Part shown: piece by piece, positions 1 through 64,000 of the stretch
Numbering within the stretch: position 1 is the first letter of the stretch
How the letters are laid out: the number at the start of each line of letters is the position of its first letter
Source: Methylohalomonas lacus
GTDB taxonomy: Bacteria; Pseudomonadota; Gammaproteobacteria; Methylohalomonadales; Methylohalomonadaceae
Assembly (NCBI RefSeq): GCF_024808875.1
Contig: NZ_JANUCT010000002.1
Location: 1-64,000 of the forward strand
Direction: 5' to 3'
DNA length: 64,000 nucleotides
Position numbers and translations under genes: made by a program
The notes under the pieces: generated by a model
The model's database searches: none
The model's input: the letters and a program-made list of their open reading frames with translations, nothing else
Told to the model about the DNA's origin: nothing

Positions 1-77
1 GGCCCATCAGCAACTGGAAGCCCGCACTCAATCGCTTTATCATCGAATACGGTGAACGCGTGACACAATATCTTTGA
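1..77 (+). CDS. C-terminal end of a probable IS256-type (Mutator) transposase, cut by the window edge
   Basis: An open frame entering from the left edge ends at the TGA at 75-77 and encodes 24 visible residues including NWKPALNRF and ending ERVTQYL. The N-W-K-x-A-L-N-R-F pattern resembles the extreme C-terminus of IS256/Mutator-family transposases as I remember them. That is the only evidence, because the catalytic part lies outside the window. It is followed by dispersed repeat sequence, so the junction could be an insertion sequence edge. It could equally be the tail of an unrelated protein. Confidence 0.35.
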   Translation, partial: PISNWKPALNRFIIEYGERVTQYL

Positions 78-110
78 ACGGGCACTTACACAGAATTATT
101 TACAGGCTCG

Positions 111-218
111 ATTTCTGGTTCACTGGTTAATTCGTTAACCGGTTAATTGGTCATTGAATTTTGATTTTTCTTTGACACCAAAACAGTGTCGATCACGCTT
201 TTTTCAGTCACCAGTCAC
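111..218. repeat. Dispersed repeat, type C tail, copy 1, abutting the roxA stop codon
   Basis: The stretch begins with runs of GGTTAA / CTGGTTAATT, continues through ATTGAATTTTGATTTTTC and GATCACGCTTTTTTCAGTC, and ends in CACCAGTCACC directly next to the roxA stop triplet at 219-221. Recognisably the same order of words recurs at about 11287-11375 and 32231-32310. No coding potential is apparent. Confidence 0.7.
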
Positions 219-1400
219 CTATTCCTCTTCGAAATCCAGCAATCCCCGGTTGAACAGCGTGCATAGCAATTCGACCGTGGTCTCCGGCAGCTCGTCGATG
301 TCGCTGACATCGAGATCGTCGTTCTCGGCGATCCAGGTGGCGGTCTGGACATCCGTCAACGGATACGCCTCGCCGTTGGCATAGAGTACCGCGCCATCGG
401 CGCTTGTCTGGAACAGGAAACGGGCATCGAGGCTTTGCAGCAGTTCACCCTGTTCGCGGCAGGTCTGCTTGAACTGTTCCAGGTTCCAGGGCGGGTCGCA
501 GGGGACCGGTTGCGGGTCGCTGTCGACACGGGTCAGTTGCCGGCCGAGCCACTGATCGAGGGCAGTGTCGTCGGCCAGGGCCTCGCGCAGCAACGTACGC
601 AGATCGGCGCGCGTGGTATCGTTCAGTTCATGGCTGTAGCCGCCAGTCTGCAGGTCGGGATCGCGGTAGCGGCGGTCGTGGCCGTCGATCAGGCAGTCGT
701 CGGCGAAGGCCGACAGCAGGTCCAGCCGGCTGGGCGCGCGAAAACCGATCGACAGGGTCATGCAGGGTTCCTGCGCGACACCGTGATGGGCCACGCCGGG
801 CGGCAGGTAGAGCATGTCGCCGGGTTCCAGCGTCCAGCGCTCGGTCGGCGTGAATTCCGGCAGGATCTTCAGATCCATGTCCGGTACGAAATCCGTCTCG
901 CTGTAGTCGCGATCGTTGATTTGCCACTCGCGCCGGCCGAGGCCCTGTAGCAGGAATACATCGTATTGATCGATGTGTGCGCCGACGCTGCCGTGTTCCG
1001 GGGCAAAACTGATCATCAGATCATCGACGCGCCAGGCGGGAATGAACAGAAACCGCTGCAATAGATCGGCGGCGTCGGGTACATGGCGGTCGACGCGCTG
1101 TACCAGCAGCGACCAGTGCGACTGCGGCAGGTTGCCGAACTCGCTTTCGTCGAATGGGCCGTTCAATACCTGCCATGGGTATTCGCCGTCGCGCTCGAGT
1201 ATCAGCCGCGACTCGACCTCGCGTTCACAGGCCAGGCCGGCGAGTTCGTCCGCCGTGACCGGCGGCTGGAAACCCGGCCAGGCGCCGCGGATCAGCAGCG
1301 GCTTTTTCTGCCAGTACTCGCGCAGAAAGGTTTCAATGCTGATGCCGCCGAGCAGGGATTCGGGGTCGGGCCAGTTGTCGTGATTATCGCTGTCGGTCAT
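219..1400 (-). CDS. roxA: 50S ribosomal protein L16 3-hydroxylase RoxA (YcfD family, JmjC-type)
   Basis: A 393-residue 2-oxoglutarate/Fe(II) oxygenase of the YcfD/RoxA family, which hydroxylates an arginine of ribosomal protein L16. The JmjC fold covers roughly residues 95-215. The metal triad is visible as H142-x-D144 in GAHIDQYD and a distal histidine in PPGVAHHG (about H205). A C-terminal winged-helix-like region follows, as in the family. Length is close to the E. coli enzyme. The ATG at 1400 gives an N-terminus (PESLLGGISIETFL) that fits the family. It lies next to purB, as ycfD lies close to purB in E. coli. Probably cytoplasmic and constitutive; no regulator site was seen. Confidence 0.9.
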   Translation of the reverse strand: MTDSDNHDNWPDPESLLGGISIETFLREYWQKKPLLIRGAWPGFQPPVTADELAGLACEREVESRLILERDGEYPWQVLNGPFDESEFGNLPQSHWSLLVQRVDRHVPDAADLLQRFLFIPAWRVDDLMISFAPEHGSVGAHIDQYDVFLLQGLGRREWQINDRDYSETDFVPDMDLKILPEFTPTERWTLEPGDMLYLPPGVAHHGVAQEPCMTLSIGFRAPSRLDLLSAFADDCLIDGHDRRYRDPDLQTGGYSHELNDTTRADLRTLLREALADDTALDQWLGRQLTRVDSDPQPVPCDPPWNLEQFKQTCREQGELLQSLDARFLFQTSADGAVLYANGEAYPLTDVQTATWIAENDDLDVSDIDELPETTVELLCTLFNRGLLDFEEE

Positions 1401-1516
1401 GTCGGTTCGTTCTCGCAGCGCGGTGGTATTGCGATCTTACGTATTTACCCGTGAGGTGGAGAAGATCGGGATTGGAATTGCCGTTAGATAATGGATTGTT
1501 CCAAAGAAAAATGAAT

Positions 1517-1650
1517 CCGCAAATGAACGCAAATTAACGCGAATAGTGAAATAGGCAGGTAATGGCCCGTGTGCGTCAATGTAGAAAATTACTCGCTCAT
1601 CTGTCTGTTGAGTGAATTCATTAATTTGCGTTGTTCGCGTTCATTTGCGG
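1517..1650. repeat. MITE-like repeat, type A, copy 1
   Basis: The left end CCGCAAATGAACGC (1517-1530) is the exact reverse complement of the right end GCGTTCATTTGCGG (1637-1650). Both arms continue with further variants of AACGCAAATTAACGCGAA. The 134 bp unit lies between roxA and purB and has no reading frame of note. Other copies are at 7072, 20317 and 42931, and there is a half copy at 46595. The short length, inverted ends and intergenic position are MITE- or REP-like. Confidence 0.8.
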
Positions 1651-1695
1651 TTCAAACAGCATGCGTTTTATGCTTGACGGATATCTTTCCCGGCA

Positions 1696-3108
<1,413 letters not shown>

Positions 3109-3190
3109 TCAGAGAATGCTGCCAGGGTCATGTTGCGAGGCAGCCGGTTATTGTGCAGTGATGCTTAAGGTAACGCGTCAACTTGCCGGT

Positions 3191-4231
3191 TTACGGCGCC
3201 GGGTTCGGCTGGCGGGTATGAATCGCCTCGATTTCCTCCAGCAGCCCGGCGTCCAGCGTGATATTGACGCTGTCTATATTCTGCCGTAACTGGTCCATAG
3301 TCGTCGCGCCGATTATCGTGCTGGTCAGAAACGGCCGCGAATTCACGTAGGCCAGCGCCATCTGCGCCGGGCTCAGGCCGTGTTTCTCGGCCAGCGCCAC
3401 GTAGGCGGCGGTGGCGGCTATGGCCTGCGGATTGGTGTAGCGCTGGAACCGTTCGAACAGCGTCAGCCGCGCGCCGGCTGGTTTCTGATCATTGATGTAC
3501 TTGCCGCTCAGCACACCGAAACCCAGCGGCGAGTAGGCCAGCAGGCCGGTCTGCTCGCGGTGGGCGATCTCCGCCAGGCCGACCTCGAAGGTGCGGTTGA
3601 GCAGGTTGTAGGGATTCTGGATCGACACCAGCCGCGGCAGGTTTTCGCGCTCCGCCAGCCGCAGGTATTCCATCACGCCCCAGGGCGTTTCGTTGGATAC
3701 GCCGATGTGGCGGATCTTGCCCTTTTGCACCAGCTCGCCGAGCGCACCCAGCGTCTCGGCGATCGGCACACCGTCGTCGGCATCAGTGGGCGTGTAGCCG
3801 AGCTTGCCGAAGAAGTTGGTTTTGCGTTCCGGCCAGTGCAGCTGATAAAGGTCGATGTAGTCGGTATTCAGGCGCCTGAGGCTGGCGTCCAGCGCCTGCT
3901 CGATATTCTTGCGATCGAGCCGCGGCTGGCCGTCGCGCATGTAGCCGACCCATTCGCCGGGCCCGCAGACCTTGCTGGCCAGCACCAGCTGGTCGCGATC
4001 CTTGCGCTGTTTCAGCCACGAACCCAGGTATGCCTCGGTACGGCCCTGGGTCTCTTCCTTCGGCGGCACCGGGTAGATCTCGGCGGCGTCGATGAAATTG
4101 ATGCCCGCGGCGACGGCGTGGTCGAGCTGTTCGTGCGCCTCCGCCTCGCTGTTCTGTTCGCCCCAGGTCATGGTGCCGAGGCAGATGAGGCTGACATTGA
4201 GATTGGTATTGCCCAGGGTACGGTATTGCAT
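3191..4231 (-). CDS. tas: NADP(H)-dependent aldo-keto reductase (Tas family)
   Basis: 346 residues, the same length as E. coli Tas. The aldo-keto reductase TIM barrel starts MQYRTLGNTNLNVS. The catalytic region INFIDAAEIYPVP contains the Asp and Tyr, and a Lys follows in LVLASKVCG (about residue 84). The PPKEETQGRTE segment is characteristic of Tas rather than of other AKRs. The physiological substrate of this family is uncertain. No good Shine-Dalgarno sequence precedes the chosen ATG at 4231, but the N-terminus matches the family. It is divergent from marC. Confidence 0.88.
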   Translation of the reverse strand: MQYRTLGNTNLNVSLICLGTMTWGEQNSEAEAHEQLDHAVAAGINFIDAAEIYPVPPKEETQGRTEAYLGSWLKQRKDRDQLVLASKVCGPGEWVGYMRDGQPRLDRKNIEQALDASLRRLNTDYIDLYQLHWPERKTNFFGKLGYTPTDADDGVPIAETLGALGELVQKGKIRHIGVSNETPWGVMEYLRLAERENLPRLVSIQNPYNLLNRTFEVGLAEIAHREQTGLLAYSPLGFGVLSGKYINDQKPAGARLTLFERFQRYTNPQAIAATAAYVALAEKHGLSPAQMALAYVNSRPFLTSTIIGATTMDQLRQNIDSVNITLDAGLLEEIEAIHTRQPNPAP

Positions 4232-4290
4232 GAGTCGTTAACGGTCCTGCGGTTTGGCTGATGAATCGGGTGATGTCGGGTCAATCATGC

Positions 4291-4329
4291 GCGCCGGCAC
4301 ATGACATGACGGGGCGATGTGCCAGGCGC
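4291..4329. other. Long imperfect hairpin in the tas/marC divergent intergenic region
   Basis: GCGCC-GGCACAT (4291-4302) pairs with ATGTGCC-A-GGCGC (4317-4329): 12 pairs with a single bulged A and a 14-base loop. There is no run of T on either side, so it is not an ordinary intrinsic terminator. It lies between the tas start (4231) and the marC start (4437). It could be an operator or an RNA structure in a leader; nothing in the sequence decides. Confidence 0.45.
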
Positions 4330-4436
4330 TTGCAGCGTCGATCTGACAAATCAGGCCAGTCATATTAAAGTGCCAGTCTGACATTACAACCTTGACGGGC
4401 CCAACATGCTAGGGCCTGGCCCGGGGGAGAAAAGGA

Positions 4437-5066
4437 ATGGCCGCCACAGCCGAATTCGCCCTGCATGCCTTCATCCTGATCCTGGTGGTCGTCGAGCCGT
4501 TCGCGCTCACACCGCTGTTCTCGGCGCTGACGGTAATGGAAACGCCCGAACACCGCCGCCAGACCGCCATCAAGGGCGTGCTCGTCGCCGGCGGTATCCT
4601 CGCCGTGTTCACGCTGTTCGGCAGCGGCCTGCTCAGCGTGCTCGGCATCGGTATGCCGGCGTTTCGCATTGCCGGCGGCATTCTGCTGTTTCTCATCGCC
4701 ATCGATATGCTGTTCGTGCGCAGCTCCGGCCTGCGCATGACCACCGTCACCGAACAGCGCGAGGCCGCCCAGCGCGCCGATATCTCCGTATTCCCGCTCG
4801 CCATCCCGCTGATCGCCGGCCCCGGCGCGCTCGCCACTGTCATGCTGCTCAGCCGCCAGGGCGGCGACCACGGCCACTGGATCGTGCTAGCCGTCGTCGC
4901 CGTCGTGCTCGTGATTACGTTACTGATGTTTTTCAGTGCGAATCGAATCCAGAAAGTGCTGGGCGAGACCGGCACGAATGTGATCACGCGCCTGATGGGC
5001 ATTATTCTCGCCGCGCTGGCAATGCAGTTTGTGGTGGATGGTGTGAAGGAGAGTTTTTTTGCTTAA
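4437..5066 (+). CDS. MarC-family integral membrane protein
   Basis: A 209-residue polytopic inner membrane protein of the MarC family (UPF0056). About six hydrophobic segments are visible: residues 5-25, 42-62, 66-88, 110-135, 143-165 and 180-203. The family features VVVEPFALTPLFSALT near the N-terminus and PLAIPLIAGPGALATV in the middle are clear. The function of the family is not established; an early link to multiple antibiotic resistance was not upheld. A GGGGGAG sequence lies seven bases before the ATG at 4437. The base composition is typical of the host, in contrast to the AT-rich gene that follows. Confidence 0.9.
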   Translation: MAATAEFALHAFILILVVVEPFALTPLFSALTVMETPEHRRQTAIKGVLVAGGILAVFTLFGSGLLSVLGIGMPAFRIAGGILLFLIAIDMLFVRSSGLRMTTVTEQREAAQRADISVFPLAIPLIAGPGALATVMLLSRQGGDHGHWIVLAVVAVVLVITLLMFFSANRIQKVLGETGTNVITRLMGIILAALAMQFVVDGVKESFFA

Positions 5067-5116
5067 TTGTGACAGCAATAAGCGGAGTTGATTAAATACA
5101 GACATGAGTTTAAATC

Positions 5117-5521
5117 ATGATTAGGGTTTTAACTTTTGTAGAGCTAATTATTTCAACAATATGGATAGCTAGATATCCAAATTATCCTTCCGCTACCGCA
5201 TTTCTAGGTTTTTTAATTGCCTTGATTGGTCAGGAGCTTAATGTAAATAAAAAGACTGATGGACTGGAAAAAGACAGAGAACTTTTTAATGATTTTCTGG
5301 ATGTGTTTCCATCTAATGGCAAATCTGCTTTCTTTCTTAAGGAGCATGATATTGGCGCGCCTTTCCCTGGGGATCATACTCAAGAGCTAGAGCGTTTTCG
5401 CTATATGTGGAATAACGCAGAGCACGAATTCTTGAATAATGAATTGGAGGAGGCGAAGAAGAAACTTTGGGAAGACTTGGATGATTTTTTGAAAGAGCTA
5501 TCTAAAAAACACATATCCTGA
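5117..5521 (+). CDS. Unrecognised AT-rich small membrane protein, probably the N-terminal part of a frameshifted gene
   Basis: 134 residues. The N-terminal half has two hydrophobic segments (about 1-18 and 24-42). A charged region follows with FFLKEHDIG, WNNAEHEFL and a lysine/glutamate-rich helical tail. Base composition and codon choice are strikingly AT-rich compared with every neighbour, which points to recent transfer. Translation in the +1 frame just after its stop continues with compatible-looking sequence up to 5687, interrupted by one stop. The protein is therefore probably truncated by a frameshift. I recall similar two-segment proteins with a W-D/N-N-A-E-H-E-F motif, but no function is known to me. 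Confidence 0.6.
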   Translation: MIRVLTFVELIISTIWIARYPNYPSATAFLGFLIALIGQELNVNKKTDGLEKDRELFNDFLDVFPSNGKSAFFLKEHDIGAPFPGDHTQELERFRYMWNNAEHEFLNNELEEAKKKLWEDLDDFLKELSKKHIS

Positions 5522-5522
5522 T

Positions 5523-5687
5523 AGGGGTGGCTTCCGCACTATGGATATAGATGATGTCGGCGCAGAATAATCTGTGTGGAACAAGAGGAATGAGTTGAAC
5601 AGCAAAGCAACCGAATTATACAAAAAACATCAGGATTTTATACGTTTGGGCAGAAAAATCTTATACGACAAAAAGAACAGATGTTAA
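5523..5687 (+). pseudogene. Probable C-terminal remnant of the frameshifted AT-rich gene
   Basis: Starting two bases after the stop of the 134-residue frame, the +1 frame reads 15 codons (GGFRTMDIDDVG included), then TAA at 5568-5570. It then runs on in the same frame to 5687 with NELNSKATELYKKHQ and FIRLGRKILYDKK. The amphipathic, lysine-rich character and AT-rich codons match the upstream frame. A shorter alternative is a separate 30-residue peptide from a TTG at 5595 preceded by AGAGGAA. One frameshift plus one nonsense change would explain the whole. The tail overlaps the msrB stop region by 4 bases. Confidence 0.5.
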
Positions 5688-6190
5688 GCGGGTACGAATT
5701 TTAAAGCCAAGCCATTATTACACCACCGCTTGCCGGTTGGTTCCGGGCCGTCGTCGAAGACATGGCCCTGGTGGCCGCCGCAGCGGGCGCAGTGGTATTC
5801 CGTGCGCGTGACGAACAGCTTGCGATCTACCTTGGTGCCGATGTGTTCGTGTATGACGTCCCAGAAGCTCGGCCAGCCGGTGCGGCTGTCGTATTTCCAT
5901 TCCGACTTGAACAGGGGCAGTTCGCAGCCGGCGCAGACATAGGTGCCGTCGCGATCCTCGTCGTTCAGCTTGCTGCTGCCGGCGGGCTCGGTACCCTCCT
6001 CGCGCAGAATGTGGAATTCCTCTTTGGTTAGTATCTCGCGCCATTCATCCTCGCTGCGCCGGATCTTTTCAAGATCGCCATTGCTGCGGCCATTGTCATG
6101 GTTGGCGCGTGCCTCGTAGGAGAGTCGATGCAGTACCAGTGGTGTCAGCGCCACGGCCGAGGCGCCGAGTACGAAATGCCGTCGATTCAT
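5684..6190 (-). CDS. msrB: Tat-exported peptide-methionine (R)-S-oxide reductase MsrB
   Basis: 168 residues. It reduces the R-sulfoxide of methionine residues in proteins. The N-terminus MNRRHFVLGASAVALTP has the twin-arginine pattern R-R-x-F-[hydrophobic] followed by a hydrophobic core and an ARA cleavage-like site near residue 29, so a periplasmic location is likely. The MsrB domain shows both zinc CxxC motifs (CAGC, CARC), GWPSF, and the catalytic cysteine in RWCNNGLAL near the C-terminus. The neighbouring genes encode a secreted DUF4174 protein and a peroxiredoxin, suggesting an envelope oxidative-stress group. It is separated from the DUF4174 gene by a repeat, so it probably has its own promoter. 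Confidence 0.93.
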   Translation of the reverse strand: MNRRHFVLGASAVALTPLVLHRLSYEARANHDNGRSNGDLEKIRRSEDEWREILTKEEFHILREEGTEPAGSSKLNDEDRDGTYVCAGCELPLFKSEWKYDSRTGWPSFWDVIHEHIGTKVDRKLFVTRTEYHCARCGGHQGHVFDDGPEPTGKRWCNNGLALKFVPA

Positions 6191-6284
6191 TGTCGCTTTG
6201 CTCTATGCGGTCGGGATATATCTCGTGAGAGTGCCGGGGCCGTGGATTGGTTCCCTCGGTGATTGATTCGCTTGCGCAAAGGTA

Positions 6285-6416
6285 GATATCGCTGGTTACT
6301 GATCACCAATTACCAGTTACCAACCACACCCCCATCCGTACCTTCCCCCATCAAGGGGGAAGGCAGAAGGTGGCGCTGCGCGCTGTCGGTTGATGCGCTC
6401 CTACAGCAAGCCCCCG
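6285..6416. repeat. Dispersed repeat, type C fragment plus type D, copy 1
   Basis: 6290-6330 has CTGGTTACTGATCACC and ACCAGTTACCAACC. 6326-6416 has the type D words CCATCCGTACCTTCCCCC, a hairpin CCTTCCCCC-ATCAA-GGGGGAAGG, AGAAGGTGGCGCTGCGCGCTG and GCGCTCCTACAG. The reverse complement of the type D part recurs nearly base for base at 11085-11174. It fills the space between msrB and the DUF4174 gene. Confidence 0.75.
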
Positions 6417-6417
6417 C

Positions 6418-6846
6418 TCAGCGCGACTGGCGCATTTCGCGCTGGCGCATGGGCATGGCGTCGATCAGTTCGAACAGCTCGTCCAGGTTGGCGGCCTCGT
6501 TCGATTCGAACTTGATGCCGCCGTCCTTGCCGATGAGCAGCAGGCGGAATTCTTCGTCGGCTATGTCGTAGCGATCGCGCAGCTGATTGGCATCGGCGCT
6601 GGACAGGTAATAGTCGTCGGCGCTGCCGGTGTTGCGGAAGACGCTGAGCAATACCATGTCGCGACGGTCGAAGCCTTCCTGTCTTGCAGCGACCGCCCGG
6701 GTCGTTTCCTGATACGCGGCGTGCTTGTTGTCCGGGCTGAAGACCAGCAACGGCCGTTGCTGGTCCTTGAATTGTTCCAGGCCGAATTCGGCCGCGGCCG
6801 GCAGGGCGATGAACAGGAGCAGCAGTGAGGCAATCAGTTTTTTCAT
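6418..6846 (-). CDS. Secreted DUF4174 family protein
   Basis: 142 residues. [20 protein letters not shown] is a clear Sec signal peptide with cleavage after AAA. The mature part (LEQFKDQQRPLLVFSP, RDMVLLSVF, FRLLLIGKDGGIK) fits DUF4174, a small periplasmic domain with a thioredoxin-like pattern but no CxxC motif. Function is unknown to me. The ATG overlaps the stop of the DUF2905 gene in a TAATG arrangement, so translation is probably coupled. The position beside msrB and a peroxiredoxin suggests, without proving, a role in envelope redox stress. Confidence 0.75.
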   Translation of the reverse strand: MKKLIASLLLLFIALPAAAEFGLEQFKDQQRPLLVFSPDNKHAAYQETTRAVAARQEGFDRRDMVLLSVFRNTGSADDYYLSSADANQLRDRYDIADEEFRLLLIGKDGGIKFESNEAANLDELFELIDAMPMRQREMRQSR

Positions 6847-7058
6847 TAGCGGCGGAAGAAGAAGTTGATGATGACCGACAGGACCACGCTGACGATGATC
6901 GTCGATGTGATGGGAATGAATACCGTGCCGTTCTCACCCTTGATGTGGATGTCGCCCGGCAGCTTGCCGAACCAGTTGATGAGCCATGGCGCGTAGGTCA
7001 CCGCCAGGCCGGCGATGACCAGGACGAGACCGATGAAGACAAGCAGCTTGCCGATCAT
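6846..7058 (-). CDS. DUF2905 family small membrane protein
   Basis: 70 residues with two transmembrane segments (about 3-25 and 46-67) separated by the short loop WFGKLPGDIHIKGENGT. The G-x-L-P-G-D-I motif is typical of DUF2905. No biochemical function is known for the family. It is the first gene of a two-gene unit with the DUF4174 gene (TAATG overlap). A type A repeat begins 14 bases upstream of its start, so any promoter lies in or beyond that repeat. Confidence 0.82.
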   Translation of the reverse strand: MIGKLLVFIGLVLVIAGLAVTYAPWLINWFGKLPGDIHIKGENGTVFIPITSTIIVSVVLSVIINFFFRR

Positions 7059-7071
7059 TCAGGAACCGAAA

Positions 7072-7192
7072 CCGCCAATGAACGCAAATAACGCAAACAG
7101 GTTTGCAGCATCCTGAATGCGGCACTGTCACTGGCGTTCTGCCAGCCGTTCGGTGCCGCTGCAGGAGTCACGTTTTTCGCGTGCATTGGCGG
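7072..7192. repeat. MITE-like repeat, type A, copy 2
   Basis: Left end CCGCCAATGAACGCAAATAA (7072-7091); right end TTTTTCGCGTGCATTGGCGG (7173-7192). The outer CCGCCAATG/CATTGGCGG is an inverted repeat. The unit fills almost all of the space between the DUF2905 start (7058) and the peroxiredoxin stop (7199). It also contains TGCCAGCCGTTCGGTGCCGC in its interior, which was not seen in the other copies. Confidence 0.75.
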
Positions 7193-7198
7193 TCCTGA

Positions 7199-7858
7199 TT
7201 ATTTCGGCTGCTTGACGACGCGCAGGTAGGGCTTGAGCGTGGTCCAGCCCTCGGGGAATTTCTTTTTCGCATCGTCGTCGCTGACCGTCGGCGGAATGAT
7301 CACGTCGTCACCCGGTTGCCAGTTCACCGGCGTCGCCACGGTGTGCTCGGCGGTGAGCTGGCAGGAGTCGAGCAGCCGCAGGACCTCATCGAAGTTGCGG
7401 CCGGTGCTCATCGGGTAGATGATCATGGCCTTCACTTTCTTGTCCGGACCGATGACAAACACGGTGCGTACCGTGGCATTGTCCGCCGGCGTGCGGCCCT
7501 CGGCGGAATCGCCGGCGCCAGCCGGCAGCATGCCGTAGAGCTTGGCCACCTGCAGATCCTTGTCGCCGATCATCGGGTAATTCGGTGCCGTGCCCTGGGT
7601 TTCCTCGATGTCCTTCGACCACTCGGCATGGTTGTCGACCGGGTCCACCGACAGGCCGATGATCTTGCAGTTGCGCTTGTCGAACTCGGGTTTGAGTTTC
7701 GCCATGTAGCCCAGCTCGGTGGTGCATACCGGCGTGAAGTCCTTCGGGTGCGAGAAGATGATGCACCAGCTGTCGCCGATCCAGTCGTGGAAGCGGATCG
7801 TGCCTTCAGTGGTTTCGGCCTCGAAATCGGGGGCGGTGTCGCCTATCTGCAAAGCCAT
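7199..7858 (-). CDS. 1-Cys (Prx6-type) peroxiredoxin
   Basis: 219 residues. A thiol peroxidase that reduces hydrogen peroxide and alkyl hydroperoxides. The peroxidatic cysteine is in HPKDFTPVCTTE (about residue 46), with the conserved Pro and Thr. The long C-terminal domain (PVNWQPGDDVIIPP, GWTTLKPYLRV) is that of Prx6/AhpC-TSA proteins. No resolving cysteine is seen in the usual 2-Cys position. AGGAG lies before the ATG at 7858. It is transcribed in the same direction as the DUF2905/DUF4174/msrB genes, but a repeat separates it from them. Confidence 0.92.
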   Translation of the reverse strand: MALQIGDTAPDFEAETTEGTIRFHDWIGDSWCIIFSHPKDFTPVCTTELGYMAKLKPEFDKRNCKIIGLSVDPVDNHAEWSKDIEETQGTAPNYPMIGDKDLQVAKLYGMLPAGAGDSAEGRTPADNATVRTVFVIGPDKKVKAMIIYPMSTGRNFDEVLRLLDSCQLTAEHTVATPVNWQPGDDVIIPPTVSDDDAKKKFPEGWTTLKPYLRVVKQPK

Positions 7859-8097
7859 GGTCGTTCTCCTGTGTCGATTTTCATTGTATTGCGTGAATTA
7901 TTGACCTTAATTATACATTCTCTGTCGCGGCAGCCTTAATTCGATCGGGCTATGGGTTATTCGCCTGGCCCATATCGCGCGAGTGACTGATTTCTTGGTG
8001 TTTCCATGGCGTGCCGGGTTCCGTCGGTACCCTGCAGCGCGGGCTTGTGATACCTTGGCCCGGCCTGATCGAGATGAGTTCCACCGAGCCGTTACCC

Positions 8098-9150
8098 ATG
8101 CAGACCCAGACCGGCCAAACGCTGACTTTGGCGCGTCCCGACGACATGCACCTGCACCTGCGTGACGGGACGGCGCTGGCATCCGTGCTGCCCGACTCGG
8201 TGCGCCAGTTCGCCCGCGCGATCATCATGCCCAACCTGAAGCCGCCGGTTGTGACGGTGGCCGACGCCCGCGCCTACCGCGAGCGCATCCTGGCGGCGTT
8301 GCCGGCCGGCAGCGACTTCGAGCCGCTGATGACGCTGTACCTGACCGAGAAAACGACAGTCGCCGATATTCGTGAAGCAGCGGCCTGCGATTTCATCCAC
8401 GCGGTCAAGTACTACCCGGCCGGGGCAACAACCAATGCCGACAGCGGCGTACGTTCCATCGCCAGGGTCTACCCGGTTCTTGAAGCGATGCAGGAAGCCG
8501 GATTGCCGTTGCTGATGCACGGCGAGGTCACCGATGCCCATGTCGACATCTTCGACCGCGAGACGGTCTTCATCGAACAGGTACTCAGTCCATTAATGGA
8601 TGAATTCGCCGGCCTGCGCGTGGTGCTGGAACATATCACCACCGCCGGGGCGGCCGACTTCGTGGCCGGCGGGCCGGCGCGGCTGGCGGCGACGATCACG
8701 CCGCAGCACCTGCTGCTGAATCGCAATGCGTTGCTGGTCGGCGGTATCCAGCCGCATCATTATTGTCTGCCGGTGCTCAAGCGCGAGGAAAATCGTGAGG
8801 CGTTGGTGGCGCTGGCGACCGGCGACTGCGAGCGCGTTTTCCTCGGCACGGACAGCGCACCGCATGGTCGTCATACGAAGGAAAATGCCTGCGGTTGTGC
8901 CGGTATTTATTCAGCGCATACGGCCCTGGAGCTGTATGCGGAAGTTTTTGAAGCGGCCGGTGCCCTGGACCGGCTGCAGGCATTTGCCAGCGAACGCGGC
9001 GCCGACTTTTATGGTTTGCCGCGTAATTGTGACACCGTCACCCTGGTGCGCGAACCTTGGCAATTGCCGGAAACCCTGCCGTTCGGTGACGACACCCTGG
9101 TGCCATTACGGGCGGCAAGCGAGTTGCAATGGAAACTGAAGACAGCCTGA
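8098..9150 (+). CDS. pyrC: Dihydroorotase PyrC
   Basis: 350 residues from the ATG at 8098, against 348 in E. coli. It catalyses cyclisation of N-carbamoyl-aspartate to dihydroorotate in pyrimidine synthesis. Metal ligands are seen in DMHLHLRDG (residues about 14-22), the carboxylated lysine in HAVKYYPAG, histidines in LMHGEV and LEHITT, and the aspartate in GTDSAPH. A longer start at 8074 (MSSTEPLP) is possible because neither has a strong Shine-Dalgarno sequence. The 3' end overlaps rnt by 22 bases; the pair is a known gammaproteobacterial arrangement. Confidence 0.95.
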
Positions 9151-9764
9151 CGCAAGAGAACAACCTGACGCCCGCCGACAACCGCTTTCGCGGCTACCTG
9201 CCGGTCGTGGTCGATGTTGAAACCGGCGGTTTCAACTCGAACACGGATGCGCTGCTGGAAATCGCCGCGGTGGTGGTGTCCATGAACGGCGACAGGCAGT
9301 GGCGGCCAACGCGTACGATCGCCTATCACGTCAAGCCGTTCACCGGCGCCAACATCGAACAGGCGGCGATCGATTTCAACGGTATCGACCCGTATCATCC
9401 GCTGCGCCCGGCGATCCCGGAAAAGGACGCCCTCGGCCGCATCTTCACGGCGGTGCGTACGGCGATGAAGGAAAACAACTGCAAGCGCGCCATCCTTGTC
9501 GGCCACAACGCCGCCTTCGATCTCAACTTCCTTAACGCGGCGGTCGAGCGCTGCGGCATCAAGCGCAGTCCGTTTCACCCGTTCAGCACCTTCGACACCG
9601 TGTCACTGGCGGGGCTCGTTTACGGCCAGACAGTACTGGCACGCGCGATCGAGGCTGCCGGCATCGAATGGGAAAGCGATCGCGCGCACTCGGCCGCCTA
9701 CGACGCCGAAAAGACCGCCGAACTGTTCTGCGCCATCGTCAATCAGTGGGATCATAAAGCGTAG
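9129..9764 (+). CDS. rnt: Ribonuclease T
   Basis: 211 residues, close to E. coli RNase T. A DEDDh 3'-5' exoribonuclease that trims tRNA and other stable RNA 3' ends. The first Asp/Glu pair is in VVDVETGGF (about residues 28-36). A second Asp is in [10 protein letters not shown], and the catalytic His/Asp in [16 protein letters not shown] near the C-terminus. It starts inside pyrC (22-base overlap), so expression is probably coupled. Its stop is only 15 bases from the transposase stop of the IS110 element, yet the protein looks complete (ends NQWDHKA). Confidence 0.94.
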
Positions 9765-9779
9765 ATACTCTGTTGCGCG

Positions 9780-10772
9780 TCAAGTTTTCAGGTGGCACTC
9801 ACTGAAGAGTTTGGCGCTATCGAACGGCGTATTGTCCCGCAGGCAGGCCCAGAGTCCGGTCAGGTATTTGCGCATGACGGCACACAGGGCCTGTATTTTC
9901 TTTTTGCCGCGCTGGATGAGCGATTCATAAAAGGCTTTGGCGCGCGGGTCATGGCGGACGGCGCTCAGTGCCGGCATGAACAGTGCGGCGCGCAGATAGG
10001 CATTGCCGGTTTTGGCCAGGCGGCCGGGCTTATGGACGCTGCTGCCGGACTGGTTCAGGCGGACATCAAGACCGGCATGACGGCTGACCTGGGCCGCCTT
10101 GAGGTGGTCCGGCAACACTGCCAGTTCAGCCAGCAGGGCAACGGCACTGGCCTGGCCGATGCCTTTGGCGGTGGTCATGACCTGGAACTGCTGCGCCAGC
10201 ACGGGGCATTCATTGATAAGCTCGCGTGCGGCCTGTTGCAGCCGGTCGATGCGCTGGTCGAGTGCGTCGATGGCCTGCTGTTCGTCGTCGATGAGCAGTT
10301 GCGGGGTCATCTGTTTGGCGGTCAGCGCATGCAGGCGGTTTTTGGCCTGGGTGCGGGCGCCGGTCAGGCGGTTGATTTGGCGACCGATATCGCGCAGCGC
10401 CAGGTGGGTAGCCTCGGGCGGCGTCCAAAGCGGCGGCGTCATGCGCGCGCCGTACTCGGCCAGCAGCGCGGCATCGACCGGGTCGGTCTTGCTGCCGGTG
10501 AGCTTGAGCTGGGCGAAGTGGCGGAAGCTCTTCGGATTGATGACCGACACCGGCAAACCCGCCTCGGCCAGAGCCACGGCGAGGTCGAGATAATAGATGC
10601 CGGTGGCTTCGACAACGATATGGGTCGGCCTGAGCGCCTGCAGTTGCTGAACCACTTGGGCCTGGTCGGCGGGCGTTTGGGCGAACGTCTGCGCCGGCTG
10701 GTTACGGCCGTTGTCGCGGCAGACGAGGTCAAAGGAACGGGCCGCGATATCGATACCGACAGAAACGGTCAT
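9780..10772 (-). CDS. IS110-family transposase (DEDD/RuvC-like plus Tnp_20 serine domain)
   Basis: 330 residues. The N-terminal DEDD domain begins VGIDIAARSFDLV (first Asp), followed by Glu in VVEATGIYYLD and Asp residues in KTDPVDAALLAEY. A coiled-coil segment spans roughly 130-190. The C-terminal transposase_20 domain shows the helix-hairpin-helix GIGQASAVALLAEL and the proposed catalytic serine in NQSGSSVHKPG. The ATG at 10772 is chosen over an upstream ATG at 10805 because CGGAGATAAAGCCC places a GGAG just before it and the family starts with M-x-x-x-V-G-I-D. The enzyme looks intact and potentially active. Confidence 0.93.
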   Translation of the reverse strand: MTVSVGIDIAARSFDLVCRDNGRNQPAQTFAQTPADQAQVVQQLQALRPTHIVVEATGIYYLDLAVALAEAGLPVSVINPKSFRHFAQLKLTGSKTDPVDAALLAEYGARMTPPLWTPPEATHLALRDIGRQINRLTGARTQAKNRLHALTAKQMTPQLLIDDEQQAIDALDQRIDRLQQAARELINECPVLAQQFQVMTTAKGIGQASAVALLAELAVLPDHLKAAQVSRHAGLDVRLNQSGSSVHKPGRLAKTGNAYLRAALFMPALSAVRHDPRAKAFYESLIQRGKKKIQALCAVMRKYLTGLWACLRDNTPFDSAKLFSECHLKT

Positions 10773-10785
10773 GGGCTTTATCTCC

Positions 10786-10975
10786 GGTGAAAGATTGCGT
10801 AACAATAGCTACCGGTTCCCCGACCTCGTACTTGATGCGGCCTCGACCTTGCCATGCGAAGTCCCGTCCAACGGGCTTCCGGATACTCTTCGAGGTTGGC
10901 AATGAGGCGGGGAGCCACTCTACGGAACGAGATCAGGCCAAGCCTGTCTCCAGGAGCGAACGGCTTCCCCGATAA
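10786..10975 (-). ncRNA. Candidate IS110 bridge (guide) RNA
   Basis: The roughly 190 bases upstream of the transposase are rich in helices on the minus-strand transcript. These are an outer stem of 10962-10971 with 10908-10916 (one bulge); inside it the hairpin 10929-10950 (GAGA/TCTC and CAGGC/GCCTG, one bulge); and a second hairpin at 10858-10879 (GAAG/CTTC and CCCGT/ACGGG, one bulge). TTGCCA at 10849 can pair with TGGCAA at 10897, and CCTCGA at 10841 with TCGAGG at 10890; these two pairings cross. Position, size and two-lobed layout match described bridge RNAs. The loop guide sequences were not assigned. Confidence 0.5.
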
Positions 10976-11039
10976 CTGATAAAACTCTAGCAGCAGCATG
11001 GCCGGTAACATACAAGGAGCGACGACCCCGCCGCGAAGA

Positions 11040-11375
11040 TTTCTGGTTAACTGGTTAATTGGTAACTGGTGATTGGCAAGGCCGGCTCCTGCGGGCGCGA
11101 ATCAACTAACAGCGCGTAGCGCCACCTTCTTCCTTCCCCCTTGACGGGGGAAGGTACGGATGGGGTGTGGTTGGCGACTGGTGATTCGTAATTAGTGGTT
11201 GGCAAGGCCTAACACCTGTGGAGCGGATTATAATCCGCGAACCATCAGTGCATGTTTCGCCGAATAAATTCGGGTCCTACGGATGTGGTTAACTGGTTAT
11301 TGGTATCGAATTTATCCTTGATACTGAAACAACGCCGGTCACGCTATTTTCAATCACCCATCACCAGTCAAGATA
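11040..11375. repeat. Composite dispersed repeat (types C, D inverted, C, E, C) between the IS and mtaD
   Basis: Together with the IS left end this accounts for the gene-free stretch 10773-11394. 11042-11078 is type C (CTGGTTAACTGGTTAATTGG). 11085-11174 is type D in reverse orientation relative to 6326-6416, with the hairpin CCTTCCCCC-TTGAC-GGGGGAAGG. 11166-11203 is type C again. 11217-11280 is type E with two small REP-like hairpins, GCGGATTATAATCCGC (11223-11238) and a CGCCGAATAAATTCGGG stem. 11287-11375 is the type C tail including GGTCACGCTATTTTCAATCACC. No open frame of interest was seen. Confidence 0.78.
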
Positions 11376-11394
11376 CGGCCCGGGGTCGGACCTC

Positions 11395-12714
11395 CTACGA
11401 CTGGTTGATCTTCAGCCGCCAGTCCTCCGCCAGCGTGATCAGTTGCTCCTGGTCGATCGTTGTCAGCTCCGAATCACGCAGCAACTGTTTGCCCGCGATC
11501 CAGACGTCGCTGACCTGCTGGCGGCTGGCGGCATAGATCAGCTGCGAGACCGGATCGTAGACCGGCTGTGTTGCCGGTTGCATGAGATCGACTGCGACGA
11601 TGTCGGCGGCCTTGCCGATTTCCAGCGAGCCGATGTCAGCATCAAGCCCTAATGCCTTGGCGCCGTTAATCGTTGCCATGCGCAGTGTCTGCCAGGCGGG
11701 CACGGCGCTGGGATCATTGGCTATCGCCTTGCCGATCTGGGCAGCGGTGCGCGCTTCACCGAGCATGTCGAGGTCGTTGTTGCTGGCGGCGCCGTCGGTA
11801 CCCAGGGCGACGTTGACGCCGCGTGCCAGTAACGTATCTACCGGGCAGAAGCCGCTGGCCAGTTTGAGATTGGATTCCGGGCAGTGGACGACATGCACAC
11901 CGTAGCCGGCGACGAGATCCATCTCGGCCTCGTCCAGCTGGGTCATGTGTACGGCCAGCAGGCGCTCGTTGAGCAGGTTCATGGCCGACAGCTTGCCCAG
12001 CGGCCGCTGACCGTGCTGTTCCATCGCCTGGTCGACCTCGAACGCGGTTTCGTGCACGTGCATGTGGATCTGCAGGTTCAGTTCCTCGGCGTACGTGGCA
12101 AGCTGGCGCATCGGTTGGTCCGACACCGTGTACGGTGCATGTGGCGCGAACGAGCAGCTGATCAGCGGGTCGTTGCGGAAGCGATCGTTCACCTCCAGAC
12201 CCTTATGGATATATTCGCCCGCGTTCTGCGCCCACGGTGTCGGGAAGTCGATGACGATCAGACCGACGTTGGCGCGCATGCCGATGGCGCTGGCGACTTC
12301 GGCGGCATGGTCGGGAAAAAAGTACATGTCATTGAAGCAGGTGGTGCCGCCACGCAGCATTTCCGCGATTGCCAGGCGCGTACCGTCCTCGACGAAGCCC
12401 GGTGCCACCCACTGCTGTTCCGCCGGCCAGATGTGATCCTGCAGCCAGGTCATCAGCGGCAGATCATCGGCCATGCCGCGGAACAGGGTCATGGCGGCGT
12501 GGGTATGGGTGTTGACCAGGCCCGGGATGAGGACATGATCGCCGAGTTCGTGCGTTTCGCCGGCACTGTAGCGTTCCAGCGCCGCGTCGGTCGGCAGGAT
12601 GTCGACGATGCGGCCGGCGTTGATGGCGATGGCGGACTTTTCCAGCACCGTATTTTCGGGCTCGACCGGCACAATCCAGCGCGCGGTCACGAGGGTGTCA
12701 ATCTGGGTGGCCAT
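11395..12714 (-). CDS. mtaD: 5-methylthioadenosine/S-adenosylhomocysteine deaminase MtaD
   Basis: 439 residues. An amidohydrolase (TRZ/ATZ type) that in Pseudomonas aeruginosa deaminates methylthioadenosine to methylthioinosine. Metal ligands are seen in VNTHTHAAMTLFRG (about residues 67-80), HMHVHE, and the Asp in LGTDGAASNNDLDM. The start at 12714 gives MATQIDTLVTARWIVP, matching the family; upstream codons to 12795 look non-coding. It is divergent from mtnA across 113 bases, the same neighbour arrangement as in Pseudomonas. With the phosphorylase at 32308-33060 and MtnA it makes a complete methylthioinosine branch of methionine salvage. Confidence 0.9.
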   Translation of the reverse strand: MATQIDTLVTARWIVPVEPENTVLEKSAIAINAGRIVDILPTDAALERYSAGETHELGDHVLIPGLVNTHTHAAMTLFRGMADDLPLMTWLQDHIWPAEQQWVAPGFVEDGTRLAIAEMLRGGTTCFNDMYFFPDHAAEVASAIGMRANVGLIVIDFPTPWAQNAGEYIHKGLEVNDRFRNDPLISCSFAPHAPYTVSDQPMRQLATYAEELNLQIHMHVHETAFEVDQAMEQHGQRPLGKLSAMNLLNERLLAVHMTQLDEAEMDLVAGYGVHVVHCPESNLKLASGFCPVDTLLARGVNVALGTDGAASNNDLDMLGEARTAAQIGKAIANDPSAVPAWQTLRMATINGAKALGLDADIGSLEIGKAADIVAVDLMQPATQPVYDPVSQLIYAASRQQVSDVWIAGKQLLRDSELTTIDQEQLITLAEDWRLKINQS

Positions 12715-12795
12715 AGTTTTGGTAAAATACCGGCGTGCAAATGGGTTGTTGTTCTTGCCCGGCATTGTAACAGCAGGCCAACAGGCCCGCGCCAC

Positions 12796-12815
12796 ACCGG
12801 TTGCGCCGGTTTTTT
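12796..12815 (+). terminator. Small terminator-like hairpin in the mtnA leader
   Basis: ACCGG (12796-12800), loop TTGCG, CCGGT (12806-12810), then TTTTT (12811-12815). It lies 13 bases before the mtnA start, inside the mtaD/mtnA divergent space, so in the + direction it precedes the gene. The stem is only five pairs, so it may be chance or a weak attenuator. Confidence 0.35.
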
Positions 12816-12827
12816 ATCGAGGATGTC

Positions 12828-13901
12828 ATGAGTTCACTGCCGCAGACTGACGGGTTACCCGACACCATCCGCGCCATCGTCTGGGACGATGATCGGCTGC
12901 AGCTGCTCGATCAGCGCCAGCTGCCCGGACAAAGCGTCTGGTTGACGCTCGACGACGCGCCGGCCGTGGCCCGGGCCATACACGACATGGTCGTGCGCGG
13001 CGCCCCGGCGATCGGCATTGCGGCCGCCTACGGTGTGGTACTGGCAGCGCGCGCGGCGTATCGCGACGCCGGGCCCGACTGGCGCGCCGCGATCGAGCCG
13101 GATCTCACCACGCTGGCGGCGGCGCGGCCGACGGCGATCAATCTCAACTGGGCGCTGGCACGCATGCGCGCGGCTTTCACCGCCAGTGACGGCGATCCGG
13201 AACCGCAGCTGCTGCAGTTGGCCGCCGCCATCCAGCACGAGGATATTGCCGCCAACCGCCATATGGGGGCGCTGGGCGCCGACCTGATCGACCATGATAG
13301 GCGTAATGGCGGTGCCGTGCTGACCCACTGTAATACCGGTTCGCTGGCGACCGGCGGCTTCGGCACCGCGCTGGGCGTGGTACGTACCCTTTACGGCCGC
13401 AACAGCATCGAGCGGGTCTACGCCACCGAAACCCGGCCGTGGCTGCAGGGCGCCCGCCTGACCGCCTGGGAACTGCAGCAGGACCGCATCCCGGCAACTC
13501 TGATCGCCGACAGCGCCGCCGCTGCGCTGCTGGCGCAGGGCGGCGTGCACTGGGTCATCGTCGGTGCCGACCGGGTGGCCGCCAACGGCGACGTTGCCAA
13601 CAAGATCGGCACCTACGCGCTGGCGCTGGCGGCACGCCGGCATGACGTCGGCTTCATGGTGGTGGCGCCGACCAGCACCATCGATACGGCGACGGCCAGC
13701 GGCGCCGACATCCCGATCGAGGATCGCGGCGCCGCCGAACTGCTCAGCTATGGCGGCCATACCCCGGGCGTTGCCGACATGCCGGCCTGGAACCCGGTAT
13801 TCGACGTTACCCCGGCCGAACTGGTCGACGCGCTGGTGACCGAGAAGGGCGTGCTGACCGCTCCGGACAGCGCCGCCATCGACGGTCTCATGCGCGCCTG
13901 A
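12828..13901 (+). CDS. mtnA: Methylthioribose-1-phosphate isomerase MtnA
   Basis: 357 residues. It converts methylthioribose-1-phosphate to methylthioribulose-1-phosphate in methionine salvage. Family features: [15 protein letters not shown] (about residues 50-64), the catalytic Cys in [18 protein letters not shown], and the Asp in [18 protein letters not shown]. The ATG at 12828 is preceded by GAGG and gives MSSLPQTDG; an ATG 27 bases upstream is less likely. Its product pathway partner MtaD is divergent and adjacent. gyrA follows after 200 bases. Confidence 0.95.
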
Positions 13902-13984
13902 ACGGTGCCGCCGGAGGTCTGCCGCCGGGCCGTCGCCACGGCCTGGAATGATTGCCTTAAATAGGCACTTCAGCGGTGCAATTG

Positions 13985-13993
13985 TGGTAGAAT
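13985..13993 (+). promoter_or_regulatory. Possible extended -10 promoter of gyrA
   Basis: TGGTAGAAT (13985-13993) matches an extended -10 element (TGnTAnAAT) about 110 bases before the gyrA start. No good -35 box is visible 17 bases upstream, which is tolerated for extended -10 promoters. This is assigned by inspection only. Confidence 0.35.
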
Positions 13994-14101
13994 TGCGAAC
14001 TTTTATGACGGTCCCCAACCATCCTTGCCGAGCCGAAAATAACGGCCTGCAAAGGACCGTTATCGATCCAAGCTTCCTGGTACTTTGACTGATAACTGAA
14101 C

Positions 14102-16714
14102 ATGGCCGAATCCGATATCGCGCGTAGCGTTTCCCCCGTCAATATCGAAGACGAAATGCGGCAGTCCTACATGGACTACGCCATGAGCGTGATCGTTGGC
14201 CGGGCCTTGCCGGACGTACGCGACGGCCTCAAGCCGGTGCACCGGCGCGTGCTCTACGCCATGCACGAGGCCGGCAACGACTGGAACAAACCGTACCGCA
14301 AGTCGGCGCGCGTCGTCGGTGACGTCATCGGTAAATACCACCCGCACGGCGACTCGGCCGTCTACGACACCATCGTGCGCATGGCGCAGCCATTTTCGCT
14401 GCGTTACGTGCTGGTCGATGGCCAGGGCAACTTCGGTTCGGTCGACGGCGACGCGCCGGCAGCCATGCGTTACACCGAGGTGCGCATGGCGCGGATTGCC
14501 CATGAGATGCTCGCCGACATCGATAAGGAAACCGTCGATTTCGTGCCCAACTACGACGGCAGCGAAAGCGAGCCGTCCGTTCTGCCCGCGCGGATTCCCA
14601 ATCTGCTGGTCAACGGCAGTTCCGGCATTGCCGTCGGCATGGCGACCAACATTCCGCCGCACAACCTCAACGAGGTGCTGCGCGCCTGCATCCAGCTGAT
14701 TGACGATCCGGCGACGCCGATCGAGATGCTGATGAAACTGGTGCCGGGCCCGGATTTCCCGACTGCCGGAATCATCAACGGCACCAGCGGCATCCACGAG
14801 GCCTACCTGACCGGTCGCGGCCGCGTGGTCATGCGCGCACGCACGACCATCGAGGAGGATGCCGACAGCGGCGCCGCGCGTATTGTCGTCAGTGAGCTGC
14901 CGTACCAGGTCAACAAGGCGCGGCTGCTGGAAAAGATCGCCGAACTGGTCAAGGACAAGAAGCTCAGCGGTATCCGCGAGCTGCGCGACGAGTCCGACAA
15001 GGAAGGCATGCGCATGGTCGTCGAGCTCAAGCGCGGCGAGAACGCGGATGTCATCCTGAACAATCTGTACAAGCACACCGCCATGCAGAGCGTATTCGGC
15101 ATGAACATGGTGGCGCTGGAAGATGGCCAGCCGCGGCTGCTGAACCTCAAGCAGCTGCTCGAGGCGTTCATCCGTCATCGCCGCGAGGTGGTGACCCGGC
15201 GCACCGTCTACGAGCTGCGCAAGGCGCGCCAGCGCGCCCACGTGCTGGAAGGCCTGGCGGTGGCGCTGGCCAACATCGACGAGGTCATCGAGCGCATCAA
15301 GAACTCGCCGACCCCGGCGGAGGCCAAGACCGCGCTGCTGGAGCCGATCTGGAATTCCGGCATGGTCAGCGAGATGCTCGGCCGCGCCGGCGCCGCGGCG
15401 TCGAAGCCGGACGACCTGCCGCCGGAGATCGGCCTGCAGGACAACGGCTACCAGCTGTCCGACGCGCAGGCGCAGGCGATCCTGGATCTCAAGCTGCAGC
15501 GGTTGACCGGCCTGGAACAGGACAAGATTCTGAAGGAGTACGGCGAGCTGCTCGATACCATTGCCGAGCTGCTCGACATCCTCGCGCGCCCGGCGCGGCT
15601 GATGGAAGTCATCCGCAATGAACTCAGCGAACTCAGCGAACGCTTCGGCGACGCGCGCCGTACTGAGATCCAGGAAGACGCCTCGGATCTCAGTATCGAG
15701 GACCTGATCACCGACGAGGATGTCGTCGTCACCCTGTCGCATGCCGGCTACGCCAAGCGCCAGCCGATCTCGGACTACCGCTCGCAGCGGCGTGGCGGCC
15801 GCGGCAAGTCGGCAACGACGATGAAGGACGAGGATTTCATCGACAAGGTGTTCATCGCCAGCACCCATGACACGGTGCTGTGCTTCTCCAGTCGCGGCAA
15901 ACTGTACTGGCTCAAGGTATACGAACTGCCGCAGGCGACGCGCACGGCGCGCGGCAAACCGATCGTCAACCTGTTGCCGCTGGACGAGGGTGAACGCATC
16001 AACACGCTGTTGCCGGTGCGTGAGTACAGCGACGACAAGTTCGTGTTCATGGCTACCGCCGACGGTACGGTCAAGAAGACGCCGCTGACGGCGTTCTCGC
16101 GGCCGCGGCCGTCCGGCATCATCGCCATCGACCTGGCCGAGGACAACTGGCTCATCGGTGTCGAGCTGACCGACGGCAAGCAGGACGTCATGCTGTTCAG
16201 CAATGCCGGCAAGGCGGTGCGCTTCAACGAGCAGACCGTGCGCGCCATGGGGCGTACCGCGCGCGGCGTGCGCGGCATCGGCCTGGCCGCCGACCAGCGC
16301 GTCATCTCGCTGCTGGTACCGTCACCGGGCTGCTCGGTACTGACGGCGACCATGCACGGCTACGGCAAGCGCACCGATACCGACGACTACCCGGCCAAGG
16401 GCCGCGGCACCCAGGGCGTGATCTCGATCAAGACCAGCGAGCGCAACGGCGAGGTCGTCGGTGCCATCTGTGTCGCCGAAGATGACGAGGTCATGCTGAT
16501 CAGCGATCGCGGTACCCTGATCCGCACGCCGGTGCGCGACGTGTCGGTGCTGAGCCGCAATACCCAGGGCGTGCGCCTGGTCAGCCTGAGCGAGGGTGAA
16601 CGCCTCGCCGGCCTGCAGCGCATTACGCCGGAAGAGGAAGCGATCGAGGCCGTGCCGGCGGCGGACAATACCACGGAACAAGCAGAAAGCGACGAGGATA
16701 GTGAGCGTGAATAG
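14102..16714 (+). CDS. gyrA: DNA gyrase subunit A
   Basis: 870 residues. The catalytic subunit of gyrase that cuts and rejoins DNA. The winged-helix/tower part is residues 1-500 with the active-site tyrosine Y124 in [10 protein letters not shown]. The C-terminal beta-pinwheel carries the GyrA box QRRGGRGK (about residue 560). The quinolone-resistance region reads [10 protein letters not shown], with serine and aspartate at the positions equivalent to E. coli S83 and D87, so no classical resistance change is present. The acidic tail ends SDEDSERE. The serC start overlaps the stop. Confidence 0.98.
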
Positions 16715-17846
16715 TGTGCTGAAGGAAGTGACGAACGAAGCAAGAACGAACGGCCCGGGACCGGGCCGTGCCTGGAATTTCAGCGCAGGGCCGGCGATGC
16801 TGCCGCAGGCGGTCATGGAGCAGGCGCAGGCGGAACTGCTGGACTGGCAGGGCACCGGCATCTCGGTACTGGAAATGGGCCACCGCACGCCCGAATTCCT
16901 GCAGATCGCGCAGCAGGCCGAGGCCGATCTGCGCCATCTGCTCGACATCTCCGACGATTACCACGTCCTGTTCCTGCAGGGCGGCGGCACCGGTCAGTTC
17001 GGCATGGTGCCGCTCAACCTGCTGGGTGACAGCGGCAAAAGCGCCGACTACCTGATCACCGGCCACTGGTCGCAGCTGGCGCACAAGGAAGCGGTGCGTA
17101 TTGCCCGGGCGCGCGTGGCCGCCGACGGCGCGACGACGAACTACTGCAAAATTCCGGATCGCGCCGACTGGCAGCTGGACCCGGACGCCGCGTACGTTTA
17201 CTACTGTGCCAATGAGACCCTGCTCGGGGTCGAATTCCACGACACGCCGGATACCGGCGATGTGCCGCTGGTGGCCGACATGACCTCGAACCTGCTGGCG
17301 CGGCCGCTGGACGTGTCGCGTTTCGGCGTGGTGTTCGCCGGCATGCAGAAGAACATCGGCCCGACCGGCATGGCCGTGGTCATCGTCCGCAAGGACTTGG
17401 CCGGTAACGCCCGCAGCAACATGCCGAGCCTCGAAGACTATGCCCTGCAGGCCAAGGCCGGCTCGATGCTGAACACGCCGCCGACGTTCACCTGGTACAT
17501 GGCGGGGCTGAATTTCCGCTGGCTGCTCGACAACGGCGGCCTGGAAGCGATGGCCGCGGCCAACCGCCGCAAGGCGGACAAGCTGTACCGTTTCATCGAT
17601 GCCAGTAGCCTCTACTACAACGAGATCGACCCGGCCTGCCGTTCCGACATGAACGTTCATTTCCGCCTGCGCGACGAATCGCTGCAGCAGGGGGTGCTGG
17701 AAGCGGCCGGTGCTGCGGGCCTCAAGGCGCTGGCCGGTCATCGCGTCACCGGCGGTCTGCGCGCCAGCCTGTACAACGCCATGCCGGAAGCCGGTGTCGA
17801 TGCATTGATCGATTTTCTGGGTGAATTCGAGCGTCGTCACGGCTAG
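16707..17846 (+). CDS. serC: Phosphoserine aminotransferase SerC
   Basis: About 379 residues. A PLP enzyme for serine (3-phosphohydroxypyruvate) and pyridoxine precursors. The core starts [11 protein letters not shown]; the PLP lysine is in [12 protein letters not shown] (about residue 215). The start is uncertain: GTG at 16707 has GAGG nine bases upstream and overlaps the gyrA stop by 8 bases, while GTG codons at 16716 and 16728 are alternatives. The N-terminal extension of some 20 residues before WNFS is longer than in E. coli. A GC-rich hairpin follows the stop. The gyrA-serC-pheA order is as in Pseudomonas. Confidence 0.94.
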
Positions 17847-17860
17847 GCTGGACGAACGCT

Positions 17861-17884
17861 GCCAGCCGGCTCCGGCCGGCTGGC
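17861..17884 (+). terminator. GC-rich hairpin between serC and pheA
   Basis: GCCAGCCGG (17861-17869), loop CTCCGG, CCGGCTGGC (17876-17884): nine perfect pairs 15 bases after the serC stop. No T run follows, so it may slow polymerase or protect the 3' end rather than terminate fully. Confidence 0.4.
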
Positions 17885-17936
17885 CTGGCATCGTTTGCGG
17901 GTTCATTGATTTAATGCCTGGGGGCCGCGGGCCGTC

Positions 17937-19034
17937 ATGTCGAAAAAAACGTCCACGAATAACAAACTGACCGAGCTGCGCGCCGACATCGACGCTGTCG
18001 ATACCCAGCTGCTGGAGTTGATCAGCGAGCGTGCGCGCCTGGCGCAGGCGGTCGCGCACGTCAAGAACAGTGATGGTTCCGGCAACGGTTTCTACCGACC
18101 GGAGCGCGAGGCACAGATCCTGCGCCGGGTCATGGCGGACAATGGTGGTCCTTTGCCGCAGGAGGAAATGGCGCGGCTGTTCCGCGAGATCATGTCGGCC
18201 TGCCTGGCACTCGAACAGCCACTGAAGATCGCCTACCTCGGTCCGGAAGGCACGTTCACGCAGCTGGCCGCGCTCAAGCACTTCGGTCACTCGGTACATA
18301 CCGAGACGCTCGGCAGTATCGACCAGGTGTTCCGTGAGGTCGAGGCCGGTGCCTGCCATTACGGCGTGGTACCGATCGAGAACTCGATCGAGGGCGTGGT
18401 CAATCACACGCTGGATATGTTGATCGATTCACCGCTGAAGATCAGTGGTGAAGTGGAGCTGCGCATTCATCATCACCTGCTTGGCAATGCGGCGGATCGC
18501 GCGCAGGTAAAGCGCGTCTACTCGCATCAGCAGTCGCTGGCGCAGTGCCGCCGCTGGCTGGACGAGAATCTGTTGGATGCCGAACGTGTGGCCGTCAGCA
18601 GCAATGCCGAGGCGGCCCGTCGTGTCGCCGCGGAGCCGGACAGCGCTGCCATTGCCGGCGAGGCTGCGGCCGAGATCTATGAACTCGGTTACCTGGCGCG
18701 CAATATCGAGGATCATCCGGACAACACGACGCGTTTTCTCGTCATCGGCCGTCACAGTACACCGCCGTCCGGTGACGACAAGACTTCGCTGCTGGTCTCC
18801 GGGCCGAACCGTTCCGGTCTGCTGTTCGATCTGATCAAGCCGCTGGCCGGCAACGGCATCAACATGACGCGGCTGGAGTCACGGCCATCGCGCCAGGGAC
18901 TGTGGGATTACGTGTTCTTTATCGACATTCTCGGCCATGCCGAGGATCCGGCGGTTGCCAGTGCCATGCGGGATCTTGGCGAAAAGGCCGGCGTGCTGAA
19001 ACTGCTGGGTTCATACCCGCGCGCCGTGCTGTAA
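17937..19034 (+). CDS. pheA: Bifunctional chorismate mutase / prephenate dehydratase (P-protein)
   Basis: 365 residues. It makes phenylpyruvate from chorismate. The N-terminal AroQ chorismate mutase (about residues 8-90) reads LTELRADIDAVDTQLLELI. The prephenate dehydratase domain (95-275) has AYLGPEGTFTQLA, YGVVPIENSIEG and DNTTRFLVIG. The C-terminal ACT domain (282-360) has GLLFDLIKPLAGNGINMTRLESRP, the region that binds phenylalanine in the family. Feedback inhibition by phenylalanine is therefore expected. No Shine-Dalgarno sequence is obvious before the ATG. Confidence 0.97.
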   Translation: MSKKTSTNNKLTELRADIDAVDTQLLELISERARLAQAVAHVKNSDGSGNGFYRPEREAQILRRVMADNGGPLPQEEMARLFREIMSACLALEQPLKIAYLGPEGTFTQLAALKHFGHSVHTETLGSIDQVFREVEAGACHYGVVPIENSIEGVVNHTLDMLIDSPLKISGEVELRIHHHLLGNAADRAQVKRVYSHQQSLAQCRRWLDENLLDAERVAVSSNAEAARRVAAEPDSAAIAGEAAAEIYELGYLARNIEDHPDNTTRFLVIGRHSTPPSGDDKTSLLVSGPNRSGLLFDLIKPLAGNGINMTRLESRPSRQGLWDYVFFIDILGHAEDPAVASAMRDLGEKAGVLKLLGSYPRAVL

Positions 19035-19060
19035 GCGTATCTCGTCGTCCGTATCTCGTA
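19035..19060. repeat. Dispersed repeat, type B, short copy
   Basis: GCGTATCTCGTCGTCCGTATCTCGTA lies immediately after the pheA stop. It shares the direct word CGTATCTCGTCGT and the reiterated CGTATCTCGT with the longer copy at 46617-46713. Only the left part of that element is present here. Confidence 0.6.
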
Positions 19061-19127
19061 TTTCGGCATAAACTCAGCAGCCCGGTTCAGCGAAGCCTGA
19101 TCCGGGGAACAGACTTTCGAGGTTGTT

Positions 19128-20285
19128 GTGAGTAAAGACTGGATTGTTAATGAGGAAACCGGTGACCGGGTCGACTGGGTCGACTGCGATTTCACGCACC
19201 TGGCGACGCCCGGGGTCGTCGGATTGACGCCGTATCATCCGGGTAAACCGATCGGCGAGCTGAAGCGCGAACTCGGCCTCGACGACATCATCAAGCTGGC
19301 ATCGAACGAGAATCCGCTGGGCCCGGGCGCGAAGGCGCTCGAGGCATTGAAGCAGTTGCCGGACCTGGGGCGTTACCCGGACGGTGGCGGTTTCAGTCTG
19401 CGTGCGAAACTGGCCCATCATCACGGCATGCGGCCGGATATGGTCACGCTCGGCAACGGCTCCAACGACATTCTCGAACTGATCACCCGGACCTTTGTCG
19501 CGCCCGGCGATGAAGTGATCTATTCGGATCACGCCTTCGCCGTTTATGCGCTTGCTTCACAGGCGGTGGGGGCAAAGTCGGTGGTCATACCGGCGACCGA
19601 GGATTACGGTCATTATCTGCGCGCCATGGCGCGCGCGGTGACCGAGCGTACCAAGGTGATGTTTGTCGCCAACCCGAACAATCCGACCGGCAGCTGGAGT
19701 ACCGCGGCCGAGCTGCGGGATCTACTGGAAAGCGTGCCGGACCACGTGATCGTGGTGATCGACGAGGCCTACTTCGAGTATGCCGAGAACGTCGCCGATT
19801 ATCCGAATGCCGCGATCTGGGTCAGCGAGATCGCGAACCTGGTGGTTACGCGGACGTTTTCCAAGGCACATGGCCTGGCCGGCCTGCGCATCGGTTACGG
19901 CCTGTCGCATCCGCAGCTGGCTGAATTGCTGAACCGGATTCGCCAGCCATTCAACGTGAACACACTGGCGCAACTGGCCGCGGAAGAAGCACTGAATGAC
20001 AGCGAACATATGGCGCGCAGCGTGGCGCTGAACAACAGCGGCATGCAGCAGTTGACTACCGGTTTCGACAGCCTCGGTATTCATTATCTGCCGTCGCTGG
20101 GCAATTTCATCTGCATCGACATGGAACAGCCGGCGCATTCAATCTATGACCAACTGCTCAGGCGCGGCGTGATCGTCCGGCCGATCGACAACTACGGCAT
20201 GCCGAACCACCTGCGCGTGTCCATCGGCCTGGAGGAAGAGAACACGCGTTTCCTGAAAACGCTTGCCGAAGTGCTGGGTAATTGA
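19128..20285 (+). CDS. hisC: Histidinol-phosphate aminotransferase
   Basis: 385 residues from the GTG at 19128, which has GAGG five bases upstream. A PLP class I/II aminotransferase. In this gene neighbourhood (pheA-hisC-tyrA) such enzymes often serve aromatic amino acid transamination as well as histidine synthesis. Visible features: IIKLASNENPLGPG, the PLP-contacting FVANPNNPTGSW, DEAYFEYAEN, and the PLP lysine in TRTFSKAHGLAGLRIGYG. The N-terminus (SKDWIVNEETGDRVDW) is longer than usual, so a later start cannot be excluded. Confidence 0.94.
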   Translation: MSKDWIVNEETGDRVDWVDCDFTHLATPGVVGLTPYHPGKPIGELKRELGLDDIIKLASNENPLGPGAKALEALKQLPDLGRYPDGGGFSLRAKLAHHHGMRPDMVTLGNGSNDILELITRTFVAPGDEVIYSDHAFAVYALASQAVGAKSVVIPATEDYGHYLRAMARAVTERTKVMFVANPNNPTGSWSTAAELRDLLESVPDHVIVVIDEAYFEYAENVADYPNAAIWVSEIANLVVTRTFSKAHGLAGLRIGYGLSHPQLAELLNRIRQPFNVNTLAQLAAEEALNDSEHMARSVALNNSGMQQLTTGFDSLGIHYLPSLGNFICIDMEQPAHSIYDQLLRRGVIVRPIDNYGMPNHLRVSIGLEEENTRFLKTLAEVLGN

Positions 20286-20316
20286 CCATCGGTGATCGTC
20301 GCAGGTGATAAAGAAT

Positions 20317-20416
20317 CCGCAAATCAACGCGAATGAACGCAAATTAGAGAGGAAAAGATGATGTTGCGGGGTGGTATGGTTCAACATAATTCGCGTGCAT
20401 TGGCGTTCATTTGCGG
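20317..20416. repeat. MITE-like repeat, type A, copy 3
   Basis: Left end CCGCAAATCAACGCGAATGA (20317-20336), continuing AACGCAAATTAGAG. Right end GTGCATTGGCGTTCATTTGC followed by GG (20395-20416). The outer CCGCAAAT/ATTTGCGG is inverted, and the unit is 100 bp. It lies between hisC and tyrA and ends 31 bases before the tyrA start, so it is probably transcribed as part of the operon. Confidence 0.8.
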
Positions 20417-20447
20417 ACCTCATTAGATATTTAAACAAGGAACAACG

Positions 20448-21371
20448 TTGACAGAGAAGTTTTACATTGAACGCCTGACCGTCATCGGCGTGGGGCTTAT
20501 CGGCGGCTCGTTGATCCGGGCGTTGAAGCGCGCCGACTGCGTCGGTCAGGTGACCGGTTGCGGCCGCACGCGCGAAGCGCTCGAACCGGCGCTGGAACTG
20601 GGCGTGATCGACCGGGCCGGCGACAGCGTCGCCGCGGCAGTGGCCGATGCCGACTTGGTGGTGCTGGCTACACCGCCGTCGACCAGCGGCGAATTGTTCG
20701 CCGCCATGCGCGAAGCATTACCGGAGCATACAGTTATCACCGACGTCGGCAGCGCCAAGGGCAGCGTCATCCAGGCGGCGCGTGATCACCTCACGGCCGA
20801 ACAGTTCAGCCGTTTCGTGCCCGGCCACCCGGTGGCCGGCACCGAAAAAAGCGGTGTCGAGGCGTCATTCGCCGACCTGTTCGACGCCCATCGCGTGATC
20901 CTGACGCCGGTCAACGAAACCGACCCGGCGGCGCTGGCGATGGTGGAAACCCTATGGCAGCACGCCGGCGCCGAAGTGATCCGGATGCCGGCGCGCCAGC
21001 ACGATGCCACGCTGGCCGCGACCAGCCACTTGCCGCACATGCTGGCCTACGCCCTGGTCGATTGCCTTGCCGGGATGGGCGAGCACCGCGACATCTTCCG
21101 TTACGCCGCCGGCGGTTTTGCCGATTTTACCCGCATAGCCAGCAGCAGTCCGCAGATGTGGCACGACATCTGTTTTGCCAACCGCGACGAACTGCTCGAC
21201 GTGATGGCGCGTTTCCAGGAGCAGCTGACCACCCTGACCGCGGCGATCGAGAATGACGACCGTCAGACGGTGGTGAATATGTTCGAGCGCGCCAAAGCGG
21301 CCCGCGATCGCTTCAGCGACCTGCGTGCCGCCGGCGGCACGGTGGTGGGTAGCGGGGACAGCAGCGAATGA
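20448..21371 (+). CDS. tyrA: Prephenate dehydrogenase TyrA
   Basis: 307 residues from a TTG start at 20448 preceded by AAGGA. It makes 4-hydroxyphenylpyruvate (or arogenate to tyrosine). The NAD-binding motif VIGVGLIGGSLIRAL is at residues 11-25. The substrate region shows FVPGHPVAGTEKSGVEA and ATSHLPHMLAYAL, with the catalytic histidine in the latter. No chorismate mutase domain is fused. It overlaps aroA by 4 bases (ATGA); in Pseudomonas aeruginosa the corresponding two genes are fused into one. Confidence 0.96.
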   Translation: MTEKFYIERLTVIGVGLIGGSLIRALKRADCVGQVTGCGRTREALEPALELGVIDRAGDSVAAAVADADLVVLATPPSTSGELFAAMREALPEHTVITDVGSAKGSVIQAARDHLTAEQFSRFVPGHPVAGTEKSGVEASFADLFDAHRVILTPVNETDPAALAMVETLWQHAGAEVIRMPARQHDATLAATSHLPHMLAYALVDCLAGMGEHRDIFRYAAGGFADFTRIASSSPQMWHDICFANRDELLDVMARFQEQLTTLTAAIENDDRQTVVNMFERAKAARDRFSDLRAAGGTVVGSGDSSE

Positions 21372-22687
21372 GCGCGCCAAAATCGCTGCGCTACCACGTG
21401 GGCCCGGGCGGCGCGCTGGTCGGTCGTCTGCGCGTGCCGGGAGACAAGTCGATCTCGCATCGCGTGGTCATGCTCGGTGCGCTGGCCAGCGGTGACAGCC
21501 ACGCCACTGGCTTCCTGCAGAGTGAGGACACCCGTGCCACCATCGCCGCGTTTCGCGCCATGGGCGTCGTCATCGACGCGGACGGGCCCGGCGAGGTGCG
21601 TATCCAGGGGGTCGGCATGCACGGCCTGCGCGCTGCGACCCGGCCGCTGGATCTGGGTAACTCCGGCACTTCGGCACGCCTGCTTTGCGGTCTGCTGGCC
21701 GGCCAGGATTTCGCCAGTGATCTGACCGGCGATCGCTCGCTGACCCGGCGGCCGATGCTGCGCGTGGTCGAGCCGCTGCGCACTATGGGCGCGCGTATTG
21801 ACACCAGCGACGCCGGCACGCTGCCGCTGCACATCGACGGCAGCCCGCTGCACGGCATCGACTACAGGCTACCGGTGGCCAGCGCCCAGCTGAAATCCTG
21901 TCTGTTGCTGGCCGGCCTTTATGCCGACGGCGAAACCGTCATTCACGAGCACACCACGACGCGCGACCACACCGAGCGCATGCTGGCTGCCTGCGGCTGG
22001 CCGCTGCGGCGCAACGACAGCGGCAGCCTGCATATCCGTGCCGGCGGCGAGCTGCAGCCGTTCGATCTGGAAGTGCCGGCGGATATCTCCTCGGCGGCGT
22101 TCTACCTGGTCGGTGCCAGCCTGGCGCCGGGCTCGGACGTGCTGCTGGAGTCGGTCGGTATCAACCCGACCCGTGCCGCGGTGATCGACATCCTCAAAAT
22201 GATGGGGGCCGATATCGTGGTGGATAACCGGCGTGAGCTGGCCGGCGAACCGGTCGCCGATCTGCACGTGCGTTACGCGCCGCTGCAGGGCGTCAGTATC
22301 CCCGAGGCGCTGGTGCCGATCGCCATCGACGAGTTTCCCGCCATCCTGGTCGCTGCCGCAATCGCCGAGGGCACCACTGAGCTGCGCGGTGCCGCCGAGT
22401 TGCGGGTCAAGGAAAGCGACCGCATCCAGACGGTGGCCGACGGCCTGGCCACGCTGGGTATCGACACGCAGGTGCTCGAAGACGGCCTGATCGTCCATGG
22501 CGGCCGCCTGAACGGCGGCCATATCAACAGTCATGGTGACCACCGCATCGCCATGGCCTTCGCCATGGCAGCACTGGTGGCCGCCGGACCGGTCGAGATC
22601 GACGACTGCGCCAACGTCGCGACGTCGTTCCCGGGCTTCGTCGACGCCGCCCGCGGCCTGGGCCTGGATATCCGCGAGGTGCATTGA
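21368..22687 (+). CDS. aroA: 3-phosphoshikimate 1-carboxyvinyltransferase (EPSP synthase)
   Basis: 439 residues. It joins PEP to shikimate-3-phosphate. Signatures: PGDKSISHRVVMLGALA (about residues 22-38), LDLGNSGTSARLLCGLLAG, DRSLTRRPMLRVVEPLR, and the C-terminal ELRVKESDRI. The S-G-T-S-A-R pattern and ALASGDSHATGF segment resemble the glyphosate-tolerant class II form (CP4/Agrobacterium type) more than the E. coli form; this is a sequence impression. The start overlaps the tyrA stop and the stop overlaps the cmk start (TGATG), so the three genes are translationally coupled. Confidence 0.97.
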   Translation: MSAPKSLRYHVGPGGALVGRLRVPGDKSISHRVVMLGALASGDSHATGFLQSEDTRATIAAFRAMGVVIDADGPGEVRIQGVGMHGLRAATRPLDLGNSGTSARLLCGLLAGQDFASDLTGDRSLTRRPMLRVVEPLRTMGARIDTSDAGTLPLHIDGSPLHGIDYRLPVASAQLKSCLLLAGLYADGETVIHEHTTTRDHTERMLAACGWPLRRNDSGSLHIRAGGELQPFDLEVPADISSAAFYLVGASLAPGSDVLLESVGINPTRAAVIDILKMMGADIVVDNRRELAGEPVADLHVRYAPLQGVSIPEALVPIAIDEFPAILVAAAIAEGTTELRGAAELRVKESDRIQTVADGLATLGIDTQVLEDGLIVHGGRLNGGHINSHGDHRIAMAFAMAALVAAGPVEIDDCANVATSFPGFVDAARGLGLDIREVH

Positions 22688-23406
22688 TGGCCGATGAGTC
22701 CAGCAACGCCCCGGTCATTGCCATCGACGGGCCCAGTGGCACCGGCAAGGGGACGGTCTGCGGCCGCCTGGCGGCGCTGCTCGGCTGGCACCTGCTCGAC
22801 AGCGGCGCGCTGTATCGCCTGGTGGCGCTGGTCGCCGAACGCAGCGGTACCGCCGGTAGCGACGAGGCGGGCCTCAGTCGCCTGGCGCGCGAGATGCCGC
22901 TGGAATTCGTCAAGGGCGAGGGCGAAACGCCGATCCGGGCGCTGCTGGACGGCGAGGACGTGACCGCCGCCATCCGCGCCGAATCCATCAGCCGGCTGGC
23001 CTCGGAGGTAGCGGCCCACCCGGGCGTGCGCCAGGCGCTGCTGATACGCCAGCGCGCCGCGCGCCGGCCGCCGGGGCTGATTGCCGACGGCCGCGACATG
23101 GGCACGGTGGTTTTCCCCGATGCACCGGTCAAGCTGTTCCTTACCGCGGGCCCCGAGGAGCGCGCCCGCAGGCGTTATAAACAGTTGAAGGACAAAGGAA
23201 TTGGTGTTAATCTCCGCCAGCTTTCGGCTGAATTGGCCGAGCGGGACGCCAGGGACAGCGAGCGCGCAATATCCCCGTTGAAGCCTGCGACAGATGCCGT
23301 TGTGGTCGATACTACGGGTATCGACATCGAAACCGTGATGCAACGTGTGCTGGCGCAGGTTACCGAGAATATTTCCGACTTGCCTGCCACTGTAAAGTCT
23401 CATTGA
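22687..23406 (+). CDS. cmk: Cytidylate kinase
   Basis: 239 residues. It phosphorylates CMP and dCMP. The P-loop is in AIDGPSGTGKGTVCGRLA (about residues 12-29). LLDSGALYRLVALVA, ADGRDMGTVVFPDA and the lid FLTAGPEERARRR are all typical. The ATG at 22687 shares its first base with the aroA stop. It is followed after 111 bases by rpsA, the classic cmk-rpsA-ihfB order. Confidence 0.97.
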   Translation: MADESSNAPVIAIDGPSGTGKGTVCGRLAALLGWHLLDSGALYRLVALVAERSGTAGSDEAGLSRLAREMPLEFVKGEGETPIRALLDGEDVTAAIRAESISRLASEVAAHPGVRQALLIRQRAARRPPGLIADGRDMGTVVFPDAPVKLFLTAGPEERARRRYKQLKDKGIGVNLRQLSAELAERDARDSERAISPLKPATDAVVVDTTGIDIETVMQRVLAQVTENISDLPATVKSH

Positions 23407-23517
23407 ACCGGGTTCGGGCAAAGGTCCGATCCTTTAATCCACCAACCAACATCAATTGAGCGTTCACACCGGGAGTTGGCCGTGTAGTTACGGTTGTGAA
23501 CTGGGAATGAATTTTAC

Positions 23518-25188
23518 ATGAGTGAGAGTTTCGCCGAATTATTTGAACAGAGCCAGATCGAAACCAAGATGCGCCCTGGCACGATTATCAGTGCCACCAT
23601 CGTTGAAGTCGACGGTGATATGGTCGTCGTTAATGCAGGTCTGAAATCCGAAGGTCTGATCCCGATCGACCAGTTTTACGATGAGCAGGGCGAGCTGGAA
23701 GTCGCCGTTGGCGACCAGGTTGATGTGGCGCTGGATGCCGTCGAGGACGGCTGGGGCGAAACCCGACTGTCGCGTGAAAAAGCCAAGCGCCTGAAGGCCT
23801 GGCAGCGGCTCGAGGAAGCACACGAAAACGGCGAAACGGTCACCGGTACGATTACCGAGAAGGTCAAGGGCGGTTTCACCGTCGATATCGAACGCGTGCG
23901 CGCGTTCCTGCCGGGCTCACTGGTCGACGTGCGTCCGGTCCGCGATACCTCCTACCTGGAAGGCAAACCGCTGGAATTCAAGGTCATCAAGATCGACCGC
24001 CGGCGTAACAACGTCGTCGTGTCGCGCCGCGCCGTGGTGGAAAACGAAAACAGCGCCGAGCGCGAAGCCCTGCTGGATCGCCTGACCGAGGGCGAGATCG
24101 TCAAGGGTATCGTCAAGAACCTCACCGATTATGGTGCGTTCCTGGATCTGGGCGGCATCGACGGCCTGCTGCACATTACCGACATGGCCTGGAAGCGGGT
24201 CAAGAATCCGTCGGAAGTCGTCAACATCGGCGACGAGATCGACGTCAAGGTGCTGAAGTTTGACCGCGAGCGCAACCGCGTGTCGCTGGGCCTGAAGCAG
24301 ATGGGCGAGGATCCGTGGGAAAGCATTACCCATCGTTATCCGGAAGGTGCGCGGCTGCTGGGCAAGGTCACCAACCTGGCCGACTACGGCTGTTTCGTCG
24401 AACTGGAAGAAGGTGTCGAGGGTCTGGTGCATGTCTCCGAGATGGACTGGACCAACAAGAATGTGCACCCGTCCAAGCTGGTCCATGTCGGCCAGGAAGT
24501 CGAGGTCATGGTGCTGGACATGGACGAGGAGCGCCGCCGCATTTCGCTGGGCATGAAGCAGTGCCAGCCGAATCCGTGGGAAAACTTCGCTGCCACCCAC
24601 AACAAGGGCGAGCACGTCACCGGTACGATCAAGTCGATCACCGACTTCGGCATATTCATCGGCCTGGACGGCGGTATCGACGGCCTGGTGCACCTGTCCG
24701 ACATTTCCTGGAACGAGACCGGCGAAGAAGCCATTCGCAAGTATTCCAAGGGTGACGAGATCGAAACCGTGGTTCTGTCGGTGGATGCCGAACGCGAACG
24801 CATTTCGCTGGGTATCAAGCAGCTGGAGCGCGATCCGTTTACCAGCTACACCGCCGAACACGGCAAGGGTGAAATCGTCAAGGGCAAGGTCGGCGAAGTT
24901 GACCCGAAGGGCGCTGTGATTCATCTGGAGGACGGTGTCGAGGGCTATCTCAAGGCCAGCGAAATTTCCCTGGACAAGCGCATCGACGATGCCCGTCACG
25001 AACTCAACGAGGGTGATGACATCGAGGTCAAGATCACCAACGTTGATCGCAAGAAGCGTTCCATCAGCCTGTCGATCAAGGCCAAGGACAGCGACGACGA
25101 GCGTGCCGCGGTGCAGGACTATGCGCCGAGCGAGGGCGGTGGTGCCAAACTGGGTGATATTCTTAAAGAGCACCTCGAAAACAAGTAA
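23518..25188 (+). CDS. rpsA: 30S ribosomal protein S1
   Basis: 556 residues, against 557 in E. coli. It carries six S1 RNA-binding repeats at roughly 20-90, 105-170, 190-260, 275-345, 362-432 and 448-518, seen by recurring G-x-V-x-x-x-x-x-(Y/F)-G motifs such as [14 protein letters not shown] and [15 protein letters not shown]1 brings structured mRNAs to the ribosome. The 111-base leader contains a GAACC/GGTTC hairpin; S1 genes are often autoregulated through their leader, and this leader may serve that role, but no family motif was recognised. Confidence 0.98.
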
Positions 25189-25206
25189 GACAGTGCATTA
25201 TCAGGG

Positions 25207-25226
25207 CGGCACCCGAACGGGTGCCG
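25207..25226 (+). terminator. Strong hairpin after rpsA
   Basis: CGGCACCCG (25207-25215), AA, CGGGTGCCG (25218-25226): a perfect nine-pair stem 18 bases past the rpsA stop. There is no T tract after it, so read-through into ihfB is likely; it may mark an mRNA 3' end. Confidence 0.45.
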
Positions 25227-25339
25227 TCACGAGTACGGGGCCGGCGGGTGTGTTGTGAAGCCCGGCCGGGGAGGCAGAATAATGCAGTCACTCGCACTTC
25301 ATCTGTAACTGGCGGGATGCAAAGCCGAGGGGAACAACG

Positions 25340-25666
25340 ATGACCAAGTCAGAGCTGATTGAATCATTATCGCGGCGTCAGGCCCAACTGGCCTATAAGG
25401 ATGTGGAACTGGCCGTGAAGACGATTCTCGAGCACATGGCCAATACCCTGTCGGCGGGTGAGCGTATCGAGATCCGCGGTTTTGGCAGCTTTTCATTGCA
25501 CTACCGGCCGCCACGTGTCGGTCGCAATCCGAAGTCCGGCGATCCGGTGTCTCTGCCTGCCAAGTACGTACCACACTTCAAGCCCGGCAAGCAGCTGCGC
25601 GAACGCGTGGATCAGTTCCGCCAGGAACAGGATGATGCCCGGCAAAGCGAATCCCAGGCCAGCTAG
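25340..25666 (+). CDS. ihfB: Integration host factor beta subunit
   Basis: 108 residues. A HU/IHF fold DNA-bending protein that pairs with IhfA. It starts [17 protein letters not shown]. The signature [20 protein letters not shown]-x-x-RNP spans about residues 40-65, with the intercalating proline in GRNPKSGD. The C-terminal tail is longer and acidic. It follows rpsA as in most gammaproteobacteria. Confidence 0.96.
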
Positions 25667-25889
25667 TAGCAGCTGTCCGTAACCGCCTGTTGCCCGTCGG
25701 CAGTCGCCTATTCCGGAATAATGGTGCTCGACGGGGTCCCGTCTCTTGTCTTGACGCAAGCCTCTGCGTAAGGTTGGTCCTATCTGTAGCCCATATAGCC
25801 GGGCGCGCCGCCCGTTGTCGGGTGTGTCGACGCCGGTCGTTGAATGAGGGTGCGCTGGCCCTTGTTTCAACCTTATTGAAGGAGGTCCC

Positions 25890-26183
25890 ATGTCGCGTCT
25901 TTTGAAACTGAGTCTTGTGCTGGTGGTGTTTCTCATCGGTCTGGCGTTTCATTTGCGAAACGATCAGTTCGTCAATTTCAATTATTACCTTGGCAGTTTC
26001 GATCTGCCGTTTTCCTTTTTCATGGTGCTGGCATTGGCGCTCGGTGCCGTCCTCGGCGTGCTTGCCTGCATGCCACTGGTGCTGACGCTCAAGCGTGAAA
26101 ACATGAAACTGTCGAAGCAGGCATCGCTGGCGGCGCGCGAGATCAATAACTTGCGGGTCATACCGGTCAAGGATTCGCATTGA
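25890..26183 (+). CDS. lapA: Lipopolysaccharide assembly protein LapA (DUF1049)
   Basis: 97 residues with two transmembrane helices (about 5-23 and 41-63), the motif FHLRNDQFVNFNYYLG between them, and a cytoplasmic coiled-coil tail (LKRENMKLSKQASLAAREI). LapA (YciS) works with LapB in control of LPS synthesis. A textbook AAGGAGGT lies before the ATG, the best Shine-Dalgarno sequence noticed in the window. lapB overlaps its stop. Confidence 0.92.
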   Translation: MSRLLKLSLVLVVFLIGLAFHLRNDQFVNFNYYLGSFDLPFSFFMVLALALGAVLGVLACMPLVLTLKRENMKLSKQASLAAREINNLRVIPVKDSH

Positions 26184-27367
26184 TAACCGATCACACCCTG
26201 ATCCAGTACTTCCTGCTCGCTCTACTGCCGGTCGCCGCCTGGTCCGGCTGGTGGGTGGCGCGCCGTCATTACCAGCGCGGTGAAGGCAAACACGGCCGGG
26301 GCATTCACCCGGAGTATTTCAAGGGCCTGAACTATGTCCTGAACGAACAGCCGGACAAGGCCATCGAGGTCTTCATCAAGATGCTCGAGGTCGACAGCGA
26401 AACGGTCGAGACGCACCTGGCGCTGGGCAACCTGTTCCGCCGCCGTGGCGAGGTCGATCGCGCCATCCGCATCCACCAGAACCTGATTGCGCGGCCGACC
26501 CTGGACAGGGAGCAGCGTGCCCTGGCGCTGCTGGAGCTGGGCATGGACTACATGCGCTCCGGCCTGCTGGACCGCGCCGAGAGCCTGTTCGAGGAGCTGG
26601 TCGAAACCGGCAGTTACTCGGTGCAGGCCTTCCGCGAATTGCTGGACATCTACCAGCAGGAAAAGGAGTGGGACAAATGCATCACTACCGCGCGGCGGCT
26701 GGAGACGACCTCGGGCGAGCGCCTTGACCCGGTAGTGGCGCAGTACTATTGCGAGAAGGCCGAGGAACTGCGCGACCAGGGCCAGCATCGGCCGGCGCGC
26801 GACAATATTCGCCGGGCATTGGCGATCGACCCGAACTGCGCCCGGGCCAGCTTTCTCGAGGCCGAGCTGGCGCAGCTGTCCGGCAAGCTGCGTCACGCCC
26901 TGCGTGCCTACAAACGCATCGAGAAGCAGGATCCCGAGTACATGCCGGAAGTGATCCCGCTGCTGCTCGACTGTTACCGCCAGCTCGACAAGCTGGACGA
27001 ATGCACCGCCTATCTGCGCGACGTGCTGGACCGCGACGGCGGTATCACCACCATGCTGACGCTGACCGATCTCATCGCCCAGCGCGAGGGTGAGGAAGCC
27101 GCGGCGGAATTCATTACCAGTGAATTGCGCAAGCGGCCGTCGGTGCGCGGCCTCGAGCGGCTCATCGCCTATGCCCTGGAACAGGCCGAGGGCCGCACCC
27201 GTGAGAGCCTTATCACGATTCGCGAACTGACCGCGAAACTGCTTGAGAACCGGCCCGTCTACAAGTGCTACCACTGCGGCTTTGTCGGCAAGTCGCTGCA
27301 CTGGCAATGCCCGAGCTGCAAGCAGTGGAACACGATCAAGCCGATTCACGGGGTCGAGGGTGAGTAA
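26180..27367 (+). CDS. lapB: Lipopolysaccharide assembly protein LapB (YciM)
   Basis: 395 residues from a TTG at 26180 that overlaps the lapA stop by 4 bases. LapB regulates LpxC turnover by FtsH and LPS assembly in E. coli. An N-terminal membrane anchor is at about residues 8-25. TPR repeats follow ([20 protein letters not shown] is the best preserved). The C-terminal rubredoxin-like zinc site is CYHCG...CPSC with KPIHGVEGE at the end. All family features are present. Confidence 0.95.
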
Positions 27368-28079
27368 AACCGAACCACGCATCATCGTCGCGCTCGATTA
27401 CGCCGACGCCGAACCGGCGCGGCAGCTGGCCGCACAGCTGGACCCGGCGCGCTGCCGGCTCAAGGTCGGCAAGGAGCTGTTCACCGCCAGCGGTCCGGCG
27501 CTGGTGGGTGAGTTGGTTGAACGCGGTTTCGGCGTATTTCTCGATCTGAAATACCATGATATCCCGGCGACGGTTGCGGCCGCCTGCCGGGCCGCTGCTG
27601 GCCTGGGTGTGTGGATGGTCAACGTCCACGCCAGCGGTGGCCGCCGCATGCTCGAGGTCGCCGCCGAGGCCGTCCGGGGCGCCGACCGGCGGCCGTTGCT
27701 GACCGCCGTGACGGTACTGACCAGCCTGTCGGTGGAGGAATTCGCCGAGCTCGGCTACCAGCGCGACATCGACGGCCAGGTTACCGCGCTGGCCGATCTC
27801 AGCCGCGATTGCGGCCTCGACGGTGTCGTTTGTTCGGCGCGCGAGGCGGCATCGCTGCGCGGTCGCTTCGACCCGGCATTCCGGCTGGTGACGCCCGGCA
27901 TCCGGCCGGCCGGCAGCGATGCCGACGATCAGCGGCGTATCATGACACCGGCCGACGCCGTCCGAGCCGGCGTCGATTACATGGTGATCGGCCGGCCGAT
28001 CACCCGCGCGGCGGATCCGCTCGCCGTTCTGGGTGCCATCGAACATGAAATCGAAACCGCTGTCGAGGAAGCTGTGTGA
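27360..28079 (+). CDS. pyrF: Orotidine 5'-phosphate decarboxylase
   Basis: 239 residues from the GTG at 27360, which overlaps lapB by 8 bases. The last step of UMP synthesis. Catalytic D-x-K-x-x-D is seen as [10 protein letters not shown] (about residues 60-69). [15 protein letters not shown] is the phosphate-binding region. The lapA-lapB-pyrF order matches E. coli. A longer in-frame start inside lapB is rejected because it would translate lapB sequence in another frame. Confidence 0.96.
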
Positions 28080-31000
28080 GTCAGAAGTCCGCGCGTTGCA
28101 GTCCACTTAACCCGCCCGCCGTTCCCGCCATAGGCAGCAGCAGTGACTGGAGCCGGCTCGCCGGCAGCAGCCGTGCGCTGGCACTGGTGCAGCTGGCCGC
28201 GCAGGCCGAGCGCCCGCTGCTGGTGCTGACGCCGGACAGCCTCAGTGCCCAGCGACTGGCCGACGAGCTGCGTTTCTACCAGGGCGCGGCCGGCGACTGG
28301 CCGGTGCTGTTCTTTCCCGACTGGGAAACGCTGCCGTACGACATTTTCTCGCCTTACCAGGACATCATCTCCGAGCGCCTGGCGACGCTGGTGCGCCTGC
28401 CGGACATCGAACGCGGCATTCTGGTGGCACCGGTCAACACCGTCATGCACCGGCTGCCGCCGCGCGAGTACCTGCTGGCCCACAGTCTCGACCTGCAGGT
28501 CGGCCAGCAGCTGGACATCGACGCCTTCCGCCGGCGCCTGGTCGACAGCGGCTACCGGGTGGTGTCGCAGGTCATGGAACATGGCGACCTGGCAGTGCGC
28601 GGCTCGATCATCGACCTATACCCGATGGGCACGCGTGAGCCCCTGCGCATCGACCTGTTCGACGACCAGATCGATACCATCCGCGTGTTCGATCCGGAAA
28701 GCCAGCGCTCACAGGAGACCGTCAATGAGGTACGCGTGCTGCCGGCACGCGAGGTGCCGCTGGTTGATGACGCCATCGCCCGCTTCCGCGCCAACTGGCG
28801 CGCGCGGTTTGCCGGCAACCCGAGCAATTGCCCGATCTACCGCGATGTCAGCCAGGGACTGGCGCCGGCCGGCATCGAGTACTACCTGCCGCTGTTCTAC
28901 GAGGAGACGCAGTCGCTGTTCGACTACATGAGCGACAGCGCCGTATTGGTGGAGGTCGATGATGTCGGCGAGGCGGCCAGCGGCTTCTGGGACGACATCG
29001 AATCGCGCTATGAGTCCGGCCGTCACGACGTCGAGCGGCCGCTGTTGCCGCCGGAGACGATGTTCATCAGCCCGGCGCAGCTCGAGGAACGCGCCGGCCT
29101 GCACAGCCGCATCCGCATCCATACCGTCGGCGGGCCGGACGCGGCGCAGGCGTTTGCCGCCACGCTACCGGCCAAGATGCCGATCGACGCCCGTGCCAGC
29201 GACCCGCTGGCACTGCTGCGCCGCTTTATCGACGAATTCGACGGCCGTCTGCTGCTGGTCGCCGAATCCGGCGGCCGGCGCGAGACGCTGCTGGAACTGC
29301 TGCAGCAGCACAGACTGAAACCGGCCCTGGTGGATGACTGGCCGGCGTTCCTGCACGCTGACGCGCGGCTGGCGTTGACCGTCGCGCCGCTGGAGCAGGG
29401 CGCACAGCTGGACGATCCGCGCATCGCCGTCATCGCCGAGTCGCAGCTGTTCGGCGAGCGTGCCCAGCAGCGACGCCTGCGTCGCCGCGGCAAGCGCGAC
29501 CCGGACGCCATCATCCGCAATCTGACCGAGCTCACCGAGGGCGCGGCCGTCGTGCATGAAGAGCACGGTGTCGGCCGTTACGTCGGTCTCGAGCGGCTGA
29601 CCGTTAACGCCATCGAGTCCGAGTTCATCACGCTCAGCTACGCCGAGGGCGACAAGCTGTACGTGCCGGTGACCAACCTCGATCAGATCAGCCGTTATAC
29701 CGGCACCGATCCCGAACACGCACCGCTGCACAAGCTCGGCAGCGGCCAGTGGGAGAAGGCACGCCGCAAGGCCGCCAAGCGCGTGCACGACGTGGCTGCC
29801 GAACTGCTCGATCTCTATGCCCGGCGTGCCGCCCGCGAGGGCGTCAGCCAGGCGATCGATGACGACGCCTACCAGGCGTTCGTGCAGGGCTTTCCGTTCG
29901 AGGAAACCGCCGGTCAGCAGGAAGCGATCGATGCGGTGCTCGGCGACATGAAGAGCGCCAAGCCCATGGACCGGCTGATCTGCGGCGACGCCGGTTTCGG
30001 CAAGACCGAGGTGGCGCTGCGCGCAGCGTTTATCGCGGTACAGAACGGCTACCAGGTCGCGATACTGGTGCCGACGACACTGCTCGCCCAGCAGCATTAC
30101 CAGACGTTCCGCGATCGCTTCGCCGACTGGCCGGTGAAGGTCGAACTATTGTCGCGGTTTCGCAGTGCCAAAGAACACACGGCCGCGCTCAAGGGGCTGA
30201 AGGACGGCCAGGTCGACATCGTCATCGGCACGCACAAGTTGCTGCAGTCGAACGTGCAGTACAAGCGGCTGGGTCTGGTGATCATCGACGAGGAACACCG
30301 CTTCGGCGTGCGCCAGAAGGAAAAGATCAAGGCCTTGCGCAGCGACGTTGATATTCTCACGCTGACAGCGACGCCGATCCCGCGCACGCTCAACCTGGCA
30401 CTGTCGGAGCTGCGCGACCTGTCAATCATTGCCACGCCACCGCAGAAGCGCCTGGCGGTGAAGACCTTCGTGCGCGAATGGGACGATGGCCTGATGCGCG
30501 AGGCCCTGCTGCGCGAGATCAAACGCGGCGGCCAGGTCTACTTTCTGCACAACAAGGTCGAGACGATCGAGAAGACCGCCGAGCAGATCGAGGCGCTCAT
30601 GCCGGAGGCACGCGTACAGGTGGCACACGGTCAGATGCCGGAAAAACAGCTCGAACAGGTGATGCTGGATTTCTACCACCGGCGCTTCAACGTGCTGGTG
30701 TGCACGACCATTATCGAAACCGGCATCGACGTGCCGAGCGCCAATACCATCATCATCAACCGTGCCGATCGCTTTGGCCTGGCGCAGCTGTACCAGCTGC
30801 GCGGCCGCGTCGGCCGTTCGCATCACCGTGCCTACGCCTACATGATTGTGCCCTCGCGCAAGGCGATGAGTGCCGACGCGGTCAAGCGGCTGGAAGCGAT
30901 CGAATCACTGGAAGAGCTCGGTATCGGTTTCACCCTGGCGACGCACGACCTGGAGATCCGCGGTGCCGGCGAAATTCTCGGCGAGGACCAGAGCGGCCAG

Positions 31001-31552
31001 ATGCACGAGATCGGTTTTGGTCTGTACATGGACATGCTGGAACGTGCCGTCGAGGCACTCAAGGCCGGCAAGCAGCCGCAACTGGATCGGCCGCTGGACA
31101 CCGGCACGGAGATCAACCTGACCCTGCCGGCGTTGCTGCCGGAAGACTATCTGCCCGACGTCCATGCCCGCCTGATCCTGTACAAGCGCATCGCCTCGGC
31201 AGCGGATATCGAGGAACTCAATGATCTCAGGGAGGAGGTTGTCGATCGTTTCGGTCCATTACCGGAGCCGGCGGCCAACCTGTTCCGCCAGACCCAGCTG
31301 AAGCTGAAGGCGAAATCGCTGGGCGTGCGCAAGATCGATATTGGCGCCCAGGGCGGCCGTATCCAGTTCGATCAGGACAATGCCGTAGTCGACCCGCAAC
31401 GCCTGGTCCAGCTGCTGAAGCAGCAGCCACAGATGTATCGCTTCGATGGCCCCGACAAGCTGCGCATCATGGCCGACACTTCAGAGGTCGATACGCGCTT
31501 CAAAGTATTGCATGATTTACTCGACGAACTCGCAACCCGGGATGCTGCCTGA
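28076..31552 (+). CDS. mfd: Transcription-repair coupling factor Mfd
   Basis: 1158 residues from a GTG at 28076 overlapping the pyrF stop. It removes stalled RNA polymerase and recruits UvrA. UvrB-like N-terminal module (about 1-360) with [20 protein letters not shown] polymerase interacting CarD-like domain (about 480-560) with [17 protein letters not shown]. RecG-type helicase with Walker [20 protein letters not shown] box [14 protein letters not shown], and motif [19 protein letters not shown]-terminal TRCF domain from about 1010. The operon continues into the csiV-like gene. Confidence 0.98.
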
Positions 31553-32113
31553 ATGTGCCGCCAACGATTACTACCCCTGCTGACGCTGCTGGCGCTGGCC
31601 CTGTTTCATCAGCCGCTGACGGCTGCCGACTATCGCTATCACGTGGAAGTCATTGTCTTCGAGCACTTGAACATGAATTCCAGTGAAAGCTGGCCGCCGG
31701 AGGATGAACGCCCGCGCTGGGACAATGCCCAGCGTATCTTCGCCGGCGACAGTGACAGCCGTTTCAACCCGCTTTCGTCAGGTAGTTACCGGATGTCCGG
31801 TGTCTATCGGACCTTGCGTTCGGCACAGGCCTACCGGCCGCTGCTGCATGCGGCCTGGATACAGGATGGTCTGCCGGCGTCGCGCGCCCGGGCCGTTTAT
31901 CTGGAAAGCGACGGCGGCCAGGTCGAGGGGCAATTGAAGCTGGAGCAGTCGCGTTTTCTATACGTTGATCTGGACCTGATCTACCCGTTCGGCGATCGCG
32001 ACGGACGTTACGCCCGCATCAAGGAACGGCGCCGCCTGAAGCTCAAGGAACTGCATTACTTCGATAACCCGGTGTTCGGCGCGATCGTGCGGGTGACGCG
32101 GGCCGGGGGGTAA
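31553..32113 (+). CDS. CsiV-family secreted protein
   Basis: 186 residues. The signal peptide MCRQRLLPLLTLLALALFHQ ends near LTAAD (about residue 25). The mature part has YRYHVEVIVFEHL, LHAAWIQDGLP and a VDLDLIYPFGD segment, features of the CsiV family. CsiV of Vibrio is a periplasmic peptidoglycan-binding protein that supports LpoA-dependent growth; other roles are possible here. The ATG follows the mfd stop without a gap, so it is co-transcribed with mfd, the arrangement found in pseudomonads. Confidence 0.72.
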   Translation: MCRQRLLPLLTLLALALFHQPLTAADYRYHVEVIVFEHLNMNSSESWPPEDERPRWDNAQRIFAGDSDSRFNPLSSGSYRMSGVYRTLRSAQAYRPLLHAAWIQDGLPASRARAVYLESDGGQVEGQLKLEQSRFLYVDLDLIYPFGDRDGRYARIKERRRLKLKELHYFDNPVFGAIVRVTRAGG

Positions 32114-32310
32114 TTGGTGACTGGTGATAGGTCATTAGTGATTAGCAGGTCCGGCTGCTGTGAAATCGGATTGAAATCCGCGAATTCTTCAGACCATGTT
32201 TCGCCGACTGAAGTCGGCTCCTGCAGGTTGGGTGGTTAACTGGTTATCGGTATTGAATTATTTCCTTGACGCTGGAACGGTGGCGGTCACGCTTTTTTAA
32301 TCACCAATCA
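32112..32310. repeat. Composite dispersed repeat (types C, E, C) filling the csiV-like/phosphorylase gap
   Basis: It begins at the stop of the csiV-like gene (TAATTGGTGACTGGTGATAG) and ends exactly at the stop triplet of the minus-strand phosphorylase gene (32308-32310). The middle, 32157-32222, is type E with hairpins CGGATTGAAATCCG (32167-32180) and GCCGACTGAAGTCGGC (32203-32218) followed by TCCTGCAG. The tail GGTTAACTGGTTATCGG ... GGTCACGCTTTTTTAATCAC parallels 11287-11375 and 139-218. Confidence 0.8.
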
Positions 32311-33060
32311 ATTGTCGTGTTCCAGCAAGGGAATGGCCGCTTCCAGCAGCTGCACGACGTTCTGCATGCCGGAATCCAGTGTCAGACGGATGGACTCCAT
32401 GGTAATCGCCTCGCTGCCGCGGCCGGCGCCCCAGTTGGCGACCACACAGACGCTGGCGTAATTGATATCCATCTCCCGGGCCAGCGCCGCTTCCGGCATG
32501 CCGGTCATGCCGACCAGATCGCAGCCATCGCGCATGAGCCGGTCGATCTCGGCGGTGGATTCCAGCCGTGGACCCTGGGTGGCGCCGTAGGTACCGGCGG
32601 CATAGATCGGCAGTTCGGCCTGGTCGCCGGCCTGGATCAGCAGGCGCCGTAGCGGTTCGCTGTAGGGCTGGGTAAAGTCTATGTGCGTGACGTGCGCGAG
32701 CCCGTCCTCGAAGAAGGTGTGGCCACGGCCCCAGGTGTAGTCGATGATCTGATCCGGAATTACCAGTCGGCCCGGATACATCTCATCCGTAACGCCGCCA
32801 ACCGCGTTGACGGCAATGATGTCGGTGATGTTGTTGGCCTGTAGCGCCCAGATGTTGGCGCGGTAGTTGACCTTGTGGGGCGGGATCGTATGCGGATTGC
32901 CGTGGCGCGGCAGAAACAGCAGTTCGTGTCCGGCGTAGGTGCCGAAAGTCAGGAATCCCGACGGTTCGCCGTAGGGTGTCTTGAAAACCTGCTGTCCCGT
33001 GATGGTCAGCCCCGGCAATGCGGTTAGCCCGGAACCCCCGATGATGGCGAGTTGTGTCAT
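32308..33060 (-). CDS. S-methyl-5'-thioinosine phosphorylase (MTAP/PNP family)
   Basis: 250 residues. Purine nucleoside phosphorylase superfamily, MTAP branch: AIIGGSGLTALPG, FLPRHGNPHTIPPHKVNYRAN, and the base-binding region MTGMPEAALAREMDINYASV. The Pseudomonas enzyme of this branch cleaves methylthioinosine to methylthioribose-1-phosphate and hypoxanthine. The presence of mtaD and mtnA in the same window argues for that substrate over methylthioadenosine; this is inference. It lies directly downstream of a hypoxanthine phosphoribosyltransferase gene with no gap, so the hypoxanthine released can be recycled. Confidence 0.88.
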   Translation of the reverse strand: MTQLAIIGGSGLTALPGLTITGQQVFKTPYGEPSGFLTFGTYAGHELLFLPRHGNPHTIPPHKVNYRANIWALQANNITDIIAVNAVGGVTDEMYPGRLVIPDQIIDYTWGRGHTFFEDGLAHVTHIDFTQPYSEPLRRLLIQAGDQAELPIYAAGTYGATQGPRLESTAEIDRLMRDGCDLVGMTGMPEAALAREMDINYASVCVVANWGAGRGSEAITMESIRLTLDSGMQNVVQLLEAAIPLLEHDN

Positions 33061-33633
33061 CTACATTCCCTTTACGGCATAAATTTCCGGCAGGTTTCTC
33101 ATATAGCCCTTGTAATCCATGCCACAGCCGAAGACGTAACGGTTGGGGATGGTCAGGCCGGTGAAATCCGCCTGTGCCAGGCCGCTATCGCGGCGGACCT
33201 GCTTGTCGACCAATACGGCGGTCAGTACTTCCGCGGCGCCGGCATCATGACAGGCACTGACGATCTCGCGCAGGGTGTGACCTTCATCGAGTATGTCGTC
33301 AATCACCAGGATACTGCGACCCTGAATATCAGTAGGCGGTTTCAGCCATTCTAACGCGCCACCGTGCGTTTTTTCACGGTAGCGGGTCGCGTGCAGGTAA
33401 TCGACCTGCAGCGGGAAATCAAGTCGCGCCATGATTGCAGCGGTGGGCATGATGCCACCGATCAGCACGCTCAACAGCAGCGGATTGCTATCCCGCAGGC
33501 GGCTGGCGATGGCTACCGCCATGCTGTCGTAGGACGCATTGACCTGTTCTGTCGTGAACAGACGTTCGGCTTCAGCACGGACCTGTTCGATTTCTGTCAG
33601 AGTTACTTTGTTTTCAGTCATGCTCGCGATCAT
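33061..33633 (-). CDS. hpt: Hypoxanthine-guanine phosphoribosyltransferase
   Basis: 190 residues. It forms IMP/GMP from hypoxanthine/guanine and PRPP. The PRPP-binding motif is ILVIDDILDEGHTLREI; LDFPLQVDYLHATRYRE and the C-terminal FGCGMDYKGYMRN are typical of the gammaproteobacterial form. The start at 33633 (MIASMTEN) has AGGA nine bases upstream; an ATG at 33621 is an alternative. The gene overlaps the DUF815 ATPase gene by 20 bases and abuts the phosphorylase gene, forming a three-gene unit. Confidence 0.9.
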   Translation of the reverse strand: MIASMTENKVTLTEIEQVRAEAERLFTTEQVNASYDSMAVAIASRLRDSNPLLLSVLIGGIMPTAAIMARLDFPLQVDYLHATRYREKTHGGALEWLKPPTDIQGRSILVIDDILDEGHTLREIVSACHDAGAAEVLTAVLVDKQVRRDSGLAQADFTGLTIPNRYVFGCGMDYKGYMRNLPEIYAVKGM

Positions 33634-34492
33634 CAAGTTGGTTCCTGCCGGCGTAGTCGCGGGCGAACTGGGAAGCAACGCGGCCACTGCGCGAGCCATG
33701 TTCCAGTGCCCAGCGCAGCGCCTGTTGGCGTATTTCATCGTCAAATTCAGCAATACCCTGCTGATTGAGCCAGTATTGCACAATGGTCAGGTAATCATCC
33801 TGGGAAAATGGGTGAAAAGCCAGCCACAGTCCGAAGCGCTCGGACAGCGATATCTTTTCTTCCACGGCTTCGCTGTGATGCAGTTCACCATCGATGATCT
33901 GACTGGCCTGGTTGTCGCTCTGGTATTCCGGCAACAGATGGCGTCGGTTCGAGGTGGCATATATCAGCAGGTTATCGGGCATGCGGCTGAGGCTACCGTC
34001 GAGCATGACCTTCAGTGCCTTGTAGCCCGGATCGCCGGATTCAAACGACAGGTCATCACAGTAGATGATGTAGCGGTGGTCTCTGTCCGGCAACGCGCCG
34101 GCAATCTCCGGCAAGTCCTTGAGCAGGCCTTTTTCCACTTCGATAAGGCGCAGGCCCCGGTCACTGAAATCGTTCAGTAGTGCCTTCAGCAGCGACGATT
34201 TGCCGGTGCCGCGCGGCCCCCATAACAGGGCGTTGTTCGCCGGCAGTCCGGCGAGGAACTGGCGCGTGTTGCGGACCAGTTTTTCCTTTTGTGCATCGAC
34301 GCAGAGCAGATCGTCGAGTTGAACCCGGCTGATATGCTCTATAGCCTGTAACTGGCCGCGATAGCCGCGCTGTAGCCAGCGGTAAGCCGGGCTGTCTGTC
34401 GGCGGGGCCGGCGCCTGCACTTCGGGGAACAACGCCTCGACGCGGTCGAGCAACGCATTGGCGCGGTTAAAAAAACGGTCCTGTTCTGACAT
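33614..34492 (-). CDS. DUF815-family AAA+ ATPase
   Basis: 292 residues. Walker A is in LLWGPRGTGKSSLLKALL (about residues 88-105), Walker B in YIIYCDDLSFE, and a sensor-like asparagine in LLIYATSNRRHLLPE. LDDLLCVDAQKEKLVRNT precedes Walker A as in DUF815 (COG2607) proteins. The function of the family is not established to my knowledge. It is the first gene of the unit with hpt and the phosphorylase and is divergent from the nfeD gene. Gene order says nothing firm about a purine role. Confidence 0.82.
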   Translation of the reverse strand: MSEQDRFFNRANALLDRVEALFPEVQAPAPPTDSPAYRWLQRGYRGQLQAIEHISRVQLDDLLCVDAQKEKLVRNTRQFLAGLPANNALLWGPRGTGKSSLLKALLNDFSDRGLRLIEVEKGLLKDLPEIAGALPDRDHRYIIYCDDLSFESGDPGYKALKVMLDGSLSRMPDNLLIYATSNRRHLLPEYQSDNQASQIIDGELHHSEAVEEKISLSERFGLWLAFHPFSQDDYLTIVQYWLNQQGIAEFDDEIRQQALRWALEHGSRSGRVASQFARDYAGRNQLDDREHD

Positions 34493-34609
34493 GTCTGATT
34501 GCTTTGCTTGGGCAGCGCAGAACTCTAACGAATTTTGTCCCGGACAGGAATAGCACGTCCCCGGATCGAACGCGCTTTTCGGCGTGACAGGCGTTACACT
34601 GTGCCTATC

Positions 34610-36028
34610 ATGAGACTCGTTACCACCCGGCGCTGGCTCAGGCGGCTGCTATACGTGGCAGCATTACTACCCGCGTTGCTGCTATCGGTTGGCATGGCCG
34701 ATGAGGCAACGGAACAACGCCAGCCGATCGCACTGGAACTGACCGTTGCCGATGCCATTGGTCCGGCCATCAGTGACTATATTCTGCGTGGCCTGGACAA
34801 GGCGCGGCAGCGGCAGGCTGAACTCGTCGTCATAAAACTGGATACGCCGGGCGGCCTGGATGCCAGCATGCGCCAGATCAACCAGGCCGTTATCGATTCG
34901 CCGATCCCCGTGGCCACCTACGTCCATCCGGCCGGTGCCCGCGCCGCCAGTGCCGGCACCTACATGCTATATGCCTCGCACATCGCGGCAATGACGCCGG
35001 GGACCAATCTTGGTGCGGCGACACCCGTGCAGTTGGGCGGTGGCATGCCGGGTCAGCCGGAACCGAATGGCGGCGAGCGCCAGCCCGGCGATGCCAAGTC
35101 GGCGGATGACAATGGCGATGACGAGACCGGAGGCGACGCCATGTCGCGCAAGATGGTCAATGATGCGATTGCCTACATTCGCAGCCTGGCCGAACTGCGC
35201 GAGCGCAATGCCGACTGGGCCGAGCAGGCGGTGCGCGAGGCCGCCAGCCTGTCCGCCAGTGAGGCTGAGGCACAGAATGTGATCGATTTGGTCGTGGGCA
35301 GCACGGCCGAGCTGCTGACGCAGATCGATGGCCGCAGCGTCATGTTGGGTGACAGGAACGTGACGCTGGATACCGCCGGTCTCGCCGTGGAAAGCTTTGA
35401 CCCGGACTGGCGCACCGAACTGCTGGCTATCATTACCAATCCGAACATCGTCTACCTGCTCATGCTGCTCGGTTTCTACGGCCTGATTTTCGAACTGGCC
35501 AATCCCGGTTACATACTGCCGGGTGTGGTCGGCGCCATTTGCCTGATTCTGGCGCTGTACGCGGTGCAGGTGTTACCGGTCAATTATGCCGGCATGGCAC
35601 TGATACTTGTCGGTCTCGCATTCATGGCGGGTGAGATGTTCGTACCCAGCTTCGGCGCGCTTGGTATCGGCGGTCTGATCGCGTTCGTCATCGGCTCGGT
35701 TATCCTGTTCGATGCCGATGCACCAGGTTATGAACTGTCGCTGTGGATGATCGGCACCGCCGCAGTGCTGTCCGGTCTGCTCGTCATGGCGGCCATGGGG
35801 CTTCTGATTCGTTCGCACCGGCGCCGCGTGGTCAGCGGCAGCGAGGAGATGATCGGCAGTAGCGGTCGGATGCTTGAAGACTGCCAGGGTCAGGGCCGGG
35901 TGTTCGTGCATGGCGAAACCTGGCAGTGTCATAGTCATGAATCATTACGTGCCGGTGACAGTGTGCGTGTAGTCAGCCGCCGGGGATTGATACTCGAAGT
36001 CGAGCCTTACAAGAGCGAGGAGAGCTGA
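34610..36028 (+). CDS. NfeD-family membrane serine protease (ClpP-like, long form)
   Basis: 472 residues. Signal peptide/anchor at 10-30. ClpP-class protease domain at about 38-260 with the Ser-Lys dyad: S114 in [12 protein letters not shown] and a lysine at about 181 in SRKMVND. An acidic, low-complexity insert lies at about 150-178. Four transmembrane segments at about 275-395 are followed by a C-terminal OB-fold NfeD domain. In archaea the homologous protease cleaves stomatin. The slipin gene follows one base after the stop, the conserved partner arrangement. ATG 34610 was preferred because it gives the signal peptide. Confidence 0.9.
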
Positions 36029-36029
36029 T

Positions 36030-36797
36030 ATGTCTGTAACCATGTTTGTTGTTATTGCCCTGTTACTGTTTATCTGGTCGGCCTTTTATGTCCTGCGCGA
36101 ATACGAACGCGGGGTTATTTTTACACTGGGGCGTTACACCGCCGTAAAAGGCCCGGGCCTAACGTTTGTCTTTCCGTTGATCCAGCAACTGGAAAAGGTG
36201 GACCTGCGCATCATCACCATGGACGTGCCGAGCCAGGACGTGATTTCGCAGGATAATGTCTCGGTGAAAGTAAATGCGGTGCTGTATTTCCGGGTTATCG
36301 ATCCGGAGCGGGCGATCATCCAGATCGAGAATTACCACATGGCCACCAGCCAGCTGGCCCAGACCACGCTGCGTTCAGTGCTCGGTAAGCACGAACTCGA
36401 CGAGATGCTGTCGGAGCGTGACAAGCTCAATACCGACATCCAGGGGATTCTCGACGAGCAGACCGACAGCTGGGGTATCAAGGTGTCGAACGTGGAGATC
36501 AAGCATGTTGACATCGACGAGAGCATGATCCGGGCGATCGCCCGCCAGGCCGAGGCCGAGCGTGAACGTCGGGCGCGGGTTATCAATGCCGAGGGTGAAC
36601 TGCAGGCGTCGGAGAAGCTGACCCAGGCAGCCGAGGTGCTGGGCCGCAATCCGCAGGCGATGCAACTGCGCTACATGCAGACGCTGGCGCAGATTGCCGG
36701 TGACAAGAGTTCGGTTATCGCCTTCCCGCTGCCCCTGGACATGCTCAAGCCATTGCTGAACATGGGCGCACAGAAGAATCCGCAGCAGGGCCTGTAA
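36030..36797 (+). CDS. Slipin (stomatin/SPFH family membrane protein)
   Basis: 255 residues. N-terminal hydrophobic anchor (about 4-22), then the SPFH domain with [20 protein letters not shown] and the stomatin motif [21 protein letters not shown] long helical region ([20 protein letters not shown]) precedes the C-terminus. Slipins form oligomers in lipid microdomains. Paired with the NfeD protease gene upstream; the Shine-Dalgarno sequence GAGGAG lies in the end of that gene, so they are co-expressed. Confidence 0.92.
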
Positions 36798-36830
36798 TTT
36801 CCATGTAAAACAATAACGTAAGAGCGTGGA

Positions 36831-36899
36831 TGGGATACCGCGGGGCGGCGGGGAAACCGCGGCCGGCTTGTGCCGGTCGAACCGGGACCGTGTATCCCC
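36831..36899 (+). other. Structured RNA leader upstream of glyA, type not recognised
   Basis: GGGATAC (36832-36838) pairs perfectly with GTATCCC (36892-36898), extended by CG/CG around one bulge. Inside lie GCGG/CCGC (36845-36848 with 36857-36860) and a seven-pair hairpin GGCCGGC-TTGT-GCCGGTC (36861-36878), so a three- or four-way junction is possible. It is about 155 bases before the glyA start. I compared it from memory with glycine, SAM, SAH, THF, TPP and FMN riboswitch consensus features and saw no match. The rest of the gap 36798-37055 shows no gene. Confidence 0.5.
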
Positions 36900-37055
36900 G
36901 GGCATGCAAGCGTCTCCGGTTTTTGCTAATCTGATGCGCTTTGGCGGGTGTTCGTGCCTGAATAGAGAGTTGCCTGGCAGCCCGGATACCGTTTCCCGAA
37001 CCCGGTAGAACGCGATTAAGCGCTACAACATCAAGAATGACGAGAGAGGATTGAG

Positions 37056-38312
<1,257 letters not shown>

Positions 38313-38395
38313 GCGTCAGGCAACTGACTGTCGGGGGTGAACGGTTACAACCGGGCCTGCAACGTCAGGTCCCTTCATTAATCGCCGTCGAACAG

Positions 38396-38420
38396 GCCGG
38401 TGGTCGTGGTGACCACCGGC
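38396..38420 (+). terminator. Hairpin between glyA and nrdR
   Basis: GCCGGTGGTC (38396-38405), loop GTGGT, GACCACCGGC (38411-38420): ten perfect pairs, followed by TGTTACC rather than a true T tract. It is a likely transcription end or pause site after glyA, 31 bases before nrdR. Confidence 0.5.
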
Positions 38421-38451
38421 TGTTACCGGTGTCTTCCTAGCGGGGCGGATC

Positions 38452-38982
38452 ATGCGCTGTCCGTTTTGCGCCAGTCTGGATACACGGGTTATTGATTCTC
38501 GCCTGGTGGGCGAGGGTGAACAGATCCGGCGACGGCGTTCGTGTAACGACTGTCAGGCCCGGTTTACGACCTATGAGACGGCCGAGCTGAATATGCCGCG
38601 CATCATCAAATCCGATGATCGGCGCGAGCCGTTCAAGGAAGACAAGCTGCGTGGCGGTATTCTCAAGGCACTGGAAAAACGGCCGGTCGAGATGGACAAG
38701 GTCGAGGTCGCCGTGTCGCATATCAAGCAGCAACTGCAGTCGTATGGCGATCGCGAAATTCCATCGCTGAAGCTCGGTGAATGGGTCATGGATGAGTTGC
38801 GTGCCCTGGATCAGGTCGCCTACGTGCGCTTTGCTTCCGTGTACCGTTCCTTCGAAGATGTGCGCGCTTTCCTGGAGGAGATCGAACGTCTGGAAAACGA
38901 GCTGCCACCCGAGTTCCAGGAGAACCAGTTAAAGCTGTTACCGCCCGACGGCAGTGGTAACGACGGCGGCAACGAGCAGTAA
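38452..38982 (+). CDS. nrdR: Transcriptional repressor NrdR
   Basis: 176 residues. It represses ribonucleotide reductase operons. The N-terminal zinc ribbon CPFC ... CNDC (residues 3-34) includes the sequence [17 protein letters not shown]. An ATP-cone follows (about 49-139) with [22 protein letters not shown]. The C-terminal tail is longer and acidic. Start of the rib operon, as in many gammaproteobacteria; ribD follows after a few bases. Confidence 0.97.
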
Positions 38983-38994
38983 ACCGGCTTGCCT

Positions 38995-40122
38995 GTGGAG
39001 TTTTCCGCCCCGGATCACCGTTACATGGCGCGGGCGCTGCAACTGGCGCGGCGTGGCCTGTACACGACGACGCCAAATCCGCGCGTCGGCTGTGTCATTG
39101 TGCGTGAGGATCGGATCATCGCTGAGGGCTGGCACGAACACGCTGGTGGCCCCCACGCCGAGATCAATGCCCTGGGCGCCTGCCGCGAGCAGCCGGCCGG
39201 CGCTACGGTTTACGTCAGCCTGGAGCCGTGTTCGCACACGGGCCGCACGCCGCCGTGCAGCCAGGCGCTGGTCGACGCCCGGGTAGGGCGCGTTGTTGCC
39301 GCCGTCGGCGATCCCAATCCGGCCGTCAGCGGCCGCGGTCTGCAGCAGCTTGAGGCCGCCGGCATTGCGACCGCCTGCGGTCTGCTGGACGGTCCGGCAG
39401 AGCAGCTCAACCGCGGCTTTTTCAAGCGCATGCGCGAGGGCTTGCCGTTCGTGACCGCCAAGCTGGCCATGAGCCTGGACGGCCGTACCGCACTGGCCAG
39501 TGGCGAGAGCCGCTGGATCACCAGTGGCGCCGCGCGCCAGGATGTCCATCGCCTGCGGGCACAGAGCTGCGCGATCCTGACCGGCAGCGGCACGGTACTG
39601 GCCGACGATCCGCAACTGACGGCACGGCCGAACGGCGCGCTGGCCGCACGCCAGCCACTGCGCGTCATACTCGACAGCCAGCTGCGACTGGCGCCGACCG
39701 CGGCGCTGCTGCACCAGCCCGGTCAGACCCTGGTATTCACCACGGCGGCCGCGGATGCCAGCAAGCAGGCGCAACTGGAACAAGCGGGTGCCGAGGTCGT
39801 GCGTCTTCAGGCAACGGATCGTACCGAGCGCCTGCACACCGCGCTACACTGGCTGGCCCATGAGCGTGGCATCAACGAAGTCATGGTCGAGGCCGGTGCG
39901 ATGCTGAATGGCAGCCTGCTGCAGGCGGGACTGACCGATGAACTGGTGGTCTACATGGCACCCCTGTTGCTGGGGCCGGACGCGCGTGCCGCCCTGCAGC
40001 TGGCCGGTATCGAGCAGATGCAGCAACGTCTGAACCTGAAAATGATCGACAGTCGCCGCGTCGGTCAGGATTTGCGCCTGACCTATTGTCCCTGCGTGAC
40101 AGCTGCCGGCAACGCGGACTGA
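38995..40122 (+). CDS. ribD: Bifunctional riboflavin biosynthesis deaminase/reductase RibD
   Basis: About 375 residues. Deaminates and then reduces the pyrimidine intermediate in riboflavin synthesis. The zinc deaminase domain has GGPHAEINALG and the cysteines in PCSHTGRTPPC. The reductase domain starts near 145 with VTAKLAMSLDGRTAL and has GSGTVLADDPQLT. The start is uncertain: GTG 38995 was chosen; TTG 38989 and ATG 39025 are in frame and none has a clear Shine-Dalgarno sequence. Confidence 0.95.
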   Translation: MEFSAPDHRYMARALQLARRGLYTTTPNPRVGCVIVREDRIIAEGWHEHAGGPHAEINALGACREQPAGATVYVSLEPCSHTGRTPPCSQALVDARVGRVVAAVGDPNPAVSGRGLQQLEAAGIATACGLLDGPAEQLNRGFFKRMREGLPFVTAKLAMSLDGRTALASGESRWITSGAARQDVHRLRAQSCAILTGSGTVLADDPQLTARPNGALAARQPLRVILDSQLRLAPTAALLHQPGQTLVFTTAAADASKQAQLEQAGAEVVRLQATDRTERLHTALHWLAHERGINEVMVEAGAMLNGSLLQAGLTDELVVYMAPLLLGPDARAALQLAGIEQMQQRLNLKMIDSRRVGQDLRLTYCPCVTAAGNAD

Positions 40123-40131
40123 GGCACCACG

Positions 40132-40725
40132 ATGTTTACCGGAATTGTTGAAAGCATAGGTCGTATCATCGAGCTGGACAGCCGGGCCGAGGACGCACGG
40201 CTGATTATCGATACCGCCGACCTGGAACTGGCGGATATGGCGCTGGGTGATAGTCTGGCCGTCAGCGGCGTGTGCCTGTCGCTGGTCGAAAAGCACGATC
40301 GCAGCGTCGTGGTCGATGTTTCCGCCGAGACGTTGCGCTGCACGACCCTGCGCGATTTGCACCGCGACAGCCGCGTGAATCTCGAGCGGGCGCTGCAGCT
40401 TGGCGAGCGCCTCGGCGGCCATCTGGTCAGCGGTCACGTCGACGGTGTCGGCACGGTGGTGAGTCGCGACCCGGTCGGCGAATCCCTGCAGCTGCAGATC
40501 CAGGCGCCACGTGCGTTGGCCCGCTATATCGCGGTCAAGGGCTCGATCTGCGTCGATGGCGTCAGCCTGACGGTCAATACCGTGAGCGGCGCTGAATTCA
40601 GCGTCAATCTGATCCAGCACACACAGGCGGTGACAACACTGGGGGCGCTGGAGCGCGGCGCCAGTGTCAATCTCGAAGCTGACATGATCGCTCGTTACCT
40701 GGAGCGGCTGCTCGGCGAACGCTAG
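40132..40725 (+). CDS. ribE: Riboflavin synthase alpha chain
   Basis: 197 residues, with the usual two lumazine-binding repeats (about 1-97 and 98-193). MFTGIVESIGRI at the N-terminus is the family signature, and GVCLSLVEKHD and VDGVSLTVNTVSG are the repeated core motifs. It dismutates dimethyl-ribityllumazine into riboflavin. Nine bases separate it from ribD, so it is in the same operon. Confidence 0.96.
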   Translation: MFTGIVESIGRIIELDSRAEDARLIIDTADLELADMALGDSLAVSGVCLSLVEKHDRSVVVDVSAETLRCTTLRDLHRDSRVNLERALQLGERLGGHLVSGHVDGVGTVVSRDPVGESLQLQIQAPRALARYIAVKGSICVDGVSLTVNTVSGAEFSVNLIQHTQAVTTLGALERGASVNLEADMIARYLERLLGER

Positions 40726-40771
40726 CTGACGGGCCATGCGCAGTGGCTAGGCGGGTTTGATGATTACTGAA

Positions 40772-40791
40772 TCCCGCTGAGCGGGTATAAT
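40772..40791 (+). promoter_or_regulatory. Possible internal promoter upstream of ribBA
   Basis: A perfect -10 box TATAAT (40786-40791) lies 80 bases before the ribBA start. CCCGC-TGA-GCGGG (40772-40784), a five-pair palindrome, sits just before it and would occupy the spacer; TTACTG 17 bases upstream is a poor -35. No FMN riboswitch features were seen in 40726-40871. Confidence 0.4.
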
Positions 40792-40871
40792 CACGCGTTT
40801 ACGCCGGCGCCTGGCCGGTCCCATTCGAACACGCCCGGTTGTCATGATGCGGGTGATTGCAGAAAACAGCT

Positions 40872-41981
40872 ATGTCTCTGAACCGACCCGAGGAACTGAT
40901 TGAGGCGTTACGCGCCGGCCAGATGGTCATTCTCATGGACGATGAGGATCGTGAGAATGAGGGCGATCTGGTCATGGCGGCAGAATGCGTGCGCCCCGAG
41001 GATATCAATTTCATGGCGCGCTACGGGCGCGGACTGATCTGCCTGACGCTGACCAAGGAACATTGCGAGCAGCTCAAGCTGCCGCTGATGGCGAGTAATT
41101 CGCCGACCAGTCACGGCACCAACTTTACCGTGTCTATCGAGGCAGCTGATGGCGTGACCACCGGCATTTCTGCGGCCGACCGCGCGGTTACGGTGCAGAG
41201 GGCGGTGGCGTTGGATGCCAGGCCATCCGACCTGGTGCAACCGGGCCACGTGTTTCCGCTCATGGCGCATCCGGGCGGCGTATTGGCGCGTGCCGGTCAC
41301 ACCGAAGCCGGTTGCGATCTGGCCCGGCTCGCGGGTTACCGTCCGGCTGCCGTGATCGTTGAGATCCTGAATGAAGACGGGACCATGGCCCGGCGCCCCG
41401 ATCTCGAGGCCTTTGCCCACGAGCATGATTTGAAATTCGGCACGATCGCGGATCTGATTCACTACCGAATCAGTAATGAAAAAACCGTGATGCGTGTTGC
41501 CGAGACGCCGTTGCAGACCGAGTTCGGTGAATTCCGGCTTATTACCTATGAGGACAGTATCGACAAGGATCTGCACATGGCCCTGGTGAAAGGCGATATC
41601 GAACCGGAAAAACCGACACTGGTGCGGGTGCATATCGAAAACCCCGTCGCCGATCTGACCGCGGCGGTCAGTGACCAGTTTGGCTGGCCGTTACGCGATG
41701 TGCTCAAGCGTATTGGTGAGGCCGACGCGGGAGTGGCCGTCATTCTCTGTAACCAGGTGCAGAACAACGAGATTATCCGCCAGGTCGAGAGCCTGGCCAG
41801 CTATGCTGACGAACAGGTGCCGGTGCCACGTGCAAATATTCGTGACCTGCGCACGATTGGTCTCGGTGCACAGATACTGGCCGATGTTGGTGTGCGCAAG
41901 ATGCGCGTCCTGAGTGCGCCGAAACGAATCCATGCCATTTCCGGCTTCAACCTGGAAGTGGTGGAGTATATCCATGACTGA
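40872..41981 (+). CDS. ribBA: RibBA-type protein: DHBP synthase with degenerate GTP cyclohydrolase II domain
   Basis: 369 residues. The N-terminal 3,4-dihydroxy-2-butanone-4-phosphate synthase (about 1-205) is intact: MVILMDDEDRENEGDLVMAA and the GHTEAGCDLARLAGY region. The C-terminal part (about 210-367) is homologous to GTP cyclohydrolase II but lacks the zinc-binding cysteine cluster (GSxxCDCxxQ) and the H-L-R-Q-E-G-R-G-I-G motif. It is therefore probably inactive for that step, as in RibBX-type proteins. The start ATG 40872 is preferred to a TTG 15 bases upstream. Confidence 0.92.
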   Translation: MSLNRPEELIEALRAGQMVILMDDEDRENEGDLVMAAECVRPEDINFMARYGRGLICLTLTKEHCEQLKLPLMASNSPTSHGTNFTVSIEAADGVTTGISAADRAVTVQRAVALDARPSDLVQPGHVFPLMAHPGGVLARAGHTEAGCDLARLAGYRPAAVIVEILNEDGTMARRPDLEAFAHEHDLKFGTIADLIHYRISNEKTVMRVAETPLQTEFGEFRLITYEDSIDKDLHMALVKGDIEPEKPTLVRVHIENPVADLTAAVSDQFGWPLRDVLKRIGEADAGVAVILCNQVQNNEIIRQVESLASYADEQVPVPRANIRDLRTIGLGAQILADVGVRKMRVLSAPKRIHAISGFNLEVVEYIHD

Positions 41982-42471
41982 AAAGAATATGAGCGAACAA
42001 AAAGGCCGCGCTGCGGCGACAGGCAATCTCAACGTCGAGGACGCACGCATTGGTATAGTCGCCAGCCGCTTCAACAGTTTTGTGGTGGACCGCCTGGTTG
42101 CGGGTGCCGAGCAGACCCTTGCCGAACATGGCATCGGCAATGACCGGATAACCATCCTGCGCGTACCGGGGGCGTTCGAACTGCCACTGGCGGCGAGCGA
42201 ACTGGCCACGACCGGGTGCTGCGATGCCGTGATCGCACTGGGTGTAGTGATCCGTGGTGAAACCGCGCATTTTGATTACGTCTGCTCGCAGGCTTCCGCC
42301 GGACTCATGCGTGTCAGCCTGGATCACGGTCTGCCGCTGGGGTTTGGCCTGCTGACCGTCGATACCGAGGCGCAGGCACTGGCGCGAGCCGGCGATGAGG
42401 ATAACAAGGGTTGCGAGGCCGTGCAGGCGGCGCTGGAAATGCTCGCGCTTAAGCGCGACGTACGCCGATGA
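41974..42471 (+). CDS. ribH: 6,7-dimethyl-8-ribityllumazine synthase
   Basis: 165 residues from the ATG at 41974, which overlaps the ribBA stop by 8 bases and has GGAG upstream; an ATG at 41989 is an alternative. It makes the substrate of riboflavin synthase. Core motifs: IGIVASRFNSFVVDRL, RVPGAFELPLAA, and VIRGETAHFDYVCSQAS. The C-terminus overlaps nusB by 4 bases. Confidence 0.96.
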   Translation: MTEKNMSEQKGRAAATGNLNVEDARIGIVASRFNSFVVDRLVAGAEQTLAEHGIGNDRITILRVPGAFELPLAASELATTGCCDAVIALGVVIRGETAHFDYVCSQASAGLMRVSLDHGLPLGFGLLTVDTEAQALARAGDEDNKGCEAVQAALEMLALKRDVRR

Positions 42472-42920
42472 GCCTGATACCGGCTCCGTTTTCACGTCGC
42501 GCCCGCGAACGCGCCCGGCGCACCGCCTTGCAGGCGCTTTACGAGGTCCGTCTGAGCGCCAAGTCGGTGGCGGAAATACTCAACCGCTATGTCGATGATC
42601 CGGCACTCAAGCGTGCCGACAAGAACTACTTCCGTACGCTGGTCAAGGGCGCTTGCGAGCAGCACAGCGAACTTGATGAACAGATCGAACCATTGCTGGA
42701 TCGACCATTAAAGGAAATCGATCCGGTCGAACAGGCAATATTGCACATCGCCGTGTACGAATTGTTGTATGAAACCGATATGCCGCCGCGCGCGATCATC
42801 AATGAAGCCGTCGAACTGGCAAAGATGTTTGGTGCCGAGGAATCGCACAAGTACATCAACAGTGTGCTCGACAAGGCAGCGCGACGTATCCGGTTTGAAC
42901 AATTTGGTGTGAAACAGTAG
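42468..42920 (+). CDS. nusB: Transcription antitermination protein NusB
   Basis: 150 residues, all helical. Part of the rRNA antitermination complex with NusE. RRARERARRTALQALYEV at the N-terminus and DPVEQAILHIAVYELLY and RAIINEAVELAKMFG are characteristic. The start overlaps ribH (ATGA), the conserved ribH-nusB coupling. A type A repeat separates it from thiL. Confidence 0.96.
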   Translation: MSLIPAPFSRRARERARRTALQALYEVRLSAKSVAEILNRYVDDPALKRADKNYFRTLVKGACEQHSELDEQIEPLLDRPLKEIDPVEQAILHIAVYELLYETDMPPRAIINEAVELAKMFGAEESHKYINSVLDKAARRIRFEQFGVKQ

Positions 42921-42930
42921 GCACGTGAGA

Positions 42931-43035
42931 AAGCGTTAATGAACGCAACAGAAAAGTCATCTTGGTTTCAAAATAATCCTGTTTATTAAACGTGTCAGCT
43001 TAAAAGCCAGTTTTATGATTTGCGTTCATTCGCGG
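42931..43035. repeat. MITE-like repeat, type A, copy 4 (degenerate left end)
   Basis: Left arm GCGTTAATGAACGCAA (42933-42948), right arm TTTGCGTTCATTCGCGG (43019-43035). The middle is AT-rich. It fills the nusB-thiL gap and ends 10 bases before the thiL ATG, so thiL lacks an ordinary Shine-Dalgarno sequence and its translation start region is partly made of the repeat. Confidence 0.7.
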
Positions 43036-43045
43036 ACAGCATTCA

Positions 43046-43981
43046 ATGAACGAATTTGACCTCATCCGCCAGTACTTCCGGCGCGATATCGACGATGTCG
43101 CTGTACGCGTGGGTGTCGGCGATGACGCCGCCGTTTTGCAGGTACCTGACGGTTACGAGCTTGTCGTGACGATGGACACGCTGGTCAGCGGCGTTCACTT
43201 CGCTGCCACGGCAGCACCAGCCGATATTGGCTGGAAGGCACTGGCGGTCAATCTCAGCGACCTGGCGGCGATGGGCGCTGAACCGCGCTGGATTACCCTG
43301 GGGCTGACGTTACCGCAGGCCGATAGCAACTGGCTGGCAGGATTCAGCCAGGGCTTTTTTGACCTGGCAGAGCAATTTAGTGTCGGCCTGGTAGGTGGCG
43401 ATCTGACCCGTGGGCCGTTGACGATCACGGTACAGGCACACGGTTTGGTGCCGGCGGCGACAGCGATTACGCGGAGCGGGGCGCAATGCGGTGATTTGCT
43501 CGCCGTTAGCGGTTATCTGGGCGATGCCGGTTACGCGCTGACCGGCAGCGGTGCTGCTGATAACGATGCTGATTACTTCCGGCAACGCCTGCATCGGCCC
43601 CATCCACCGGTCGCCGCGGGAATGTCTGTACGCGGACGCGTCAACGCGGCCATCGATATATCCGACGGACTGCTGGCCGATAGCGATCACCTGTTGGCAG
43701 CAAGCCGCCTTGGCGCCGTCATCCACACCGACCACATCCCGATCAGTCCGCAGCTGGCCGCTGCCTGCGATCGGCAGACGGCCCTGCAACTGGCATTGAC
43801 CGCCGGTGATGACTACGAGTTATGCCTGGCTCTGGCCGCCGCTGCCGAAGATGACGTGCGCACAGCGCTGCGTGCCGTCAACCGTGAACTGTATGTGCTA
43901 GGCTGCCTGCATGAAGGTTCGGGCGTGCAGCTTGAACCGGCAGTAGACGGGCTCAGTCAGTCCGGTTATGCGCATTTCTAG
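43046..43981 (+). CDS. thiL: Thiamine-monophosphate kinase
   Basis: 311 residues. It phosphorylates thiamine monophosphate to the cofactor. ATP/Mg binding: GVGDDAAVLQVPDG near residues 26-39 and VTMDTLVSGVHF. NLSDLAAMGAEPRW, GLVGGDLTRGPLTI, AIDISDGLLADSDHLL and TAGDDYELCLA are all family motifs. Last gene of the nrdR-rib-nusB-thiL series. Confidence 0.96.
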   Translation: MNEFDLIRQYFRRDIDDVAVRVGVGDDAAVLQVPDGYELVVTMDTLVSGVHFAATAAPADIGWKALAVNLSDLAAMGAEPRWITLGLTLPQADSNWLAGFSQGFFDLAEQFSVGLVGGDLTRGPLTITVQAHGLVPAATAITRSGAQCGDLLAVSGYLGDAGYALTGSGAADNDADYFRQRLHRPHPPVAAGMSVRGRVNAAIDISDGLLADSDHLLAASRLGAVIHTDHIPISPQLAAACDRQTALQLALTAGDDYELCLALAAAAEDDVRTALRAVNRELYVLGCLHEGSGVQLEPAVDGLSQSGYAHF

Positions 43982-44023
43982 GTACCACTGACGTCAGCCG
44001 TGAACGGCGAGGAGCGCGATACC

Positions 44024-44491
44024 ATGTTATCAACACGGAGTAGCACACAGGGCTCCGCCCTGATCATGCTGCTGTCGGTCATGCTGATCGCAACTCATGT
44101 GACTGCAGTTCATGCTGCCGAGTATGGCAGCGATATCCGTATCAAGCCGTTACTGGAAACGGACCGTACCGTTGTCGGGCAGACGCTGGATTTCAGTGAA
44201 TTATCGACGGCCGAAGTCAGGGCAGTACGAGTTGTCATTCCGCCCAACACCGAAACGGGCTGGCATGTTCATGACATTCATGCCTTTGCCTACGTATTAA
44301 GCGGTACGGTGACGGTTGAATTCGAAAATCATGAACGCCGTACCTACACGGCCGGGGATGCCTTAGCCGAAGCTATCAATACGCCGCATAATGGCTTCAA
44401 CCATGGCGATGAAGATGCCGTTATCGTGATGTTTGCCGTTGGCGAACCGGGTGCGCCACTCAGCCGGATGCTGGAACAGCGTCCCGACTAG
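44024..44491 (+). CDS. Secreted cupin-domain protein
   Basis: 155 residues from the ATG at 44024, with GAGGAG upstream. A signal peptide spans about residues 1-30 (ALIMLLSVMLIATHV, cleavage near HAA-E). A single cupin_2 domain follows: PNTETGWHVHDIHAFAYVLSG has the two metal histidines and a third histidine in place of the usual E-x-x-x-H spacing is possible; NTPHNGFNHGDEDA is the second motif. Substrate unknown; periplasmic. It converges on the thioesterase gene, with which it overlaps by 4 bases at the stops. Confidence 0.78.
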   Translation: MLSTRSSTQGSALIMLLSVMLIATHVTAVHAAEYGSDIRIKPLLETDRTVVGQTLDFSELSTAEVRAVRVVIPPNTETGWHVHDIHAFAYVLSGTVTVEFENHERRTYTAGDALAEAINTPHNGFNHGDEDAVIVMFAVGEPGAPLSRMLEQRPD

Positions 44492-45009
44492 CTGTCGTCG
44501 TCGGTTTCCGACAGGTCCGGATTATAACTGGGAATGCCGGCGGTGATTTCCTTGTTGCGACGCTGGGTCTCTCGTCGCATTTCCTGGCGCATCTTGGCCG
44601 CCTCGTAAAGTTTCTTGTCGAACTCGTTGTTGAATTTCAGCGGCGGTGCCGGCGTCGGTTTGCCGTTTTCGTCGAGTGCTACCATGGTGAAGTAACAGGA
44701 TACGGCGTGGCGCTTTTCCTTGTTACGCAAATCCTCGGTAACCACCTTGACGCCGATCTCCATCGACGTACGGCCAACGTAGTTGACATGGGCACGGAAT
44801 GAAACAAGCTCGCCGACCTTGATCGGTTCCTTGAAGCTGACCTGATCCAGTGACAGCGTAACCACGTACGTGCCGCAATAGCGTGCGGCACACGCATAGG
44901 CCACCTGGTCGAGCATCTTCAGGAGTGCGCCGCCATGGACATTGCCGGCAAAATTGGCCATGTCCGGCGACATCAGCAGCGTCATGTACAGTGTCTTTTC
45001 TTGCGACAT
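44488..45009 (-). CDS. Hotdog-fold acyl-CoA thioesterase (YciA/BACH type)
   Basis: 173 residues. The hotdog domain (about 5-125) contains NFAGNVHGGALLKMLDQVAYACA, with the active-site Asn/Gly-His region, and VGRTSMEIGVKVVTED. The C-terminal tail of about 45 residues is charged (RQEMRRETQRRNK, ends SETDDDS) and longer than in E. coli YciA. Likely cytoplasmic. The start at 45009 (MSQEKTLYM) is preferred over one nine bases upstream. Confidence 0.88.
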   Translation of the reverse strand: MSQEKTLYMTLLMSPDMANFAGNVHGGALLKMLDQVAYACAARYCGTYVVTLSLDQVSFKEPIKVGELVSFRAHVNYVGRTSMEIGVKVVTEDLRNKEKRHAVSCYFTMVALDENGKPTPAPPLKFNNEFDKKLYEAAKMRQEMRRETQRRNKEITAGIPSYNPDLSETDDDS

Positions 45010-45063
45010 ACTGCGCACTCTCGTACGAATATTTCAGGAATTCAAAAGGCTGACAACAGCCGG

Positions 45064-45684
45064 CTACAACTGGAAATAGCCGGACCCCTGCAGGCGTTGC
45101 ATTTCTGCAGCCGCATAGGGAACACGATCGATAAAGGTGGGTATATCGTCTTCCTGGTAGCCATGTTCCTGCATGGCACGTTGACAGATTTTCAGGTCGA
45201 TGACTTCAAGTGCATCCAGACGCGCGGCCAGGTCGACCAGTTCCTTGTTCTGTTCATAATTGTCCTTGGCAAACCAGTCAATATCATGGTCGCTCAGAAT
45301 CAGCGCGAGCTCCAGCTTCTCGGTTTCCGGTGCGGCCACGGTGACCAGTTCATCGGCTCGCTTGAGAAAAGCGATGAATTCTTCCCGGCTGCGCTGCGAT
45401 ACGTCGAACAGATACTGGTTCTGGGCGATGCTGAATTGCGGGTTGCTGCGATCATCGGGCGCGGTCGATTGTGTCTGCCGTCGATCGGCCGGTGAGCGCT
45501 CGGCGGTCGCCGGGTCATGCCTGGCCAGCAATTGCGGCTCGGGCGCATTGAGCGTCGCCGTCGCGCCCGCGCCGGTCTGGTTGGCCGCTGAGGCGTCGCC
45601 GTCACAGCCGCCGAGCAGGCCCGGCAGGGCCAACAACAGGCAAATTATGGCGCCGGTATGGTCACTGAATCGGGAAACGGACAT
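45064..45684 (-). CDS. Lipoprotein with a DsrE-like domain
   Basis: 206 residues. The N-terminus MSVSRFSDHTGAIICLLLAL ends in a lipobox LLGGC (Cys at residue 27), so the mature protein is lipid-anchored. A Ser/Thr/Ala/Pro-rich linker (about 28-85) is followed by a domain with LELALILSDHDIDWFAK, LDALEVIDLKICQRAM and FIDRVPYAAAEMQRLQGSGY. This order resembles DsrE/DsrF-like proteins, with the cysteine in the K-I-C position; the assignment is from memory of the fold pattern. A substantial upstream in-frame extension is rejected because it would bury the signal peptide. Confidence 0.68.
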   Translation of the reverse strand: MSVSRFSDHTGAIICLLLALPGLLGGCDGDASAANQTGAGATATLNAPEPQLLARHDPATAERSPADRRQTQSTAPDDRSNPQFSIAQNQYLFDVSQRSREEFIAFLKRADELVTVAAPETEKLELALILSDHDIDWFAKDNYEQNKELVDLAARLDALEVIDLKICQRAMQEHGYQEDDIPTFIDRVPYAAAEMQRLQGSGYFQL

Positions 45685-45808
45685 GTTGGCATGAAACCAT
45701 AATTGGCTATTTTTTGCCAGTCTCGCCCTGGCTGCAGGCGGCCGAATTAGTGGCTGTGCTGGCGTCTGTGCTTCGGTAAAATAGCCTTTTTGCCAGCGCC
45801 TCCCGCCA

Positions 45809-46579
45809 ATGTGTGAATTACTGGGTATGAGTGCCAATACGCCGACCGATATCTGTTTCAGCTTTGCCGGGCTGATGCGGCGTGGTGGCCGGACCGGCCC
45901 GCATCGGGATGGCTGGGGCATCGCGTTTTACGAGGGTAATGGCAGCCGTGTCTTTCACGATCCGCTGGCCAGCGCGGAATCGGAAATCGCCCGTTTGATC
46001 AGTGAGTATTCGATCAAGAGCCGGATTGTCATCTCCCATATCCGTCAGGCCAACCGCGGGCGTGTCTGTCTGGAAAATACGCATCCATTCACGCGCGAGT
46101 TGTGGGGACGTAGCTGGACATTTGCACATAACGGTCAGTTGCGCGGTATCAAGCAATATCCGCTGCGTCATTACCGGCCGATCGGCACTACCGACAGCGA
46201 ATACGCTTTCTGCCTGATGCTCGATCGTATTCGCCGGCGTTTCCCGCAGGCGCCACGCAGCAGCCGCCAGCTGCGGCAATACATCGGCAAACTGGCAACA
46301 GAACTGGGGAAACTGGGCATCTTCAATTTTCTGCTCAGCGATTCGCGTGATCTGTTTGCTTATTGCAGCACCTCGCTGTGCTGGATTACCCGGCGGGCAC
46401 CGTTCGGTCCGGCGCGCTTAATTGATGAAGATATGACGGTGGACTTCAAGGAAGAAACCACGCCGAACGATATCGTCACCGTGATCGCTACGCGGCCACT
46501 GACGAATAATGAAGACTGGAACATCATGCAGCCGGGAGAGCTGACGGTGTTCAGGCAGGGTTTGCCGGTAGCTGTTTGA
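45809..46579 (+). CDS. Class II glutamine amidotransferase (YafJ type)
   Basis: 256 residues. The nucleophilic Cys2 follows the initiator Met ([10 protein letters not shown]), which fixes the start. Further conserved parts: [48 protein letters not shown] and [13 protein letters not shown]. This is the small stand-alone GATase-II family (YafJ) whose acceptor is unknown. Divergent from the DsrE-like lipoprotein gene across 124 bases. Confidence 0.93.
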
Positions 46580-46594
46580 AAACTATTAGAGAAA

Positions 46595-46713
46595 CCGCCA
46601 ATGAACGCGAATCAAACTCGTATCTCGTCGTTCGTGAAGCGTATCTCGTGGGTGGGGGCAGACTTGACAGGATAGCCCTGGCGGCAAAGTCTCGTTGGAT
46701 AACGAGATACGAG
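46595..46713. repeat. Half type A repeat joined to a type B inverted-repeat unit
   Basis: CCGCCAATGAACGCGAATCA (46595-46614) is a lone type A left arm. Directly after it, CTCGTATCTCGT (46617-46628) is the perfect reverse complement of ACGAGATACGAG (46702-46713). A second direct GCGTATCTCGTG lies at 46639-46650. The 97 bp unit lies between the amidotransferase and fumC genes; the short version at 19035-19060 shows the type B words are mobile or duplicated independently. Confidence 0.72.
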
Positions 46714-46753
46714 CGGAAGTTTTACATGATCTATGAGTTAGAGGATAAGTGAT

Positions 46754-48148
46754 ATGACGGACAAGAAATTCCGTACGGAAAAAGACAGCATGGGTGAAGT
46801 GCAGGTGCCGGCCGATGCGCTGTATGCCGCCCAGACACAGCGCGCGGTCGATAACTTTCCCGTCAGTGGCCTGGCCATGCCGCGTGCCGTCATCCGTGCA
46901 CTGGGGCTCATCAAGGCAGCCACTGCTGCGGCAAACGCGCGTCTCGGTCTGATGGATCAGGCCATGAGCGATGCCATACAGGCGGCCGCCAACGAGGTTG
47001 CCGAAGGTCAGCATGACGCGCATTTTCCGGTTGATATATTTCAGACCGGTTCCGGCACCAGTTCGAACATGAACAGCAACGAGGTGATTGCACGGCTGGC
47101 CACGGACAAGCTCGGTGAAACAGTGCATCCCAACGATCACGTCAACATGGGGCAGAGCAGTAACGACGTGATCCCGACGGCCATTCACGTCAGTAGCTGT
47201 TTGCTGGCGCGGCAGGCGCTGCTGCCGGCGTTGCATCATCTGGCTGACACGATTGGCGAGCGTGCCGCGGAACTGGCGAATGTCGTGACCACCGGCCGTA
47301 CGCACCTGATGGATGCGATGCCGGTAACCCTGGGTCAGGAACTGTCGGGCTGGGAAACCCAGGTGCGTCATGGCATCGCGCGCGTCGAATCGGCCCTGAT
47401 ACGGTTGCAGGAATTGCCCCAGGGCGGCACCGCGGTCGGTACCGGCATCAACACGCCCCCCGAGTTCGGCCGCCTGGTTGCCGAGGAACTGCAGCAGGCG
47501 ACGGGCATTGCCTTCAGCCGCAAGGAGAACCTGTTCGAGGGTCTCAGTTCACAGGACGCGGCGGTCGAGATGAGCGGTCAGCTGAAGACGATCGCCGTCA
47601 GCCTGATGAAGATCGCCAACGACCTGCGCTGGATGAACAGCGGCCCGCTGGCCGGGCTGGCCGAGATTGCGCTGCCGAGCCTGCAGCCGGGCAGCAGTAT
47701 CATGCCGGGCAAGGTCAATCCGGTGATTCCGGAATCCGTGTGCATGGTCTGCGCCCAGGTTATCGGTAACGACACGACCATGACGGTCGCCGGCCAGTCG
47801 GGTAATTTCCAGCTTAATGTCATGCTGCCGGTAATTGCATATAACCTGTGCCAGAGCACCGAAATGCTGGCCAACAGTTCACGACTGCTCGCTGACAGCG
47901 CCATCGCCGGTTTCACGGTCAATGCAGAACGTCTGCAGGCGGCGCTGGATCTGAACCCGATCCTGGTAACGTCGCTGAATGCGGCTATCGGCTATGAAAA
48001 GGGCGCCAGTATCGCCAAGAAGGCGTATGCTGAAGGCCGTCCGGTGAAGGAAGTTGCCCGCGAAATGACCGATTTATCCGAGGCAGAACTGGACCGCCTA
48101 CTGGATCCGGCGGCGCTGGCCCAGGGCGGTATCGTCTCACAGAACTAA
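46754..48148 (+). CDS. fumC: Fumarate hydratase class II
   Basis: 464 residues. The iron-independent fumarase of the TCA cycle. QTGSGTSSNMNSNEVIA (about residues 97-113), TGRTHLMDAMPVTLGQE, and the superfamily signature GSSIMPGKVNPVIPE (about 315-329). The class is oxygen-stable, in contrast to class I. Upstream is the type A/B repeat. Confidence 0.97.
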   Translation: MTDKKFRTEKDSMGEVQVPADALYAAQTQRAVDNFPVSGLAMPRAVIRALGLIKAATAAANARLGLMDQAMSDAIQAAANEVAEGQHDAHFPVDIFQTGSGTSSNMNSNEVIARLATDKLGETVHPNDHVNMGQSSNDVIPTAIHVSSCLLARQALLPALHHLADTIGERAAELANVVTTGRTHLMDAMPVTLGQELSGWETQVRHGIARVESALIRLQELPQGGTAVGTGINTPPEFGRLVAEELQQATGIAFSRKENLFEGLSSQDAAVEMSGQLKTIAVSLMKIANDLRWMNSGPLAGLAEIALPSLQPGSSIMPGKVNPVIPESVCMVCAQVIGNDTTMTVAGQSGNFQLNVMLPVIAYNLCQSTEMLANSSRLLADSAIAGFTVNAERLQAALDLNPILVTSLNAAIGYEKGASIAKKAYAEGRPVKEVAREMTDLSEAELDRLLDPAALAQGGIVSQN

Positions 48149-48231
48149 TGTGTGGCGCAGCGGTTGCGCATGCGCCCGCACGGGTTTGCCGGTAATACTG
48201 GTGGTTGATGGGAGGGTCTACGGAGGTGAGT

Positions 48232-48606
48232 GTGAAGACAGTGCTGTACGCCGACGATCATCAGTTGTTTGTCGACCGTGTCAGGTCACGTGTCGAACAG
48301 GCCGGCTATGCGCTGCTTATCGCCGCCACTGGCGAGCAGGCATTACAGCTGTGCCAGGAAGAGAACCCGGACCTGTTACTGCTGGACAGTAAGCTGGCCG
48401 GATTTGATGGCATACGGGTGGTACAGCTGCTGCGCGACGACGGCTACAACAATCCCATCGTTGTACTGGCGCAGGCCGAATCCGAGCAGGAACGCGATCG
48501 TGCCATAGCGGCGGGTTGCGATGACTATATTGGCAAAACGACCGATGGCGGCTGTGTTGATCAAATGCTGAAGCGTCACCTGCAGGACGCCAGCGGTATT
48601 TTCTGA
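48232..48606 (+). CDS. Single-domain (CheY-like) response regulator
   Basis: 124 residues, receiver domain only. Acidic pair D8-D9, phospho-acceptor D52 in LLLLDSKLAG, and the conserved lysine in DDYIGKTTDG. The usual Thr/Ser after the fourth strand is alanine (IVVLAQAE), which is unusual. GGAGG five bases before the GTG at 48232 supports this start; earlier in-frame starts at 48208 and 48226 are less convincing. No histidine kinase gene is nearby. It follows fumC by 83 bases. Confidence 0.85.
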   Translation: MKTVLYADDHQLFVDRVRSRVEQAGYALLIAATGEQALQLCQEENPDLLLLDSKLAGFDGIRVVQLLRDDGYNNPIVVLAQAESEQERDRAIAAGCDDYIGKTTDGGCVDQMLKRHLQDASGIF

Positions 48607-48650
48607 CGCCGGCCAGGTTGTGCCCCCGGCAAACGCGCGGGGCAGTCCTC

Positions 48651-49583
48651 TCAGGACGCTGCCTGTACTGGCTGGTTTTCCCGGTGACCGTACAGCAGTC
48701 CATTGCGGGCATTGTCAAAAATGGCGACGGCAGCGGGATGCTGCAGGCGTCGTTCGGTGGAAACCAGGTAGTAGGATTCGGTGACATCGTCGATGTCGGC
48801 GATGCACTCGACCCCATAGCTCGACAGCAGTCGCTGCTTCATGACACTGGGTGCCACGAAAATGCCGGCGCCCGCCTCGCCCAGGTAGCGTTGCAGTGTG
48901 CTGTCTTCAAACTCGCCGCTAATGGCCGGTGTGATATCGTTTTTTCTAAACCACTGTTCCAGCGAACGCCGTAGCGGCGCTTCCATCGTCGGTAACAGCA
49001 ACGGTGCCTTGTCGAGGCATTCTGGAAAGTCTTCCCGATAGAGCCGCGCGTGATCGCTGGCGGCAAAAAACGCAATACCGCTGTCACCCAGATGGTGGTT
49101 ATAGGCGCGGATATTGCCGCCGCTTTTCAGCGGTGTATCCGCCAGGATTATATCAATACGGTGTAGCGACAGATCGGCAATCAGATCGTCGAACTGGCCG
49201 TTACGACAGGTGATGCTGGTATTCTCGAATGCGAACACCGGCTTGATGAATTCGCTGCTCAGCAATGGTGGCATGATGTCGACGATGCCGATTCTCAGCG
49301 GCTGGCTGTTGTTCTGCGTGCCGCGTTTGAGCATGTCGGTGAGCTCGTTGCCAAGCTGGAAGATATTGTCCGCGTAGTCGAAAACCATGCGGCCGACATC
49401 CGTCAGGATCAGCTTACGGCCGTTACGGTTGAACAGTCGTGCTTCCAGCCGTACTTCAAATTCGCCGATCTGGCCACTGATCGTCTGTGGCGTCAGGTGC
49501 AGAACTTCGGCGGCACGGGCGATGGTGCCTTCCCGCGCCACAGTCCAGAAATAATACAGGTGATTGTAATTCAGGGTCCGCAT
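48651..49583 (-). CDS. nhaR: LysR-family regulator, NhaR-like
   Basis: 310 residues. Winged helix at 1-62: LNYNHLYYFWTVAREGTIARAAEVLHLTPQTISGQI in segments, the NhaR subfamily pattern (N-Y-N-H-L-Y-Y-F-W). A substrate-binding domain follows from about 90. E. coli NhaR activates the sodium-proton antiporter gene nhaA in response to Na+. No antiporter gene lies in this window, so the target is unknown. The start at 49583 is chosen by homology; a frame extension to 49652 has no support. Confidence 0.82.
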   Translation of the reverse strand: MRTLNYNHLYYFWTVAREGTIARAAEVLHLTPQTISGQIGEFEVRLEARLFNRNGRKLILTDVGRMVFDYADNIFQLGNELTDMLKRGTQNNSQPLRIGIVDIMPPLLSSEFIKPVFAFENTSITCRNGQFDDLIADLSLHRIDIILADTPLKSGGNIRAYNHHLGDSGIAFFAASDHARLYREDFPECLDKAPLLLPTMEAPLRRSLEQWFRKNDITPAISGEFEDSTLQRYLGEAGAGIFVAPSVMKQRLLSSYGVECIADIDDVTESYYLVSTERRLQHPAAVAIFDNARNGLLYGHRENQPVQAAS

Positions 49584-49713
49584 AGCTACATCTTGCGTAA
49601 AAGACAGACGGGCAGGGCCGCGATTTGGACTTCGCACGTCAATATCGTACAAACGCCCCTGCTCGAATATTTGCGACCGGTGTGTTCGGGGGAAGTTCAG
49701 AACAGAACAAACA

Positions 49714-49743
49714 AAAACGGGTCTCCGCAGGGAGACCCGTTTT
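49714..49743. terminator. Bidirectional intrinsic terminator after acnA
   Basis: AAAACGGGTCTCC (49714-49726), loop GCAG, GGAGACCCGTTTT (49731-49743): thirteen perfect pairs with A and T runs on both sides. It lies 33 bases past the acnA stop (minus strand) and is the clearest intrinsic terminator in the window. Confidence 0.88.
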
Positions 49744-49776
49744 CATGTGCCGATTTCGGGGTTGTTCAGCTTCGCT

Positions 49777-52524
<2,748 letters not shown>

Positions 52525-52790
52525 GTAGCAGCTCCACAATGTTGGATCGAAATCAGTGCCCGGTCAGCGCCAGGCTGTCACTTCCAGTTAAACGGGGCAC
52601 CCGTCGTGGCCATCAGCCCCGGCTCCGTTTCGTTGGCATTACCTGGTTACCGGCGTGAACGGGGTATGGATTTGACGGAACGCGTGCCCGGATGGCGCGG
52701 CGGCTTCGTGCTGCCGCGGCCCTCAGCGAGCCGCCTATTATGCTTGATTTGGCCGCCCGGTGACAGGTTTGCCGGTCTTTTTCCTGGCGT

Positions 52791-53888
52791 TCAGCGCAGG
52801 CTGCTGTCGATCCGCGCGCTGCCCAGGCACTCCTCGCCGGCGTAGAGCACTACGTACTGGCCCGGCGTGACGGCGCGCTGTGGCGCGCTGAACGCTACAT
52901 GGATGCGGCCGTCACCGGCGTCGCTCACGCTGCAGTGCTGGTCCGGCTGTCGGTAACGGGTCTTGGCGCTGCAGTCGAGCGGCAGGCCAGGTGCCGTACC
53001 GGCGACCCAGTGCACCTCGGAGGCCAACAGCGCGGTCGAATACAGCAGCGGATGATCCTGGCCCTGGGCGACGGTCAGCACGTTCGTGTCGATATCCTTG
53101 GCGACGACGTACCAGGGTGCGTCGGGCATGCCACGCACACCGCCGATATTCAGACCCTGGCGCTGGCCGAGGGTGTAGAACATGACGCCGTCGTGTTCGC
53201 CGATGACCTGGCCCTCGGGGGTCTGGATCGGCCCCGGTTTCGGCGTCAGGTACTGACCGAGAAATTCGCGGAACGGTTTTTCACCGATGAAGCAGATGCC
53301 GGTGCTGTCCTTCTTGTCATGGGTGGCGAAACCGGCTGCGGCTGCCAGCCGACGGACTTCCGGCTTGCTCAGTTCACCGAGCGGGAACAGTGTGCGTGCG
53401 AGTTGCGGCTGGCCAAGCCGGCAGAGGAAGTAGCTCTGGTCCTTGTTCCGATCGACGGCCTTGAGCAGACGGTAGCGGCCATCACGCTCGTCGATGCGCG
53501 CGTAGTGGCCGGTGGCGACGCGTTCGGCACCGAGTGCAAGGATATGCTCGACGAAGGCGTCGAACTTGATCGACTGGTTGCAGAGCACGTCCGGGTTGGG
53601 TGTATGGCCGGCGGCGTATTCGGCCAGAAAGCGGCTGAACACCGAATCCCAGTAGGCCTGCGACAGGTTGACGGTATTCAACGGGATGTCCAGCTGTTCG
53701 CACACGGCCAGCGCGTCGGCGACGTCTGCTTCCGCCGCGCAATAACCGGGCCGGTCATCGCCTTCCCAGTTTTTCATGAACAGCCCCTGCAGGCGGTAAC
53801 CGCGCTGTTGCAACAGCAATGCGGTGACGGACGAGTCAACGCCGCCGGACAGGGCAACGACGATGGGCGCGGTCTCAGGGCTGGGCAC
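52791..53888 (-). CDS. mnmA: tRNA-specific 2-thiouridylase MnmA
   Basis: 365 residues. Thiolates U34 of tRNA for Lys, Glu and Gln. The PP-loop is ALSGGVDSSVTALLL (about residues 13-27). Catalytic cysteines are in NPDVLCNQSIKF and DSTGICFIGEKPF. Paired with nudJ 16 bases upstream, as in E. coli, but hflD and purB do not follow. The 266 bases between acnA and mnmA hold no gene that I can see. Confidence 0.97.
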   Translation of the reverse strand: MPSPETAPIVVALSGGVDSSVTALLLQQRGYRLQGLFMKNWEGDDRPGYCAAEADVADALAVCEQLDIPLNTVNLSQAYWDSVFSRFLAEYAAGHTPNPDVLCNQSIKFDAFVEHILALGAERVATGHYARIDERDGRYRLLKAVDRNKDQSYFLCRLGQPQLARTLFPLGELSKPEVRRLAAAAGFATHDKKDSTGICFIGEKPFREFLGQYLTPKPGPIQTPEGQVIGEHDGVMFYTLGQRQGLNIGGVRGMPDAPWYVVAKDIDTNVLTVAQGQDHPLLYSTALLASEVHWVAGTAPGLPLDCSAKTRYRQPDQHCSVSDAGDGRIHVAFSAPQRAVTPGQYVVLYAGEECLGSARIDSSLR

Positions 53889-53904
53889 GGCGAATGGACG
53901 TGGT

Positions 53905-54390
53905 CTATTCGGTCGCTGACAGATGCATCAGCATTTCCAGGGAATAGCGCCGGCCGGACAGGTAGTCATCGACACAGCGCGGCACCAGTTCGCTGCGCAG
54001 CCGTGTACCCAACTCGGCGATTTCCGCACGATTGAGCCAGAGTGTGCGCAGAATGCCGTCATCGAGCCGGACGTCGCCAGCCGGTGCGCGGGCATTGCCG
54101 GCAAAGCAGAAGCGCAGGTAGGTCACACCGACACGCGGGTTCGGGTACAGGTATACGCCGATCAAGGTCTGCGGTTTGAATTCATAGCCAGTTTCCTCGC
54201 GTACCTCGCGGCGGGCGGCTTCAAGCAGCGTCTCGCCCGGTTCCAGATGTCCGGCCGGCTGGTTGATGAAGATACCGCCATCGGCTTCTTCCTCGACCAG
54301 CAGGAAGTGGCCGTCGCGTTCGATGATGGCGGCGACGGTGACGTTGGGCTTCCAGGGGCGCTCGGCGGCGGACTCAGCAGTCTGGTTCAT
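53905..54390 (-). CDS. nudJ: NUDIX hydrolase, NudJ-like
   Basis: 161 residues. The Nudix box is complete: G47-HLEPGE then REVREETGYE (about residues 47-70). NVTVAAIIERDGHFLLVEEE and FINQPAGHLEPGE are NudJ features. In E. coli NudJ is a phosphatase with activity on HMP-PP and nucleoside di/triphosphates. Directly upstream of mnmA in the same direction, the conserved pair. Confidence 0.9.
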   Translation of the reverse strand: MNQTAESAAERPWKPNVTVAAIIERDGHFLLVEEEADGGIFINQPAGHLEPGETLLEAARREVREETGYEFKPQTLIGVYLYPNPRVGVTYLRFCFAGNARAPAGDVRLDDGILRTLWLNRAEIAELGTRLRSELVPRCVDDYLSGRRYSLEMLMHLSATE

Positions 54391-54498
54391 TCGTGATCGG
54401 GTTGTCCGTGTTGATGGGTCGGTACCGCAAGTCGGGCGGAGTGCAAAACATGCCTATTGTCACAATATTCGAACTGCAACGCACGCGGTTGCCGCGAC

Positions 54499-57400
54499 TT
54501 ACGGCGTCATTTCGGGCAGTAGCGGCGGTGACTGCGGCGCCTGTTGGGTGCGCGTCATCTGTTCGATGACCGGGTCTTCCCAACTGCCGGTAATACGGTA
54601 TTGGTAGCCAAGCATGCGGTTGATTTGCTTGGGAATGGATTCAAATATCTGCCCGGTCAGGAATATGGCCGCGCCGACGCCGATGCCGATCGGCCCGAAC
54701 AGGGCGCTGGCCACCGGCAGACTGTCACTGACCTGCGGGACCACGGAAACGATCTGGTCGTAATTGCGTTCCGCCAGGCCGGTGCGACCGGTCACCGTGA
54801 TCAGTGCGGCCGGCCCCTCCATGGTCAGGTCGCTGGTATAGGCCTGGCCGTCCTCGAGGGAAAAGCTGCCGCGAATGCGGTCAAAGGCAAAGCCCTTGCT
54901 GAACAGATCCTCGAAGTCCAGCGACAGGCGCCGCGGCAATGTCTGGATACTGAGCAGGCCGAACAGGCGGCCGGCCTTGGGATCGATATCCAGGAACCGG
55001 CCCTCTTCGATGGCAAGATCGAGTGAACCATTCAGACTGGCGAGGCTGAAAGTCATCGGGCTGCCGGGCCAGCTGGCCTGCATGCGGAGTGCTGTCTGGC
55101 CGCCAGCGATGGTTTCGTCGGTATAGCCGAAAGTCGACAGCATCTCGCCGATACGCTCGGACTGCAGCTCGAGATTGAATTGTGATCGCGTCGCCCGGGC
55201 GGTGTTCTGCCAGGTGCCGTTGCCGCTAATATCGAGCCCGGGCTTGTGGAACCCGATCTCGCGGATGTCGAGTCCGCGCGTCGTCCTGTCGGCTGTCAGC
55301 CGGAAGCGGCCGAGATCGGAGTCACCGTAGCGGAAGTCCGCGACGCTGACCTCCAGAGCCGGAAAATCGCGCGGGTCGAAGTTCTGCTCATCGTTGTCGT
55401 CGGTGCGTTCCTCGATGGGCTGCAGGTGCAGGCGTTCGAACTCGGCGTTGACCGTGCCGCGGCTCAGATCGGCAGGCAGATCGGCGTGCCCGGCGATCGC
55501 CGGGCCATCCAGTCGCAGGCGGCGACTGGCGTCGGCGTTAACCGCGAAAGCCAGCCGCGTATTGTTGAAGCGCTGACCATAAACGGCCAGCGTGTCGGCA
55601 CGAATATCGATGTCGAAGGGTTTTATGGTTGCGTCGGCCAGCACCGCGGTGTCATGGGCGGCGAGGAAATCCAGCCAGGCATCGACATCCAGTGTGTCCA
55701 TGCGGCCGTCGATGACAACGCGATTGTCGCTGACGGCCGCGGCCTTGTTGCCGCCGAGGCGAACGGCAAGGCCATCGCCGCTCTGGCGGGCGTTCAGTAT
55801 GTCGGCGTAATCCAGTGTCAGCCCGGTTACGGCGGCGTCGGTACCGTCCGCCAGTTCCAGCTGCAGCTGCAGTGGCCGTCGCTCGGTCGCCGGCTTGCCC
55901 AGCGGCGGTGGCAGATCGAGTGCCATGCCATCCAGGTCACTGCTAATCGACAGTTGTTCCGCCTTGTCGCCGGGGGTGGCGGCCTCGATCTCGAACTGCC
56001 AGTAGCTGGCGCCCTGCACGTGTTCGCGTAACAGCTTGGTGGCGGTCGTGCTGTCGGCGATCTTGTCCCGGACTATCCGTTCGAGCAGGTCAACGTCGGC
56101 CCGGCCTTGCATGCGCAAGCGTACCGGCGCGTTGTCGCCGGCGGCACGGCTGATGGTCAGATCGACCGGTGTCTCATAGTACGTGGCCCTGAGATCGCGC
56201 GAGTCGATCTTGTCATTATTGAAGGCAATGTAGCCCCGGGCCTGTTCCAGCGTCAGGCCCAGGCCGGGTGAAACGATGCGGTTGTCCAGCAGCTCGATCT
56301 CGCCGCTGACAACATCCTCGCCTTCCGGAAACAGGGCGACAGCCAGCGCCAGGTCGATATCGAGATCACCGGCCAGTTCCAGATCCAGCAGCCGCTGGAT
56401 GGCGCCGCGCTCGCGCAGCGGACTGTCCTGCAGGAAGCGGCGTGCATCGGCTGTGCTGCCGCGCGCCTGGCCGTCAATGTTCAGGGTGTGGTCCTCGGCA
56501 TACAGATCGCTGATCGTTGCCTCAACGTCATGCAGACGCGCGTTGTAGACATCGGCACCCGGTATTCGGACGATGAGCCGGTCGTCATCGATACTCACCT
56601 CGCCATCGATGTGATAGATCGGCGGCCACTCCGGGTGGTAGACCATGTTGACGTCGTTGAATTGCGACTCGAGCTTGAATTGCCCCTGGCCGTCTTTGAA
56701 GGGGAATTCGTCGAGATCGCCGCGCAGGACCAGGTCGGCGCGGGCCAGACGACCGCTGACCAGCCCGTCGCGCAGCCAGTTCTTCAGCTTATCCTTGGCC
56801 GGTTGCGGGATGAAGCGTTTCAGCGGTTCGATATCACCGCCCGACAATGTCGCGGCCAGATCGACGTGCGTGCCGTCGGCACCGTCCAGTTGCAGCTTGC
56901 CACGCAGGCTCAGGCGTTGCGGTCGGGTGTCGATATGCAGACCGTCGCTGCGCAACAGCCAGCTGTCGCCAGCGTGCCGGAACCAGTCGACCGTACCGGT
57001 GACGCCGATGTCGTTGATCGGCGCCGCAAACAGTGTCGGGTCGGCAATGCCCAGTGTCTGGCTGGCCAGGCGCAGGCGGCCGCGCTGTTCGTTCAGGGCA
57101 AACTCGGCACTGATGCCACTGACCCGGTTACGCTGGCTGATGCTGTCGATGCCGACTTCGCTCAGCCGGCCGCTGAGCTGCCAACCGTCCGCTGTCTCGT
57201 GCCGGTAAAGCAGCTGCTCGATATGACCATGTGGTTGATTGCTCCCGGTCCAGTCAGCGAGCGTTGTCGCCAGGCGTCCATCCATGCCGGCGAGGCCGAT
57301 TACGTCCTCAATGGCGAGGTGGCTGACATAGGCTGATTCGACACGCTGCCCCGACGCCGTGCGTTTACCGCTGGCCCGCAGTATCGTTTCCGGCCAGTTG

Positions 57401-58371
57401 CCGTTCCAGGTCTGCAGGCGGCTGATACGGGCCGCCGCCTGCCAGCTGTCGTCACTGTCGCGTTGCAGGTTGAACATGCCGCTAAACTCGCGAATCAGGT
57501 TACTGTTGCCGTGTCCGCGAACCAGTGTGTCTTCCAGTGCCAGCAGGCCGTTCACATGGCTGAGGCGCGCGTTCTGCCACTTGCTCCACAGGCGCACGTC
57601 GGCACGGCCGGCGCGGATGTTGATATCCTGCCAGCGGCTGTACTGGGGCCAGGCCGAGGGCTTGATTTTGCGGCCCTCGATATAGATCGTGCCGGCCCAG
57701 TCGCTGGTTAACAGGTCGCCGTTGATGTCCATGGCAAAGCGTACGGCGTCGCCGTAGTGCTGTGGCAGCCGGGCGGCGCCATCGATCTGCGTGCGCCCTT
57801 GCCAGTGGCGTAGATTGAGCGTGGTGTCGCTCAGTCTCAGCGGCGGCTGATTACCCTGTTCGTCGATTACCAGCAAGCGGGTATCGCGCAGGCTGATCAG
57901 GGGCTGGCTGAGCAGCCAGTTGCCGAACTGGCCGGTCTGCTCCGGATTGGTTGTCGACGCGCTATCGAAGCGTTGGTCAGTGAAGCGGAGCAGGCCATCA
58001 CGGCTGTGGATCAGCTTCAGCCGCGCCCCCGAAATCACCAGAGATTCCGGCATCGGTTGCTGGTGCCATAGGCTGGCGAGGACGGCGAGACGGATATCGG
58101 CGCTGGCGAAACCGGCCAGCGGCCGCCCGCCTTCCGGTGCATGCAGGGTTACACCCTTGAGGTGCAGTTGCGGTTGCCAGCCCTGCCACTGGGCACTGAC
58201 CGCATCAATGCTGACGGGATAGCCGCTGTACTGGCTGACGAGTTGCTCGATATCGGCCCGATAGTCATCAATGCCGGGCAGCAGCAGCCGGACGATGGTC
58301 ACGGCAACGGCGGCCAGCAGTATCAGGCCGCCGACCAGATACCAGCAGGCATTATAAAACTGACGGATCAT
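54499..58371 (-). CDS. yhdP: YhdP-family AsmA-like envelope protein
   Basis: 1290 residues. One N-terminal transmembrane helix (about 10-30) and a very long beta-rich periplasmic part with repeating groove pattern (DUF3971, then AsmA-like C-terminal domain with FGYTDETIAGGQTALRM and AIEEGRFLDIDPKAGRLFGL). YhdP, TamB and YdbH are thought to carry phospholipids between membranes. Next to rng as in E. coli (yhdP-rng). The last part is hydrophobic (LFGPIGIGVGAAIFLTG), also typical. Confidence 0.93.
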   Translation of the reverse strand: MIRQFYNACWYLVGGLILLAAVAVTIVRLLLPGIDDYRADIEQLVSQYSGYPVSIDAVSAQWQGWQPQLHLKGVTLHAPEGGRPLAGFASADIRLAVLASLWHQQPMPESLVISGARLKLIHSRDGLLRFTDQRFDSASTTNPEQTGQFGNWLLSQPLISLRDTRLLVIDEQGNQPPLRLSDTTLNLRHWQGRTQIDGAARLPQHYGDAVRFAMDINGDLLTSDWAGTIYIEGRKIKPSAWPQYSRWQDINIRAGRADVRLWSKWQNARLSHVNGLLALEDTLVRGHGNSNLIREFSGMFNLQRDSDDSWQAAARISRLQTWNGNWPETILRASGKRTASGQRVESAYVSHLAIEDVIGLAGMDGRLATTLADWTGSNQPHGHIEQLLYRHETADGWQLSGRLSEVGIDSISQRNRVSGISAEFALNEQRGRLRLASQTLGIADPTLFAAPINDIGVTGTVDWFRHAGDSWLLRSDGLHIDTRPQRLSLRGKLQLDGADGTHVDLAATLSGGDIEPLKRFIPQPAKDKLKNWLRDGLVSGRLARADLVLRGDLDEFPFKDGQGQFKLESQFNDVNMVYHPEWPPIYHIDGEVSIDDDRLIVRIPGADVYNARLHDVEATISDLYAEDHTLNIDGQARGSTADARRFLQDSPLRERGAIQRLLDLELAGDLDIDLALAVALFPEGEDVVSGEIELLDNRIVSPGLGLTLEQARGYIAFNNDKIDSRDLRATYYETPVDLTISRAAGDNAPVRLRMQGRADVDLLERIVRDKIADSTTATKLLREHVQGASYWQFEIEAATPGDKAEQLSISSDLDGMALDLPPPLGKPATERRPLQLQLELADGTDAAVTGLTLDYADILNARQSGDGLAVRLGGNKAAAVSDNRVVIDGRMDTLDVDAWLDFLAAHDTAVLADATIKPFDIDIRADTLAVYGQRFNNTRLAFAVNADASRRLRLDGPAIAGHADLPADLSRGTVNAEFERLHLQPIEERTDDNDEQNFDPRDFPALEVSVADFRYGDSDLGRFRLTADRTTRGLDIREIGFHKPGLDISGNGTWQNTARATRSQFNLELQSERIGEMLSTFGYTDETIAGGQTALRMQASWPGSPMTFSLASLNGSLDLAIEEGRFLDIDPKAGRLFGLLSIQTLPRRLSLDFEDLFSKGFAFDRIRGSFSLEDGQAYTSDLTMEGPAALITVTGRTGLAERNYDQIVSVVPQVSDSLPVASALFGPIGIGVGAAIFLTGQIFESIPKQINRMLGYQYRITGSWEDPVIEQMTRTQQAPQSPPLLPEMTP

Positions 58372-58426
58372 GGCTCACTGCAGGTGGTTGTCAGGGGCAG
58401 GTAAAGCGTCTGGCCGTACAACGGAA

Positions 58427-59977
58427 TTAGAGCAGCACGATGTCATACTGTTCCTGATCGTAGAGCGTTTCCACCTGGAAAGTAATCGAGCGGCCGATGA
58501 ACGCCTCGAGTTCGGCGACGCTGGTGGACTCATCGTCGAGCAGCATGTCGACCACCGGCTGCGAGGCGATCACCAGCAGTTTCTTGGCATCGAACTGGCG
58601 TACCTCGCGCAGGATTTCGCGGAATATTTCGTAACAGACACTCTCTGCCGTCTTGACGCTGCCGCGGCCGTGGCAGGTCGGGCAGGGTTCGCAGAGAACG
58701 TGTTCCAGGCTCTCACGCGTACGTTTACGCGTGATCTGCACCAGGCCCAGCGAGGTTACCTCACTGATAGCGACCTTGGAGTGGTCGCGCTCCAGATGCT
58801 TGTCCAGGGTACGCAGTACCTGGCGCTGGTGTTCGGTATCCTGCATGTCGATGAAGTCGACGATGATGATGCCACCGAGATTGCGCAGCCGCAGCTGACG
58901 GGCGATGGCATGGGTGGCCTCAAGGTTGGTCTTGAAGATCGTTTCCTCGAGATTGCGATGGCCGACAAAGGCACCGGTATTGATGTCGATGGTGGTCATC
59001 GCCTCGGTCTGGTCGATGTACAGGTGACCACCGGATTTGAGTTCCACGCGTCGGCCCAGCGATTTCTGGATCTCGTCCTCGACCGAATACAGATCGAGGA
59101 TCGGGTGCTCGCCGGTGTAAAGCTCGATGCGATCGACGAATTCGGGGATAAAGCGGCGCGCGAAGTCGGCCAGCCGATCATAGGATTCGCGTGAATCGAT
59201 GCGTACTTTCTCCGTTTCCGTATCGACCAGATCGCGCAAAGTGCGCATGAACAGCGGCAAGTCTTCATAGATCGTGCCGGGCGCGGTAATGCTGTCGATA
59301 CGGCCCTGGATGGAATGCCAGAGCCGGCAGAGGAAATCGATGTCCTTGCGGATCTTGTCATCGTTGACGCCTTCCGCCGCGGTGCGCACGATGAAACCGC
59401 CATTGTTCAGGACATCGACCGGCGGCAGCCGTGGCTGAATGCCGAGGTTGTCATGATCGCCGACGGCGATCGGTATGACACCGCTCTGGTATTGATAAAC
59501 CAGACCGCGCAGACGTTCACGTTCGGTTTCGTCCTCGATGCGCTGGGAAATGCCAATCGAGGGCGGGCAGTCGGGAATTAGCACCAGGTAGCGTGACGGA
59601 ATCGCCAGGCGCGTGGTCAGTCGCGCGCCCTTGCTGCCGATCGGGTCCTTGAGGACCTGCACTAGGACCTCGTCGCCCTCGTTGAGCAGGTGCTCGATCG
59701 CCGGTGTCCGTGTCAGGTTACTGGTATTGTCCGGCGCCTCGTCACTGTCGGGGTCGGTCAGATCATTGCGGTGCAGAAAGCCGGTGCGCGCCAGGCCCAT
59801 GTCGATAAATGCAGCCTGCATGCCCGGTAATACGCGCGATACGCGTCCCTTGTAGATGTTGCCGACGATACCGCGACGTTTGTCGCGTTCGATGTAGACT
59901 TCCTGCAGCACGCCGTTGTCGACCACGGCGACGCGTGTCTCCTGTGGCGTGACGTTGATCAGTATTTCCGAACTCAT
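58427..59977 (-). CDS. rng: Ribonuclease G
   Basis: 516 residues. Endonuclease of the RNase E/G family for 16S rRNA 5' maturation and mRNA decay. S1 domain at about 37-120 (GNIYKGRVSRVLPGMQAAFIDMG). Catalytic aspartates in GIIIVDFIDMQD and in TIDINTGAFVGHRN. Zinc-link CEPCPTCHG. The start at 59977 (MSSEILINVTPQETRVA) is the family start; an upstream ATG at 60022 is less likely. Confidence 0.96.
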   Translation of the reverse strand: MSSEILINVTPQETRVAVVDNGVLQEVYIERDKRRGIVGNIYKGRVSRVLPGMQAAFIDMGLARTGFLHRNDLTDPDSDEAPDNTSNLTRTPAIEHLLNEGDEVLVQVLKDPIGSKGARLTTRLAIPSRYLVLIPDCPPSIGISQRIEDETERERLRGLVYQYQSGVIPIAVGDHDNLGIQPRLPPVDVLNNGGFIVRTAAEGVNDDKIRKDIDFLCRLWHSIQGRIDSITAPGTIYEDLPLFMRTLRDLVDTETEKVRIDSRESYDRLADFARRFIPEFVDRIELYTGEHPILDLYSVEDEIQKSLGRRVELKSGGHLYIDQTEAMTTIDINTGAFVGHRNLEETIFKTNLEATHAIARQLRLRNLGGIIIVDFIDMQDTEHQRQVLRTLDKHLERDHSKVAISEVTSLGLVQITRKRTRESLEHVLCEPCPTCHGRGSVKTAESVCYEIFREILREVRQFDAKKLLVIASQPVVDMLLDDESTSVAELEAFIGRSITFQVETLYDQEQYDIVLL

Positions 59978-60288
59978 GTGCAATGCCTCAGTAGGCGGCT
60001 GCCAGACAACCCTGCTAACCATATCATAATCAAGCGTTTTCCGGTTTGCGGCCGACAGGCGGCCAGGTTGCCTCGCGGCGATATTTTACTCCCCTGAGAC
60101 GTGGAATTGATTTATTATTGCCGGTTTTTCCGCTGGCCCGGGCGCTGTAACATTGCGCTGCGTGTGCCGGGCAAACAGTCGGCTTTTGTAACAGCAGCCG
60201 TGCGATCAGGTCGCCAAATGCGAGCGGCGGCACAATCTCTAGCGAGTCACCACCTGTTCCTTCTCAATTATGACGTCCCGATGCCATC
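59978..60288. other. rng/glgC-like divergent intergenic region, no gene assigned
   Basis: 311 bases. AT-rich patches ACCATATCATAATC (60018-60031) and TTGATTTATTATTG (60108-60121) could hold divergent promoters, but no convincing -35/-10 pair was fixed. The maf gene that often lies upstream of rng in gammaproteobacteria is absent. A 67-codon minus-strand frame (60030-60233) has no recognisable features. Confidence 0.4.
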
Positions 60289-61482
60289 ATGTCCCTGAGC
60301 CATAAAGTCAATGTTGTTGTGCTGGCGGAGAGCGACGGCGCCGAACTCGAGCCGTTGACCGGTCAGCGCACCAAGTCGGCGGTACCGTTCGGCAGCAAGT
60401 ACCGGGTTATCGATTTCGCCCTGGCCAACTGTCTGCATTCTGAACTGCGTCGTGTTTTCGTGTTCAGCCAGTACAAATCCCATTCACTGGCGAAGCATCT
60501 GCGCGATGGCTGGTCGATATTCAATCCCGAACTGGGCGAATACATCACGCTGGTGCCGCCACAGATGCATGCCGGCAATGCCGGCTACACGGGCAGCGCC
60601 AACGCGCTCTACCAGAACCTGTTCATCCTGCGCCGCACCGGCGCTGAGCATGTCCTGGTTCTGCCCGGGGACGCCATCCACCGGATGGACTACGCGGCGC
60701 TGCTGGAGCAGCACATGAGCAGCCATGCCGATGTCACTGTGGTCTCGAAGGAAGCCGATCCGACCGATGCCGAGATGCGCCGCGGGCTGCAGCTGGGCGC
60801 GGGGCAGCGTATCGAGGCGCTGGTCGACAAGCCGGCCGAAGATCAGCCGGTCATGCTGGACATCATGGCAATCAGGCTGTCGGTACTGGAACAGGTGCTG
60901 GCCAGCGATCAGGCAGTCACTGGTCATGATTTGCTGGCCGATGTACTGCCGTTACTGGTGCGTGACTACCAGGTGCGTGCCTACCAGTTCGGTGGCAGCA
61001 GCGGCCGGGTCAGCCAGGATCGCTACTGGCGCGACCTGCATTCCATCGATAGTTACTTTGACGCCAACATGGACTTGCTGAAAAGCGAGCCGCCGCTGGA
61101 CCTGTACCAGGACGACTGGACCATACGCACCTACCAGGCACAAAGCCCGCCGGCACGTACCGTACCGGGGCGTTCCTGTAATGAGGGTATCTTTATCAAC
61201 TCGGTGGTGGGGGGCGGTACGGTTATCGCCGGTGGCGGCGTCAGCAACAGCATCCTGTTTCCACAGGTGCGGGTGGATGATGCCGCGACGCTGGAACACG
61301 CGATCGTCTTCGAGGGGGTGCGGATTGGTGAGCAGGCCCAGTTACGCAACTGCATCATTGACAAGTACGTGCAGATTCCGGCCGGTGAAACGATCGGTGT
61401 TGATGCCGAACGCGATGCGGCGCGCTTCACGGTCACGGAAAATGGTATTGTGGTGGTGCCCAAGGGCTATGTTTTTGAATGA
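60289..61482 (+). CDS. Glucose-1-phosphate adenylyltransferase-like protein with degenerate nucleotide loop
   Basis: 397 residues. The overall GlgC architecture is clear: KYRVIDFALANCLHSELRR, QYKSHSLAKHLRDGW, PGDAIHRMDY (catalytic Asp region), VDKPA (sugar-phosphate lysine), and a C-terminal left-handed beta helix (NSVVGGGTVIAGGGVSNSIL). The N-terminal glycine-rich nucleotide loop, normally L-A-G-G-R-G-x-R-L, reads VVLAESDGAELEPLT. The G-G-R-G and the second Arg are lost, and RAKPAV is RTKSAV. It may be a regulatory or inactive paralogue. No other glg gene lies nearby; glcD follows ten bases later. Confidence 0.85.
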   Translation: MSLSHKVNVVVLAESDGAELEPLTGQRTKSAVPFGSKYRVIDFALANCLHSELRRVFVFSQYKSHSLAKHLRDGWSIFNPELGEYITLVPPQMHAGNAGYTGSANALYQNLFILRRTGAEHVLVLPGDAIHRMDYAALLEQHMSSHADVTVVSKEADPTDAEMRRGLQLGAGQRIEALVDKPAEDQPVMLDIMAIRLSVLEQVLASDQAVTGHDLLADVLPLLVRDYQVRAYQFGGSSGRVSQDRYWRDLHSIDSYFDANMDLLKSEPPLDLYQDDWTIRTYQAQSPPARTVPGRSCNEGIFINSVVGGGTVIAGGGVSNSILFPQVRVDDAATLEHAIVFEGVRIGEQAQLRNCIIDKYVQIPAGETIGVDAERDAARFTVTENGIVVVPKGYVFE

Positions 61483-61491
61483 GTATCGCTG

Positions 61492-62991
61492 ATGAATGCA
61501 ACGGCGCCACACGGCAATACGACAGCGGCGGCAGGCGCGCGGCTGGGCGAGGTCATCGCCGCGCTTGAAACGCTGTTGCCCGCCGAGTCGGTGATCGTCG
61601 ATACCGAGCCGCGCCGGGTCTACGAATGCGATGGCCTGTCCGCCTACCGGCAGTTGCCGGGTTGCGTGGTGTTGCCGAATACGATCGCGCAGGTGCAGGC
61701 GGTGCTGCGCCTGTGCCATGAGCACCGCGTGCCGGTGGTCGCGCGCGGTGCCGGTACGGGCCTGTCGGGTGGCGCCCTGCCGATCGCCGAGGGCGTACTG
61801 CTGAGCCTGGCGAAGTTCAGCGATATTCTTGAAATTGATCCATTGGCGCGCACCGCCCGCGTCCAGCCGGGTGTGCGCAACATCAGCATCTCCGAGGCCG
61901 TCGCCGAATTCGGCCTGTTCTATGCGCCCGACCCGTCGTCACAGATCGCCTGCACCATCGGTGGCAACGTGGCCGAGAATTCCGGCGGCGTGCACTGTCT
62001 GAAGTACGGCCTCACCGTGCACAACGTACTCGGCATCAAGTTCATTACCAGCGATGGCGAACTGATCGAACTCGGCGGCCAGACGCTGGACTCGCCGGGG
62101 CTGGATTTACTGGCCCTGTTCAACGGTTCCGAGGGCATGCTTGGCGTCATCGTCGAGATTACCGTCAAGCTGCTGCCGCAGCCGCCGGTCACGGAAGTGT
62201 TGCTGGCGGCTTTCGATGACGTCGGTGCCGCCGGCAACGCGGTCGCCGCGATTATTGCCGCCGGTATCATCCCCGCCGGCCTGGAAATGATGGACCAGGG
62301 CATCACCCGCGCGGCCGAGGACTTCGTTCATGCCGGCTACCCGCGCGATGCCGCCGCGATCCTGTTGTGCGAACTCGACGGCATTGCCGAGGAAACCCGG
62401 GCCCAGTTGCAGGCCGTTGAACAGATTCTGCGCGACGCCGGCGCCAGCGATATCCGCGTCGCCGCCGACGCCGCCGCGCGGGCACGCTTCTGGGCCGGGC
62501 GCAAGGCGGCATTCCCCGCCAGCGGCCGTATCGCCCCAGACTACTACTGCATGGACGGCACCATTCCGCGCAAGTGCATTGCCGAAGTGCTGGAACGCAT
62601 CAGCGCTCTGGCGCGCGAACACGAGCTGGAAGTCGTCAACGTGTTTCATGCCGGCGACGGCAACTTGCACCCGCTGGTGCTGTACGACGTCAGCCAGCCC
62701 GGCGAGCTCGAGCGCGCCGAGCAGCTCGGCGGCAGAATCCTCGAGGCCTGCGTCGCCGCCGGCGGCACGGTCACCGGCGAACACGGTGTCGGTGTCGAGA
62801 AGATCAACCAGATGTGTGTGCAATTCAGCAGCGCCGAGCTGACGCAGTTTCATGCCGTCAAGGCTGCGTTCGACGAACACGGCCTGCTGAATCCCGGCAA
62901 GGCAGTGCCGACCCTGAACCGCTGTGCCGAATTCGGCCGCATGCATGTCCACCACGGCCAGATCAGTCACCCGGAACTGGAGCGCTTCTAG
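61492..62991 (+). CDS. glcD: Glycolate oxidase subunit GlcD
   Basis: 499 residues. FAD-linked oxidase of the glycolate oxidase complex (GlcDEF), oxidising glycolate to glyoxylate at the membrane. FAD-binding PCMH domain (about 55-235): VARGAGTGLSGGALPIAEG, DPSSQIACTIGGNVAENSGG and FNGSEGMLGVI. C-terminal FAD-oxidase domain with NVFHAGDGNLHP and TGEHGVGVEK. The next gene starts one base after its stop. Confidence 0.96.
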   Translation: MNATAPHGNTTAAAGARLGEVIAALETLLPAESVIVDTEPRRVYECDGLSAYRQLPGCVVLPNTIAQVQAVLRLCHEHRVPVVARGAGTGLSGGALPIAEGVLLSLAKFSDILEIDPLARTARVQPGVRNISISEAVAEFGLFYAPDPSSQIACTIGGNVAENSGGVHCLKYGLTVHNVLGIKFITSDGELIELGGQTLDSPGLDLLALFNGSEGMLGVIVEITVKLLPQPPVTEVLLAAFDDVGAAGNAVAAIIAAGIIPAGLEMMDQGITRAAEDFVHAGYPRDAAAILLCELDGIAEETRAQLQAVEQILRDAGASDIRVAADAAARARFWAGRKAAFPASGRIAPDYYCMDGTIPRKCIAEVLERISALAREHELEVVNVFHAGDGNLHPLVLYDVSQPGELERAEQLGGRILEACVAAGGTVTGEHGVGVEKINQMCVQFSSAELTQFHAVKAAFDEHGLLNPGKAVPTLNRCAEFGRMHVHHGQISHPELERF

Positions 62992-62992
62992 C

Positions 62993-63496
62993 ATGAATTT
63001 GCCCGACACCGCCCGCGCCGACGCGCTCGGCCTGCTGCAGGCCGAACAGCCGGCAAGCCTGCTGCTCAGTATCACCGACACGGCCCTGAACGAACGCATC
63101 CAGGCCGCGTTGCCGGATACGCCGCTGGAAACGATTGCGCCGGCGGATTTGCCGGATCGCGTTGTCGATTTACCGGTCTATGATGTCATTTTGCTGGTCG
63201 GCGTGATCGAGCAGCTGGACAAGCAAAGTGCGCACATCCTTATTGGCCGGCTGCGCGACCTGCATTCACGCCACCTGTTCCTGCTGGTGCGCACCGGCGA
63301 CCGCTGGACCGGGCTGGCCAGTCACTGGCAACGCAACGACCTGCTGGCGCACGGTTTTACGCTGCTGCACCACTATGACGATGACGGTGACTGGCAACTG
63401 TGCCGCTTCGAGCTCGACACCTACAAGGCGACGCCGGAGTGGCTGAACAGCAAGTACTGGGCGAACCCGGAACTGTTCGGTAAGTACCGCTGGTGA
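62993..63496 (+). CDS. DUF6231 family protein inside the glycolate oxidase operon
   Basis: 167 residues, no signal peptide or membrane segment. LPVYDVILLVGVIEQLDKQSAHILIGRL suggests a small alpha/beta domain, and the C-terminal WLNSKYWANPELFGKYRW matches what I remember of DUF6231 from pseudomonads. No function is known to me. It is sandwiched between glcD (one base gap) and glcE (GTGA overlap of 4 bases), so it is translated with the glycolate oxidase subunits. Confidence 0.78.
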   Translation: MNLPDTARADALGLLQAEQPASLLLSITDTALNERIQAALPDTPLETIAPADLPDRVVDLPVYDVILLVGVIEQLDKQSAHILIGRLRDLHSRHLFLLVRTGDRWTGLASHWQRNDLLAHGFTLLHHYDDDGDWQLCRFELDTYKATPEWLNSKYWANPELFGKYRW

Positions 63497-64000
63497 CCAC
63501 GACCGCGCCGACCATGGCCGACGGGCTGATCGCCGAACTGCAGGAACGCGTTCGCGCGGCGACGGCCGCCGCAACGCCGCTGGTCATTCATGGCAGCGGC
63601 AGCAAGGCGTTCTGCCGGCCAACGGTCACGGGCGAGCCGCTGGACGTCAGTGGTCTGACCGGCATCGTCGACTACGAACCGACCGAACTGGTCGTCACCG
63701 TGCGCGCCGGCACGCCGCTGGCCGAATTGCAGGCGGCGCTGGCGGCCGAGGGGCAGATGCTGGCGTTCGAACCGCCGGCGTTTGCCGCCACGGCGACGCT
63801 CGGCGGCACGGTCGCCTGTGGCCTGTCCGGGCCGCGCCGGCCGTACGCCGGTGCGTTGCGAGATTTCGTCCTCGGCGTGCGCTGTCTCAACGGCCACGGT
63901 GAAGACCTGCGTTTTGGCGGCCAGGTGATGAAGAACGTCGCCGGCTACGACATCGCCCGGCTGCAGGCCGGCGCCTACGGCCGCCTCGGCGTGTTGCTGG
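63493..64000 (+). CDS. glcE: Glycolate oxidase subunit GlcE, 5' part (runs off the window)
   Basis: A frame from the GTG at 63493 stays open to the window end (169 codons visible); an ATG at 63514 is an alternative start. VIHGSGSKAFCRP, LTGIVDYEPTELVVTVRAGTPLAELQ, GGTVACGLSGPRRP and GGQVMKNVAGYDIARLQAG are the GlcE FAD-binding domain. The start overlaps the DUF6231 stop. The family is about 350-380 residues, so roughly half is visible. Confidence 0.92.
   Translation, partial: MTTTAPTMADGLIAELQERVRAATAAATPLVIHGSGSKAFCRPTVTGEPLDVSGLTGIVDYEPTELVVTVRAGTPLAELQAALAAEGQMLAFEPPAFAATATLGGTVACGLSGPRRPYAGALRDFVLGVRCLNGHGEDLRFGGQVMKNVAGYDIARLQAGAYGRLGVLL

What the first reader, a model, noticed from the sequence alone, without database searches (positions are those of the whole stretch)
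10786..10975. A bridge-RNA-like fold upstream of an intact IS110 transposase
The roughly 190 bases between the transposase start and the left end of the element hold two nested/adjacent hairpin groups on the same strand as the gene. There is an outer stem (10908-10916 with 10962-10971) around a bulged hairpin (10929-10950), and a second bulged hairpin (10858-10879). Two six-base pairings (10841/10890 and 10849/10897) cross each other and could be a pseudoknot or a switch. IS110 recombinases are known to be guided by a bispecific RNA from this end. The transposase keeps its DEDD residues and catalytic serine, so this may be a working programmable element of an undescribed subtype.
Basis: partly seen in the sequence, partly recalled or inferred. 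Interest (0 to 1): 0.62.

Follow-up and report, generated by a model that had tools for sequence, protein, structure and literature searches.

The report
IS621-like bridge-RNA transposon targeting REP repeats
This is an intact jumping gene of the IS110 family whose upstream guide RNA can be read base by base: one loop matches the repeat it jumped into and the other matches its own ends, and in about 60 relatives the guide changes together with the target; it also carries a conserved extra RNA tail, absent from the best-studied relative, that can refold the guide.

Summary
A second copy (97%) in the same genome and relatives in other genomes fix the element at 9765-11016 (1252 bp) between two CT cores. 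It sits in a REP-like repeat, exactly at the rnt stop codon. The 244-nt left end holds an IS621-type bridge RNA. The target loop has LTG TCGCTCCT (10952-10959), which matches the left target TCGCTC-CT exactly, and RTG CGTAG (10920-10924). The donor loop has LDG AGAGTATC (10882-10889) and RDG CATGGCAAG (10848-10856). Across 57 elements, natural guides match their own targets at 296 of 399 positions, against a shuffled maximum of 223. Stems covary strongly. A junction promoter (TTGACG-N17-TATGTT) forms only in the circle. New: 3' of the RNA end expected from IS621, a tail (10808-10827) pairs back onto the target-loop stem, with three coincident pair switches at one position plus two at the adjoining helix on the transposase tree. 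IS621 lacks it.

The parts
9765..11016 (-). complete IS110-group insertion sequence, 1252 bp (one core copy included)
   Evidence: ends fixed by comparison with a 97% copy at another site of the same genome and with relatives sharing CT-TGTATG...AGTAT-CT
11015..11016 (-). left CT core dinucleotide
9763..9764 (-). right CT core; read on the + strand these two bases are the last two of the rnt stop codon TAG
9780..10772 (-). transposase/recombinase, 330 aa, D8 E55 D97 D100 S242 intact
   Evidence: PF01548 3.8e-27, PF02371 1.7e-18; ISCro4 9.1e-46 and IS621 1.6e-40 in the PDB; residue alignment
10773..11016 (-). left end (LE), 244 nt, encodes the bridge RNA and the tnp leader
10841..11004 (-). predicted bridge RNA (about 164 nt), from just after the junction -10 box to the 3' end of the DBL stem
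   Evidence: inferred by alignment with IS621 (L044; bRNA limits from PMC11208158); model R1 match to 10812-10971, E 3.6e-39 (the window is one of the model's own sequences)
10952..10959 (-). left target guide TCGCTCCT (target-binding loop)
   Evidence: 8/8 match to the left target plus core; single occurrence in the element; guide-target permutation
10920..10924 (-). right target guide CGTAG
   Evidence: reverse complement of CT-ACG
10882..10889 (-). left donor guide AGAGTATC
   Evidence: 8/8 match to the right end AGAGTAT-C of the element
10848..10856 (-). right donor guide CATGGCAAG, pairs discontiguously with CTTGTATG
   Evidence: homologues read CATCACAAG or CATACAAG here
10929..10950 (-). 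TBL inner hairpin with bulged A
   Evidence: 5 of 7 pairs with two-sided changes
10858..10879 (-). DBL inner hairpin with bulged A
   Evidence: 6 of 7 pairs with two-sided changes
10841..10895 (-). DBL outer stem CCTCGA (10890-10895) / TCGAGG (10841-10846)
   Evidence: 4 of 6 pairs with two-sided changes
10908..10971 (-). TBL outer stem: arms 10908-10916 and 10962-10971 with bulged A, as at IS621 A43
   Evidence: inner GCC/GGC has a GUC/GAC compensatory case in L170, L173, L181, L187; outer GGGG/CCCC nearly invariant
10818..10827 (-). tail GAGG-T-CGGGG, pairs with CCCCG-CCTC (10904-10912), competing with the TBL outer stem
   Evidence: G-C 44, A-T 17, 2 exceptions of 63; three joint switches on the transposase tree; CCTC/GAGG, CCCT/AGGG, CCTT/AAGG
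10808..10815 (-). tail CCGGTAGC, pairs with GTTATCGG (10969-10976): closing stem P1
   Evidence: own-arm pairing 64/72 against shuffled mean 55.9, p 7e-4; TTGG/CCAA and CTGG/CCAG types
9778..9783 (-). -35 box TTGACG of the circle-junction promoter, overlapping the tnp stop codon
   Evidence: 17 bp from TATGTT once the ends are joined; same layout in relatives
11007..11012 (-). -10 box TATGTT of the circle-junction promoter
11017..11037 (+). larger part of the broken REP-like repeat, GAGCGACGACCCCGCCGCGAA (left target); its GTAG part is at 9761-9764
   Evidence: unbroken GTAGGAGCGGCGACCCCGCCGCGAA copies elsewhere in the genome (L068, L071)

Best explanation
The region is the left end of an intact IS110-group insertion sequence of the IS621 kind. 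When the element excises as a circle, its joined ends create a sigma70 promoter (TTGACG-N17-TATGTT) that transcribes the left end. The RNA folds into a target-binding loop and a donor-binding loop. The target loop (TCGCTCCT plus CGTAG) pairs with REP-like repeats of the form GCTC-CT-ACG, and the donor loop (AGAGTATC plus CATGGCAAG) pairs with the element's own joined ends AGAGTAT-CT-TGTATG. The DEDD/Ser recombinase then joins target and donor at the CT core, so the element inserts into REP repeats, here at the rnt stop codon, which it rebuilds. Shown here: ends, core, empty-site repeats, guide matches, guide-target coevolution, stem covariation, intact active site. Inferred by homology: transcription, RNA-protein binding, catalysis. 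In addition, the leader just downstream of the guide RNA carries a conserved tail that pairs with the target-loop stem; most likely it makes the full-length transposase message fold differently from the free guide RNA (inferred, and much less certain than the rest).
For: Second copy and ends; unbroken repeats, one (L075) identical to the rebuilt target of copy 2. LTG 8/8 and LDG 8/8 matches, each single in the element; both together in 5e-5 of shuffled left ends. Guide versus own target in 57 elements: 296/399 matches, shuffled mean 186, maximum 223, 0/20000; RTG 10/20000. Stem covariation. Junction promoter in the relatives. Active site. Direct comparison with IS621 DNA (L044; its protein matches PDB 8wt6 at 3.7e-210).
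Against: No expression or activity data. Fold energy alone is unremarkable. The 5' stem-loop of IS621 is weak or absent in this copy. Beyond the core only 3 bases of the right target match the RTG, and the RDG deviates from the clade consensus. With two good copies and one fragment, activity may be low at present.
Confidence: 0.95

Rival explanations
1. The left-end structure is mainly a regulatory 5' leader of the transposase mRNA (as the folded 5'-UTR of ISPpu9), not a guide RNA.
For: A conserved tail pairs with the leader; ISPpu9 tnp has a 244-nt folded 5'-UTR (PMC8450116).
Against: Guide segments match target and donor and coevolve with natural targets; a leader has no reason to track the insertion site.
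Confidence: 0.03
2. The tail pairing (10904-10912/10818-10827 and P1) is the only functional fold, part of an extended bridge RNA of this clade, and the IS621-like outer TBL stem does not form. (This rivals only the switch part of the best explanation, not the guide part.)
For: The tail pairing has coincident compensatory switches, the outer TBL stem has none; the tail fold is preferred in most full-length predictions.
Against: GGGGA/UCCCC with its bulged A is nearly invariant and matches the IS621 TBL stem with flipped-out A43; the tail pairing leaves no obvious need for all of that 5' arm.
Confidence: 0.3
3. Chance hairpins in GC-rich DNA next to a dead element.
For: z-scores near -1.
Against: Covariation in 67 sequences, guide-target coevolution, open reading frame with all catalytic residues.
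Confidence: 0.01

Closest known systems
IS621 (Escherichia coli, IS110 group; PDB 8wt6; L044)
   Same: CT core; LE starts CT-TGTAT, RE ends AGTAT-CT; LE-encoded RNA with target loop then donor loop; LTG/RTG/LDG/RDG layout with discontiguous RDG; bulged A in TBL stem; junction promoter; insertion into REP repeats
   Different: 32% protein identity; different REP target; LE 244 nt with a 68-nt leader after the DBL, of which about 20 nt pair back to the TBL stem and to P1, whereas in IS621 the ATG directly follows the DBL stem; 5' stem-loop weak here
ISCro4 (PDB 9t56)
   Same: closest solved recombinase by sequence
   Different: its RNA was not compared here
ISPpu10 / ISPpu9 / ISPa11 (REP-targeting IS110-family elements, PMC1525189)
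   Same: insertion at a fixed point in REP repeats
   Different: ISPa11 is IS1111 type with the RNA downstream of tnp (PMC11187229); sequences not compared here
ISEc21 (IS110 seekRNA, PMC11187229)
   Same: upstream non-coding RNA, junction promoter, guide order, natural redirection of the target in a relative
   Different: different target; a 74-nt predominant RNA form is reported

Membership tests
IS110 family | DEDD RuvC-like domain plus C-terminal domain with conserved Ser | tested here: met
   PF01548 and PF02371; D8 E55 D97 D100 S242 invariant
IS110 family | insertion at a short core without other duplication | tested here: met
   2-bp CT core, two sites compared
IS110 group (versus IS1111) | long non-coding end upstream of tnp | tested here: met
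   LE 244 nt, RE 15 nt
IS1111 group | long right end carrying the RNA | tested here: not met
   RE is 15 nt and the RNA lies in the LE
IS1111 group | subterminal inverted repeats of 7-17 bp | not tested
   no 7-bp repeat seen by direct inspection of the two ends; no tool run for it
IS621-type bridge RNA | two internal loops matching target and donor, target loop first | tested here: met
IS621-type bridge RNA | conserved, covarying stem-loops | tested here: met
IS621-type bridge RNA | 5' stem-loop | tested here: inconclusive
   clear in L018 and L013, weak in the window
IS621-type bridge RNA | promoter formed at the circle junction | tested here: met
   TTGACG-N17-TATGTT
IS621-type bridge RNA | RNA binds the recombinase and is needed for recombination | not testable with these tools
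   needs biochemistry

The most novel reading that the evidence does not exclude
In this clade the bridge RNA and the transposase message are one transcript with two mutually exclusive folds. A conserved leader tail captures the 3' arm of the target-loop stem in the full-length message, so that only shortened RNA ending near 10841 acts as a guide: a built-in switch between making the recombinase and arming it.
Probability: 0.4. Interest if true: 0.7.

Novelty: new variant of a known kind. Interest (0 to 1): 0.45.

Why it matters
It gives a ready set of natural, differently programmed IS621-like elements (34 distinct left target guides among 57 guide-target pairs) in gammaproteobacteria, with targets predicted and testable, and so candidates for programmable recombination. 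It also raises a testable question for the whole family: how one transcript is shared between guide RNA and recombinase mRNA.

Tried and rejected
Rfam search of 8-14 kb: only one match, a snoRNA family far below its gathering score, nothing in the element. Pseudoknot from 10849/10897: only in this genome's copies, rejected. Viral-contig search with a conserved left-end motif: 14 chance hits, none an IS110 left end. Viral-contig search with the protein alignment: only ~30% relatives, whose flanks do not match the RNA model beyond chance level. E. coli genomes by DNA: no match. Plasmid relatives at about 40% identity were fetched but not analysed. Folding energy as evidence: not significant. Ribosome-site masking by the tail: the presumed ribosome site (GGAG, 10782-10785) lies outside the tail helices, so simple occlusion is not supported.

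Full report
What is there. The gene on the minus strand (10772-9780) is an IS110-family recombinase with both family domains. Its DEDD residues and serine are kept in an alignment with IS621. A whole-genome search found a 97% copy at G000:C9 (L009) and a broken third copy on C25. Laying the two good copies side by side fixes the ends: in gene orientation, target ...GTCGCTC-CT-[TGTATG ... AGAGTAT]-CT-ACGCTTT for the window and ...AGTCGGCTC-CT-[...]-CT-ACGGGAA for the copy. The element is 1252 bp, window 9765-11016, with a 2-bp CT core. Removing it restores GTAG-GAGCGACGACCCCGCCGCGAA, one base away from REP-like repeats that stand unbroken elsewhere in the genome (L068, L071). The target rebuilt for the copy is identical to the unbroken repeat L075. 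In the window the core falls inside the rnt stop codon TAG, which the element rebuilds.

Guides. Following the published IS621 rules (PMC11208160; PMC11208158), the first loop should hold a copy of the left target with core and the reverse complement of core with right target; the second loop should do the same for the donor (joined ends). The left end holds TCGCTCCT (10952-10959, 8/8 with the left target), CGTAG (10920-10924), AGAGTATC (10882-10889, 8/8 with the donor) and CATGGCAAG (10848-10856, discontiguous with CTTGTATG). Each 8-mer occurs once in the element, and both occur together in 5e-5 of dinucleotide-shuffled left ends.

Relatives. Protein and genome searches gave elements at 45-69% identity. 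An RNA model (R1) then found the same left end in 59 of 311 genomes of one gammaproteobacterial order. Across 57 distinct guide/target pairs the left target guide matches its own target at 296 of 399 positions; 20,000 reshufflings average 186 and never exceed 223. For the right guide the observed value is reached in 10 of 20,000. For example G246 has guide CCCGACCT and targets CCCGACCT (six copies with readable ends), L088 has TTCGCCCCT and TTCGCCCCT, L103 has TTCGAACCT and TTCGAACCT. These counts treat elements as independent, which related elements are not, but the guides differ between close relatives and follow the targets. This is the decisive support for a working, naturally reprogrammed guide system.

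Stems. On 9 sequences 17 of 34 pairs show two-sided changes, against 3.6 in shuffles; on 67 distinct sequences 20 of 26 pairs do (that alignment was fitted to the model, so it leans towards it). Energy alone is not remarkable. The bulged A residues of the IS621 structure have counterparts in both hairpins and in the TBL stem (my reading).

Promoter. Joining the ends creates TTGACG-N17-TATGTT. The -35 overlaps the transposase stop codon, and the layout is kept in relatives with 17-18 bp spacing; the integrated flank offers no comparable -35.

The tail. RNAalifold unexpectedly paired the TBL 3' arm with sequence downstream of the donor loop. IS621 has no such sequence: its start codon follows the donor-loop stem directly (L044). 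In 63 elements the junction pair is G-C in 44, A-T in 17 and otherwise in 2, and the adjoining helix is CCTC/GAGG, CCCT/AGGG or CCTT/AAGG with three exceptions. On a transposase tree of 43 elements, both sides of the junction pair change three times and the joint state also three times; the helix shows two joint changes. A closing stem P1 (10969-10976/10808-10815) is also supported, more weakly (p 7e-4). The tail pairing excludes the outer part of the IS621-like TBL stem, and full-length leaders prefer it in most predictions. Whether this is a switch, or simply the fold of this clade's RNA, cannot be settled by sequence.

Verdict. A canonical IS621-like IS110 element with a readable bridge RNA and a REP target; the new part is the conserved leader tail.

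Noticed in passing
window 9761-9764: The IS inserted exactly at the rnt (ribonuclease T) stop codon; the duplicated core AG rebuilds the TAG stop, so the host gene is not lengthened.
   Followed up: yes
window 11043-11197: The flank next to the IS is a patchwork of short dispersed repeats with some 40 matches (about 73-96% identity) elsewhere in the genome.
   Followed up: no
L010 (G000:C25, about 14726-15280): A third, broken copy of the element (fragments of the transposase, no left end matched) in the same genome.
   Followed up: no
L053 and L054: Left ends cut off inside or just after the target loop, with no transposase match in the fetched stretch; possible remnants or deletions near guide sequences.
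   Followed up: partly
L018, L022, L023, L025-L028 (genome G246): Seven copies of one relative in one genome; the six with readable ends sit in CCCGAC-CT-ACA sites, a different target from the window's, matching their changed left guide.
   Followed up: yes
L029 (Vibrio alginolyticus conjugative plasmid pVb1796): A 53% relative with an intact-looking bridge RNA on an IncC conjugative plasmid, a possible vehicle for spread.
   Followed up: no
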